48,720 bases of DNA from Treponema sp. (lineage in GTDB: Bacteria > Spirochaetota > Spirochaetia > Treponematales > Treponemataceae). The number at the start of each line of letters is the position of its first letter. Positions within the stretch are counted from its first letter, which is position 1. Shown one piece after another: positions 1 through 48,720 of this stretch. The translations under genes and the position numbers were made by a program. The notes under the pieces were generated by a model, which was not told the DNA's origin, made no database searches, and saw only the letters and a list, made by a program, of their open reading frames with translations. The stretch covers positions 1 to 48,720 of the forward strand of contig JAILFZ010000120.1 of assembly GCA_024697295.1 (NCBI GenBank). Direction: 5' to 3'.

Positions 1-380
1 TCAAGATAATTTGCTAAAAACAAAATATAAATGATTTTGCAGAACTCAGACGGCTGGATACCAAAACCGCCGATACCAATCCATGAGCGCGCACCGTTTA
101 CATAGCGTCCAAAGAGTTTTGTGTATAAAAGAATTACAACCAGGAAAATGAATGCAGGGGCCGCATACCGCGAAAGACGCCTGTAGTCCATTAGGGTCAT
201 TATGACCATTAAAACCAGTCCGATTCCCGCCCATACAATCTGTTTGATATATTCGTTTGAAACGAGGATGCCTTCAGAGTTGATTCCCGAAGAATAAATG
301 AACATTATGCCAAGTGTTACAAGAACCGTTACGCAGAGAATTAAAAAATAATCGAATGATTTAAAAAACTTTGTATTCAC
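1..380 (-). CDS. rodA: Rod shape-determining protein RodA (SEDS family), N-terminal part, truncated by window edge
   Basis: Translating the minus strand from a GTG at 378-380 gives MNTKFFKSFDYFLILCVTVLVTLGIMFIYSSGINSEGI...VWAGIGLVLMVIMTLMDYRRLSRYAAPAF, a SEDS-like N-terminus. It sits directly downstream of mrdA. The frame is absent from the supplied ORF track (GTG start, partial). Confidence 0.85.
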   Translation of the reverse strand, partial: MNTKFFKSFDYFLILCVTVLVTLGIMFIYSSGINSEGILVSNEYIKQIVWAGIGLVLMVIMTLMDYRRLSRYAAPAFIFLVVILLYTKLFGRYVNGARSWIGIGGFGIQPSEFCKIIYILFLANYL

Positions 381-381
381 C

Positions 382-2259
382 CTATTCCTGCCTTGTTCTT
401 GATTTATTCAAATACTTGAATCCAAGTTCATCGATTGCCTGATCGTAGGTCTGATTGGCAAGGATTCCCTGGAAAATAATGTTTGTAGCGTAAGGAGCCC
501 ACCATTCCCAGTCGTTTACCGCTTCTACGAGAACTACAACAACATACTGTTCTTCAACCGGAGCGTCATAAGGACCGTAGGCTGCCATCCATGAGTGCCA
601 GTGTCCCTTTGCAACACCGTTTACTTCGGCCGTACCTGTTTTACCGGCTAGTTTGAACCTCTTGTTGTTCATCGGGTAAATCGCTGTACCGTCAGTAATT
701 ACGTAACGCAGGTCGCGCTGAACTTCGCGCCAGATAGCCTGATCTATATTTGATTCATGAAGAATTCGAGGTTCAATCTCTTCGATTACTTCATTTGACT
801 GACCGTCTCGGATTTCCTTTAACAGATGAGGACGATAGATTTTACCGCTGTTACAAACCATTGCAATCATGTTTGCAACATGCATCGGCGTAACAAGGGT
901 ATATCCCTGTCCGATGGACATATTCATTGTGTCACCGCCCTTCCATTTTTCGTGGTAGCGGCGCTCCTTCCACTGAGAGGTCGGAACAAATCCAACCGAC
1001 TGAACCGGAAGGTCTATTTCAAGGCTCTGTCCAAAGCCAAACTCTTTTGAGTAAGAAGCAATCTGGTCTACACCGAGATTATCGCGTCCTGTAACCCAGT
1101 AATAAACGTCGCAGGACTGGGCAAGGGCGTTTTTAAGGTCAAGATATCCGTGTCCAGGGTATTTGATATGACATTCAAAAACTCGGTTACCATAAACGAT
1201 GCGTCCAGGACACTCAATCTTTTTTTCTGCAGGAATTGCTTTTTCTGCAAGAAGTGCCGTTGTCATAATTGTTTTAAAAGTAGAAGCCGGCGGATAAACT
1301 GCGTTGACGGCACGGTTCAACAGAGGGTTATTTGAACTTGTTGCAAGTTTTGTATATTCGGCAGCAGCATCGTCAGAATTAAAAAGGTTCTGGTCATAAA
1401 AAGGATAAGAAACCATGGCAACGACTTCACCGTTGGAAGGTTTTAAAACTACAGCCGCCCCTACTCGGTTTCCAAGTGCTTTTTCCGTCAATTCCTGAAT
1501 ACGGGCATCGATTGTAAGTACAAGGTTTTTGCCAGGAACCGGAGGTTCAATAATAGGTGCTTCTGACAAAATATGTCCGCGGGCATCGACAGTGCTGCTT
1601 TCGCGGCCTTCTTTTCCCTGCAGGTATTTGTCGTATTGTTTTTCAATACCGGTTTTTCCGACAATTGAGTTTGCCTTATATCCCTGGTTGTACATAACGT
1701 TGATTTCTTCTTTTGTGATGTCACCGACATAGCCGATTACATGGCTGATTGAACCGGTTTCTACGTAGTTACGGATCGGCTTGCTTCTCCAGCTGACACC
1801 AGGAAGGTCGGTAATGTTTTCTGCAATATTTGAAATTACCTGGAAAGGAACGTTTACGCGGATTTCCATTGCTGTGTAGGATTTACGGTAAGCGGGCGGA
1901 CACTTTTTGTCTACGTCTTTTTTTGAAATTCCAAGGTAACCGGCAAGTTTTGAGGCTACTGTATCATAATACCCCTCTGGAATTTCGGCCGGAGTCAAAT
2001 CCACCGCAAATGAATCAGTATTAATGACCAGAGGAAGTGATGCGTTACGGTCAAAGATTTCTCCGCGGTTTGCAGGAATCGTATTTACACGGCTAGAAAT
2101 TGTATGAGACTGGTTACGGTATTCTTTTCCTTCAACGATCTGGAGTGAAAAAAGTTTTAAACCATACCCGATAAAGGTTGCGGTAATTATAAAATATAAA
2201 ATGAGAACCTTTAAGTTTTTGGTTAAGGCCGAAGGTCCCTTCTCATACAAATCTGACAT
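382..2259 (-). CDS. mrdA: Penicillin-binding protein 2 (transpeptidase)
   Basis: 625 aa ORF; PASTFK (SxxK), SCD and KTGTAE motifs; PBP dimerisation domain; followed by rodA and preceded by mreD. Confidence 0.95.
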   Translation of the reverse strand: MSDLYEKGPSALTKNLKVLILYFIITATFIGYGLKLFSLQIVEGKEYRNQSHTISSRVNTIPANRGEIFDRNASLPLVINTDSFAVDLTPAEIPEGYYDTVASKLAGYLGISKKDVDKKCPPAYRKSYTAMEIRVNVPFQVISNIAENITDLPGVSWRSKPIRNYVETGSISHVIGYVGDITKEEINVMYNQGYKANSIVGKTGIEKQYDKYLQGKEGRESSTVDARGHILSEAPIIEPPVPGKNLVLTIDARIQELTEKALGNRVGAAVVLKPSNGEVVAMVSYPFYDQNLFNSDDAAAEYTKLATSSNNPLLNRAVNAVYPPASTFKTIMTTALLAEKAIPAEKKIECPGRIVYGNRVFECHIKYPGHGYLDLKNALAQSCDVYYWVTGRDNLGVDQIASYSKEFGFGQSLEIDLPVQSVGFVPTSQWKERRYHEKWKGGDTMNMSIGQGYTLVTPMHVANMIAMVCNSGKIYRPHLLKEIRDGQSNEVIEEIEPRILHESNIDQAIWREVQRDLRYVITDGTAIYPMNNKRFKLAGKTGTAEVNGVAKGHWHSWMAAYGPYDAPVEEQYVVVVLVEAVNDWEWWAPYATNIIFQGILANQTYDQAIDELGFKYLNKSRTRQE

Positions 2260-2765
2260 CAGCTGACTTTCTCCGGCTTTAAGAGCAATGAGTTTTTAAA
2301 GATATCAAGGAATCTAAAAACCAACGGAGTTAAAATCGCGTTAAACAAAAGCTGGTACAAAAAGTTGAGCGACAAAATATTATAAGTAAGTGAAATATTC
2401 AGATAAAAGAACGAAATAATCCACAAAACAAAGGCTTTTAAGAGGGTTCCGATCAGGCCAATCAGGAACGGAAAAATAACTCCGCTGATGTTGAGTGTTT
2501 TAGTAAAAAAGCCTGCAACATAACCAATGATTGTCCTTAAAAGGCAGTTAAATCCGAACGGACATGCACTTACAAAATCAAGAAACAATCCGCCTGTAAA
2601 ACCTGAGGCTACACCAAAAAGTCTTCCGTTCTGGAGAGAAAAATAAAGTGAACAGATTAAAATTAAATCAGGCACAACCGGAAGAATTACAATATTTGAA
2701 AGTACTGCTGTTTCAAAAAGCACAAATCCGAGCAAAAACAGGCAGGAAACACCAAAAGATTTCAT
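2259..2765 (-). CDS. mreD: Rod shape-determining protein MreD
   Basis: 168 aa hydrophobic multi-TM ORF between mreC and mrdA. Confidence 0.85.
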   Translation of the reverse strand: MKSFGVSCLFLLGFVLFETAVLSNIVILPVVPDLILICSLYFSLQNGRLFGVASGFTGGLFLDFVSACPFGFNCLLRTIIGYVAGFFTKTLNISGVIFPFLIGLIGTLLKAFVLWIISFFYLNISLTYNILSLNFLYQLLFNAILTPLVFRFLDIFKNSLLLKPEKVS

Positions 2766-3637
2766 CAGTCTGCTCCTCCTGCGTAGTTTGGATTGGCTTC
2801 CTTTAAGTCCGTGACGGTAACGATTTCAAGCCGGCTAAAGTCGATAATCGGGGTTACTTCAATATTCAATGATGAATCATAACCTGTAACTGTAACTTTG
2901 CTGATGGTTCCGACCGGAATGTCGCGGAGATAGTTTTCGCTTTCACCGGAAGTTACGATGATATCGCCGTAATTCAACTCAGGAAGAACACGCTTTTTAA
3001 TGTATTTCATCTGCAAAGGAGCGTCCTGACTGCCGCTTCCAGAAACAAGGCCGATGTCGCGTGTATTTTGAATCCGGCATGACACCGAACACTTAATATC
3101 GTAAACAGGCATAACCATACATGTGCTAAGGCCTACTGTAACGACTTTTCCTACAAGACCTACGGTTCCGTTTTGAACCGCAAGAACCGGCATGCCTTTG
3201 CGGATTCCGTTTCGGCTTCCCTTGTCGATTGTAAGTCCCGAATACAGGCTGTCTGGGTTACGGCCGATGATGCGTGCAGAAAAGTTTTTCTGGTCAAAAT
3301 GAGTTACAAAATCAAGCTGCTCTTTGAGACGCATATTTTCTTTACGGACTTCCGCATTGTTACGCTGGAGATATTCGTAATTTTCAAGTTTTTCAGTAAG
3401 AATGCGGTTTTCTTCGCGTAAAGTTTTTAATTCACTTATGCTATGGAAGGCGCCTGCCACTCCGCTGGCAACAAAATTAACACCTTCCTGTACTGAAGAA
3501 AGAACTGTAAAACCGATTTTCTGAAAACTTACGACAAATCCTCCGGAACTGAAGCCGAGCATAATTCCGGAAAATAAGAGTAGAATAGCAAATACAAATT
3601 CAGAAACTGAAAGTCTGAACGAAGGTTTACGAGCCAT
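2765..3637 (-). CDS. mreC: Rod shape-determining protein MreC
   Basis: 290 aa; N-terminal TM, coiled coil, then ARIIGRNPDSLYSGLTIDKGSRNGIRKGMPVLAVQNGTVGLVGKV, typical MreC. Confidence 0.93.
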   Translation of the reverse strand: MARKPSFRLSVSEFVFAILLLFSGIMLGFSSGGFVVSFQKIGFTVLSSVQEGVNFVASGVAGAFHSISELKTLREENRILTEKLENYEYLQRNNAEVRKENMRLKEQLDFVTHFDQKNFSARIIGRNPDSLYSGLTIDKGSRNGIRKGMPVLAVQNGTVGLVGKVVTVGLSTCMVMPVYDIKCSVSCRIQNTRDIGLVSGSGSQDAPLQMKYIKKRVLPELNYGDIIVTSGESENYLRDIPVGTISKVTVTGYDSSLNIEVTPIIDFSRLEIVTVTDLKEANPNYAGGAD

Positions 3638-3647
3638 TAGTCAAAAC

Positions 3648-4688
3648 CTAGTCGTTGAGATTGTCGTATACTGAGCGGTCTGTAGACATATCCTTGAACA
3701 ATTCAAATGCCTGACCTGCACCGAGAGCTACACATTCAAGCGGATTTTCTACTAGAATTACAGGAACGCCTGTTTCTTTTGAAATCAACTTGGAAAGGCC
3801 CTTAAGCATACTTCCGCCACCTGTCATTACGATACCGCGTTCAACGATATCAGCGGCAAGTTCCGGTGGAATCCGGCCGAGAGTACGTTTTACTTCGTCA
3901 ACAACCTGGCTTACAGGTTCCTTGAGGGCTTCGCGAACTTCGAGAGAGTCGATTTCGAGACGGCGTGGAAGACCGGTAATTGCATCTGTACCACGGATTT
4001 CCATCTTTTCATTTGTACTTCCGTCGCCTGTTGCATTACCAATTTGAATTTTAATACGTTCAGCAGACTGCTGACCAATTTTCAGGTTATAAACAGAAAG
4101 AATATGTTTTACGATTGCTTCGTCAAATTTGTCTCCGCCGACACGGATTGAACTTGTAACAACCATACCGCCGAGGGAGATTACTGATACTTCAGTTGTA
4201 CCGCCACCGATATCACAAACCATGTGTCCGGCAGGTTCATTGATCGGGATTTTTGCACCGATTGCGGCTGCAAGGGATTCTTCAATAACTGCAACTTCCT
4301 TTGCACCTGCCTTAAGGGCTGCTTCGATTACTGCGCGGCGTTCAACCTGAGTGATACATGAAGGAATGCCGATTTTCATACGGGTTGATTTGAAGAGCGA
4401 ACGGTGAGGCAAAACCTTGGAAATGAAGTATTTAATCATGATTTCGCAGCTGTCGATATCAGCGATTACACCGTCGGCAAGCGGACGAATTGCGATAATG
4501 TTGCCTGGGGTTTTCCAGAGCATTCGTTTAGCCTCTGCACCAACGGCAACTACTTTTTTAGTTCCTTTTTCTACTGCAACAACTGAAGGTTCATTGATTA
4601 CAATGCCCTTTCCCCTAACATAAACAAGTGTGTTACATGTTCCTAAATCAATACCAATATCTGTCGAGAATCTGTCGAAGAAACCCAT
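3648..4688 (-). CDS. mreB: Rod shape-determining protein MreB
   Basis: 346 aa; [57 protein letters not shown] actin-like motifs. Confidence 0.98.
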
Positions 4689-4707
4689 TTATATCCCCCT
4701 AAGCCCT

Positions 4708-5664
4708 TTATTTTAAATCAGCCAGTTTTTTTAATGCATCAGGATGATTTGCCTGAACTTTTAAAGCTTTTCGCCAGTATGAACGTGCTTTTACAAGGTC
4801 ACCCTGACTCTCATATAATACACCAAGTCCATAATATGCGTCACCTGAATTTTCGTTTTTTTCCAAAATTGTTGAAAATTCTTTTTCTGCATCAGCATAT
4901 TTTTTCTGCTCGGTATAAATTTTTCCCAATAAAACATGACTTTTATCTGTAATGCGCTCATCCCTGCAGTCCTGTGAGATTCGGTAAAGGTACTGCTCGC
5001 TTGCGGTCGACTGACCGGCCTTATAATACTGCTCTGCAATCGAAAGCAAAAGAAGGTCTGTTTCTCTTGTTAGAAGTGCCCGTGTAAATGCACTGATGCT
5101 TTCCATCGTCATGTCCAGAGCGGCATAACTTAATCCCAGGTATTCGGGAATATCATCTGCCTTGTAACCGTGTTTTTCTGCACGGGTAAGATACAAAACA
5201 GCAAGGTCTGAATAATAATAGTATGAAGAAACCGTGTTTTTGTAAAAATAAGCCTTTCCAAGCATGTATTCGAGCTGAGGTACAGTCCGCGACTTTGCCT
5301 GCTGAAGTGCAAGACGCATATTAAAAATCGCTTCATCAAAATATGTCTGGGACATCAGAGTGTCGTTTTCTGCAAGAGCAAGAAAGAACGAAGCATATCC
5401 GTGGTAAATGAGCGCTGTATTATTGAACGGCTTTTTTTTAAGAAGACTGGCACTTATATCGTAAACGTTGCCGTAGTTGTAGGCCTTCCATTCACGTTTG
5501 ATATGGGTAATTGAATCACCTTTAAAGATGTATGTATCTGCGATTTTATGAATGGCAATTGCAGCAACAGACACTACTGCCAGACAAATTCCAAGAACTA
5601 TAAGGGTCTGTACATATTTGCCTTTTTGTCTAACAACACCGTTTTTCAATATGCTCAACTTCAT
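4708..5664 (-). CDS. Membrane-anchored TPR-repeat protein
   Basis: 318 aa; N-terminal TM segment; C-terminal TPRs (DAEKEFSTILEKNENSGDAYYGLGVLYESQGDLVKARSYWRKALKVQANHPDALKKLADLK). Confidence 0.75.
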   Translation of the reverse strand: MKLSILKNGVVRQKGKYVQTLIVLGICLAVVSVAAIAIHKIADTYIFKGDSITHIKREWKAYNYGNVYDISASLLKKKPFNNTALIYHGYASFFLALAENDTLMSQTYFDEAIFNMRLALQQAKSRTVPQLEYMLGKAYFYKNTVSSYYYYSDLAVLYLTRAEKHGYKADDIPEYLGLSYAALDMTMESISAFTRALLTRETDLLLLSIAEQYYKAGQSTASEQYLYRISQDCRDERITDKSHVLLGKIYTEQKKYADAEKEFSTILEKNENSGDAYYGLGVLYESQGDLVKARSYWRKALKVQANHPDALKKLADLK

Positions 5665-5695
5665 ATCGACCGCACTTTCTCTATAAAAAAAATAA

Positions 5696-6103
5696 AACAG
5701 AAAAGAAAATAAGCCGGGTTCTGTCCTGTTTGAATCTGTAAAAACAGACGCAAACGCATAACCATCTATCCTAAACTTTTGTTGCCAAAAGCCTTTAGCA
5801 GTCTACCCGCAGTATAAGGCCCGGAAAACCGTACTGCTGCTTGACTTTGCTCCGAATGAGGTTTGCCATGCGGATTCTGTCGTCAGAACCCCGGTGGGCT
5901 CTTACCCCGCCTTTGCACCCTTACCCTTACGGGCGGTTTGTTTTCTGTGGCACTATCTGTCAGAAAAAGGGTTATGCCTATAAATAAACAACTGCCATTT
6001 TCCGCCTGGTTATTACCCAGCATTCTTTCCGGTGGAGCCCGGACTTTCCTCACCGGTAAAAGTTATCATCAGCGATTACCGGCACGGTTATATCTTTTCT
6101 GTT
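5696..6103 (-). ncRNA. rnpB: RNase P RNA, bacterial type A-like
   Basis: Minus strand carries GAGGAAAGTCCGGGCTCC (near 6040), GGGTGCAAAGGCGGGGTAAGAGCCCACCGG, CGGAGCAAAGTCAAGCAGC and terminal GACAGAACCCGGCTTA. Ends set by the P1 pairing AACAGAAAAGA / TCTTTTCTGTT. Confidence 0.95.
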
Positions 6104-6115
6104 GTTTTCTAGTTT

Positions 6116-6982
6116 TTATTCGTCAAAAGCAATTGATTTTTCTTCATCATCAGAAGATTCTTCTCTTTCTTCGCCTTCTGCCAAATCTTCGCTTTCATCG
6201 GCAAATTCTTCATCAAAGTCAGCAAGTGTACCTGTCTCTTCAAGTGATGAATAATCTTCTGCTTCGTCTGCATCTACATCTTCATGATAAAGGATACGTG
6301 AACAGTACGGGCAGAACAAAATGCTTTCGCCTTCGTGAACTTCGTTTGCAAACTGAGCAGGAAGAATCATGTTACAGCCTGAACAAACACCGTTGCGAAC
6401 AGCTACAATACCTTCGCGGTTACGCTGGATGATACGCTGAAATTTGTAAACGATTTCTGTATCGAGACCTGGTGTGATTTCTTTTTCCTGTTTTTCAAGT
6501 TCTTTGAGTTCATCTTTGTATGAAGAAATCTGTTTGTCGAGGTTGGCCTTGTTCGATTCAAGGTCCTGTTCCTGCATCTTGATTGTTTCTTCTGTCATGC
6601 GAAGTTTTTCGTTAAGTTCTTCGAGTTCTTTTTCTTTTTTCTGAAGACTTTTACGAACTTCACCTTCTTTAGCTGATGCTTCGTCAATCTGTTTCTGAAG
6701 AGCTTCGTATTCGCGGTGAGTAGAGATATTATCCATACCCTTTTCGCCCGACTCTCGTGATTTTTCAGCTTCTTCCAATTCAAGCTGGAACTGACCAACT
6801 TCTGCTTTTACTTCTTCGTATTTGGTGTTTGTTTCCAAAAATTCCTTTCTGAGACGAACAAGAAGTTCTTCAGAAGAAGAAAGCTGTTTTGGTGAATCTT
6901 TGATTTTTGCTTCAAGACTGTATTTTTCTGCAAGTACATCCTGAAGAGCTTTAAGTTTGTCAAAAACTTCTGTCATTACCAT
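6116..6982 (-). CDS. Coiled-coil C4-type zinc-ribbon protein (DUF164/CdsZ-like) with acidic C-terminal tail
   Basis: Long coiled coil then NGVCSGCNMILPAQFANEVHEGESILFCPYCSRILYHE. Preferred ATG at 6982 lies 8 nt after GAGG; the track start at 7033 looks too far upstream. Confidence 0.8.
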   Translation of the reverse strand: MVMTEVFDKLKALQDVLAEKYSLEAKIKDSPKQLSSSEELLVRLRKEFLETNTKYEEVKAEVGQFQLELEEAEKSRESGEKGMDNISTHREYEALQKQIDEASAKEGEVRKSLQKKEKELEELNEKLRMTEETIKMQEQDLESNKANLDKQISSYKDELKELEKQEKEITPGLDTEIVYKFQRIIQRNREGIVAVRNGVCSGCNMILPAQFANEVHEGESILFCPYCSRILYHEDVDADEAEDYSSLEETGTLADFDEEFADESEDLAEGEEREESSDDEEKSIAFDE

Positions 6983-7140
6983 GTCAAAAACCTCGGGTAA
7001 ATGTATCGGAATAAGCGGCTTTCTGCATATCAAAAAAATGACTGCAAAAAGTGCCTGTATTATATAAAATTTGTGTTGTTATGTCTATAAATCCGGTCGG
7101 TTAAAACTTAAGCTGACCGGATTTAAGTTTTTAAGAAACC

Positions 7141-8910
7141 TTAGGTTTCGATGTAATCCCGCAGCCCTGAAGCACGGCGCGGGTGTCGGAGTCTTCGGAG
7201 AGCCTTTGCTTCAATCTGACGGATACGTTCACGGGTAACGTTAAAGTACAGGCCAACTTCTTCAAGAGTAAGACTGTAACCGTCATCAAGACCAAAGCGC
7301 ATCTTGAGGACTTCCTGTTCACGCGGAGGCAAGGTGCCAAGCACTTCGCGAAGCTGTTCCTGAAGAAGTGTGTATGCAGTCTGATTTGCCGGATTTTCAA
7401 CTTCTTTATCTTCGATAAAGTCTCCGAGCTGACTGTCTTCTTCTTCACCGATTGGAGTTTCCAGTGAGATTGGTTCGCGGGCAACGTTTTTAACCTGTTT
7501 AACACGTGCAACAGGCCATCCGAGCTGCTGTGCGATTTCTTCATCTTTTGGTTCACGGCCGAGTTTCTGCATAAGCTGACGGCTTTCACGTACAACCTTG
7601 TTTATCTGTTCAATCATGTGTACTGGTACGCGGATTGTACGAGCCTGGTCAGAAATTGAACGGGTGATTGCCTGACGGATCCACCATGTAGCATATGTAG
7701 AGAATTTGTATCCCTTGCGGTATTCGAATTTTTCTACAGCCTTGATAAGACCGATATTTCCTTCCTGAACCAGGTCAAAGAACTGAAGTCCACGGTTGGT
7801 ATATTTTTTTGCAATGGAAACAACAAGTCGAAGGTTGGCATTGATGAGCTTGTTCTTAGCCTTTTCCATCATGCGGCGGCCGCGGTCGATTTCTTTTGCC
7901 ATAGAAAGAATTTCTTCTACGTTGTTTTCAAAATCATATTCCATGCGGCGCAGGCGTCTGTCTATTTTCTGAATCTGAGTATAAACATCACGGATTTCGT
8001 CGGCAGAAAGACCGAGTTCTTTTTCGAGTTTTGCAGCTTCAGAGTGAATTGCAAGTTTGCGTCCAAGACTACGAAGTTCACCTGTATTTGAAATACGCAG
8101 TTCCTTCATCTTCTTTTCCTGATTGTGGAAGCATTCTTCAATCTTTTCTGTAGCGTTAACAAATTTATCACTGAATTTTTCAATTTCTTCAGACTGAATT
8201 TCTACATTTTTCAAGCCCGGAAGAATTTTACCGCGAAGTTCAACAAGCTGAGGATTCTGGAAAATTTCGTGAGACTGTTCTGCATCAAAAAGCTGCTTTT
8301 TGAGGGACATGTACATCTTCATTTCAGGAAGGACCGGTTTAATCCATTCTGAGTAGCATCCCTTTAAGCGGCGTTTTTCTGCCATTTCTTCGTTGATTTC
8401 TTTACGCGCTTTTCCAGGTTCGTGAGGATCAATGCGTGTAAAGGCTTTAAGGGCAACAGCGTAGAATTCAGGAATCATCATTCCCGACTCTTTGATTACG
8501 TTTTTAATGATGTTTTCGCCCTCTTCCATTTCTTTGGAATACTTTACTTCCTCTTCTGCGGTAAGAAGTTTTTCTTTACCGATTTCGCGGAGGTACAATC
8601 TGATCGGGTCGTCAACATTTGAATCTTTATCGCTGTTTACGATATGAGCGCCGTCTTCATCAGCGGCTTCTGCGTCTTCATCGCCTTCGAGCTCTTCGTC
8701 ATCATCGTCGGCTTCGTCTTCTTCATCAAGCGTATCTTCTTCCATAACCTGAATGTTGTTCTGAGTCAAAAGTTGAAGTACACTTTCCATTTTTGGGGAA
8801 TTTACAAAATCCTGTCCGAGAATCTCATTGATTTCATCCCATGACACGATCTGTTTTTCTTTAGCATATTCAAGAAGCTTTGTAACTAGGGGATCCAATT
8901 CCTGATCCAT
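7141..8910 (-). CDS. rpoD: RNA polymerase primary sigma factor (sigma-70/RpoD)
   Basis: 589 aa; [74 protein letters not shown]; region 4.2 [20 protein letters not shown]. Confidence 0.98.
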
Positions 8911-8917
8911 ACTCTGT

Positions 8918-10723
8918 TTATTCCTTTTTAGAATTAATTAGATTGTTGATATTCATTATTTCGTGCAAAAGCTGCTGGAGTTCATCTTTCTTTTCAGGCT
9001 GCTCAGGGGTACCAAGTTCTCTTATTCTACTAAGTATATAATCCCGCTGTCTTTCCAGACCTTTTTGTTTAATAAGCTGTATGCCGTCACTTACGATTTT
9101 AGCAGTATTTGTTGCATATTCTCCGGACATTACACTTTCTGTAATAAAGCGGACCAGTTCTTCGCTACCGCAGTGTTCGCATACATTGCTGAAAGAAAGG
9201 TTGCCCTTTTGAGCACACTCTTCCAAAACAACGAATAATTCCTTTGCTTCGGCCGTCTCGAATTCATCTTCGTTCAGCTCGCGCCTTACAAAATCAAATT
9301 GCTGTGTGTCAGAAATTACTGCAAGTAATAACTTTATTTCCGGGTTTTTCTTAAGTTTAGAAAAATCTTGCACCGGTTCGACTTTCTGGGCAACAACAGT
9401 CTTTTTCTGGGCTTGCTGGCGGTTGTTGAAATCTCTTTCTACAGCCTGTCTGGATATGTTGAGCTTCTGGCAAAGCAAATCCAGGCTTGATTCCTTCTGA
9501 ATGTTATTCTGCAGTGCATCTATATAGGGAAAAAACTCAAGAGCTACCTTAGTTTTACCTTCCGGTGTGTCAATCGGGTATTTATGCGTCAGATTTTCAA
9601 ACAGATAATCACTATCCATTATAGCACCATTTACGTCTTCCGTCAAGGTTTGTGCGCCGTAATTAACCATAATTTCTGCAGGATCTTTTCCGCCGCGCAA
9701 ACGGACGATTTTTACGGTAAGACCTGCCTGTCGGCAAAGGAAGATCGATTTTCTTGTTGCCTCCTGACCTGCTCCATCGCTGTCAAAAGACAAAAGCACA
9801 GTTCCGCTGGAAGTTGTCTGGGCAATCAGTTTGATATGGTCTTCAGTAAGGGCAGTTCCGCAGGTAGCAACGGCGTTTTTAATTCCGCTCTGGTGATAGG
9901 CAATACAATCCATATATCCTTCACAGATGATTGCAGTTTTTTTAAGGCGTATTTCATCCCTTGCAAAATTGAATGCATAAAGCGTGTTCTTTTTGCTGTA
10001 ATGCGGAAGTTCGCGCGAATTCAAATATTTGCGGTCATTTTCGCCCTGCTGGTGGAGAATTCGTCCGCCCATTGCCACACACTCGCCGTGCCTGTTAAAA
10101 ATCGGGAACATAAGACGGTCTGAAAAGAAGGAAACGTTCGGATAGTTCTGGCTAAAAAGACCTGACTTTGAAAGAAAGTCATCACTGAAGTTTTTTTCTT
10201 TTAAAAACCTGTGAAGCCAGTATCTGTCTTCCGGTGAGTATCCGATACGGAATTTTTCGATGGTTTCGTCAGAAATTCCGCGGCCTTTAATGTACTCAAG
10301 GGCCTTCTTTCCGGACGGATGCTGGGTCAGAAAGAAATGGAACGTTGCAGAAACCCGGTCGTATAATTCAATCGTTTTCTTTTTTGAATCATCAAATTTG
10401 GCCTGGCTGTCACCCTTGTCTGTATATGTAAGTGTAATTGCAAATTTTTTGGCCAGGATTTCTACCGCCTCAGGAAAGCTTACCTTTTCAATATCCTGAA
10501 TAAACTTTATTGCAGATGAACCTCCGGCATGGCACCCAAAGCAGTAATATGCATTTCTGTCGGGAACCACATGGAACGAAGCAGTCTTTTCGCCGTGGAA
10601 AGGACAGCAGCCCCAGAAATCCGAGCCCCTTTTATCGAGTTTTACATATTCACTGACAACCGAAACAATATCCGCCGCATTTTTTACAGCCTCAATTGAT
10701 TCCTGACTGATAAATCCTGCCAC
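8918..10723 (-). CDS. dnaG: DNA primase
   Basis: 601 aa; zinc motif [50 protein letters not shown]...[14 protein letters not shown]; next to rpoD. Confidence 0.97.
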
Positions 10724-11772
10724 TACTTAGCCGCCGCCTTTTTGGTCTTTAACTGCATTCCGGCCTTAATGTGGGAACCAAAGGATTTTGTAAAGGCATG
10801 GGTTCCTTTTTCGGCATTTGTCAAAGTAAAGTAATAATAATCGGTGACAGGCGGATTTGCTGCCGCATTGAGGGCAACAAGTCCAGGATTACTGATTGGA
10901 GAAGGAGGTAAACCTGCCCACTTGTAAGTATTGAATGGCGAATTTATCTGCAGGTCTTCGTAAGTAATGACATCTGGATGAGGACGCCCCATTATCTCAG
11001 TAATAATATATTCAATTGTTGCACATGAGTAAAAACCGACATTGTCAGCCAGACGGTTATAAAAAACACTCGCAATGAGAGGAGCTTCGCTTTCTACGCG
11101 GTATTCGCGTTCAACAATGGAGGCCATTATCAGAATGTCATAAAGTTCATCCGGAGACTTTTCCGAAAGCCCCGGGATTGTTTTAATGCGCTCAAAAAAG
11201 TTGTCAGCCATCATGGAAACAACGGCTTTTGCCTGCATTGAAGGATTAAAGAAATAAGTATCAGGAAAAAGATAGCCTTCAAAACTGTCGGAAGGAATCT
11301 GATACTTTTCCAGCAGTTCATAACTTGTTGCGGCTTCCCTGAAGTCAGCAGCCGGGCAGACCCCCTCTTCTTCAAGTAACAGGGCAATTTTTCCAAGGGT
11401 AAGTCCTTCAGTAATTACGACTTTAAGATATTCCTGCTTTCCAGAATCCAGAAGTTCCAGAATGGAAGCCTGGCTCATAGAAGAATTAATATTATAAATA
11501 CCTGATTTTATGGCATAAGGTTTTACCCTTCCATAAACAAAAGGAATGCGTGCTGCAAGGACAAAAAATTTTTCCGAGCGGATGAGGCCTTTTTCTTTTA
11601 AGAGTTTTGCAACTTGAATTGTGCCTGTCCCCATGGGAATCTGCACCTTTTCCTGAACAGGATGTGCATTTAAAGAAACTGGAATATAGAGCTGACTAAC
11701 AATAGCCCCTGCACAAAAAACAGCGGCAAAACAAAGTGCAAAAATTAAAACATAAAGCTTTTTTGATTTCAT
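10723..11772 (-). CDS. mltG: Endolytic transglycosylase MltG (YceG-like)
   Basis: 349 aa; EGYLFPDTYFF, ASIVEREYR, IASVFYNRL, SPFNTYKWAGLPPSPISNPGLVALNAA. Confidence 0.95.
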   Translation of the reverse strand: MKSKKLYVLIFALCFAAVFCAGAIVSQLYIPVSLNAHPVQEKVQIPMGTGTIQVAKLLKEKGLIRSEKFFVLAARIPFVYGRVKPYAIKSGIYNINSSMSQASILELLDSGKQEYLKVVITEGLTLGKIALLLEEEGVCPAADFREAATSYELLEKYQIPSDSFEGYLFPDTYFFNPSMQAKAVVSMMADNFFERIKTIPGLSEKSPDELYDILIMASIVEREYRVESEAPLIASVFYNRLADNVGFYSCATIEYIITEIMGRPHPDVITYEDLQINSPFNTYKWAGLPPSPISNPGLVALNAAANPPVTDYYYFTLTNAEKGTHAFTKSFGSHIKAGMQLKTKKAAAK

Positions 11773-11987
11773 GAATAAAACTTCTCGACTTCGTCAATTG
11801 ACATATTTTGATAGATAAGGAGTTCGATTTGACGTGCAAAATCTTCCAGTCCCTGAGGAAGTTTATCCTGATTGTTCCTTAAAAGACGGGCCAGAATTTT
11901 GATTTCGCGTTCGTTAAATGAGTAATCAAAAGAAAATGCCGGTTCAGACGTTGAATTAGTATCACAGACTTGTTCCGGATTTATCAT
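11769..11987 (-). CDS. Small conserved-looking protein of unknown function (72 aa)
   Basis: ATG overlaps the upstream TGA (ATGA) and its 3' end overlaps mltG by 4 nt, indicating translational coupling. No family recognised. Confidence 0.65.
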   Translation of the reverse strand: MINPEQVCDTNSTSEPAFSFDYSFNEREIKILARLLRNNQDKLPQGLEDFARQIELLIYQNMSIDEVEKFYS

Positions 11988-12925
11988 AGACGCAGTTCCC
12001 TACCTTCCACAGCAAGATGTACTTTAATCTCGCCGTGTGCTATGTATTTAGAATACCAGCGTGCAGATTCTAGTATAGAATTAAGTTTTTTGTCATCATA
12101 GGTTGGTTCATGATGGAACAAATAAAGATTTTTTATTTTCCATGCAACCGCAAAGTCAACGGCAAAACAGAATGCTGAGTGCCCCCAGTTAGCCTTTCTC
12201 AACGCTTCTTCTACGGTGTACTGACTGTCAAGGACTAAAGCGTCGGCCCCATAAAATACAGCCTTAAGTTCTTCGTTTTTTACATCAAAGTCATCATTGG
12301 TTAATTCAACATCGGTTGCGTATACAAATTTGCGTCCGTTTTCAAAAACTGAATATGAATAAGACCCGCCGGGATGGTTCATACGTGCCAGATTAATTTT
12401 GACAGAATCAAGTTGAATTTCCTGGCCGGGCTTTACGACATGAAAGTTAATCTTTTTGGAAAGGGCTTCCCAGGTGACCGGATAATACGGAGAAACCATC
12501 TGATCGGAAAGATACTTGGCCATATCATCAAACGGTGAATAAATGTCTATTGTTACGTTTGGATTATATGCAAAATCAAAAAATGGAAGTCCCTGGATAT
12601 GGTCCCAGTGAAAATGAGAGAAGAACATATTGTAATGAAGGCTTTCAGAAAGAACGCTGGACTTGCCCATCTGGCGAATGCCCGAACCTGCATCAAAAAT
12701 GAATTTCTGATTATTTTCTGCAGTTAATTCAACACAGGGAGTATTACCGCCTGCAGTACCGAAAATCCATGATGGCAACGAAGCTAAAAATTTTTCGCGC
12801 GAATCTGATGATTGTAAATCAGCAGGTGTAATGCGCTGAACTGCGGCCGATATTTTTGCCCGCACCTGATGTGGCGTAAGCGGTGTGGGAATAGACCCCC
12901 GCACTCCCCAAAATTTAATGTTCAC
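11984..12925 (-). CDS. MBL-fold metallohydrolase (PhnP / RNase Z-like superfamily)
   Basis: IKFWGVRGSIPTP N-terminus, HFHWDHIQGLPFF, FVYATDVELT. GTG at 12925 is preceded by CTGGAG; the track start at 12931 is an upstream TTG. Confidence 0.85.
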   Translation of the reverse strand: MNIKFWGVRGSIPTPLTPHQVRAKISAAVQRITPADLQSSDSREKFLASLPSWIFGTAGGNTPCVELTAENNQKFIFDAGSGIRQMGKSSVLSESLHYNMFFSHFHWDHIQGLPFFDFAYNPNVTIDIYSPFDDMAKYLSDQMVSPYYPVTWEALSKKINFHVVKPGQEIQLDSVKINLARMNHPGGSYSYSVFENGRKFVYATDVELTNDDFDVKNEELKAVFYGADALVLDSQYTVEEALRKANWGHSAFCFAVDFAVAWKIKNLYLFHHEPTYDDKKLNSILESARWYSKYIAHGEIKVHLAVEGRELRL

Positions 12926-13027
12926 TCCCAACTCCAGTAAACTAAAAACTTTTATAAATCTAACAAAAATTATAATTACTAAATTGATAAAAATCTACTG
13001 TGAAAATTAAATTATTTAAAAAAAGGC

Positions 13028-13056
13028 AAAAAAAAAGTTCCAGACTTTCTGGAACT
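13028..13056 (-). terminator. Rho-independent terminator after the tRNA-Thr/tRNA-Tyr unit
   Basis: Minus strand AGTTCCAGA-AAG-TCTGGAACT (9-bp perfect stem) followed by a run of T. Confidence 0.9.
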
Positions 13057-13061
13057 CACTA

Positions 13062-13143
13062 TGGGGAGTGAAGGATTCGAACCTACGAAGCACTAGGCAG
13101 CAGATTTACAGTCTGTCCCCTTTGACCACTCGGGAAACTCCCC
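13062..13143 (-). tRNA. tRNA-Tyr (anticodon GTA)
   Basis: GGGGAGTTTCCCGAGTGGTCAAAGGGGACAGACTGTAAATCTGCTGCC...GGTTCGAATCCTTCACTCCCCA; 82 nt, long variable arm, GGTTCGAATCC T-arm. Confidence 0.95.
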
Positions 13144-13155
13144 TAAATTAAAAAA

Positions 13156-13228
13156 AGCTGCCTGAAGGACTCGGACCCTCGACCCCGAGATTACAAATCA
13201 CGTGCTCTACCAACTGAGCTAAGGCAGC
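13156..13228 (-). tRNA. tRNA-Thr (anticodon TGT)
   Basis: GCTGCCTTAGCTCAGTTGGTAGAGCACGTGATTTGTAATCTCGGGGTCGAGGGTCCGAGTCCTTCAGGCAGCT; complete cloverleaf, 73 nt. Confidence 0.95.
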
Positions 13229-13272
13229 ATTCTTTTATTCGCTTGGGTTAATAACCCGTGCGATGTGTTGAT

Positions 13273-13301
13273 AATATAACAAACTGACAAAAAAGTGTCA
13301 A
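13273..13301 (-). promoter_or_regulatory. Sigma-70-type promoter for the tRNA-Thr/tRNA-Tyr operon
   Basis: Minus strand TTGACA (13301-13296), 17-nt spacer, TATATT (13278-13273). Confidence 0.85.
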
Positions 13302-13329
13302 CAGACTTTTTTGATTTTTTTAAAAGTTT

Positions 13330-13707
13330 TCAATTTTTTTTAGCGGCAAAATCCGGTCTGAGTTTTTCTCCGCCGTTGATATAAACCGGTACAACCTTTG
13401 CATTATCCTCAAGATAAGTTGTAATGAGTACGCGGATCATCTTTTCAGGGCTGCCTTCAATTTTTGGTTCCTGACTGCAGAACAGCGGAACTCTTGAAAC
13501 ATCAATCGGAGGATTGCCGCGTCTAAGGGCAGCGGCCGGATTCATCAGAGTCAAGTCGTCTGTGATTGTAAACTGAATGCTGACAATGTCTTCACTTTTC
13601 AGATTATTTTCCTTTACAAGTTCGCTGAACATCTGTCCAACATTTTGAATTACTGATTCTTTTGTATTTTCGGCACCGGTTGCTCCGCGGATTCCAAAAA
13701 GACGCAT
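13330..13707 (-). CDS. aroH: Chorismate mutase, AroH type
   Basis: 125 aa; MRLFGIRGATGAENTKESV...LVKENNLKSEDIVSIQFTITDDLTLMNPAAALR, typical of monofunctional AroH chorismate mutases. Confidence 0.9.
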   Translation of the reverse strand: MRLFGIRGATGAENTKESVIQNVGQMFSELVKENNLKSEDIVSIQFTITDDLTLMNPAAALRRGNPPIDVSRVPLFCSQEPKIEGSPEKMIRVLITTYLEDNAKVVPVYINGGEKLRPDFAAKKN

Positions 13708-13716
13708 ATTTTACTA

Positions 13717-13776
13717 CTCCTTATAAGGCGGCCTTGCATTGAAGCAAGGAATCGCAGTTTTGCCTGGGGCAAAATC
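13717..13776. repeat. Hairpin-rich intergenic element, copy A
   Basis: ccttataagg palindrome; ccttgc-attgaa-gcaagg hairpin; ttttgcc-tgg-ggcaaaa hairpin. Similar to 30101-30173. Confidence 0.6.
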
Positions 13777-14594
13777 TATTCAAGATTATTGAGTGCTTTG
13801 AGAACATCAGCCGAGCTGTTGTTGGAAAGCAGATTATTCAGGTCCGGGTATTTTTTGAGAACCTCACCAATTTTTGTAAGTCTGTTTACAGAGCGTTCAT
13901 CGGCAAGAATTTTCTGTGCCTGCTCTTTAGCTGCATCACTTAAAAGAGCATCAACCATGTCCTGGAATTTTTCGTATGATTTACGGGCAATTTTATAAAG
14001 TCTTACGTCAGGGATTTTTGCTTTTTTAAGGACAACATCCTTTACGTCGATGTATTCAAATTTTCCTGAGCCGGCGAGCTGTTCAACTGCAGGAGCGACA
14101 TCAAAGACAGTAACAAGATTTTCAGCATTCTGTTCGATTATGGTTTTTGAAAGATCGAATGCGATTTTACCGGCATTTTCTTCAAGATAAGTTTTTAAGC
14201 TTTCATTAGAATTTATTGTGCCGTTTTTTAAAAGTTGAACTACATTTTCCGGCTTAACTTCGAGGCTGATGTCAAAATCAAAAGAATAAGAAAAATCGGG
14301 ATTTCCCCTTATTAAAGAAGTGTAGATTTCAGCAGACGGAAGGGCTCCCTTTAAGCTCTGGGATGAATGGAAAATTCCATGGTCAAACTTATGAATCTGA
14401 ACATTTGTCGGAAGAAGGGCTTCCCAGCGCCACATCAGCTTTCCGTTTTCGATGATTTTTTCGCTTACGCCGCCGGTTTTACTGACCATTACGCCGTACT
14501 GTCCGGCCGGGACTTTCATGTTTACAAGACCAAAGTAAAAAACGGCCGCACCAAACAAAAGGATAATAATTACGCTGACAATCCCCTTTTTCAT
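13776..14594 (-). CDS. Membrane-anchored protein with SPFH/band-7-like N-terminal features
   Basis: 272 aa; N-terminal TM then MKVPAGQYGVMVSKTGGV...; helical C-terminus. Weak similarity judged by eye. Confidence 0.55.
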   Translation of the reverse strand: MKKGIVSVIIILLFGAAVFYFGLVNMKVPAGQYGVMVSKTGGVSEKIIENGKLMWRWEALLPTNVQIHKFDHGIFHSSQSLKGALPSAEIYTSLIRGNPDFSYSFDFDISLEVKPENVVQLLKNGTINSNESLKTYLEENAGKIAFDLSKTIIEQNAENLVTVFDVAPAVEQLAGSGKFEYIDVKDVVLKKAKIPDVRLYKIARKSYEKFQDMVDALLSDAAKEQAQKILADERSVNRLTKIGEVLKKYPDLNNLLSNNSSADVLKALNNLE

Positions 14595-14659
14595 ATTCCA
14601 CCTTTAATATATAATTGGATTTATAATTAGAATATACAAAAATTATTCAGTTAGCAAGC

Positions 14660-15049
14660 ATGAAAAAAAATTCTGAGCCAAAGCAAAAATTTAATATAAG
14701 AAATTTTTCAATTTTTAGACGACTGCCTCTTTTACTTTCCCTCACAAGACGCGGAATGATTTTTTTTATGTTTCTGCTGGTTGCTCAGCTTCTGCTTTTT
14801 TTAACCGGAAACATTCAGCACTTTCTGGACGAAAACCAGACGCTTACCCTGAAAATGTGCTCTTACGCCGCAATCGGAATGGGATTTTTTTCTTTTGCGG
14901 CAGTAATTGAATGCATTTATTACATCGTTACAAGTAAAAAGGCATTTTTTTATGTACATCTTGCGATTTTTTTTATACTTTTCTTATTAGCAAGTTTTGT
15001 TTGTTTTGGGGCAAACTTTATTTTTATTGTTTCGGACGGACTTGCCTGA
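14660..15049 (+). CDS. Small membrane protein of unknown function
   Basis: 129 aa, several hydrophobic segments, ends immediately before the cca start. Confidence 0.6.
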   Translation: MKKNSEPKQKFNIRNFSIFRRLPLLLSLTRRGMIFFMFLLVAQLLLFLTGNIQHFLDENQTLTLKMCSYAAIGMGFFSFAAVIECIYYIVTSKKAFFYVHLAIFFILFLLASFVCFGANFIFIVSDGLA

Positions 15050-15050
15050 T

Positions 15051-16463
15051 ATGAATAAAATTTCGATTCCTTACGAATTAAAAGAATTCAATAAGATTTT
15101 TTCTCAGCACGGCTTTAAGGCATACCTGGTTGGAGGGGCCGTACGCGATACAATTCTCGGCAAAAAGATTTGTGACTGGGATGTAACGACAAACGCTACG
15201 CCTGAAGATGTAACAAAAATGTTTAAGTTTGTTATCCCGACAGGAATTGCCCACGGAACAGTTACAGTTCATTTTATGAAGCACGAAATTGAAGTTACAA
15301 CTTTCCGTGCGGATCAGGGCTACTCAGACGGAAGGCATCCTGACAAAATCATTTTTGCAAAAACAATTGAAGAAGATTTGAGCCGCCGCGACTTTACGAT
15401 GAACGCAATTGCCGCAGACTTAAGTGACGGTTCAATCGCAGATCCTTATCACGGACAGGCTGACATAAAGGCTAAGATTATCAAAACCGTCGGTAACCCT
15501 CACGAGCGCTTTATGGAAGACGGGCTCAGACCTTTGAGGGGGTTGAGATTCAGCAGCCAGCTGGGTTTTGAAATCGAAAAAGAAACCTTTAATGAGATTT
15601 TTAACAAAGAAGTCCAGAAAAAAATCAGTTCTGTAAGCCTCGAGAGATTCCGGGACGAATTTGAAAAAATCCTCCGCTCCCCTAAACCATCACACGGCCT
15701 TCGCCTGATGGAAAAAACCGGCGTCCTAAAAATATTCATCCCGGAACTTGCAGACTGCCGCGGTGTTGAACAGGCAGATGACAGAGGCTATCACGAAATG
15801 GATATACTGGACCATTGTTTTACTGCCTGTGACGGTGCTCCAGAGGACAACCTTGCAGTCCGTTATGCGGCCCTCTTCCACGACATCGGAAAAAAAGCTG
15901 TACGAAAAGAAGTTTTTGAAGAAAATCCTTCGGATCCGACAAAAAAAATCCGTATCGTTCATTTTTTTCAGCACGAAATCGTTTCAGAAAAACTTACGAG
16001 AACGATTTTGACAAGAATTAAACTCAGCAACGCTCAGATAGATAAAATCTGCCACCTCGTAAAAGAACACATGTTCTACTACGAAAAAACGTGGTCTGAT
16101 GCCGCAGTGCGCCGTTTTATAATAAGAATCGGAATTGAAAATATTGAAGATTTGTTTGATTTACGCCGTGCTGACACTTTCGGTAAATATGGAGTCCCGG
16201 TGGATGCCAACAGCGAGACCGCCCTCAATCTCCTCGAATTATCCGACAGAATCAAAAAAATTGAATCCGATAAGTCTGTCCTCGATTTAAAGAGTCTGGC
16301 CGTAAACGGAAAAGATTTGATTGAAGCAGGAATTAAACCCGGAAAAACTCTCGGGCACATCCTCAACGAACTTTTTCAGTGCGTTGTGGATGATCCTGAT
16401 ATGAATTCAAAAGAAAAACTCCTGAAAGTTGCATTAAACCTTTACAAAAAGATCAGCGGCTGA
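15051..16463 (+). CDS. cca: CCA-adding / poly(A) polymerase family nucleotidyltransferase with HD domain
   Basis: AYLVGGAVRDTILGKKICDWDVTTNATPEDV, RRDFTMNAIA, RFMEDGLRPLRGLRFSSQLGF; HD part ALFHDIGK. ATG at 15051 preferred to the track start at 14997, which overlaps the upstream gene. Confidence 0.95.
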   Translation: MNKISIPYELKEFNKIFSQHGFKAYLVGGAVRDTILGKKICDWDVTTNATPEDVTKMFKFVIPTGIAHGTVTVHFMKHEIEVTTFRADQGYSDGRHPDKIIFAKTIEEDLSRRDFTMNAIAADLSDGSIADPYHGQADIKAKIIKTVGNPHERFMEDGLRPLRGLRFSSQLGFEIEKETFNEIFNKEVQKKISSVSLERFRDEFEKILRSPKPSHGLRLMEKTGVLKIFIPELADCRGVEQADDRGYHEMDILDHCFTACDGAPEDNLAVRYAALFHDIGKKAVRKEVFEENPSDPTKKIRIVHFFQHEIVSEKLTRTILTRIKLSNAQIDKICHLVKEHMFYYEKTWSDAAVRRFIIRIGIENIEDLFDLRRADTFGKYGVPVDANSETALNLLELSDRIKKIESDKSVLDLKSLAVNGKDLIEAGIKPGKTLGHILNELFQCVVDDPDMNSKEKLLKVALNLYKKISG

Positions 16464-17751
16464 ATTTTCTGTACATCTCAGCGATGATTTTAATTCCCTG
16501 TTCAACCTCGTCTTCAGGACCTGCATAATTTATGCGCAGACACTTTGAATAATGAGCATGGTCTTTTAAAGGTGGAAGGCCGCCTTCGATATCGTCCCCA
16601 AAGAAAAAGTATTCACCGGGAACAACGATTACGCCCTTTTCCTTTAATTTTGAATAAAACTCTTTGGATGTAACCGAAAGGTTGTTCATCAAAATCCACT
16701 GGAAAATTGAACCTTCACTTTTGTGCAGGCGGTAATCGGTTCCTTCAAAATAATGATGGAATGCGGCCACTGCCTTTTTGGCCTTGTTTTCATAATACGG
16801 TCTGACAAAGTCCTTTGCCTTTTGCACCAGTTCACCAGATTTGATTAGAGGACTTGCAACCGCCTGTCCCATTGAACCTGAAGCCAGAGCCGCAATTGCA
16901 TTCAGGTTTCCTAAGGCCTTGACTATCTGTTCATCTGCAATAATGATTCCTGTGCGCAATGACGGAAGGCCGATTTTGCTCAGACTCATGCTGAGAATGA
17001 TGTTTTTGCCGTAATAAGGCGAAGCGTCATCTGTAAAAATAATGTTTGGCCAGGGAAGACCATAAGCATTATCAATAATCAGTGGAACATTGTATCTGTC
17101 TGCAAGCGAGGAAAGCCGTTTAACTTCTGCGTCTGTAAGAACGTTTCCTGTCGGGTTTGTCGGACGGGTTACGCACATTGCACCGATTTTAGAAAAATTT
17201 TTTGAAAGATAATCTTCCAGAAGTTCAAAATTAACATGATACTTAAAGTCATTGCCTTCTTCTTCCCATGTTGAAGGAATGCTCACGAACATGTCCTTTT
17301 CGATTCCCTGGTCGGCGTAGCCGATGTAGTCCGGGGCAAGAGGAAAAAGAATGCGCTTTTTAATCTGTCTGCCGTTTTCTGTAAAAGTGCCTGCCAGAAG
17401 GTTAAAAAGATAAAAACAGGCGCTCTGGCTTCCGTTGCTTACTGCAACATTTTTACCGTCAATATTCCAGCCGTATTTGTTTTTAAAGAATTCAGCAACT
17501 GTTTCTATAAATTCAACACGGCCCTGAGGGCTGTCATAAAAACCGATGAGCTTTTCAAATTCGTCACCGGTATTTAATATCTGCTCCATTCTCCTGCGGT
17601 ACATCTGCTGAATTTCCGGAATCTGGGCAGGGTTTCCGCCGCCGAGACGGTACGGTTTAACTCCTTTTGGAAGCGGTTTACCGATGTCGTCCATGAGCTG
17701 CAGAATGCCGGACTCGCCGCAGAGTTTATTACCAAAATCACTGAATTTCAT
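16453..17751 (-). CDS. avtA: Valine--pyruvate aminotransferase (AvtA-like, PLP fold I)
   Basis: 432 aa; MKFSDFGNKLCGESGILQLMDDIG, YRLGGGNPAQIPEIQ, TRPTNPTGNVLTDAEV, SLSKIGLPSLRTGIIIAD. Confidence 0.9.
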   Translation of the reverse strand: MKFSDFGNKLCGESGILQLMDDIGKPLPKGVKPYRLGGGNPAQIPEIQQMYRRRMEQILNTGDEFEKLIGFYDSPQGRVEFIETVAEFFKNKYGWNIDGKNVAVSNGSQSACFYLFNLLAGTFTENGRQIKKRILFPLAPDYIGYADQGIEKDMFVSIPSTWEEEGNDFKYHVNFELLEDYLSKNFSKIGAMCVTRPTNPTGNVLTDAEVKRLSSLADRYNVPLIIDNAYGLPWPNIIFTDDASPYYGKNIILSMSLSKIGLPSLRTGIIIADEQIVKALGNLNAIAALASGSMGQAVASPLIKSGELVQKAKDFVRPYYENKAKKAVAAFHHYFEGTDYRLHKSEGSIFQWILMNNLSVTSKEFYSKLKEKGVIVVPGEYFFFGDDIEGGLPPLKDHAHYSKCLRINYAGPEDEVEQGIKIIAEMYRKFSR

Positions 17752-17753
17752 TT

Positions 17754-20330
17754 TTAAATTTCTCCAATCTGACTGACTGTCTGTTTTTTTTCTGTTTTTT
17801 TTGATTTTGTTTCTTTTTTCTTTTTTGGTTCTTCAAATTCAACTTTGATTGTCTGTTTTACAAGATCAACGACAATTTTATTTGAAGGAGGATTCGGGTT
17901 TTCCAAAAGCAATAGAGAAAGCTGGTCTTCAATTTCTTTTTGAATGATTCTTCTCATCGGGCGGGCACCCATGCTCGGTTCATATCCGTTTTGAATCAAA
18001 TATTCGCGTCCTTTTTTTGTAACGCTGATTGTAAGATTTTTATCAGCAAGGCGGTCTACGAGTTCCCCCAGCTGAATGTCAAGAATCGAAGCAATCTGCT
18101 TTTTGTTAAGGGCGTCAAATACAACTACATCATCAATACGGTTAAGAAGTTCCGGGCTCATCAGGCGTTTAAGTTCTTCAAGAGCATTAGCCTTAATCTG
18201 ATTGTAAGGAAGTGTTCCGTCATCAACAGATGAAAAACCGAGGCGGTGTTCTGTTGTAATCTGTCTTGCACCTGCATTACTTGTCATAATGATTACAGTG
18301 TTTCTGAAGTTTACAGTGTGACCAAGGTTATCGCTCAATTCACCTTCTTCGAGGAGCTGGAGCAGAAGATTGAATACATCAGGATGTGCCTTTTCAATCT
18401 CGTCCAGGAGAACAACGCTGTACGGGTGACGGCGGACCTTTTCTGTAAGCACCCCGCCCTCATCAAAACCGACGTATCCAGGAGGTGCTCCGACAAGTCT
18501 GCTCGCATTGTGTTTTTCCATGTAGTCAGACATATCGATACGAATCAAGGCGTCTTCTGTTCCAAAAAGGAATTTTGCAAGAGTTTTGGCAAGCTGAGTT
18601 TTTCCAACGCCTGTAGGTCCAAGGAAAATAAATGAACCCATAGGCCTGTCGGCGGAACTTACCCCGGAGCGGCTTCGTCTGATTGCGCCTGACAAAAGTT
18701 TTACCGCTTCGTCCTGGCCGATGACAGATTTATGAAGTTCATCTTCCATGTGAAGGAGACGTCTGGATTCATTTGAATCGAGCTGTTCAAGCGGAATGCC
18801 TGTGATTGCAGAAATTATCTGGCAAACATCGTCCACCGTAACGTGTTTTTTAGATAAAGAGGAATGATTCTGCCAGTAATTACTGAATTCATCAAATTTG
18901 CGTTTTAAGTCGCGCACCTTGTCACGGACTTCGGCGGCCTTTTCATAATTCTGGGTTGCAACAAGTTCTTTTTTTTCGTTGCTCAGGTTTTCAATTGCCT
19001 TCTCAAGTTCGGCAAGTTCCTGAGGGCGTTCTTCTTCGGTGATTTTTTTAGCTGAACCGGCTTCATCGAGAATATCGATTGCCTTGTCCGGCAAAAAACG
19101 TTCAGGGATATAACGCTCTGAAAACTTAACAATCGAAGGAATTACATCTTCATCATAAATGACCCCGTGGAATTCCTCGTATTTGCCTTTAAGGCCGTTC
19201 AAAATAGCCTCAGTATCCTTAACGTCAGGCTCATCAACTTTTATAACCTGGAAACGTCGTTCGAGGGCTGAGTCCTTTTCAAAATATTTGCGGTATTCCT
19301 TTAAGGTTGTAGCACCGACAATCTGGATTTCTCCGCGGCTGAGGGCAGGCTTTAAAATATTTGAAGCGTCCATTGCCCCTTCAGGTCCGCCTGCTCCGAT
19401 GATTGTATGTAATTCGTCGATAAAGATAATGATATTTCCGTCTTCACGGATTTCTTTCATCATTCTCTTCATTCGGTCTTCAAACTCACCGCGGTATTTG
19501 GTACCGGCAACAAGAGCTGCAAGGTCGAGGCTCAGAATCCGCTTTTTTAACAGGTAGTATGGTACTTTGCCCTGAGCAATATTTTGAGCAAGGGCTTCTA
19601 CAACGGCAGTTTTTCCAACCCCCGGCTCACCTACTAAAACAGGATTGTTTTTTGTCCTGCGGCTTAAAATCTGAACAAGTCTTTTTAATTCCTTTTCGCG
19701 GCCTACTACAGGATCAAGTTTTCCTTCACGGCTAAGGGCTGTCAAATCGCGGCTGTATTCGGCAAGGAATGATGCGTTCTGGCGGCGGCGTTCAAAAGGC
19801 CCCTGGGCCGGAATCATCGGTCCCTGGCTGGTCTGATTGAATTTTGGATTTTTATTTGCCTGTTTTGCAAAGAAATAGCTTGAAGTAAAATGACTTTGAA
19901 CAGTTCTTACAGCATTGCGGATATCTTGTGAAGAAATCCCTGCACGGCTGAAAAACTTGTGGGATGTGCTGTCTTCTTCGCGTGAGGAAGCGATAAGGAT
20001 GTGCTCGCTTCCGACATATTCGTTACTGAGGGCATTTGCTTCCATTGCGGCAACATCGATTAAGGCCCTCAGACGGATTGACGGAGGAAGTTCAGAAACC
20101 TGGGTGTCGCGGTTGGGATTTTCCGAAAAGTTTTTTTCTATCATGACCTGCAGCGGCAGGACATTAAGATTTAATTCTTTTAAAGTTATAAAGCCGAGGC
20201 CTTCGGAACTTTTGATCATGGCAAGAAGAACGTGTTCGGGCAAAAGCTCAACAGAACCGCATTTACGGCCCTCTTCCTGTGCGATGATTAATAATTTCTG
20301 TAAAAGTGGAGAAATTGTTTTCATACCCAT
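17754..20330 (-). CDS. clpC: ATP-dependent Clp protease ATP-binding subunit ClpC
   Basis: 858 aa; Clp-N repeats, [19 protein letters not shown]-like segment [53 protein letters not shown]; next to mcsB and mcsA. Confidence 0.95.
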
Positions 20331-20335
20331 ATATT

Positions 20336-21451
20336 TTACTCACAAACTTGAATATGTTCAAACGCATTGCGAATCACTTTCATGCGCATAAACTGTTCCT
20401 GCAGGGGGCGGTCATTTGCAATATCCTGCGGAAAAGAAAACTGTCCGTTACTCAAAACGAATTTTAATTTTGCGTCCTGTACACGGTAATAAATCGTCAT
20501 AATCTGATGATAAGTTAAATTATTGAATAAACCGAGGTTTACGCCCCAGCGCAACCCTGAGACAATTGAAAGTGCCTCGCGGTTGGTACACAGGTATCCG
20601 ATTTTTGTGCTTGCAAAACACTTGAAGATTATGTCCTTTGCCCGTGTCATGTGTTTTTGAATGATAATTTTGCGGCTCTCAAGTTCAGTCTGAATGATTA
20701 AGTTGAGGGCCTCGGCAAATAGATTGCGTTGTTCTGCTTCGTTTCCGACACTGCTTATAGTCGTAGACGCGATAAAGAATGAGCCTGCGCTAAAGCCGAA
20801 TTTTGAATCTGAGTTTGGACCGAATCCGTATTTGAGTTCAATATTTTTTTTCTGAAGGCCCTCTACAAGGGCCGGCAACTGTTCAAGAAAGGCCGTGGAA
20901 GGCAGATGAACCATAGCGGTTAGTTTGAGTCCGGTTCCGCTGTCTTTTATATTTGAAGTTAAATAGCCGTATTCGGTGCTGGCCGCAAACTGAAGGTACT
21001 GCTGGAGTTCAAGGTCAGCTTCGTGGCATTTTTTATAGGCACCTTCAATATCAAGGCCCGCATTCGTACAGGAAATTCTGATATGGTCCCGGTCGTTTAC
21101 GGTTGCGATAAAGCCCATGTTGGATTTGTTGCCGTCAAGGCACTGAACGATTCCGCCGGCCGGTGCGTTGTTTACGGACTCTTTTATCATTCCTCGTTCC
21201 ATAAAAAGATTAAAGCCGAGCGTCATCAGGCTTGGAATTGAATTTGTCTGATAAAAGTCAGCCTTTTTTGCGAAGGCGTCAAAGACAAGTGTCTGAACCC
21301 TGACTGCATCTTCAGTTTTTATTTTCTGAGGAAAAGGAAAATCTGCGAGATTTCTGACAAGTCTTGCCCTGGTAGAAACAACTACATCGTCAAAATTACC
21401 CTTGTAGCTGTACCATTCAAAAAGGTTGTCAGTAAGATTGAGTTCCGACAG
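20336..21451 (-). CDS. mcsB: ATP:guanido phosphotransferase-family protein (McsB-like); atypical start, divergent active site
   Basis: The track ORF (20336-21226) continues in frame upstream: LSELNLTDNLFEWYSYKGNFDDVVVSTRARLVRNLADFPFPQKIKTEDAVRVQTLVFDAFAKKADFYQTNSIPSLMTLG. GGAGG at 21458-21462 precedes ATT-ATT-CTG. CTG at 21451-21449 is the best-spaced candidate start. Confidence 0.85.
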   Translation of the reverse strand: MSELNLTDNLFEWYSYKGNFDDVVVSTRARLVRNLADFPFPQKIKTEDAVRVQTLVFDAFAKKADFYQTNSIPSLMTLGFNLFMERGMIKESVNNAPAGGIVQCLDGNKSNMGFIATVNDRDHIRISCTNAGLDIEGAYKKCHEADLELQQYLQFAASTEYGYLTSNIKDSGTGLKLTAMVHLPSTAFLEQLPALVEGLQKKNIELKYGFGPNSDSKFGFSAGSFFIASTTISSVGNEAEQRNLFAEALNLIIQTELESRKIIIQKHMTRAKDIIFKCFASTKIGYLCTNREALSIVSGLRWGVNLGLFNNLTYHQIMTIYYRVQDAKLKFVLSNGQFSFPQDIANDRPLQEQFMRMKVIRNAFEHIQVCE

Positions 21452-21489
21452 AATAATCCTCCATTAAAAAGCGGCGCTGCAGGGACTTT

Positions 21490-21828
21490 TTAGCATACAT
21501 CGTCACTGCCCTGAACAGGAGACTTTTCTATGGCTCTGAGATAGTCACGGTAAAAGGCTGCTTTTTCGTAGTCTTCGTTTTTTAAAGACTCCTGCAGCTT
21601 GTTCTGAATCAGAATTCTGTCTGTCAGAACATTTCTAAAGCGAGGAAGTTTTTTTGGCAGCTGTCCGGTATAAGTTGAATTTACACCAAAGTCTTTAAGG
21701 ATATCCCTGATGTATGAATCAAAACTTGCATAGCATTCGGGGCATCCGGCTTTTAAAGTACTTTTTATTGAATTGAGGCTTGTTCCGCAAACGGGACAAA
21801 CGAGATTTTCTTCATAATTCATAAACAC
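21490..21828 (-). CDS. mcsA: McsA-like zinc-finger protein with UvrB/UvrC motif (short form)
   Basis: 112 aa; CPVC...CPEC pair and C-terminal LQESLKNEDYEKAAFYRDYLRAIE; adjacent to mcsB and clpC. Confidence 0.8.
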   Translation of the reverse strand: MFMNYEENLVCPVCGTSLNSIKSTLKAGCPECYASFDSYIRDILKDFGVNSTYTGQLPKKLPRFRNVLTDRILIQNKLQESLKNEDYEKAAFYRDYLRAIEKSPVQGSDDVC

Positions 21829-21856
21829 CCCCTCATAAACAGTATAACTTTAAAAA

Positions 21857-23176
21857 CTAAACTTTGCGAAGAGTTTCGTTAGGTTTTTCTTTACCGGCCT
21901 TAATCGAAGGCAGAGCGCTGACAACAAGGGACAAAATCAAAGTACCTGTCCCGATTATAATCAGCTCCGTCAGCGGAATTGAAAGCGGAATTTTCTGCAG
22001 ATAGAAAGCCGGATCCAGCAGATGGAACTGACCGTCATAGGTTCCGAATCCTAGTAAAAGATACACAAATTCAATTAAAAAGTTAAATACTTTTTCAAAA
22101 AAACTTATTATATAATCAAAATTTACAGCCGCAAGAAGTCCGACAGGAATTCCGACAAACACTCCGAGGGAACCTGTAATGAGGCCTGTAATCAAAAATG
22201 CAACCGTAATACCGTTTGATGTTGCTCCAAGGCTTTTCAAAATTGCAATTTCCTTACGCCTCTCCATTACAAGCATTACAAGTGCGCTTGAAATATTTAC
22301 GCTTGCAACAAGAACAATCAAAAGCATGATAAACAAGAGCATCATCTGGGTTGAAGAAAAGTTTTCGTATTGAACTGTATTCAATTCTTTCCAGCGGTAG
22401 ACTCTTGTAAAGTTCGGGACTTCCCTTTCAACAAGAGAAAGTGTTTTTTCAAGTTCATAAGAAAAGGCGTCCTTGGTTTCGATTCCAATCATTATCTGAC
22501 TGCTTCGAAGCGGCAGAATTGTATACGCCTTCTCCAGAGGAATAAAAAACCACAGCGAGTCAAGTTCCTGGTAGCCTGAAGAAACAGTTGCCGTTACATT
22601 AAACTTTGTAATTTTTGGAATTACCTTTCCCGACGGAAGCTGTCTTGTGCTGATTAACCTAATGTCGTCACCGACCTTTACATTCAGGTCAGAAGCGAGT
22701 TTTTTTCCAATTACCGCATTATTCGGTTTTGTTAAATCAGGAGTTCCTTCGCACTCAAAAAAGTCGCGGAATGAAGGATTTTTTGTAAAAATATCGGCCG
22801 TTACTCCGCGCACCTGGGCTCCGCTCCTGCCTTTTTTGCCGGCTGCAAGTGCAACCGAAGAAATCTCAGGATAAACATTTACTACACCATCAACTTTACA
22901 AAGTGACTTTGATAATTCAACCAGAGAAACTGAACTTTTTGCTTCATCTATGTCAGGATGCAGAACACAGCACAGATGCGAACTTGAAAGACCAATCATG
23001 CGGTCAGTCATGCCCTTAATCATTCCGTTTGATACAGTCAAAACCATAACAAGCGGTACAAGGCTTATTGCGATACACAAAAATGCACCGACAAGGCTTC
23101 TTCTTGCGTTGGATTTTTTACCGGTTCGGGGAAAAAGCATTCTGAAAGCAAAAAGCGAAGATGCCTTAAAATTCAT
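21857..23176 (-). CDS. lolE: LolC/LolE-family lipoprotein-releasing ABC permease (FtsX-like)
   Basis: MNFKASSLFAFRMLFPRTGKKSNARRSLVGAFLCIAISLVPLVMVLTVSNGMIKGM; C-terminal FtsX MERRKEIAILKSLGATSNGI. Start moved to the internal MNFKA. LolC versus LolE naming is arbitrary. Confidence 0.85.
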   Translation of the reverse strand: MNFKASSLFAFRMLFPRTGKKSNARRSLVGAFLCIAISLVPLVMVLTVSNGMIKGMTDRMIGLSSSHLCCVLHPDIDEAKSSVSLVELSKSLCKVDGVVNVYPEISSVALAAGKKGRSGAQVRGVTADIFTKNPSFRDFFECEGTPDLTKPNNAVIGKKLASDLNVKVGDDIRLISTRQLPSGKVIPKITKFNVTATVSSGYQELDSLWFFIPLEKAYTILPLRSSQIMIGIETKDAFSYELEKTLSLVEREVPNFTRVYRWKELNTVQYENFSSTQMMLLFIMLLIVLVASVNISSALVMLVMERRKEIAILKSLGATSNGITVAFLITGLITGSLGVFVGIPVGLLAAVNFDYIISFFEKVFNFLIEFVYLLLGFGTYDGQFHLLDPAFYLQKIPLSIPLTELIIIGTGTLILSLVVSALPSIKAGKEKPNETLRKV

Positions 23177-23846
23177 TAAGCCTGCCTTCCTTGATTGAAT
23201 AAATCTTATCTCCCTTTGAGGCAAGGTTCATATCGTGGGTTACTAAAAGTAAAGTTTTCTGATATTTATCGGCCATGGAAAAAAGAAGATCACCAATCAT
23301 TACGGCGTTAGCCGGGTCGAGGTTTCCTGTCGGTTCGTCGGCAAGGATAACTTCAGGGTCGTTGATTAAAGCACGGGCAACGGCAACCCTCTGACGCTCA
23401 CCGCCGGAAAGCTCTGACGGAAGGTGATTTATTCGCGAAGAAAGTCCTACATCGTCCAGAAGTTTTAGGGCCTTTTCTTCTGCCTCTTTTTTATTTAAAC
23501 CTGCCATAAAAGCCGGCAGATATACGTTTTCTAAAGCGGTAAAATCTTTTAAAAGATAATGGAACTGAAAGATGAGTCCCAGAAACCTGTTTCTGTATTC
23601 GGCCGCGTCTTCTTCGTCCATTTGTCCTACATTGTAAGGACCTACGATAATTGAACCGGCAGTCGCGTTATCAAGGGCACCAACGACGTTCAAAAAGGTA
23701 CTTTTACCGCTTCCGCTTTCGCCTGCGATTACGATTTTTTTACCTTTTTCGATATCAATGCTCAAATCATTGAGGATTGTAAGGGATTCGCTTTCTGTCC
23801 TGTAGGTTTTGCGTAAATCTTTTATAGAAATAATAACATCACTCAT
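23166..23846 (-). CDS. lolD: Lipoprotein-releasing ABC transporter ATPase
   Basis: 226 aa; Walker A GESGSGKST, signature LSGGERQRVAVARAL, Walker B VILADEPTGNLD; flanked by two LolC/E permeases. Confidence 0.95.
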   Translation of the reverse strand: MSDVIISIKDLRKTYRTESESLTILNDLSIDIEKGKKIVIAGESGSGKSTFLNVVGALDNATAGSIIVGPYNVGQMDEEDAAEYRNRFLGLIFQFHYLLKDFTALENVYLPAFMAGLNKKEAEEKALKLLDDVGLSSRINHLPSELSGGERQRVAVARALINDPEVILADEPTGNLDPANAVMIGDLLFSMADKYQKTLLLVTHDMNLASKGDKIYSIKEGRLNEF

Positions 23847-25161
23847 CTCTCATAACCTCCGAAACTGTAAGTTTGAGTACATTTTTGCTTGCAGCATAAC
23901 TTGCAAAAAGCGCAGAAAAAACTCCAAAAACAGTTATCAAAAGAACTTCTCCCACAAAGATTCTTGGGGGGATATTTGCATAAAACATATAAGTTGAATT
24001 AGGTCTGACAAAGTGCGCGTCAGAAGGATTAAGCAATTTGAGCATAAAAACCTGACCGTAGTATACAATATCAGACATTATAATAAATATTCTAGGCATT
24101 TGTATGCTGAGCAAAAGCCCTAGAGCAAGTCCGGGTAAGCCCCCCCTTACTCCGGTTAAAAAGCCCTGTGTAATGAATATCGATTGAATCAGATTTTTCT
24201 TTCCGCCGTAGGCGCTCAAAACCGCAATTTCTTCACGTTTTTCAAAAACCATTCGGCGCATGCCGTTAAAGATGTTTATTGCTACAACGATAAAAATTAT
24301 AAGTACCAAAAGAAGAAGCATATTCTTTTCTATTTTGAGGGTACTGAAAAAAGATTTATTGTATTCTTTCCAGGACTCAAAATGTAAGTCAGGAAAATCA
24401 ATTTTGAGCTGCCCGATCACCTTTGAATCCAGCTCTGTCTTTTTAAGCTTGAGTCCGTAAATCAGTTTTGCGTCCTTACCAAGATACCGTGCCCCGTCAT
24501 CCAGGCTTATAAAAGCAAAGCTTGAATTAATATCAGCATAACCTGTTCTGACCATACCGGTTACTGTAAACTTTCTGTCGCCGGATAAAAGTTCAACATC
24601 GTTACCGCCGGAAAGCGCAAAAAGATTAACTTCCCTGCCTATGGTAACGCCAAGTCTTCGGGCAAGCTCAGTTCCAAGGACTATGGAGTCATTTTCCTCC
24701 AGATTAAACTCACCTGCCCAGATCTTGGCTTCTTTTTTAAAACCTTTGTCGCGTTCCATCATGTTTTTAGGGACAGCACGGATAAGGCAGGCCGCCTGGC
24801 TTGTACGCGCTCCCGTCATCAACGACTGGGCTTCGTAAAACGGACTTGCACTGACAATCAGCTCCTGTTTATCGCAGTACTCCTGAAAGTCAACTGCACT
24901 TTCCATGGTAAGCCCTTCTGCGCGTATATGGTATGAAGATACTTCCATAATCGAATCAATAAAGCTCATCTGAAAGCCGTTCATTACGGAAATAACCGTT
25001 ATCAAGGTCATTACACCGAGGCAGATTCCAAGGGATGCGAGGAAGGCGTTTATCTTAGAGCGTCCGGTCCGGTCAACACGGGCAAAACGGCGCGACACAA
25101 AGAGAACCCATTTGAAATTTGAAATAAGATTATTCTTCAAGTGCTTCATCCTTTGCTTCAT
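23839..25161 (-). CDS. lolC: LolC/LolE-family lipoprotein-releasing ABC permease (FtsX-like)
   Basis: 440 aa; FVSRRFARVDRTGRSKINAFLASLGICLGVMTLITVISVMNGFQ; C-terminal MVFEKREEIAVLSAYGGKK. Start may be the second ATG (MKHLKNN). Confidence 0.85.
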   Translation of the reverse strand: MKQRMKHLKNNLISNFKWVLFVSRRFARVDRTGRSKINAFLASLGICLGVMTLITVISVMNGFQMSFIDSIMEVSSYHIRAEGLTMESAVDFQEYCDKQELIVSASPFYEAQSLMTGARTSQAACLIRAVPKNMMERDKGFKKEAKIWAGEFNLEENDSIVLGTELARRLGVTIGREVNLFALSGGNDVELLSGDRKFTVTGMVRTGYADINSSFAFISLDDGARYLGKDAKLIYGLKLKKTELDSKVIGQLKIDFPDLHFESWKEYNKSFFSTLKIEKNMLLLLVLIIFIVVAINIFNGMRRMVFEKREEIAVLSAYGGKKNLIQSIFITQGFLTGVRGGLPGLALGLLLSIQMPRIFIIMSDIVYYGQVFMLKLLNPSDAHFVRPNSTYMFYANIPPRIFVGEVLLITVFGVFSALFASYAASKNVLKLTVSEVMRDE

Positions 25162-26446
25162 CCTCCTCTGATGTCTCCTTTGGCTCCTCCGGTTCAGCCG
25201 TCTCCTCCGTCACAGTTGCTTCCGAAGGCTTATCAAAGGTCTTTCGTCTCAATTCAACACCGTTTGAGTAAATAACTTCCAGCGTTTTAAAACCGTCTTC
25301 ATATTGTGTCAAAACAGAAAAACTGCTGTCAAAATAAAGGGTTTCATTATAAGAAGTCTGGCTTGTATATTCGGTTTTTACGCGGAGTTTGTTTTCTTCG
25401 TAGTAATAAGTGTCAGGATTTTCTGACATTTTATCATACTGATACTCGTATTTTTTGAAGGAAACTTCTTTCTTTTTGAAATTTTCATCAGTAAATGTAT
25501 AGGTCTCCGAATTGAATTCAACAAGCCGGTTCTTCTCATCATAAACCCATTCCTTTTTAAACAAAGGAACTTCCCGGTATTCAATCGGTTTGTTGTTTTC
25601 GATTTCTTTCGGGGTACGGCTTATTTCTTTGTAAACAACAGCATTTGATAAAACGGGCTTTTTAATTGAATTATATTCAATTTGAGTCTGAGTCATGTCT
25701 TCTTTATTTTCTTCAGTCGTGCTCTTAAGTTTCTGTTCCCCGTCATAAAAGTATTCAATGCTTTTTTTGAGTTTTAACTGGCTGGTCTTGGCAGGATTGT
25801 TGTAAATCTCTTTTTTTGAAAGGTTCCAGTTAGTATCGTAGAACTCGCGCGTAACCTTGTCGTCTGCCGCATTTACAAACACATTAAAATCATTAAATGT
25901 CTGAAAACTTACCTGCTCGCCGTCAAAACTAAATTTTCTTAAGCCACCTTCCCTGTCGACATTTATAACTTCAACAGGCTCTTTTGATTTACTTTCTTCA
26001 GGATTTTCGCTTCCATCAGAACCTTCCAGCATGGAAAGAATGTCGGTTCCGTCGGCAAAGTCCTTCTGATTCTGTGAGTTCCAGTAAAGAAGAATTACAT
26101 CGATTTGAGAAAGGGTTTCTTTGGGAGCAACAATTAAATCGTCAGCCTCACACACCGATTCAATTACCCCGATTTTTTGAGGATAAATAAATTCATACAG
26201 ACGCCTGCAACCGTTTTCCGTAATAAAAGGAATCATCAAAAAAACGGCGCCCTCTTTTGTAAGCGGACGGAATTGTTCAAGGGAGGAATCTTTGTAAATG
26301 CCTGTAACAGTGCCGCAGGTAAGTTCAAAAAAGAATTCCGACAGAGGTCCTGGAGTAAATTCAAACGAATAAGAGAAAACTTTAGCTGTAAAAACAAAAA
26401 AACATGCGCATAAAAGCGCAGTAATTTTTGACTTTTTATCTGCCAA
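25130..26446 (-). CDS. Secreted/exported protein of unknown function with acidic C-terminus
   Basis: 438 aa; N-terminal signal-like segment ITALLCACFFVFTAKVFSYS; C-term TAEPEEPKETSEEDEAKDEALEE; overlaps the permease start. Confidence 0.6.
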   Translation of the reverse strand: MADKKSKITALLCACFFVFTAKVFSYSFEFTPGPLSEFFFELTCGTVTGIYKDSSLEQFRPLTKEGAVFLMIPFITENGCRRLYEFIYPQKIGVIESVCEADDLIVAPKETLSQIDVILLYWNSQNQKDFADGTDILSMLEGSDGSENPEESKSKEPVEVINVDREGGLRKFSFDGEQVSFQTFNDFNVFVNAADDKVTREFYDTNWNLSKKEIYNNPAKTSQLKLKKSIEYFYDGEQKLKSTTEENKEDMTQTQIEYNSIKKPVLSNAVVYKEISRTPKEIENNKPIEYREVPLFKKEWVYDEKNRLVEFNSETYTFTDENFKKKEVSFKKYEYQYDKMSENPDTYYYEENKLRVKTEYTSQTSYNETLYFDSSFSVLTQYEDGFKTLEVIYSNGVELRRKTFDKPSEATVTEETAEPEEPKETSEEDEAKDEALEE

Positions 26447-26448
26447 TT

Positions 26449-27315
26449 TTACCGTCCAAGGAAAGTTTTTGTGTATTCAACAGGATCAAAAAGCTTGATG
26501 TCAGGATATTTTTCGCCTGTGCAGACAAATGCTGCGGGTATTTTTAATTCATTATAAATTGAATAAATCATTCCGCCCTTTGCAGTTGAGTCATATTTGG
26601 TAATTACAAGTCCATCAAGGCCTACCGCTTCGTTAAAAACTTCTGCCTGACGCACTGCGTTCTGACCGGTTGTTCCGTCGATTACGAGGATTTTTTTATA
26701 ACAGCCCTCATCCGCCTTCTGCTGTGCAATTTTATCGATTTTCTGGAGTTCTTTTACAAGGTTTTCTTTATTGTGCAGACGTCCTGCAGTATCGGCTATT
26801 ACGAGGCCGCCGCCATTTGCACGGCACGCATCTGCTGCGTCAAAAACGACTGCACTCGGGTCACTTCCATGCTGGTGGGCAACAACGCGAATATCGAGGT
26901 TACGTCCGTGCATCTGGAGCTGTTCTTCTGCCGCAGCACGGAATGTGTCAGCGGCCGCCATAATTACATTGTTTCCCTTTTCTTTGTAATAATTTGCAAT
27001 CTTTGCCGCAGAAGTCGTCTTTCCAACGCCGTTTACACCAAGGAGCATGTAAATATTTGTCTTGCCTTCAACCGGAGTAAAAGCAACAGGCTTTGCCATT
27101 TCAAGAAGTTTTTCTTCGAGAAGGTCAACGATTTTTTCCTGGTCGGTAATTTTCTGTTGTTTACAGTTTTCTTCAAGTTCATCAGAAATTGAAAAGGCAA
27201 GTTTTGCTCCTACATCTCCTTCAACGAGAATATCTGTCATGTCTTCAAATAATTCTGAGTCGATTTTTGAAGAACTGAATAATTCTTTTAATTTATTTGC
27301 AAAAAATCCTGCCAT
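26449..27315 (-). CDS. ftsY: Signal recognition particle receptor FtsY
   Basis: 288 aa; GVNGVGKTTSAAKIANYYKEKGNNVIMAAADTFRAAAEEQL, DTAGRLHNKENLVKEL, TKYDSTAKGG. Confidence 0.96.
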   Translation of the reverse strand: MAGFFANKLKELFSSSKIDSELFEDMTDILVEGDVGAKLAFSISDELEENCKQQKITDQEKIVDLLEEKLLEMAKPVAFTPVEGKTNIYMLLGVNGVGKTTSAAKIANYYKEKGNNVIMAAADTFRAAAEEQLQMHGRNLDIRVVAHQHGSDPSAVVFDAADACRANGGGLVIADTAGRLHNKENLVKELQKIDKIAQQKADEGCYKKILVIDGTTGQNAVRQAEVFNEAVGLDGLVITKYDSTAKGGMIYSIYNELKIPAAFVCTGEKYPDIKLFDPVEYTKTFLGR

Positions 27316-27335
27316 TTGATTCTCCTTAAAAAAAA

Positions 27336-28961
27336 TTACTTGGATGTAATGTTTTTTATCTCACCATCTTTATATGATTTATCTATTTTTGCACCTGCCG
27401 GCAAAACTTCGTTTGCGGCAAAGAGATATCTTACCATTTCAAAAACAAACCAGCCGCCGGCCACACAGGAAACTCCGATTGAAGCGTATGCGCGTTTCTG
27501 CCAGCTGAGGGCGTTGTCATAAGTTCCACGGTCTGCGTTGTAGGCATTTGTGGCCGAATTAAAGTTTCCGACACAGAAAAAAGTTGCCGGCAGCGAACAA
27601 ATCAACGCACTGTAAGCCGTGTACATTCTTCTGCGCCTTTTATCAATATTTTTTGCGCGGTCGTATGGTTTTGCGTTTACAAGAAGATTACTGCCGTCTT
27701 TTGCAATACTTTCAGGAATAAGGATAAATGCACTTTCATTATCTTCTGTCCGCGTAAACTTACCGAGAATTGTCTTTCCGTTTACAGAAGCAGACGCATA
27801 CATATTCTGTCCGTCGACAGGAGCACTTTCATTACCGTTAAAGTAAAAAATACCGTCTTTGAGTTTTTTGAGGCGGATATTCAAAGTTCCGCTTACAAGA
27901 GGTTTTAGAGTGGTTTTTACTGTAAAAAGTTCTTCGCCGGAAAACTGGTATGTAATCGACTGGCTGTCATAGTTTTTTGCACCGATTGTAATTGAATGAA
28001 TTCCTGCATCTATGATTAAGTCCTTTTTTGAAGGAATCACAACTCCATCAACGCTGACAACAGCGTTTTGGGCTGCTTCTTCAGGCTTAATGTCAAAACG
28101 GATTCTGACAGGCAGTGAGTTTGCAATTTTTGGTGTTAAGTTTCTGACAATTGACTGTGCAATTGCAATCAGGTCAGATGTATTGCCGACCTCTGTGACT
28201 GTTCCCGTGCATTTTGCCCCTGGAAAAACATAAAGATTTACCGTAACCGAAGCATAATCGCCAAAAATAAGAATATCTCCTGTTAAAAGCCCGTTGATTT
28301 TGGCGTTTGTAACTTCCTTTTCAAAGTTATAACTTAAAATTCCTTCATTTTTTGCTTTATCTGACGGCGAAAACAGGGCCGAACTGTCATTTTTATACAG
28401 GCTCACGTTCTCAGAAACAGGCTTATCTTCTTCTTCACGAAAGAAAGGAAACGGAAACTGAGCGAACCCGTGTTTTTCTTCTTCCTTTTCATCATCTTTT
28501 GGAGGATCTATCTTTTTCTGGTATTTTTTGGTAATTTCATCCTTTTTCAAGAGGTTTTCGTCGATTTTTGCCTTTATTTCTGCTATTTTTTCTTCACTTT
28601 CGATAATTGCTTTTCTTAAAGCGCGGGGATTGTCCTTTGAAAGAACAAGGGCATCTCGTGTTTTGTTTTCTTTTGAAAGCTGTAAAAAAAGTGAAAGGCG
28701 CTGAGTTTGAAGTTCATAAAGCTGTCTGTCAAGATCTTCCTGTGGAGAAATCAGGCGCAGTGAGTTGTCGGCAATCTGCTCAAGAATGAGCTGAGGCAAA
28801 ACCTGAGTGATTTTTGATTTTGAATCAGACTTTTCCTGCTGCTTGTACGAAAACTCCATACTGCCCAGAGTCCAGCCTGAAGCCGTAGTTGTTGCAGAAT
28901 ATGCAGAACAGCAGAAAGAGAAAATCAAACTCAAAAAAAACAATCTGACAGAGTGCTTCAT
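27336..28961 (-). CDS. Exported protein with PEGA-like repeats, unknown function
   Basis: 541 aa; signal peptide, coiled-coil part, PEGA-like VVSVDGVVIPSKKDLIIDAGIHSITIGAKNYDSQSITYQFSGEE. Confidence 0.6.
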   Translation of the reverse strand: MKHSVRLFFLSLIFSFCCSAYSATTTASGWTLGSMEFSYKQQEKSDSKSKITQVLPQLILEQIADNSLRLISPQEDLDRQLYELQTQRLSLFLQLSKENKTRDALVLSKDNPRALRKAIIESEEKIAEIKAKIDENLLKKDEITKKYQKKIDPPKDDEKEEEKHGFAQFPFPFFREEEDKPVSENVSLYKNDSSALFSPSDKAKNEGILSYNFEKEVTNAKINGLLTGDILIFGDYASVTVNLYVFPGAKCTGTVTEVGNTSDLIAIAQSIVRNLTPKIANSLPVRIRFDIKPEEAAQNAVVSVDGVVIPSKKDLIIDAGIHSITIGAKNYDSQSITYQFSGEELFTVKTTLKPLVSGTLNIRLKKLKDGIFYFNGNESAPVDGQNMYASASVNGKTILGKFTRTEDNESAFILIPESIAKDGSNLLVNAKPYDRAKNIDKRRRRMYTAYSALICSLPATFFCVGNFNSATNAYNADRGTYDNALSWQKRAYASIGVSCVAGGWFVFEMVRYLFAANEVLPAGAKIDKSYKDGEIKNITSK

Positions 28962-30095
28962 TACATGTCTTCGTCGCTGTCGTCACCGCCTACAGGAAGC
29001 CCCTGCCACTGTGCGTGCAGATAGGCGTCAATAAACGGATCAATGTCTCCGTCCATAACCGCTTGAATATTACCAACTTCATATTTTGTGCGGTGGTCTT
29101 TAACCATCGTATATGGTTGAAACACATAAGTACGGATCTGGTTACCCCAGGAAATATCTTTTTTTTCGGCACCGAATTTAGCGTTTTCCTTTTCTTTTTC
29201 TTCCTTGTAGTGCTGGTACAGTTTAGCCTTCAAAATACTCATGGCTGTGGCACGGTTCATGAGCTGGCTTCGCTCAGAATCACACTGAACAACGATACCT
29301 GTCGGCAAGTGAGTAAAACGAACGGCGGAATCGGTCTTGTTGACGTGCTGACCTCCCTTACCGCCAGAACGGTACGTATCTACACGAAGGTCTTCCGGTC
29401 GGATATCAACTTTAATCGTATCATCAAGAACAGGAAATATAAAAACCGAACTGAACGAAGTATGGCGGCGTGCGTTTGCGTCAAACGGACTGATTCGGAT
29501 CAAACGGTGAACCCCTGCTTCGCCCTTGAGTTTGCCGTAAACATAGTCGCCTGTAATCTGGATAGTTGTACTTTTGATGCCACCCTCATCTTCCTGCAGG
29601 TCGACAGTTTCCATTTTGAATCCGTTGCGTTCTGCCCAGCGGATGTACATGCGGCTGAGCATATAAGCCCAATCACAGGCCTCTGTTCCTCCGGCACCCG
29701 AGTGAATTGTAAGAAAGCAGCCGGATTTATCAACTTCTCCGGAAAGAAGGTTCAAGATACTCTGCTTTTCGTATTTGTCCTGCAGCTTTTCCAGCTGAGA
29801 ACGGATTTCTTCTTCTACGCTCTGATCCTGACCTTCAACAGCCAGTTCATAAAGGGTTTCAAGGTCATCAATTTCGCTTATAAGTTCGCGCCACGGCTCT
29901 ACACGCCCCTTTAAATATTTAAGGTCGTTCATAACTTTCTGGGCATTATCCGTGTCATTCCAAAAATCAGGACTTGAAGTTAAAGTCTCTGTGTCCTTGA
30001 TTTTTTTGTCGATTGCTTCGTGGTCAAAGACGCCCCCATACATTCATAATATCTTCTTTTAATTTTGAAACAGGTTCTTTTAAATCTTCAAGCAT
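28961..30095 (-). CDS. prfB: Peptide chain release factor 2, with programmed +1 frameshift (join 30095..30027, 30025..28961)
   Basis: ATG at 30095: MLEDLKEPVSKLKEDIMNVWGRL then TGA at 30026-30024 in TATGGGGGCGTCTTTGAC. The +1 frame continues DHEAIDKKIKDTETL...; GGQHVNKTDSAVR motif. Confidence 0.95.
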
Positions 30096-30100
30096 TACAT

Positions 30101-30173
30101 TCTCCTTAATAACACCGGGTTACCGGCGCTGCATGGAAGCAGCAGACAGCAGTTTTGCCAACGGCAGAATCTG
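30101..30173. repeat. Hairpin-rich intergenic element, copy B
   Basis: ccgg-gtta-ccgg; gctgc-atggaa-gcagc; tgcc-aac-ggca. Shares gcat.gaagca...gcagttttgcc....ggca.aatct with 13717-13776. Confidence 0.6.
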
Positions 30174-30187
30174 CATATGATAAAAGT

Positions 30188-30496
30188 TTACTGTTTTGGT
30201 TTTGAATTTGAATTAGCAGGGTTTCCCGGACCAAAAACAGCCTTTTTCCATTTTTTCTGCCTTAATTCGGTGATTGCAAAATTGCCGTTAACCGGGAACT
30301 GATAGATTCGAATTGTATCGTAATAATCGGTTGCAAGGTCAAGCTCGCGTTTTAAAACAGCGAGTTGTGTCTGCGAAATCTGCATACTTTCCCAGCATGC
30401 CCTTTGAACTTTTTTAAAACCAAATCTGGTAAGAACAGAGGCGATAGCTTTTGAACTGTCGAGTCCGCCCGGATCCAGAATTACAGAAACGAACAT
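30188..30496 (-). CDS. Orphan Cas2/VapD-like small protein
   Basis: MFVSVILDPGGLDSSKAIASVLTRFGFKKVQRACWESMQISQTQLAVLKRELDLATDYYDTIRIYQFPVN... matches the Cas2 pattern: beta-1 ending in Asp, FG.KKVQ, L..LK..L......D.IRIY. Start at ATG 30496; the track TTG start lies inside the predicted -35 box. Confidence 0.6.
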   Translation of the reverse strand: MFVSVILDPGGLDSSKAIASVLTRFGFKKVQRACWESMQISQTQLAVLKRELDLATDYYDTIRIYQFPVNGNFAITELRQKKWKKAVFGPGNPANSNSKPKQ

Positions 30497-30503
30497 ATAA
30501 ATA

Positions 30504-30532
30504 AGAATAAAGTAAAGGCATTGTCTTGTCAA
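30504..30532 (-). promoter_or_regulatory. Sigma-70-type promoter for the Cas2-like gene
   Basis: Minus strand TTGACA (30532-30527), 17-nt spacer, TATTCT (30509-30504). Confidence 0.65.
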
Positions 30533-30560
30533 ATAGCCTAATTTGAGGCATTATATATAT

Positions 30561-31472
30561 ATGCGCATATTAAAAAAATCAGTCGCTTTTATCATTTTTT
30601 CTCAGATTTTTATCCTTTTTTCACACTCACAGAATTCTTCAAGACCAATTGTCGACATGATAAGCGCTAAACCCGTTTCCACAAACAAAATCCGTATCAC
30701 CTGGAAACTCCCGGAAAACTTTAACGCAGAAGCAATCCTTGTTTATAAGGATACAAAGCCTTTTTTGATGAATTCAAAAATTGAAGGCGCAGCACCTGTC
30801 GTTCAGCTTTCACCAAAGGCTTCTGCATATACTGATACTGTAATAAATTACAAAGAATACTATTACGCTGTAATCGCGCGCCAGGCAGACGGAAGCCTTT
30901 ACAACATCGTTCTGCCGTCTGTAAACGCTACAGTTAAAGGATGCAGGGTTCAGCGGCCGGAAAAAAAGGCAGAACCTTCTGAAGAAGAGATCGAAGCCAA
31001 AAAACCGAAAGTATACGCAGAAGGCACCCTCCGGGAACTTCCTCTTCCGTATCTTGATGTAATCAGTGATTTGGACAGAAAACCTTCTCCTCTAAAAGCA
31101 GAGGTTATAGAAGCCGGAAAAGAGCTTTCCAAAGGCTTTGAAAACCCGCCGAAAGAAAAACTTACACCGTATTATTTTGAAGAAGACATTATTTCCCCTG
31201 CAGGCGGTGACGAATACTTTCTGTTTGAAATCCTAAAAACTTACTTTGTTAAGCGAGACTACAAGGGCTCGGTTACAGCCCTTAAAAACTTTTTGAGCGT
31301 AAACAGAAACGAAGATACGACAAACCGGGCCGTATTCTATCTCGGACAGTCACAGTACTTCCGCGGAAATTACCGCAGCGCACTTACAATGTTCCTTTAC
31401 GTTGAAGACATTTATCCGGTTCTTTCAAAAAAATGGATTAACAGCACACTGGATTTTTACCAGATGCCGTAA
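30561..31472 (+). CDS. Exported protein with Fn3-like segment and C-terminal TPR-like repeats
   Basis: MRILKKSVAFIIFSQIFILFSHSQNSS signal peptide; NKIRITWKLPENFNAEAILVYKDTKPF Fn3-like; C-terminal YLGQSQYFRGNYRSALTMFLYVED. Track TTG start at 30543; ATG at 30561 preferred. Confidence 0.6.
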   Translation: MRILKKSVAFIIFSQIFILFSHSQNSSRPIVDMISAKPVSTNKIRITWKLPENFNAEAILVYKDTKPFLMNSKIEGAAPVVQLSPKASAYTDTVINYKEYYYAVIARQADGSLYNIVLPSVNATVKGCRVQRPEKKAEPSEEEIEAKKPKVYAEGTLRELPLPYLDVISDLDRKPSPLKAEVIEAGKELSKGFENPPKEKLTPYYFEEDIISPAGGDEYFLFEILKTYFVKRDYKGSVTALKNFLSVNRNEDTTNRAVFYLGQSQYFRGNYRSALTMFLYVEDIYPVLSKKWINSTLDFYQMP

Positions 31473-31475
31473 CCC

Positions 31476-33575
31476 CTATTGTACTTTTCGAATCAGTTCG
31501 AGGAAGGCAGGTGTTCTAATCAGGCCGAGGTCTTCGGCTGTAAGTTTTTCGCGAATCAACTTTCCCTCTTCCGTTGCCTGAGGATTTGTATCCATCGGTG
31601 TTTCTTCACCTTCCGTCTTTGGAACTGATTTTACAAGAACTTCATCGCCGATGTTTACACGGTCATAAAAACTTCTCTGAGTTAAAGTTCCGACGGCGAT
31701 TTCTTCGCCGGTTTCGTCTATTAAAATCTGTCCAAGATAAGAGTTCTGGTCAAATGTTACGCCGACCCCCTTGTCTACAGTGCGGATATTCTTTGCCTTA
31801 ACAACATCAAGAACGGCCTTATTAACGACACCTTCTGTCTTACCGATGTCAACAAGGATTTCATTACCGCTTCGGGCGATGATTTTTCCCCTGACAGGAA
31901 GTATGCTCAAAACATTACGACGGAATGAACGAAGGACAGAAATAAATCTGTCGTTTCCGGTTCTGAACAGAGTAAATCTTGAAGTTTCGGTTCCGTTGCG
32001 GCCGTTGTAAATTACAGCGCTCAAAAATACTTCGCGTTCAGACTCTTCAAAGTTCATGATTACAAAATAATCCTGCCCTTTTTTGCGGGCCAGAGCAAAG
32101 GCTTCTCCGTAGCCTGCAACCGGATTCTCCTGTACGTAAACAGAAGTTGTTGCAACGCCGCTAAAGCTTTCTTTTGCCATTACAGCCGCCATTTGTTCGG
32201 CATCACTGTGAATCAGGGACACGGGAGCCTTGGTGTAATAAAGACCGATATTCCATCTTGTCTTGTCAAAGTAGAACGGTTCAACATTCCAGCGGTGTGC
32301 GAGGGAGTTTTTTAATAATGAGGTGTAGGCCTCGTAAGTATCGTTCAACCGTGTATATTCAAGTTTTTTGGCGTCAGAAAGACCTTCTGCCTTAGGATCG
32401 ATTTTATTTTTAACAAAGCTCAGCTGATTGACATAAAGTTCGTTGAGACCTGTTTTTTTAATCGCATCCGCAAATTCAAGACGTGCCGAAAAGTTATTCG
32501 GGTCGATGCGGAGAGCACGCTGGTATTCATAGCGGGCTTCTTCGCCCTGGAAGAGTTTACTGTATTCACGTGCCTTTAAAATATGGAACTGGGCCCATTC
32601 AGCGCGGCGCGGATCTTCAAGTTCCAGCTGCTTCTGGATGAGCTGTTCAAGAGAACTTCTCAAAATCTCATCTGTCGGGTCAATGGAAACTGCAACAGAC
32701 CATGTATCAAAGGCGCCTGTGTAATCTGCAAGTTTATTCTGGCTCAAACCTTTAAGATACCACGCACTGACTGAGTTTCTGTCCTTGCTGATTAAATAAT
32801 CACAGATATCGATTGTTTCCTGACAGCGGTTCTGTGCGTAAAGGATTGAACAAAGCAGAATGTAGGCAGCCTGGTAGTTTCCGTTGATTTGAACGGCTGA
32901 ACGTGCACGGCGCTCTGCTTCTGCATAGTTTTTGTTTTGTGCTGCAAGATAAGCGGCCAAATAATGAACCTGTGCGTCTGATGCGTGATATTTTAAGGCC
33001 TGGCGGATAAATTTTTCTGCCTGAGACTTTTTGCCTGTTTCGCTAGAAAGAACTGCAAGCGATAAAAGTGCCTTCCGGTTAGTTGCCTGGCGTTTTAAAA
33101 CATTGAAGTACAAATCCTCGGCGCCGTCATAAGTTCCGTTGTAAAGATTTATTTCTGCAAGACCAAAGCGTGCGTCGATGTTGTTCGGGTATTCAAGTAA
33201 GATTGAATTGAATACTTTTTCTGCCTCATCAAGCTGATGGAGAGAAATTAAACACATTCCGCGCAAGACGAGAATGTCCGTTCGGTTTTTGGCAAATTTT
33301 TCTGCAGATTCAAGATAAGTAAGACAAAGGCTAAAATCGCCAAGTTCATATGTAACCTGGGCCAGATGGAACCAGCCTTCGCCAAAGGCTTCGTTTGAGC
33401 GCAAAGCCTGCATAAAGTCTTCGCCTGCCCCATACCAGTCCTGACGATTTTGTTTTTCAAGTCCGCTGTTATAATACTTTAACGCAGACGGAGAAAAATC
33501 CTGGGCAAAACTGCTCATTACAAAATTCGAAACTACTAAAACTAATAATGCAGACAGGCAAAACTTTTTATTCAT
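31476..33575 (-). CDS. Large exported TPR-repeat protein
   Basis: Multiple TPRs (e.g. AFGEGWFHLAQVTYELGDFSLCLTYLESAEKF); signal peptide MNKKFCLSALLVLVVSNFVMSSFAQ. Start at MNKKF overlaps the upstream stop (ATGAATAA). Confidence 0.8.
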   Translation of the reverse strand: MNKKFCLSALLVLVVSNFVMSSFAQDFSPSALKYYNSGLEKQNRQDWYGAGEDFMQALRSNEAFGEGWFHLAQVTYELGDFSLCLTYLESAEKFAKNRTDILVLRGMCLISLHQLDEAEKVFNSILLEYPNNIDARFGLAEINLYNGTYDGAEDLYFNVLKRQATNRKALLSLAVLSSETGKKSQAEKFIRQALKYHASDAQVHYLAAYLAAQNKNYAEAERRARSAVQINGNYQAAYILLCSILYAQNRCQETIDICDYLISKDRNSVSAWYLKGLSQNKLADYTGAFDTWSVAVSIDPTDEILRSSLEQLIQKQLELEDPRRAEWAQFHILKAREYSKLFQGEEARYEYQRALRIDPNNFSARLEFADAIKKTGLNELYVNQLSFVKNKIDPKAEGLSDAKKLEYTRLNDTYEAYTSLLKNSLAHRWNVEPFYFDKTRWNIGLYYTKAPVSLIHSDAEQMAAVMAKESFSGVATTSVYVQENPVAGYGEAFALARKKGQDYFVIMNFEESEREVFLSAVIYNGRNGTETSRFTLFRTGNDRFISVLRSFRRNVLSILPVRGKIIARSGNEILVDIGKTEGVVNKAVLDVVKAKNIRTVDKGVGVTFDQNSYLGQILIDETGEEIAVGTLTQRSFYDRVNIGDEVLVKSVPKTEGEETPMDTNPQATEEGKLIREKLTAEDLGLIRTPAFLELIRKVQ

Positions 33576-34383
33576 CTTCTTTTTCCGATTTATCCTGGTC
33601 ATCGCTTTTTTTAATCACTTTTATCAGATTAACGCGGTGACCTTCCATATCCTGAATTATAAATTCATAATTCTTCCAGTTGATTTTTTCGTACTTAACC
33701 GGAATCCGGCCAAACAGGTCGAGAACAAATCCGCCGAGTGTATCAAAATCTTCTGTCGGAAAGTTGGAATTTATATTTTCGTTTAAATCTTCAAGATTAA
33801 CGCGGGCATCACAGAGCCAGATCTTTTCGCCGATTGACAGAATGTCTTCGCGTTCGTTGTCAAATTCATCCTGAATGTCGCCGACAATCTCTTCGATAAT
33901 GTCTTCCATGCAGACAATACCGCTGATTCCGCCGTATTCATCGATGGCAACGGCAATGTGAAGGTGGCGTCTTTTGAATTCGCGCAAAAGTCCGTCAATC
34001 TTCTTTGATTCAGGAATAAAATATGCTTTTCTGAGGAGTTTTTCCAGTTCAATTGGTTCGTGGCGTGAAATAATACCCAGCAAATCTTTTACATACAAAA
34101 TACCGAGAACGTTGTCTATAGACTCACTGTAAACCGGAAATCTTGAGTGGCCGCTTTCTGCGATGATGGCCATAAGTTCGTCTTCCGGGGTGTCGATTGA
34201 GATAAAATCGACATCAATTCGAGGAATCATAACTTCTTTTACTGAAGTCTGGCTAAGGTCCTCGATACCCTTAATCATGTCTTTTTTTTCTTCGATTAAA
34301 CTTTCAATACTCTCGTCCCGCCCCACAGGTTCGGGGTTGGAGTTTGATTCTTCTTTTTTCTTTCCAAAACTAAATAAACTCAT
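33568..34383 (-). CDS. CBS-domain protein of the HlyC/CorC family
   Basis: 271 aa; VKEVMIPRIDVDFISIDTPEDELMAIIAESGHSRFPVYSESIDNVLGILYVKDLL, FKRRHLHIAVAIDEYGGISGIVCMEDIIEEIVGDIQDEFD. Confidence 0.92.
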   Translation of the reverse strand: MSLFSFGKKKEESNSNPEPVGRDESIESLIEEKKDMIKGIEDLSQTSVKEVMIPRIDVDFISIDTPEDELMAIIAESGHSRFPVYSESIDNVLGILYVKDLLGIISRHEPIELEKLLRKAYFIPESKKIDGLLREFKRRHLHIAVAIDEYGGISGIVCMEDIIEEIVGDIQDEFDNEREDILSIGEKIWLCDARVNLEDLNENINSNFPTEDFDTLGGFVLDLFGRIPVKYEKINWKNYEFIIQDMEGHRVNLIKVIKKSDDQDKSEKEDE

Positions 34384-34429
34384 ATAAGTCCTTTTTTTAT
34401 ATAATATAAAAGAGCCAAAAACTCTTTTT

Positions 34430-34909
34430 TTACCCTATGATAGAAATATCGGCAAGTTCTTTAAGAACCTTTTCCTGAAGTTTGAGCATTTCGTCTTCAG
34501 GTTCAATTCCAGGCTCAACATGCGCTTCACCGTGGTCCATTCCGTTCAGATGCAGGGTTCCATGAATCAAAAGCCGTTTTAATTCTTCATTCAGGCTTAC
34601 ACCAAAGTAATCTGCATTTTGCGGAAGTGTGTCCAGACTGATGATAATGTCGCCGGCGCTGTACCAGGTGCCTTCATCATCAGTATACTCCATTCCATTC
34701 TCAAAAGAAAGGACGTCGGTCGCACTGTCAATGTCCCTGTATTCTTTGTTCAGCTGGTGAATGAATTCATCATCGCAGAAAAGAATTGAAATTTCTTCGT
34801 TGTCGTATCCGAGTTTTTCTAAAACGGTCTGTTCATAATCATGGATTTTATTGAACCATACTGGTTCTTTCATATCTTCCTGCATGGAAACGAGAACTCT
34901 ATTGCTCAC
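34430..34909 (-). CDS. ybeY: Endoribonuclease YbeY (rRNA maturation)
   Basis: Signature HGTLHLNGMDHGEAH. GTG at 34909 preceded by GGAGAACGGCA; the track ORF starts too far upstream inside the 7TM-HD gene. Confidence 0.93.
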   Translation of the reverse strand: MSNRVLVSMQEDMKEPVWFNKIHDYEQTVLEKLGYDNEEISILFCDDEFIHQLNKEYRDIDSATDVLSFENGMEYTDDEGTWYSAGDIIISLDTLPQNADYFGVSLNEELKRLLIHGTLHLNGMDHGEAHVEPGIEPEDEMLKLQEKVLKELADISIIG

Positions 34910-36608
34910 TGCCGTTCTCCTGTGAATTGCCTTCAGAATTTGTCCCGTCCTTTTCGTCAGGGTCTTTCTGGTTCTGATATTTGATTCGGCCATGGTAGTA
35001 GGCAGCAAGAATCTGTACGAAAGAATCCTTGATTTTTGTCAGTTCACCGAATGTGAGTGCACAATCGTCGAGCTGGTGAGTTTCGATTTTTGAATTGATA
35101 AGGGTCTGGATAAATTTATCGAGGCGCTGGGCTGTCGGTTTATCAAGTGATTTGCAGGCAGCTTCTACAACGTCTGCAAGCATTACAACCGCACTTTCCT
35201 TTGTTGTCGGGCAGTTTCCGTCGTAGCGGAATTCATCTTCGCTTACCTCAGGATTTGTTTCTTTTGCCTTGTTGTAAAAATATGCCATTACACTGTTTCC
35301 GTGATGTTCGGAAATGATTGTGGTAATTGCGTCCGGAAGATGCATCTGGTGTGCTTTTTCAACCCCCAGCCTGATATGACTTTTTACAATGGAAACAGAA
35401 AGTGACGGGTTAAGGTCAGTGTGTTTGTTTTCTGTGTCGATGTTGTTTTCTGTAAAATATTCAGGATGGTCCATTTTGCCGATGTCATGGTAATAAGCGG
35501 CAACACGTGCCAAAAGTGAATTTGCTGAGATTTCTTTACAGGCACTTTCGGCAAGCTGACCAACCATAAGGCTGTGCTGGTAAGTTCCGCTGGCTGTAAG
35601 CAGGAGTTTTCTTAAAACCGGAGCATTCTGATCGCTCAAATCCATCAGACGGAATACGGATGCAGTATTAAGTACGATTTCGAGAGGTGTCAAAATACCG
35701 AGTGCTAGAATTCCTGAGATAAAGCCGTTAAACCAGATTCCTGTGAGAACAAAAAGTGAATCTGAAAAATTGTCATTGAATATTACTTTGAGTAGAACAA
35801 TGTAAACCACATTGAGCATTGCAGCCCCGATTGAAGAAAAAATCATGTCGATACGGCGCTCGATGTTTTTTACGATGCGGGAGAAAGTTACTGATGAAGC
35901 AAGCGTAAGGAGGAACGGAACGAGTTCAAAACCGCCGGCGCACAAAACGCCGAAAGAAATTACGATGGAAAAGAAGAAAGCTGAAAGCTGACCAAAAAGC
36001 ACGCTTACGAGCGCAACACACAAAGTTGCCGGGATGATTACCGGAAGCTTGTATACTCCCTGGAAATACGGTGCCTTTTCGCCGAATGCAGTTACTGCAA
36101 AAACAATGAGGAATAAAATCGAATACAGGCAAACCTCTTTAAATTCAACACGGCGACCGAGTAAAACCGGGTTAAAAAGTACAAAACAAAGTGCCGAAAG
36201 CAGCATCAAAAACAAAAGACTGTTTGCAAAAGCACGGTAGTCAAAAATCGACGGGCTTGCGGCCATTTTGCTCAGTTTGAGATAGTCTTCTTCAGAAATT
36301 GCAAAACCTTTGCGGGTTACCTTTTCGCCTTCTTCGACTGCAATCGGAAACTGCTCGTCAGCAGGAAGCGACTTGCTTGCGATAATTGTGCGGTCTGCAA
36401 TCTGACCGACTTCGTATTCATCAATCGTAAATGAACCGATTGTCTGAGAAGTATTTGCATCAAGGTAAATAACGAGTGCTGACAAAATAAAAGTTACAGT
36501 AAAAACCATTAATTTTGGCCAGTAAAGTTTTACATAGTTAAGGGCAGAATCAAACATTTCTGCAAAAAAAGATTTTTCTTCGGTTGTATTATTCTTTGCC
36601 ATTTTCAT
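34899..36608 (-). CDS. 7TM-HD family phosphohydrolase (YqfF/PgpH-like)
   Basis: Extracellular-type N-terminal region, multi-TM core, HD domain RVAAYYHDIGKMDHPEYFTEN...ISEHHGNSVMAYFY; adjacent to phoH and ybeY. Confidence 0.9.
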   Translation of the reverse strand: MKMAKNNTTEEKSFFAEMFDSALNYVKLYWPKLMVFTVTFILSALVIYLDANTSQTIGSFTIDEYEVGQIADRTIIASKSLPADEQFPIAVEEGEKVTRKGFAISEEDYLKLSKMAASPSIFDYRAFANSLLFLMLLSALCFVLFNPVLLGRRVEFKEVCLYSILFLIVFAVTAFGEKAPYFQGVYKLPVIIPATLCVALVSVLFGQLSAFFFSIVISFGVLCAGGFELVPFLLTLASSVTFSRIVKNIERRIDMIFSSIGAAMLNVVYIVLLKVIFNDNFSDSLFVLTGIWFNGFISGILALGILTPLEIVLNTASVFRLMDLSDQNAPVLRKLLLTASGTYQHSLMVGQLAESACKEISANSLLARVAAYYHDIGKMDHPEYFTENNIDTENKHTDLNPSLSVSIVKSHIRLGVEKAHQMHLPDAITTIISEHHGNSVMAYFYNKAKETNPEVSEDEFRYDGNCPTTKESAVVMLADVVEAACKSLDKPTAQRLDKFIQTLINSKIETHQLDDCALTFGELTKIKDSFVQILAAYYHGRIKYQNQKDPDEKDGTNSEGNSQENGSEQ

Positions 36609-37545
36609 ACGCCTGTACAATTTTTTTAACAAGTGCCGATCTTACGACGTCAGAGCCGTCGAGATGAACGATACTTATTTCCGGAATTCCCTGCAAAAGC
36701 TGTAAAGCATGTGCAAGTCCGGACGGGATTCCCCTCCTTAAGTCTGTCTGGGACTCGTCTCCGGTAATGAACATTTTGGTATTTTCGCCCATGCGGGTCA
36801 AAAACATCTTCATCTGCTCCCTTGTGGTGTTCTGGGCTTCATCAAGGATAACAGCTGCATTATCAAGAGTGCGTCCCCTCATATAAGCCAGAGGAGCAAT
36901 TTCTATTATATCATTATCCTGCATTTTACGCACTATGGAACTTCCTGCACAGACGTTCATAGCGTCATAAAGCGGTCTTAGATACGGACTTATTTTATCC
37001 TGCAGGTCTCCGGGCAAAAATCCAAGGTTTTCGCCTGCTTCTACAACGGGACGTGTCAGGATGATTTTATTTATTCGGTGACTCATTAAAAGCCTTACAC
37101 TTTCTGCAACTGCAAGAAAGGTTTTACCGCTTCCGGCAGGACCTTCTGCAAAAACAAGGTCGTTTGTCCGGAATGCTTCTACGAGTTTTGCCTGATTTAG
37201 CGTTTTTGGATAGACTTTTTTAATTCCGCCGGGGATCGAAATTGCAAAGCGGCTGGCGTCAAATCCCTGTGCCGAGTTTCCTGCAGCAAAAGAAGTGTTG
37301 AGGATAGATTGAACCATATCCTCGTCCCATGCAGGATTTTCTGAAATTTCGTCAGTGATTCTGTCGAGGATGAATTTGAACTTCTGCTGAATTTCTTGAT
37401 CTTCGGTTTCGATGGAAATCTCATTACCGGTACAGAAAACCGTAACACCAAGGTTTTCTTCGATGAGTTTGAGGTTGCTGTCGTTTGTACCGCAGATGCG
37501 GGCTACAAGTGCCGTTTCCGGCAAAACTATTGTATATTCACTCAT
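36589..37545 (-). CDS. phoH: PhoH-like ATPase
   Basis: 318 aa; KTLNQAKLVEAFRTNDLVFAEGPAGSGKTFLAVA, ILTRPVVEAGENLGFLPGDLQDKISPYLRPLYDAM, ILDEAQNTTREQMKMFLTRMG. Confidence 0.96.
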   Translation of the reverse strand: MSEYTIVLPETALVARICGTNDSNLKLIEENLGVTVFCTGNEISIETEDQEIQQKFKFILDRITDEISENPAWDEDMVQSILNTSFAAGNSAQGFDASRFAISIPGGIKKVYPKTLNQAKLVEAFRTNDLVFAEGPAGSGKTFLAVAESVRLLMSHRINKIILTRPVVEAGENLGFLPGDLQDKISPYLRPLYDAMNVCAGSSIVRKMQDNDIIEIAPLAYMRGRTLDNAAVILDEAQNTTREQMKMFLTRMGENTKMFITGDESQTDLRRGIPSGLAHALQLLQGIPEISIVHLDGSDVVRSALVKKIVQAYENGKE

Positions 37546-37621
37546 TATCTATTAAGCTGCCATTTTTCTGTACAACGCCCTTATATCGGGCACTTCAAGT
37601 GGCAAATAAACTACTCCTTTA

Positions 37622-40600
37622 TTATGGATTTAACTGCCACTCTCCATACTCATCCACGATTTCAGTCTTCATGCTTGCCATCGGTCTCCACGATACGCTG
37701 ATTGAAAAATAAGGGCTAAAGTCGTAGTATGCGCCTTTTGTGGATGTGGCAGAAATCAGACGCGGCTTTACCTTAAATTCACAATTCAAGTCCCAGTCGT
37801 CCAGATCGTGTGTGATTGCCACATTCAGACTCTTGAGCTTAAATCCTGTAGACTTTCGTTTTGATTCATCATCAAACCGGAAAGAATTAACAAGGTCGGA
37901 CAAAAAGTTTCTTTCGCCCTGCCCCTGATAATAATTATTATAATCGCTTTCAGGACAGAAGTAACGGTAAATACAGCTGTTACGGCTTTCTGAACTGAAT
38001 GTGACATTCAAAAAATCATTTACCTTAAAGGTAATTGCCGGAATAAAAGTAAAATAACTGTTTGTCGGGCGGACAAAGTCATAAACCACGCTTGAACTCA
38101 AAGAAGGAGAAAAACTGATTCTTTCGCTCCAGTATTTAAAGTTCTTTGTTCCGCTGGTATAAGCCAGGCTCAGTGAATACGGCTGGAATTTTTTGTCCGA
38201 ACTGCTCGTCCAGCCCTTTGACGAGTCAAAATCGTAAGTTGTTGAATACGACATTGTGTAGGCAAGCTGGGTTCCGTAGCCGCTCAAAGACAGACGGAAT
38301 GAATCGTGTTCCCATTCCTCAAGGTCGTAAACGTAAGACTGTGTCAGATTCAATTTGCTGTTAAAAAGTTTTAAACTGAATGACTGGGACAGGTCCTGCT
38401 TAACCCAGGTAGAATCCGTACTGCTTTTCTGCTTGATTCCGGTTCCGACGGAAAAACTTGAATACGGGAATCCGAGAGACAGGACTCCGTTGTAAGAGTC
38501 AACCTGAGGCGGAAGTGTTGTTGTGAGCGAAAGTTTCTGACTGTAATCACCTTCTTTTGCCGCCAGAACAAGATTCAAATTGTGGGTTGTAACACATTCG
38601 TCATCCCAGATGTCTGTTGTCAGGTATTCCCACTCAGGATTTTCGATATCGTCACTGATGTATTTTGTCTGGATCATTTTGACAGTGGTATTCCATGTCA
38701 GGGAAGTTCCGGAAAAATGTTCCGTGTAGTAAAACGGCTTGAATGAAAGCGCATTTGTATCAGTCAGATCAAGTTTACGCGCATTATAGTCGGTCTTTTT
38801 GATGCTGTCGGCGGAAGTCTGGGTATAACCGCCCTTGTTCTGGTCCATGCACAAATAAGGGTGTTTTTGGTAAACAGGATTAAAGTTAAAGGTGCCTGTC
38901 AAAGACAAAAAACTGTCCTTGTAGCCCAGAACACTTGTCAGCGTTGTCGGAGCCTTGGCCTGAACATATGTTGACTGCAGGGTTTTCCATTCAAAATCTT
39001 CCGGGCTTTTCAGGTGGGAAGACGAATATGTAAACTGAGAACTGAATTCAGGAGAAAGGCTGTAGGAAAGTTTATAAGAAATACCGGTCAGAGTTTTTAC
39101 AGACGGGTTTACAGTTGCAATTTTTGGAAGGACAGACTCGTCAAACAAAACTTTTGGTTCTTCTTCATCATCTTCATCGGCATCTGCAACTTTCCCGCCG
39201 TTTGACGCATCAGGGTTTTCCGGGTTTTCGGAGTCTGTTTTTTCTGAAGTATCAAGTTCCTGCGGTGGAACAAGTTTTATCGACACGTTCTGATTCTGCG
39301 TATTTTTTGAAGTTGACGGATATTGAATCAGAGTACCTGCAATTCTAGTGTTGATTTTAAATGGCGTAATCTGACTCGGGTAATAAAAGTAGCGTTCCGG
39401 AGTATAAGTTGACCAGGCGGAATCTTCTGCGTATTCATCACGGTTCGAAAGCTCCGTATTGCTTTTTGAAGAAAAGACAATCGAAGAAGAAAAACTGGAA
39501 ATTGAGGCCGAACTGATATACGGGTTCAACCAGGAAGGTATTTTAAAGTTATATGAACCGTTGGCCTGCCATGTAAATGACGAAACAGTCGTAACGTCAT
39601 CATCTTCTTCAGTGGCAGTTCCACTCATCAAAAAGTCAATCCAGTCCATTGTTTCCGTGCGGTTGTTAAAGTCATAGTCAAAATACGGATCCGAGTACAC
39701 CGGCATGGAAAGCGTCAGGGAAAACGGCGTAGAAATTGAAAATTTTAAGTTTGCCTGATAGCGGAACGGCATGTTAACGGAAAGGAGGTTGGATTCATCA
39801 CTGACCTTGTTGCCGCTTGCATTGTACGGAAGATAGATTCCGTCGTTTTTAAATACGGTATTTGAAAAACCAAGTTCAACTGTGGCTGATAGTTCATTGA
39901 TATACTTTTTAGGCTTTAAAACAGTGTCGGCTCCGACCATTGCGCCCATATTCGAGTAATAATCGGCCATTATCTTAAAGTAATTGGTAGTGTCACCCTT
40001 ATAATCTTCATCAAGGTTGTGGAGAACGATACCTTCACGGACCTGTTCCTTGAGCGATGAAGCCTTCATAAAGCTGAAAAAGTCGATTTTGTCTTCATCA
40101 TCCTCCGAGCTTGAATCGCTGGTGGATGCCGCTTCGAGAGGCTTTCGTCCGTACAGATAAGTTGTAGTGTTGATAAAATAGCCTTCGCGGAATTTATAAC
40201 CCATTGTCGGGTTGAATATAAGCTCGTCCTTTGGATAATAAAATGCCGGAAAGTACAAAAGAGGAATCCGGCCGACATACAAAAGTGCATTAAAGAATGC
40301 AAATTCGCCGCCAGGTAAGAGCCAGATTCGGGATGCCTTGATTTTCCAGTGCGGATTTTCGTCATCGCAGAATGTAAGTTCACCGGTTTTAAATGCGATT
40401 GTTCCCGAGGAGTCACGTCCAAAAACGTCTGACGCTACAATCAGTGTCGAACCGCTCGGCAGGTTGATCGCATCAGAAGAAGTCTGTACGGCGCGTCCGT
40501 TATCAAAAATACCTTCAAGGGTTGCAGTATTGAATAAAAGGCTTCTTGCAGAAATCTTTTCGCCGCCGCCTGAAGAGCCGCCCTGTTCAAGTTCAACATT

Positions 40601-40858
40601 ACCTTCTGCGTAGAGCATTTCCGTCTGGCGGTTATAATTTACGTTGTCAGCAGAAATGGTTGTTTTATCCGAGCCCTTTGTTACGGAGATTTTAACTTCG
40701 CCGGTCAGAACGATACAGTCCTCGCCTGATACGGGGTCCTTTTTATATTCACTTTTTCGTGCGCCTTCGATATTGATGACAGACCTTGTATCATCTGCGG
40801 CAAAAGTCAAAGCCAGAGAGAAAACTAAAAAAACAGCAAGAAATAATTTTTTTTTCAA
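37622..40858 (-). CDS. lptD: LptD/OstA-like outer-membrane assembly protein
   Basis: 1078 aa; signal peptide; OstA-like N-terminal TGEVKISVTKGSDKTTISADNVNYNRQTEMLYAEGNVELEQGG; FPAFYYPKDELIFNPTMGYKFREGYFINTTTYLYGRK; long beta-rich C-terminal region. Confidence 0.75.
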   Translation of the reverse strand: MKKKLFLAVFLVFSLALTFAADDTRSVINIEGARKSEYKKDPVSGEDCIVLTGEVKISVTKGSDKTTISADNVNYNRQTEMLYAEGNVELEQGGSSGGGEKISARSLLFNTATLEGIFDNGRAVQTSSDAINLPSGSTLIVASDVFGRDSSGTIAFKTGELTFCDDENPHWKIKASRIWLLPGGEFAFFNALLYVGRIPLLYFPAFYYPKDELIFNPTMGYKFREGYFINTTTYLYGRKPLEAASTSDSSSEDDEDKIDFFSFMKASSLKEQVREGIVLHNLDEDYKGDTTNYFKIMADYYSNMGAMVGADTVLKPKKYINELSATVELGFSNTVFKNDGIYLPYNASGNKVSDESNLLSVNMPFRYQANLKFSISTPFSLTLSMPVYSDPYFDYDFNNRTETMDWIDFLMSGTATEEDDDVTTVSSFTWQANGSYNFKIPSWLNPYISSASISSFSSSIVFSSKSNTELSNRDEYAEDSAWSTYTPERYFYYPSQITPFKINTRIAGTLIQYPSTSKNTQNQNVSIKLVPPQELDTSEKTDSENPENPDASNGGKVADADEDDEEEPKVLFDESVLPKIATVNPSVKTLTGISYKLSYSLSPEFSSQFTYSSSHLKSPEDFEWKTLQSTYVQAKAPTTLTSVLGYKDSFLSLTGTFNFNPVYQKHPYLCMDQNKGGYTQTSADSIKKTDYNARKLDLTDTNALSFKPFYYTEHFSGTSLTWNTTVKMIQTKYISDDIENPEWEYLTTDIWDDECVTTHNLNLVLAAKEGDYSQKLSLTTTLPPQVDSYNGVLSLGFPYSSFSVGTGIKQKSSTDSTWVKQDLSQSFSLKLFNSKLNLTQSYVYDLEEWEHDSFRLSLSGYGTQLAYTMSYSTTYDFDSSKGWTSSSDKKFQPYSLSLAYTSGTKNFKYWSERISFSPSLSSSVVYDFVRPTNSYFTFIPAITFKVNDFLNVTFSSESRNSCIYRYFCPESDYNNYYQGQGERNFLSDLVNSFRFDDESKRKSTGFKLKSLNVAITHDLDDWDLNCEFKVKPRLISATSTKGAYYDFSPYFSISVSWRPMASMKTEIVDEYGEWQLNP

Positions 40859-40871
40859 TTCTTAAAGTCTG

Positions 40872-43775
40872 TTACCCTTTTTTATGCAGTTTTTTGTAAT
40901 TGTTAAGCTGCTCTTCGATAAACTGTCCGGTATAGCTTCCAGTCTTTTTGTAACGCCCTGCAAGTTCTTCCGGGGTGCCGAAGTCGACGATTGTACCGCC
41001 CTTGTTACCGCCTTCCGGACCAAGGTCAATGATATGGTCAGCCTGGCAGATTACATCAAGGTTGTGTTCAATCATTACCACAGAGTTTCCCTTATCAACA
41101 AGCCTCTGGATTACATCCATCAAAACCTTTACGTCGGCAAAATGAAGTCCGGTTGTAGGTTCATCAAGAATATAAAGGGTGTTGCCTGTTGACGGCCTTG
41201 CAAGTTCTGTGGCAAGCTTTACACGCTGAGCTTCTCCACCACTCAATGTTAAAGCACTTTGTCCAAGTTGAATATAGCCGAGGCCCACACTTTTTAAAGT
41301 TTCCAGTTTTCTTGAAATATGAGGAATGCCTGCAAAGAAATCTGCGGCTTCTTCAATTGTCATGTCCAGCACGTCAGAAATGTTTTTGCCCTTGTAGCGG
41401 ACATCAAGAGTTTCCTGATTAAAGCGTTTGCCCTTGCAGACATCACACTGAATGAATACATCAGGCAAAAAGTTCATTTCGATTGTAATTGTACCGGCTC
41501 CCTGACAGTGTTCGCAGCGTCCGCCCTTAACATTAAAGGAGAATCGCCCGCCTTTGTAACCGCGTGCTTTTGAATCAGGAAGGCTTGCAAACAACTCCCT
41601 TATACTGTCAAAAACACCCACATAGGTTACAGGGTTACTGCGCGGAGTGCGTCCAATCGGGCTCTGGTCGATATTTATTACTTTATCGATATTTTTGATG
41701 CCTGTGATTGATTTATACCGGCCTGCCCTGTAGTCGGTTCTCATAAGTTCGTTGCTTACAACCGGATAGAAAACATCGCTCAAAAGGGTTGATTTTCCAC
41801 TACCGCTCACACCCGTAATACATGTAAATGTCCCGAGAGGAATGTCTACGTCAACATTTTTTAAGTTGTGTTCGCTCACGCCGCGGATATTGATGAATTT
41901 ACCGTTTCCCTTCCGGCGTTCCTGTGGAATTTCCATGTAAAGGGATCCGTTGAGATACTGGCCTGTAACGCTTTCTTTTACGGCCATAACCTGTTCAGGA
42001 GTACCGCTGGCAATAACGTTACCTCCGTGAACTCCTGCTCCAGGACCGATATCTACGACCCAGTCTGCAGTCCGTAAAGTCTGTTCGTCATGTTCAACAA
42101 CGATTACTGTATTTTTAAGGTCACGAAGATAAGTCAGGGTTTCAATAAGGCGCTGGTTATCACGCTGATGGAGACCGATGCTCGGTTCATCAAGAATATA
42201 CATTACGCCTGTAAGTCCGCTTCCAATCTGAGTTGCAAGGCGGATACGCTGGGCTTCACCGCCGCTCAAAGTGCCGGCAGAACGCTCAAGGGTAAGATAG
42301 TCAAGTCCCACATTCTTTAAGAATGAAAGGCGTGCCTTGATTTCTTTTAAAATCTGGGCGGAGATGAGTTTTTCGGTTTCCGTGAGTTTGAGGCTGTCAA
42401 TAAAATCAAGACTTTCAAGAACGCTGAGCGCACAGAGGTCAATAATGTTTTTGCCGCCGACAGTTACACCGAGGGCCTCATTACGAAGCCTCTTTCCGTG
42501 ACAGCTTGTACACTCGCTGACAGACATAAACTTTTCTTCCATGCGAACACGCTGGGATTCGCCCCACGCTTCTGAATGACGGCGCTTCATGTCTTTGATT
42601 ACACCGATCCAGGGACGGCGGTATTCAGAAAAACCTTCTCCGCTCTGTTTGCGGTATATCCAGTGCATTTCTTTTGAATCATCCCCGTTCCACAAAAAGT
42701 CGTACTGCTTTTTAGTCAAATCTTTAATCGGAGTGTCAAGAGAAAATCCGCCGGTTTCGCTTACAGCGCCAAAGAGGGATTTATTCCATTCGCTGTCAGG
42801 ATTGTAAAATGGAAAAGCGCCTTCGTTAAAACTCAAACTGTCGTCCGGGAGAATCTTTTTTAAATCCCACTCCATCTTTTCGCCGATACCGGTACATTCC
42901 GGGCAGGCACCGAAGGGATTGTTGAATGAAAATAAGCGCGGCTGCAGTTCCGGAATCGAAATACCGCAGTCCGGGCAGGCATTTTTCTGACTGAAGAAAA
43001 CTTCGTCTTCGTGATAACCCTTTTCGCTGTCGTCTTCGACGCGGCGGAGTACAATTATAATTCCATTTGAACTCTGCAGGGCGGTTTCTACGCTTTCTGC
43101 GAGGCGTTTTCGTGACTCATCCTTGATTACGATGCGGTCAACAACGATTTCGATTGTATGTTTTTTCTGTTTGTCGAGCTTGATTGTATCATCAAGTTCT
43201 ACCATCAGGCCGTCGATACGCGCACGTACAAAACCTGATTTCTGTGCATCTTCGAGGATTTTCTGGTGTTCACCCTTTTTGCCGCGGATAACAGGTGCAA
43301 GCATTGTAATTCTTGTGCCGTTTCCCCAGCTCATAATTGAATCAATAATCTGGTCTTCCGTCTGTTCTTTGATTTCACGGCCACAGTTTGGACAATGAGC
43401 GTGGCCTATGCGGGCAAACAAAAGGCGGTAGTAATCATAAATTTCTGTAACCGTACCGACAGTTGAACGCGGATTATTGTGAGTTGTTTTTTGTTCGATT
43501 GAAATTGCAGGGCTCAGGCCTTCGATAAGGTCAACATCAGGCTTGTCCATGCTGCCAAGGAACTGGCGTGCATAACTGGACAGGCTTTCCATATAGCGGC
43601 GCTGACCTTCGGCAAAAAGAGTATCAAAAGCAAGGGAAGACTTTCCTGAGCCGGAAAGTCCGGAGATTACAACTAATTTGTGGCGGGGAATTTCTACGCT
43701 TATGTTTTTTAAGTTATGTTCTCTGGCGCCCTGGATGACGATTTTTTCGCCGGAAACCTTATTTATATTCATCAA
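40872..43775 (-). CDS. uvrA: Excinuclease ABC subunit A
   Basis: 967 aa; [62 protein letters not shown]; two ABC domains, zinc motifs. Confidence 0.99.
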
Positions 43776-43798
43776 ATAAATAACCTCAAATCCGCCGG

Positions 43799-44884
43799 TT
43801 AGATTTCCATGTTCATTACGTGACGGACTTCCATGAGTGTTTTCTGGGCCATTTCTCTTGCCTGTTCAACACCCTGTTTGAGAACTTTGCGGATATATTC
43901 AGGATCTTTTTCGAGTTCTGCGCGCTTTTCGCGTAAAGGACGCAATTCTTTATTGAGGGCTTCTGTAAGACAGTCCTTGAGCATTCCGCCGCCACCGTTT
44001 CCAATGTTGTTTGCAATTGATTCCGGTTCTTCGCCTGTACAAAGTGAAATTATGCGCAGAAGATTTGCAACCTCAACCCTTGTTTCAGGTTCGTATGTGA
44101 TTTCACGCTGACCGTCAGTTTTAGCCTTTTTGATGAGTTTTGCAGTTTCGTCTTCGGTCGCACTGAGCATGATGGTGTTTCCGAGGGATTTAGACATTTT
44201 TGCGCTGCCGTCAAGTCCCATAATCATAGGAGTTTTTGACAAAAGTGCATGTGGTTCCGGGAAAACAGGATTTTCCGGACAGAATTTTTTGTTGAATCTC
44301 TTTGCAATCAAACGTGCAACTTCAAGATGAGGAAGCTGGTCCTTTCCGACAGGAACTACATTTCCCTTGCAGAAAAGAATGTCAACTGCCTGATGAACAG
44401 GATATGTAAGCATACCTGCATTTACAGACTTCATTCCGGATTTGATGATTTCGTCTTTTACTGTCGGATTGCGGTCCAGTTCTGCACTTGAAACTAAAGT
44501 CAAAAACGGAACCATGAGCTGATTTGCTTCCGGAACATGGCTGTGAGGATAAATACATACGTTTTCGCCCGGTTCAATTCCGGCCGCAAGGTAGTCGATT
44601 ACCAGCTGTTTTGTATTCTGGCTGATTTTGTCGAATGCGTCGTGGTCAGTCAAAACCTGGTAATCGGCAATAAGAATCATTGTCGGAACACCAAGTTTTG
44701 AAAGGCGTACGCGGTTCTTTAACGAACCGAAATAGTGACCGATGTGAAGGCGGCCGGTCGGACGGTCGCCTGTAAGTACACGGTATTTTTTAGGATTTAC
44801 AAGAATATCCTGTTCAATTTTATTACTTTGTCTGACAGCTTCTGCCAGGATTTTATCTGCGTTGGTTTCTACTTCTTCTGCCAT
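43799..44884 (-). CDS. trpS: Tryptophanyl-tRNA synthetase
   Basis: 361 aa; [22 protein letters not shown] (HIGH), [10 protein letters not shown] (KMSKS). Confidence 0.96.
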
Positions 44885-44934
44885 TATTTTATCCTTTTAA
44901 TGAAAAAATATTATACAGAAAAACGGCAGTTACT

Positions 44935-46500
44935 TCAATAAAGGAGATTATTTTTAACGGCGTAATCAAGACCGTCCTTATTCCAGCTGCCGCCGCCAAC
45001 CTGAGTAAATTCATCAAGCCATTTTTTCCAGGCTTCCGGAGTAAGTTCGCGCTTACCGATTACAAATTCAACAATTCCCTGTTCAAAAAATCTCTTTACG
45101 TCAGCATTTGGAACAGGCATGGCATCGCTTCCGATTGCAGGAGTGTACGGAAGTTTATCCATCTGCTTCAACACGTCAAGAGAACTCATTTTCTTTTTTG
45201 AATATTCACAGGTATATGTAGGATAGCGTGAATACAATTCAATATCGCTGTTGTAGAAGACATATGCGCGGAGCTGGGTGTAAATCTGCATTTCTGCCTT
45301 TGTAAATCCCTTCTTTGGATTAGGAATCCCCTTCGTGGTTGGAATTCCGTTTTCGTCAAAGACGTAGTTGACTCCTTCCTGCCCCCAGCCGAGAAGATAA
45401 TAGCCTTCGTCGCTGCTCATCCATTCAAGAAGTCTGGCTATAGCTTCTTTTTTAGCCTTTTTCTTTCCTGCCTTAGCACTCAAAGCAGTAATTCTGTATC
45501 CCTGGATAAAGCATCCGGTTGAACTTTCACCCCGCGGGCCTTTAGGCGGATTGATTACAATCCACTCGCCGTCCGGAAAGTTTTTGTCAAACGGCTTGTA
45601 GTTTCCTTCCGCCGCTAAAGCTGCGTTCTGTTCGCGCATACAGCCGAATTTTCCCTGTTTCCAGGAAGCACGGAAGTCGTCTTTTTTGTAGACAAGCCAG
45701 TTAGGGTCGATTACATGTGCATCACAGAGGGATTTTACATATTCAAGGGCTTCATAGTATTCTGGACGGAATACGTTGAGGCCGGGATGTTCTTTTTTGA
45801 GCGACCAGGTTCCTTCAACACCGAAGGCACCCATAAGAGGTTCAAAACGTCGTCCGAGGCCGTCCTGGTGGGTATACTGTTCGATAAAGGCTCCGAAACC
45901 GTAAGTATCTTTTTTGCCGTTACCGTCAGGGTCGTTGAAGGTAAATGCCTTCATTACCTCAAGGAATTCTTCTGTAGTTTCAGGAACTTTAAGACCAAGT
46001 TTGTCAAGCCAGTCCTTGCGGATGACAAGACCTTCATTTCGTGGAATCGAGCCGGGGCTTGCAAGACCGTATGAAATACCGTTTACGGTTGTATAACGGC
46101 GGCTGTTCTGGTCATACATGATTGAAGTCCGCTTTGGCATAAGAGCATACATGTCGTCAACAGGAGCAACGAGCTTGTTTTTAACGAGCATGAGCCACGG
46201 TTCGCGGTTTACGGTAAACAAATCAGGAAGTGATTTTGCAGCCGCTGCAGCGTTGATTTTTACGTCGCGGTCCTTTTCGCTTGAAGGAAGCATTGTAAGC
46301 TTTAAATCGATACCGAGTTTTTCGCGTACAATATCATAAACAATCCAGTCGCCTGGAGGATCGCCTGCTTCGCTTACGGTTCCGCCGTACCACATGTCGA
46401 TTTTAATCAGCTTTTTTGAATTTTTCTTTGCGCCGGTCAAAAAAAGGCCCGCACAAACAACACAGAAAGTCAGTGCAAAAATTTTATTAAGTTTTTTCAT
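44935..46500 (-). CDS. ABC-type (carbohydrate/LplA-like) extracellular solute-binding protein
   Basis: MKKLNKIFALTFCVVCAGLFLTGAKKNSKKLIKIDMWYGG...; GTWSLKKEHPGLNVFRPEYYEALEYVKSLCD. Start at ATG 46500 gives a signal peptide; the track start at 46620 is too far upstream. No permease genes adjacent. Confidence 0.8.
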   Translation of the reverse strand: MKKLNKIFALTFCVVCAGLFLTGAKKNSKKLIKIDMWYGGTVSEAGDPPGDWIVYDIVREKLGIDLKLTMLPSSEKDRDVKINAAAAAKSLPDLFTVNREPWLMLVKNKLVAPVDDMYALMPKRTSIMYDQNSRRYTTVNGISYGLASPGSIPRNEGLVIRKDWLDKLGLKVPETTEEFLEVMKAFTFNDPDGNGKKDTYGFGAFIEQYTHQDGLGRRFEPLMGAFGVEGTWSLKKEHPGLNVFRPEYYEALEYVKSLCDAHVIDPNWLVYKKDDFRASWKQGKFGCMREQNAALAAEGNYKPFDKNFPDGEWIVINPPKGPRGESSTGCFIQGYRITALSAKAGKKKAKKEAIARLLEWMSSDEGYYLLGWGQEGVNYVFDENGIPTTKGIPNPKKGFTKAEMQIYTQLRAYVFYNSDIELYSRYPTYTCEYSKKKMSSLDVLKQMDKLPYTPAIGSDAMPVPNADVKRFFEQGIVEFVIGKRELTPEAWKKWLDEFTQVGGGSWNKDGLDYAVKNNLLY

Positions 46501-46590
46501 AATAAAAAGTCTAGCACAGGATTTTAAAATTGAAAAACAAAATTTCATCCCCTCCGAATGTCTAAACTTTTCATTTTTGATTGAATTGCA

Positions 46591-46596
46591 TATACT
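46591..46596 (+). promoter_or_regulatory. Candidate -10 element (TATACT) of folC, with TTTTCA 17 nt upstream
   Basis: TTTTCA-17 nt-TATACT, then 6 nt, then ATG; no Shine-Dalgarno. Confidence 0.45.
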
Positions 46597-46602
46597 GTCC
46601 GC

Positions 46603-47994
46603 ATGAAAAACAACGCTCAAGACAAAGACCTCCTTCAGTTTGAAGAATGGCTCAATTCATTTTTGAACTTTGAAAAACTGCCGCAGAAAAATATGTTCTG
46701 GCTGGACACAATGCAGCATTACTGCTCGCTTTTAGGCAATGTGCAGAATAACTGCCCGTCGGTTCACGTTGCAGGTTCAAAAGGAAAAGGCTCAGTCTGC
46801 GCGATGATAAGTTCAATTTTAGAAGAAGCAGGCTATAAAACAGGGCTTTACACTTCTCCGCACATCATCACTTTTCTGGAGCGAATCAGCCGGAACCAGA
46901 AGCTTCTTTCAAAAAAAGTCTACAAAAAATCCGCCGTACAGCTTAAAGAATGCGTCCAGAACGAATTAAATTCAGCCTCACAAAAAGAGCACCGCCCGAT
47001 TACCTGGTTTGAACTTGTAACCCTCTACGCCTTTTTGTGCTTTAAAAATGCAAAAATGGACTGGGCGGTTTACGAAACAGGGCTCGGAGGAAGGCTCGAT
47101 GCAACAAATATAATAAACCCGAAAGTCTGCTGTATCGGCCCGATTGAACTTGAACACACCGAATTTCTTGGCGACACGGTAGAAAAAATTGCCGCCGAAA
47201 AGGCCGGAATCATAAAACCTGATACCCCCGTTTTTGTTCAGGCGCAGGAAAAGGATTCTGTAAGAAAAGTGTTTATAGACAGGGCTAAGGAGCTCAATGC
47301 CCCCATTTATTTTGTAGATGAAGTCTGTAAAAGTTCAATAAAGTATACATCTTCACATTCTTTCAAGCAAAAAAGTTTTATGGAAGTCGAAATTCGCTCT
47401 GAATTTTTCAAAAGGCCGCTTAAAACAACCCTCAGGTTTACAGGCGATGTCCAGGTAAATAACGCGGCCCTCGCTGCCCTTGCAGTCAAATCCATACTTC
47501 CTGACATCGATGAAAAAATTATTGAAAAAGGTCTTGCAAGGGCAAGTCTTCCGGGGCGTTTTGAATTATCAAGGCCACCGAAAAAGTTCAAAAACTGCCT
47601 TTCAATCATTTACGACGGAGCCCACACTTTTAACAGCATAAGCCTGACCATGCAGACAGTCCGGGAACTTTTTGCGGATAAAATAATTACATTGCTTTTT
47701 GCCTGTGCCAAAGACAAGGATGTGAATTCAATCGTGCCTCTGTTCAAAAATCGTGTTGAAAAGGCCTTTGTTACGATTCCGGGGCTTGTAAAGCAGTCGG
47801 ATTTACAGAAAGTTGAACAGGCTTTTGTAGAAAACAAAATTGAATACAGCGCGGACAGTGACTTTAAGGCTCAGATTGTAAACGCCCTCACCTTTGCAAG
47901 CCAAACAAAATCCATTCTGCTGGTTACAGGTTCCTTTTATCTGGTCTCAGAAGCCAAAAAGTTACTCAACAAAAACCCGGGGAACCCGCTTTGA
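46603..47994 (+). CDS. folC: Folylpolyglutamate/dihydrofolate synthase (Mur ligase family)
   Basis: 463 aa; VHVAGSKGKGSVCAMISSILEEAGYKTGLYTSPHI, YETGLGGRLDATNII, EHTEFLGDTVEKIAAEKAGIIK, YDGAHTFNS. Confidence 0.95.
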   Translation: MKNNAQDKDLLQFEEWLNSFLNFEKLPQKNMFWLDTMQHYCSLLGNVQNNCPSVHVAGSKGKGSVCAMISSILEEAGYKTGLYTSPHIITFLERISRNQKLLSKKVYKKSAVQLKECVQNELNSASQKEHRPITWFELVTLYAFLCFKNAKMDWAVYETGLGGRLDATNIINPKVCCIGPIELEHTEFLGDTVEKIAAEKAGIIKPDTPVFVQAQEKDSVRKVFIDRAKELNAPIYFVDEVCKSSIKYTSSHSFKQKSFMEVEIRSEFFKRPLKTTLRFTGDVQVNNAALAALAVKSILPDIDEKIIEKGLARASLPGRFELSRPPKKFKNCLSIIYDGAHTFNSISLTMQTVRELFADKIITLLFACAKDKDVNSIVPLFKNRVEKAFVTIPGLVKQSDLQKVEQAFVENKIEYSADSDFKAQIVNALTFASQTKSILLVTGSFYLVSEAKKLLNKNPGNPL

Positions 47995-48720
47995 AACGCC
48001 GCAGGTAATTTCGTAGCTGATTGTATTTGTATCGTCAGCGATTTTCTGGGCACTTTGAAGGGCGCCGCTTTCTTCAGGTCCAAAGAACAAAACCTTGTCC
48101 CATCTTTTGACTTCGTTGTTTTCCGCTCCAAGATCAACCATGCACTGGTCCATGCAGATCCGTCCGCAGACAGGATATTCCCTGCCGCCGATTGTAACTT
48201 TGAGGCTTACCTTGTCCTGATTAAAGCAGCGGAATAGTCCGTCAGCATATCCAACCGGAAGCACAGCAATTTTTGTAGGCTTTCTGCTCGTCCACTTACG
48301 GCCGTAAGAAATGCTCATCCCCCTGTCAAAGTCGCGTATGGCACAGACTTCACTTTCAAATGCCATAACAGGCTTGAGTTCAATTTCAATTCCAAGTTTT
48401 TTGAGTGTCTGACGGTCAAAATCTCCGGGATAATAACCGTAAACAACGATTCCCGGACGGCACATATCAAGGTGCATGTCAGGCCTGAGCAGGGTTAAAG
48501 CCGAGTTTGCGCAGTGGCGGATTCCAGGGTCGATCCCTGCGTCCTTTACGTTCTGAACGGCGCTCATAAACTTTTTGAACTGCTCTTCCGTGTACTTCAA
48601 GTCACTTTTTGAATTACAGTCAGCGACAGAAAAATGCGTACACATTCCGCCGAGTTTAAGGCTTCCGGTTGAACTTATGTATTCTGCAACCTTTCCTGCA
48701 TCCTGCGGGAGGCATCCGAT
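47962..48720 (-). CDS. alr: Alanine racemase, C-terminal portion (5' end beyond window)
   Basis: CRPGIVVYGYYPGDFD, KIAVLPVGYADGLFRCFNQ, VCGRICMDQCMVDLG. The frame stays open to 48720 (IGCLPQDAGKVAEYISSTGSLKLGGMCTHF). Confidence 0.93.
   Translation of the reverse strand: MGCLPQDAGKVAEYISSTGSLKLGGMCTHFSVADCNSKSDLKYTEEQFKKFMSAVQNVKDAGIDPGIRHCANSALTLLRPDMHLDMCRPGIVVYGYYPGDFDRQTLKKLGIEIELKPVMAFESEVCAIRDFDRGMSISYGRKWTSRKPTKIAVLPVGYADGLFRCFNQDKVSLKVTIGGREYPVCGRICMDQCMVDLGAENNEVKRWDKVLFFGPEESGALQSAQKIADDTNTISYEITCGVSKRVPRVFVE

Follow-up and report, generated by a model that had tools for sequence, protein, structure and literature searches.

The window analysed here is a 48,720-nucleotide stretch of DNA from a Treponema sp. 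draft assembly (1.93 Mb; 82.8% complete; contig C98 in our set), and it carries on its minus strand an mcsA-mcsB-clpC operon (17754-21828), the gene context of the McsB lineage. The genes and features used throughout are the following:

25161-21857, minus strand: ABC transporter gene, upstream of the mcsA-like gene
21828-21490, minus strand: mcsA-like gene, 112 aa (NF053706 match; UVR motif PF02151; CxxC inventory)
about 21451-20336, minus strand: mcsB-like gene, encoding a degenerate protein-arginine-kinase homologue of about 371 aa; probable CTG start
21077-21097, minus strand: NDRDHIR, at the position of the catalytic NEEDHIR motif (HMMER and MAFFT alignments)
20924-20953, minus strand: NIKDSGTGLK, at the position of CPTNVGTGLR (C167N, N170D, R176K; HMMER and MAFFT alignments)
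20789-20833, minus strand: lid loop KYGFGPNSDSKFGF..., lacking the second catalytic Glu (B. subtilis E212) and carrying R207K (alignments)
20381-20398, minus strand: phospho-arginine pocket columns, RDIRRA changed to EQFMRM (residue-by-residue comparison)
20330-17754, minus strand: clpC, 858 aa, the last of the three genes

Only 28 bases separate the mcsA-like gene from the gene upstream. No in-frame ATG, GTG or TTG lies near the expected start of mcsB (21430-21470); a CTG at 21451-21449, placed behind a GGAGG, aligns with the ATG of a relative (L003), and the start is probably this CTG or, in its place, a one-base indel may be present. The ambiguity lies outside the catalytic region and leaves the active-site calls unaffected. 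The window ClpC was best matched by the ClpC of genome G116 (71% identity), and the mcsA-mcsB-clpC order was kept in nearly all loci fetched. A second, active McsB elsewhere in the genome was looked for: no second PF00217 gene was found in the window genome (82.8% complete), and near-complete relatives likewise carry a single mcsB copy.

Fold and active-site residues of the window McsB

An earlier reading of the window by eye (hereafter, the sequence-only reading) had assigned the mcsB product to the ATP:guanido phosphotransferase family, and this assignment was borne out by profile search, by a structure model and by structure comparison. The protein scored 81 bits against PF00217 (cut-off: 22.4), and its AlphaFold2 model (pLDDT: 89; pTM: 0.88; low confidence at residues 215-218) had the McsB structures 6fh1 and 6tv6 as best PDB matches in Foldseek (TM: 0.81-0.87). 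The McsB fold is thus predicted with confidence. Scores against the McsB equivalog models, which were presumably built on active homologues, fell below the curated cut-offs (NF002194: 162.5 bits, cut-off 385; NF053707: 136.4 bits, cut-off 500).

Catalytic positions were read from HMMER alignments against solved McsB proteins (6fh1, 8wtb and 6tv6) and from MAFFT alignments, with numbering according to B. subtilis McsB. The sequences of B. subtilis McsB, McsA, ClpC and YwlE, and of Geobacillus McsB as a second outgroup, were entered by hand, in part after printed alignments; the reference McsB sequences match the PDB alignments up to residue 318, and the C-terminus of B. subtilis McsB (RDIRRA) is the motif quoted in PMC7235348. 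Read in the direction of this minus-strand gene, the interval 20942-21097 opens with the codon for N119 (21097-21095) and closes with that for N170 (20944-20942). In both HMMER and MAFFT alignments NDRDHIRIS faces NEEDHIRIQ and NIKDSGTGLKLT faces CPTNVGTGLRAS, each ungapped. The sequence-only reading had taken NEEDHxR to read NDRDHIR, with the catalytic Glu gone, and the CPTN.GTGLRAS segment to lack its conserved Cys and Arg (C167N, R176K), and both observations held. A register shift that would restore the Glu and the Cys, the condition under which that reading would have failed, was rejected because both motifs align without gaps.

Relative to B. subtilis McsB, the window protein carries E120D, E121R, C167N, N170D, R176K, R207K, R337E, D338Q and A342M, and retains R29, R31, R34, N119, D122, H123, R125 and R341. 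The NEEDH motif with the catalytic Glu (E121) reads NDRDH and the catalytic Cys (C167) is Asn. The second catalytic Glu (E212), whose loss adds to the residues listed in the sequence-only reading, has no counterpart in loop KYGFGPNSDSKFGF, which contains no Glu; column 212 is ambiguous and holds P, K or D depending on the alignment, and Glu in none of them. The phospho-arginine pocket (RDxxRA) had also been described as altered, and it is (R337E, D338Q, A342M), at a different site from the one named: the pocket columns read EQFMRM (20398-20381), just downstream of the NDRPLQEQ that had been pointed to, and R341 is the sole pocket residue kept.

No kinase signal was obtained in vitro with B. 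subtilis McsB carrying R176K, R207K or R337K singly, and the C167S allele is kinase-dead (PMC7235348). As stand-alone proof, R176K, R207K and the loss of R337 are weakened by the spirochaete homologues described below, in which K207, K176 and a lost R337 also occur with E121 and C167 intact, so that E121 and C167 carry the argument. Glu loss alone is no proof of inactivity, because arginine kinases mutated in their catalytic Glu residues can retain low activity.

Distribution and constraint across Treponemataceae and other Spirochaetota

A homologue was present in 171 of 296 Spirochaetota genomes. The Treponemataceae census comprised 126 McsBs, 46 from the 296-genome set and 80 from a separate collection with some genomes in common (e.g. 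T. berlinense), and it included isolates and complete genomes (T. socranskii, T. parvum, T. ruminis, T. porcinum, T. berlinense, T. saccharophilum). E121 and C167 occurred together in none of the 126; E121 was found in 11 and C167 in one (L190). Chance or sequencing error is ruled out because the pattern recurs in these 126 genes, and MAG assembly error was rejected on the identical pattern in isolates and complete genomes.

The same degeneracy in all spirochaetes was also considered and rejected. Elsewhere in Spirochaetota 28 homologues keep E121 and C167 (families coded f22, f27, f33, f36, f41, f49 and f51), so that "spirochaete McsB" is not one thing; the change, which the sequence-only reading had discussed for spirochaete McsB in general, is not universal in the phylum. 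The intact homologues have R176 in most cases and an acidic residue at 212 in about two thirds, often K207, sometimes K176, and R337 in none or almost none. Catalytic residues have been lost separately within otherwise intact spirochaete families as well (L230-L235, L247-L249, L064, L068, L251). On a tree built without the key columns and rooted on B. subtilis (115 rows), parsimony gave at least seven independent losses of the intact state, one of which covers 69 of the 115 rows; the count is approximate because the tree is of a quick kind and its branches are long. The degenerate state is old, since it is common to the whole family Treponemataceae.

Constraint was assessed in 66 redundancy-reduced Treponemataceae sequences, over the 66 columns whose conservation in intact homologues reaches 90% or more. 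Among these columns E120 and E121 ranked first and second by entropy and C167 ninth, and the residues directly flanking E120/E121 are invariant (N119, H123) or nearly so (D122); R34 and R341 are also invariant. Such a pattern marks the release of catalytic constraint within a structure that has been retained. Positions 120, 121, 167, 207 and 212 have no conserved substitute and vary freely in Treponemataceae. About 35 positions show conservation of 80% or more in Treponemataceae and of less than 50% in the intact set, for example position 236, a Gln in every sequence of the reduced Treponemataceae set; this suggests that the function has changed and is not vanishing.

These data bear on whether the protein may still be an enzyme of altered chemistry, transferring phosphate to arginine or another acceptor through the kept Arg residues, D122, H123 and a conserved K176. 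The sequence-only reading had offered different chemistry as one of two options, and we consider it unlikely, because the catalytic positions are free to vary and have not been taken over by new conserved residues; the kinase-inactive C167S and the signal-less R176K and R207K of B. subtilis McsB (PMC7235348) weigh against it too. On its side stand the retention of R29, R31, R34, N119, D122, H123 and, mostly, R125, the presence of K176 in 111 of the 126 proteins, and the residual activity that Glu mutants of arginine kinase can show.

We also weighed whether the gene is a relic on its way out, its kinase function gone and its sequence slowly decaying. In 15 close pairs of relatives dN/dS (Nei-Gojobori) was 0.04-0.17 for degenerate mcsB, somewhat higher than for clpC in the same pairs (0.03-0.11); purifying selection was measured in relatives, no relative being close enough to the window lineage. 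No stop interrupts the reading frame in any of the matched genomes listed. Within its close group the window copy itself diverges most; its start is not ATG and the McsA beside it is truncated, and in some congeners mcsA and mcsB have been lost jointly, all of which could fit decay. Set against this, the low dN/dS and open frames in relatives, the new near-invariant residues such as Q236 and the family-wide, hence old, degenerate state make a relic very improbable.

McsA, ClpC, CtsR and the arginine phosphatase

The window McsA has the second zinc finger (CPVC...CPEC) and the UVR motif and lacks the first zinc finger. First-finger loss was also seen in a separate clade of seven congeners (L026, L028, L029, L031, L033, L038, L040). 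The second finger is retained even where the first is lost, and this C-terminal finger has been reported as the McsB contact (PMC12467219). On the McsB side, R255, R272, E287 and R341 have been linked to McsA stimulation or to the S. aureus tetramer contact, and R255K, R272K and R341K in B. subtilis McsB abolish McsA stimulation (PMC7235348). These four residues are mostly or fully kept across Treponemataceae, although the window has K at 272, and R86 and R281 are not kept. In two congeners, one 99% and the other 96% complete (G081, L263, and G282, L262, in no set order), mcsA and mcsB are both absent while clpC is present with transporter genes abutting it. Such natural double deletions speak for a two-protein unit. 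Both genes are also missing from a member of the family with a 1.1 Mb genome.

In the window ClpC, the two N-domain Glu residues that correspond to E32 and E106 of the phospho-arginine site are present (LPEH, GSEH). Their persistence in treponemal ClpC would be in keeping with altered chemistry in McsB; as a marker of phospho-arginine signalling, however, these residues were dropped, because they are kept almost everywhere, beside intact and degenerate McsB alike.

CtsR was found in 0 of the 296 Spirochaetota genomes sampled, and the positive control was found in Lactococcus lactis. The absence of this classical client from the sampled phylum, together with the description of B. subtilis McsA as a redox-sensing protein (PMC5506225), could point to regulation of something other than ClpC-dependent turnover, in which McsB might, for example, partner McsA in a redox- or zinc-dependent way or co-regulate transcription. 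We give this little credence: clpC lies directly next in nearly all loci where the neighbourhood is visible, which argues for a ClpC-linked role.

Low-molecular-weight (LMW) phosphatases were classed by the P-loop specificity position, which is Thr in arginine phosphatases and Ile in Tyr phosphatases (PMC8001253). This residue replaced mere presence of a LMW phosphatase as the phospho-arginine marker, because most matches were of the Tyr type (Ile) or arsenate-reductase-like (GNSCRSQ). In the window genome a single LMW phosphatase was found, and its P-loop (HGNICRS) is that of a Tyr phosphatase. Inspection of 50 loci gave the YwlE-type CTGNTCRS in just two genomes, G012 and G036, whose McsBs (L137, L094) keep E121, C167, R176, R207 and E212; G025 (family f36) has a strong YwlE match, its P-loop lying outside those read. 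In the remaining intact families GNSCRSQ proteins occur and a clear YwlE does not; lack of YwlE therefore goes with degenerate McsB and does not define it. That no phospho-arginine-type phosphatase was found alongside degenerate McsB in the loci inspected is a further point against altered chemistry.

McsB as a candidate pseudokinase adaptor of ClpC

We judge it probable that the product of the window gene is an McsB pseudokinase which, together with McsA, serves ClpC(P) as an adaptor or regulator independent of phosphorylation. A kinase fold, lost catalytic residues and, in relatives, purifying selection are all found. Of the options in the sequence-only reading, a non-catalytic McsB beside ClpC is the better supported. 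Kinase activity would have been lost, judging by the residues, and the pointers to a putative adaptor role are gene order, conserved positions and the joint loss of mcsA and mcsB. In the proposed mechanism, a folded McsB would pair with McsA without transferring phosphate to arginine; the McsA-McsB complex would contact ClpC, and would deliver clients to it or gate it in place of a phospho-arginine mark. Nucleotide binding may serve as an allosteric signal, given that R29, R31, R34, D122, H123 and mostly R125 are kept.

The nearest known systems are the McsBs of B. subtilis, Geobacillus stearothermophilus and Staphylococcus aureus (6tv6, 6fh1-3, 8gqd), which share with the window protein the two-domain fold, the McsA and ClpC operon partners, R29, R31, R34, N119, D122, H123 and R125, and the invariant R341. 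Unlike them, the window protein lacks E120, E121, C167, R337 and an alignable Glu212, has K176 and K207 and falls below the McsB equivalog cut-offs, and neither CtsR nor a Thr-type arginine phosphatase was found with it. Intact Spirochaetota McsBs (e.g. L062, L067, L069, L077) come from the same phylum and the same mcsA-mcsB-clpC order but keep E121 and C167, and two such genomes have the CTGNTCRS phosphatase. The C167S mutant of B. subtilis McsB likewise lacks the catalytic Cys and, although kinase-dead, still affects MgsR degradation in part (PMC7235348); it is a laboratory single mutant, whereas treponemal McsB is naturally without several catalytic residues. McsB freed from oxidised McsA takes CtsR off DNA without kinase action, although in B. 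subtilis the kinase is required for most McsB adaptor activity (PMC5506225). Protein pseudokinases such as chlamydial Pkn5 (named in PMC5177608) offer a further parallel, a kinase fold without catalytic residues under selection, but Pkn5 has a Ser/Thr kinase fold and the window protein a phosphagen-kinase (guanidino kinase) fold.

Within the open-access literature, a scope that leaves out most subscription papers, no paper was found on treponemal or pseudokinase McsB. Treponemal McsBs match protein-arginine-kinase models, and chlamydial homologues are discussed as kinases (PMC10128030, PMC5177608), being taken as such on homology. Kinase activity is very unlikely for the treponemal homologue, and arginine phosphorylation is therefore not to be assumed in Treponema or in most other spirochaetes. 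In B. subtilis the kinase and adaptor roles of McsB are hard to separate, and spirochaete lineages appear to have separated them by evolution; the question is directly testable because intact, degenerate and jointly deleted versions exist in one phylum. For most of Spirochaetota, the chances are about even that the phospho-arginine degradation mark was repeatedly abandoned and its writer kept and, together with McsA, turned to a new role as adaptor or regulator of ClpC that needs no mark. If so, the phylum would hold a natural evolutionary separation of the adaptor role of McsB from its kinase role.
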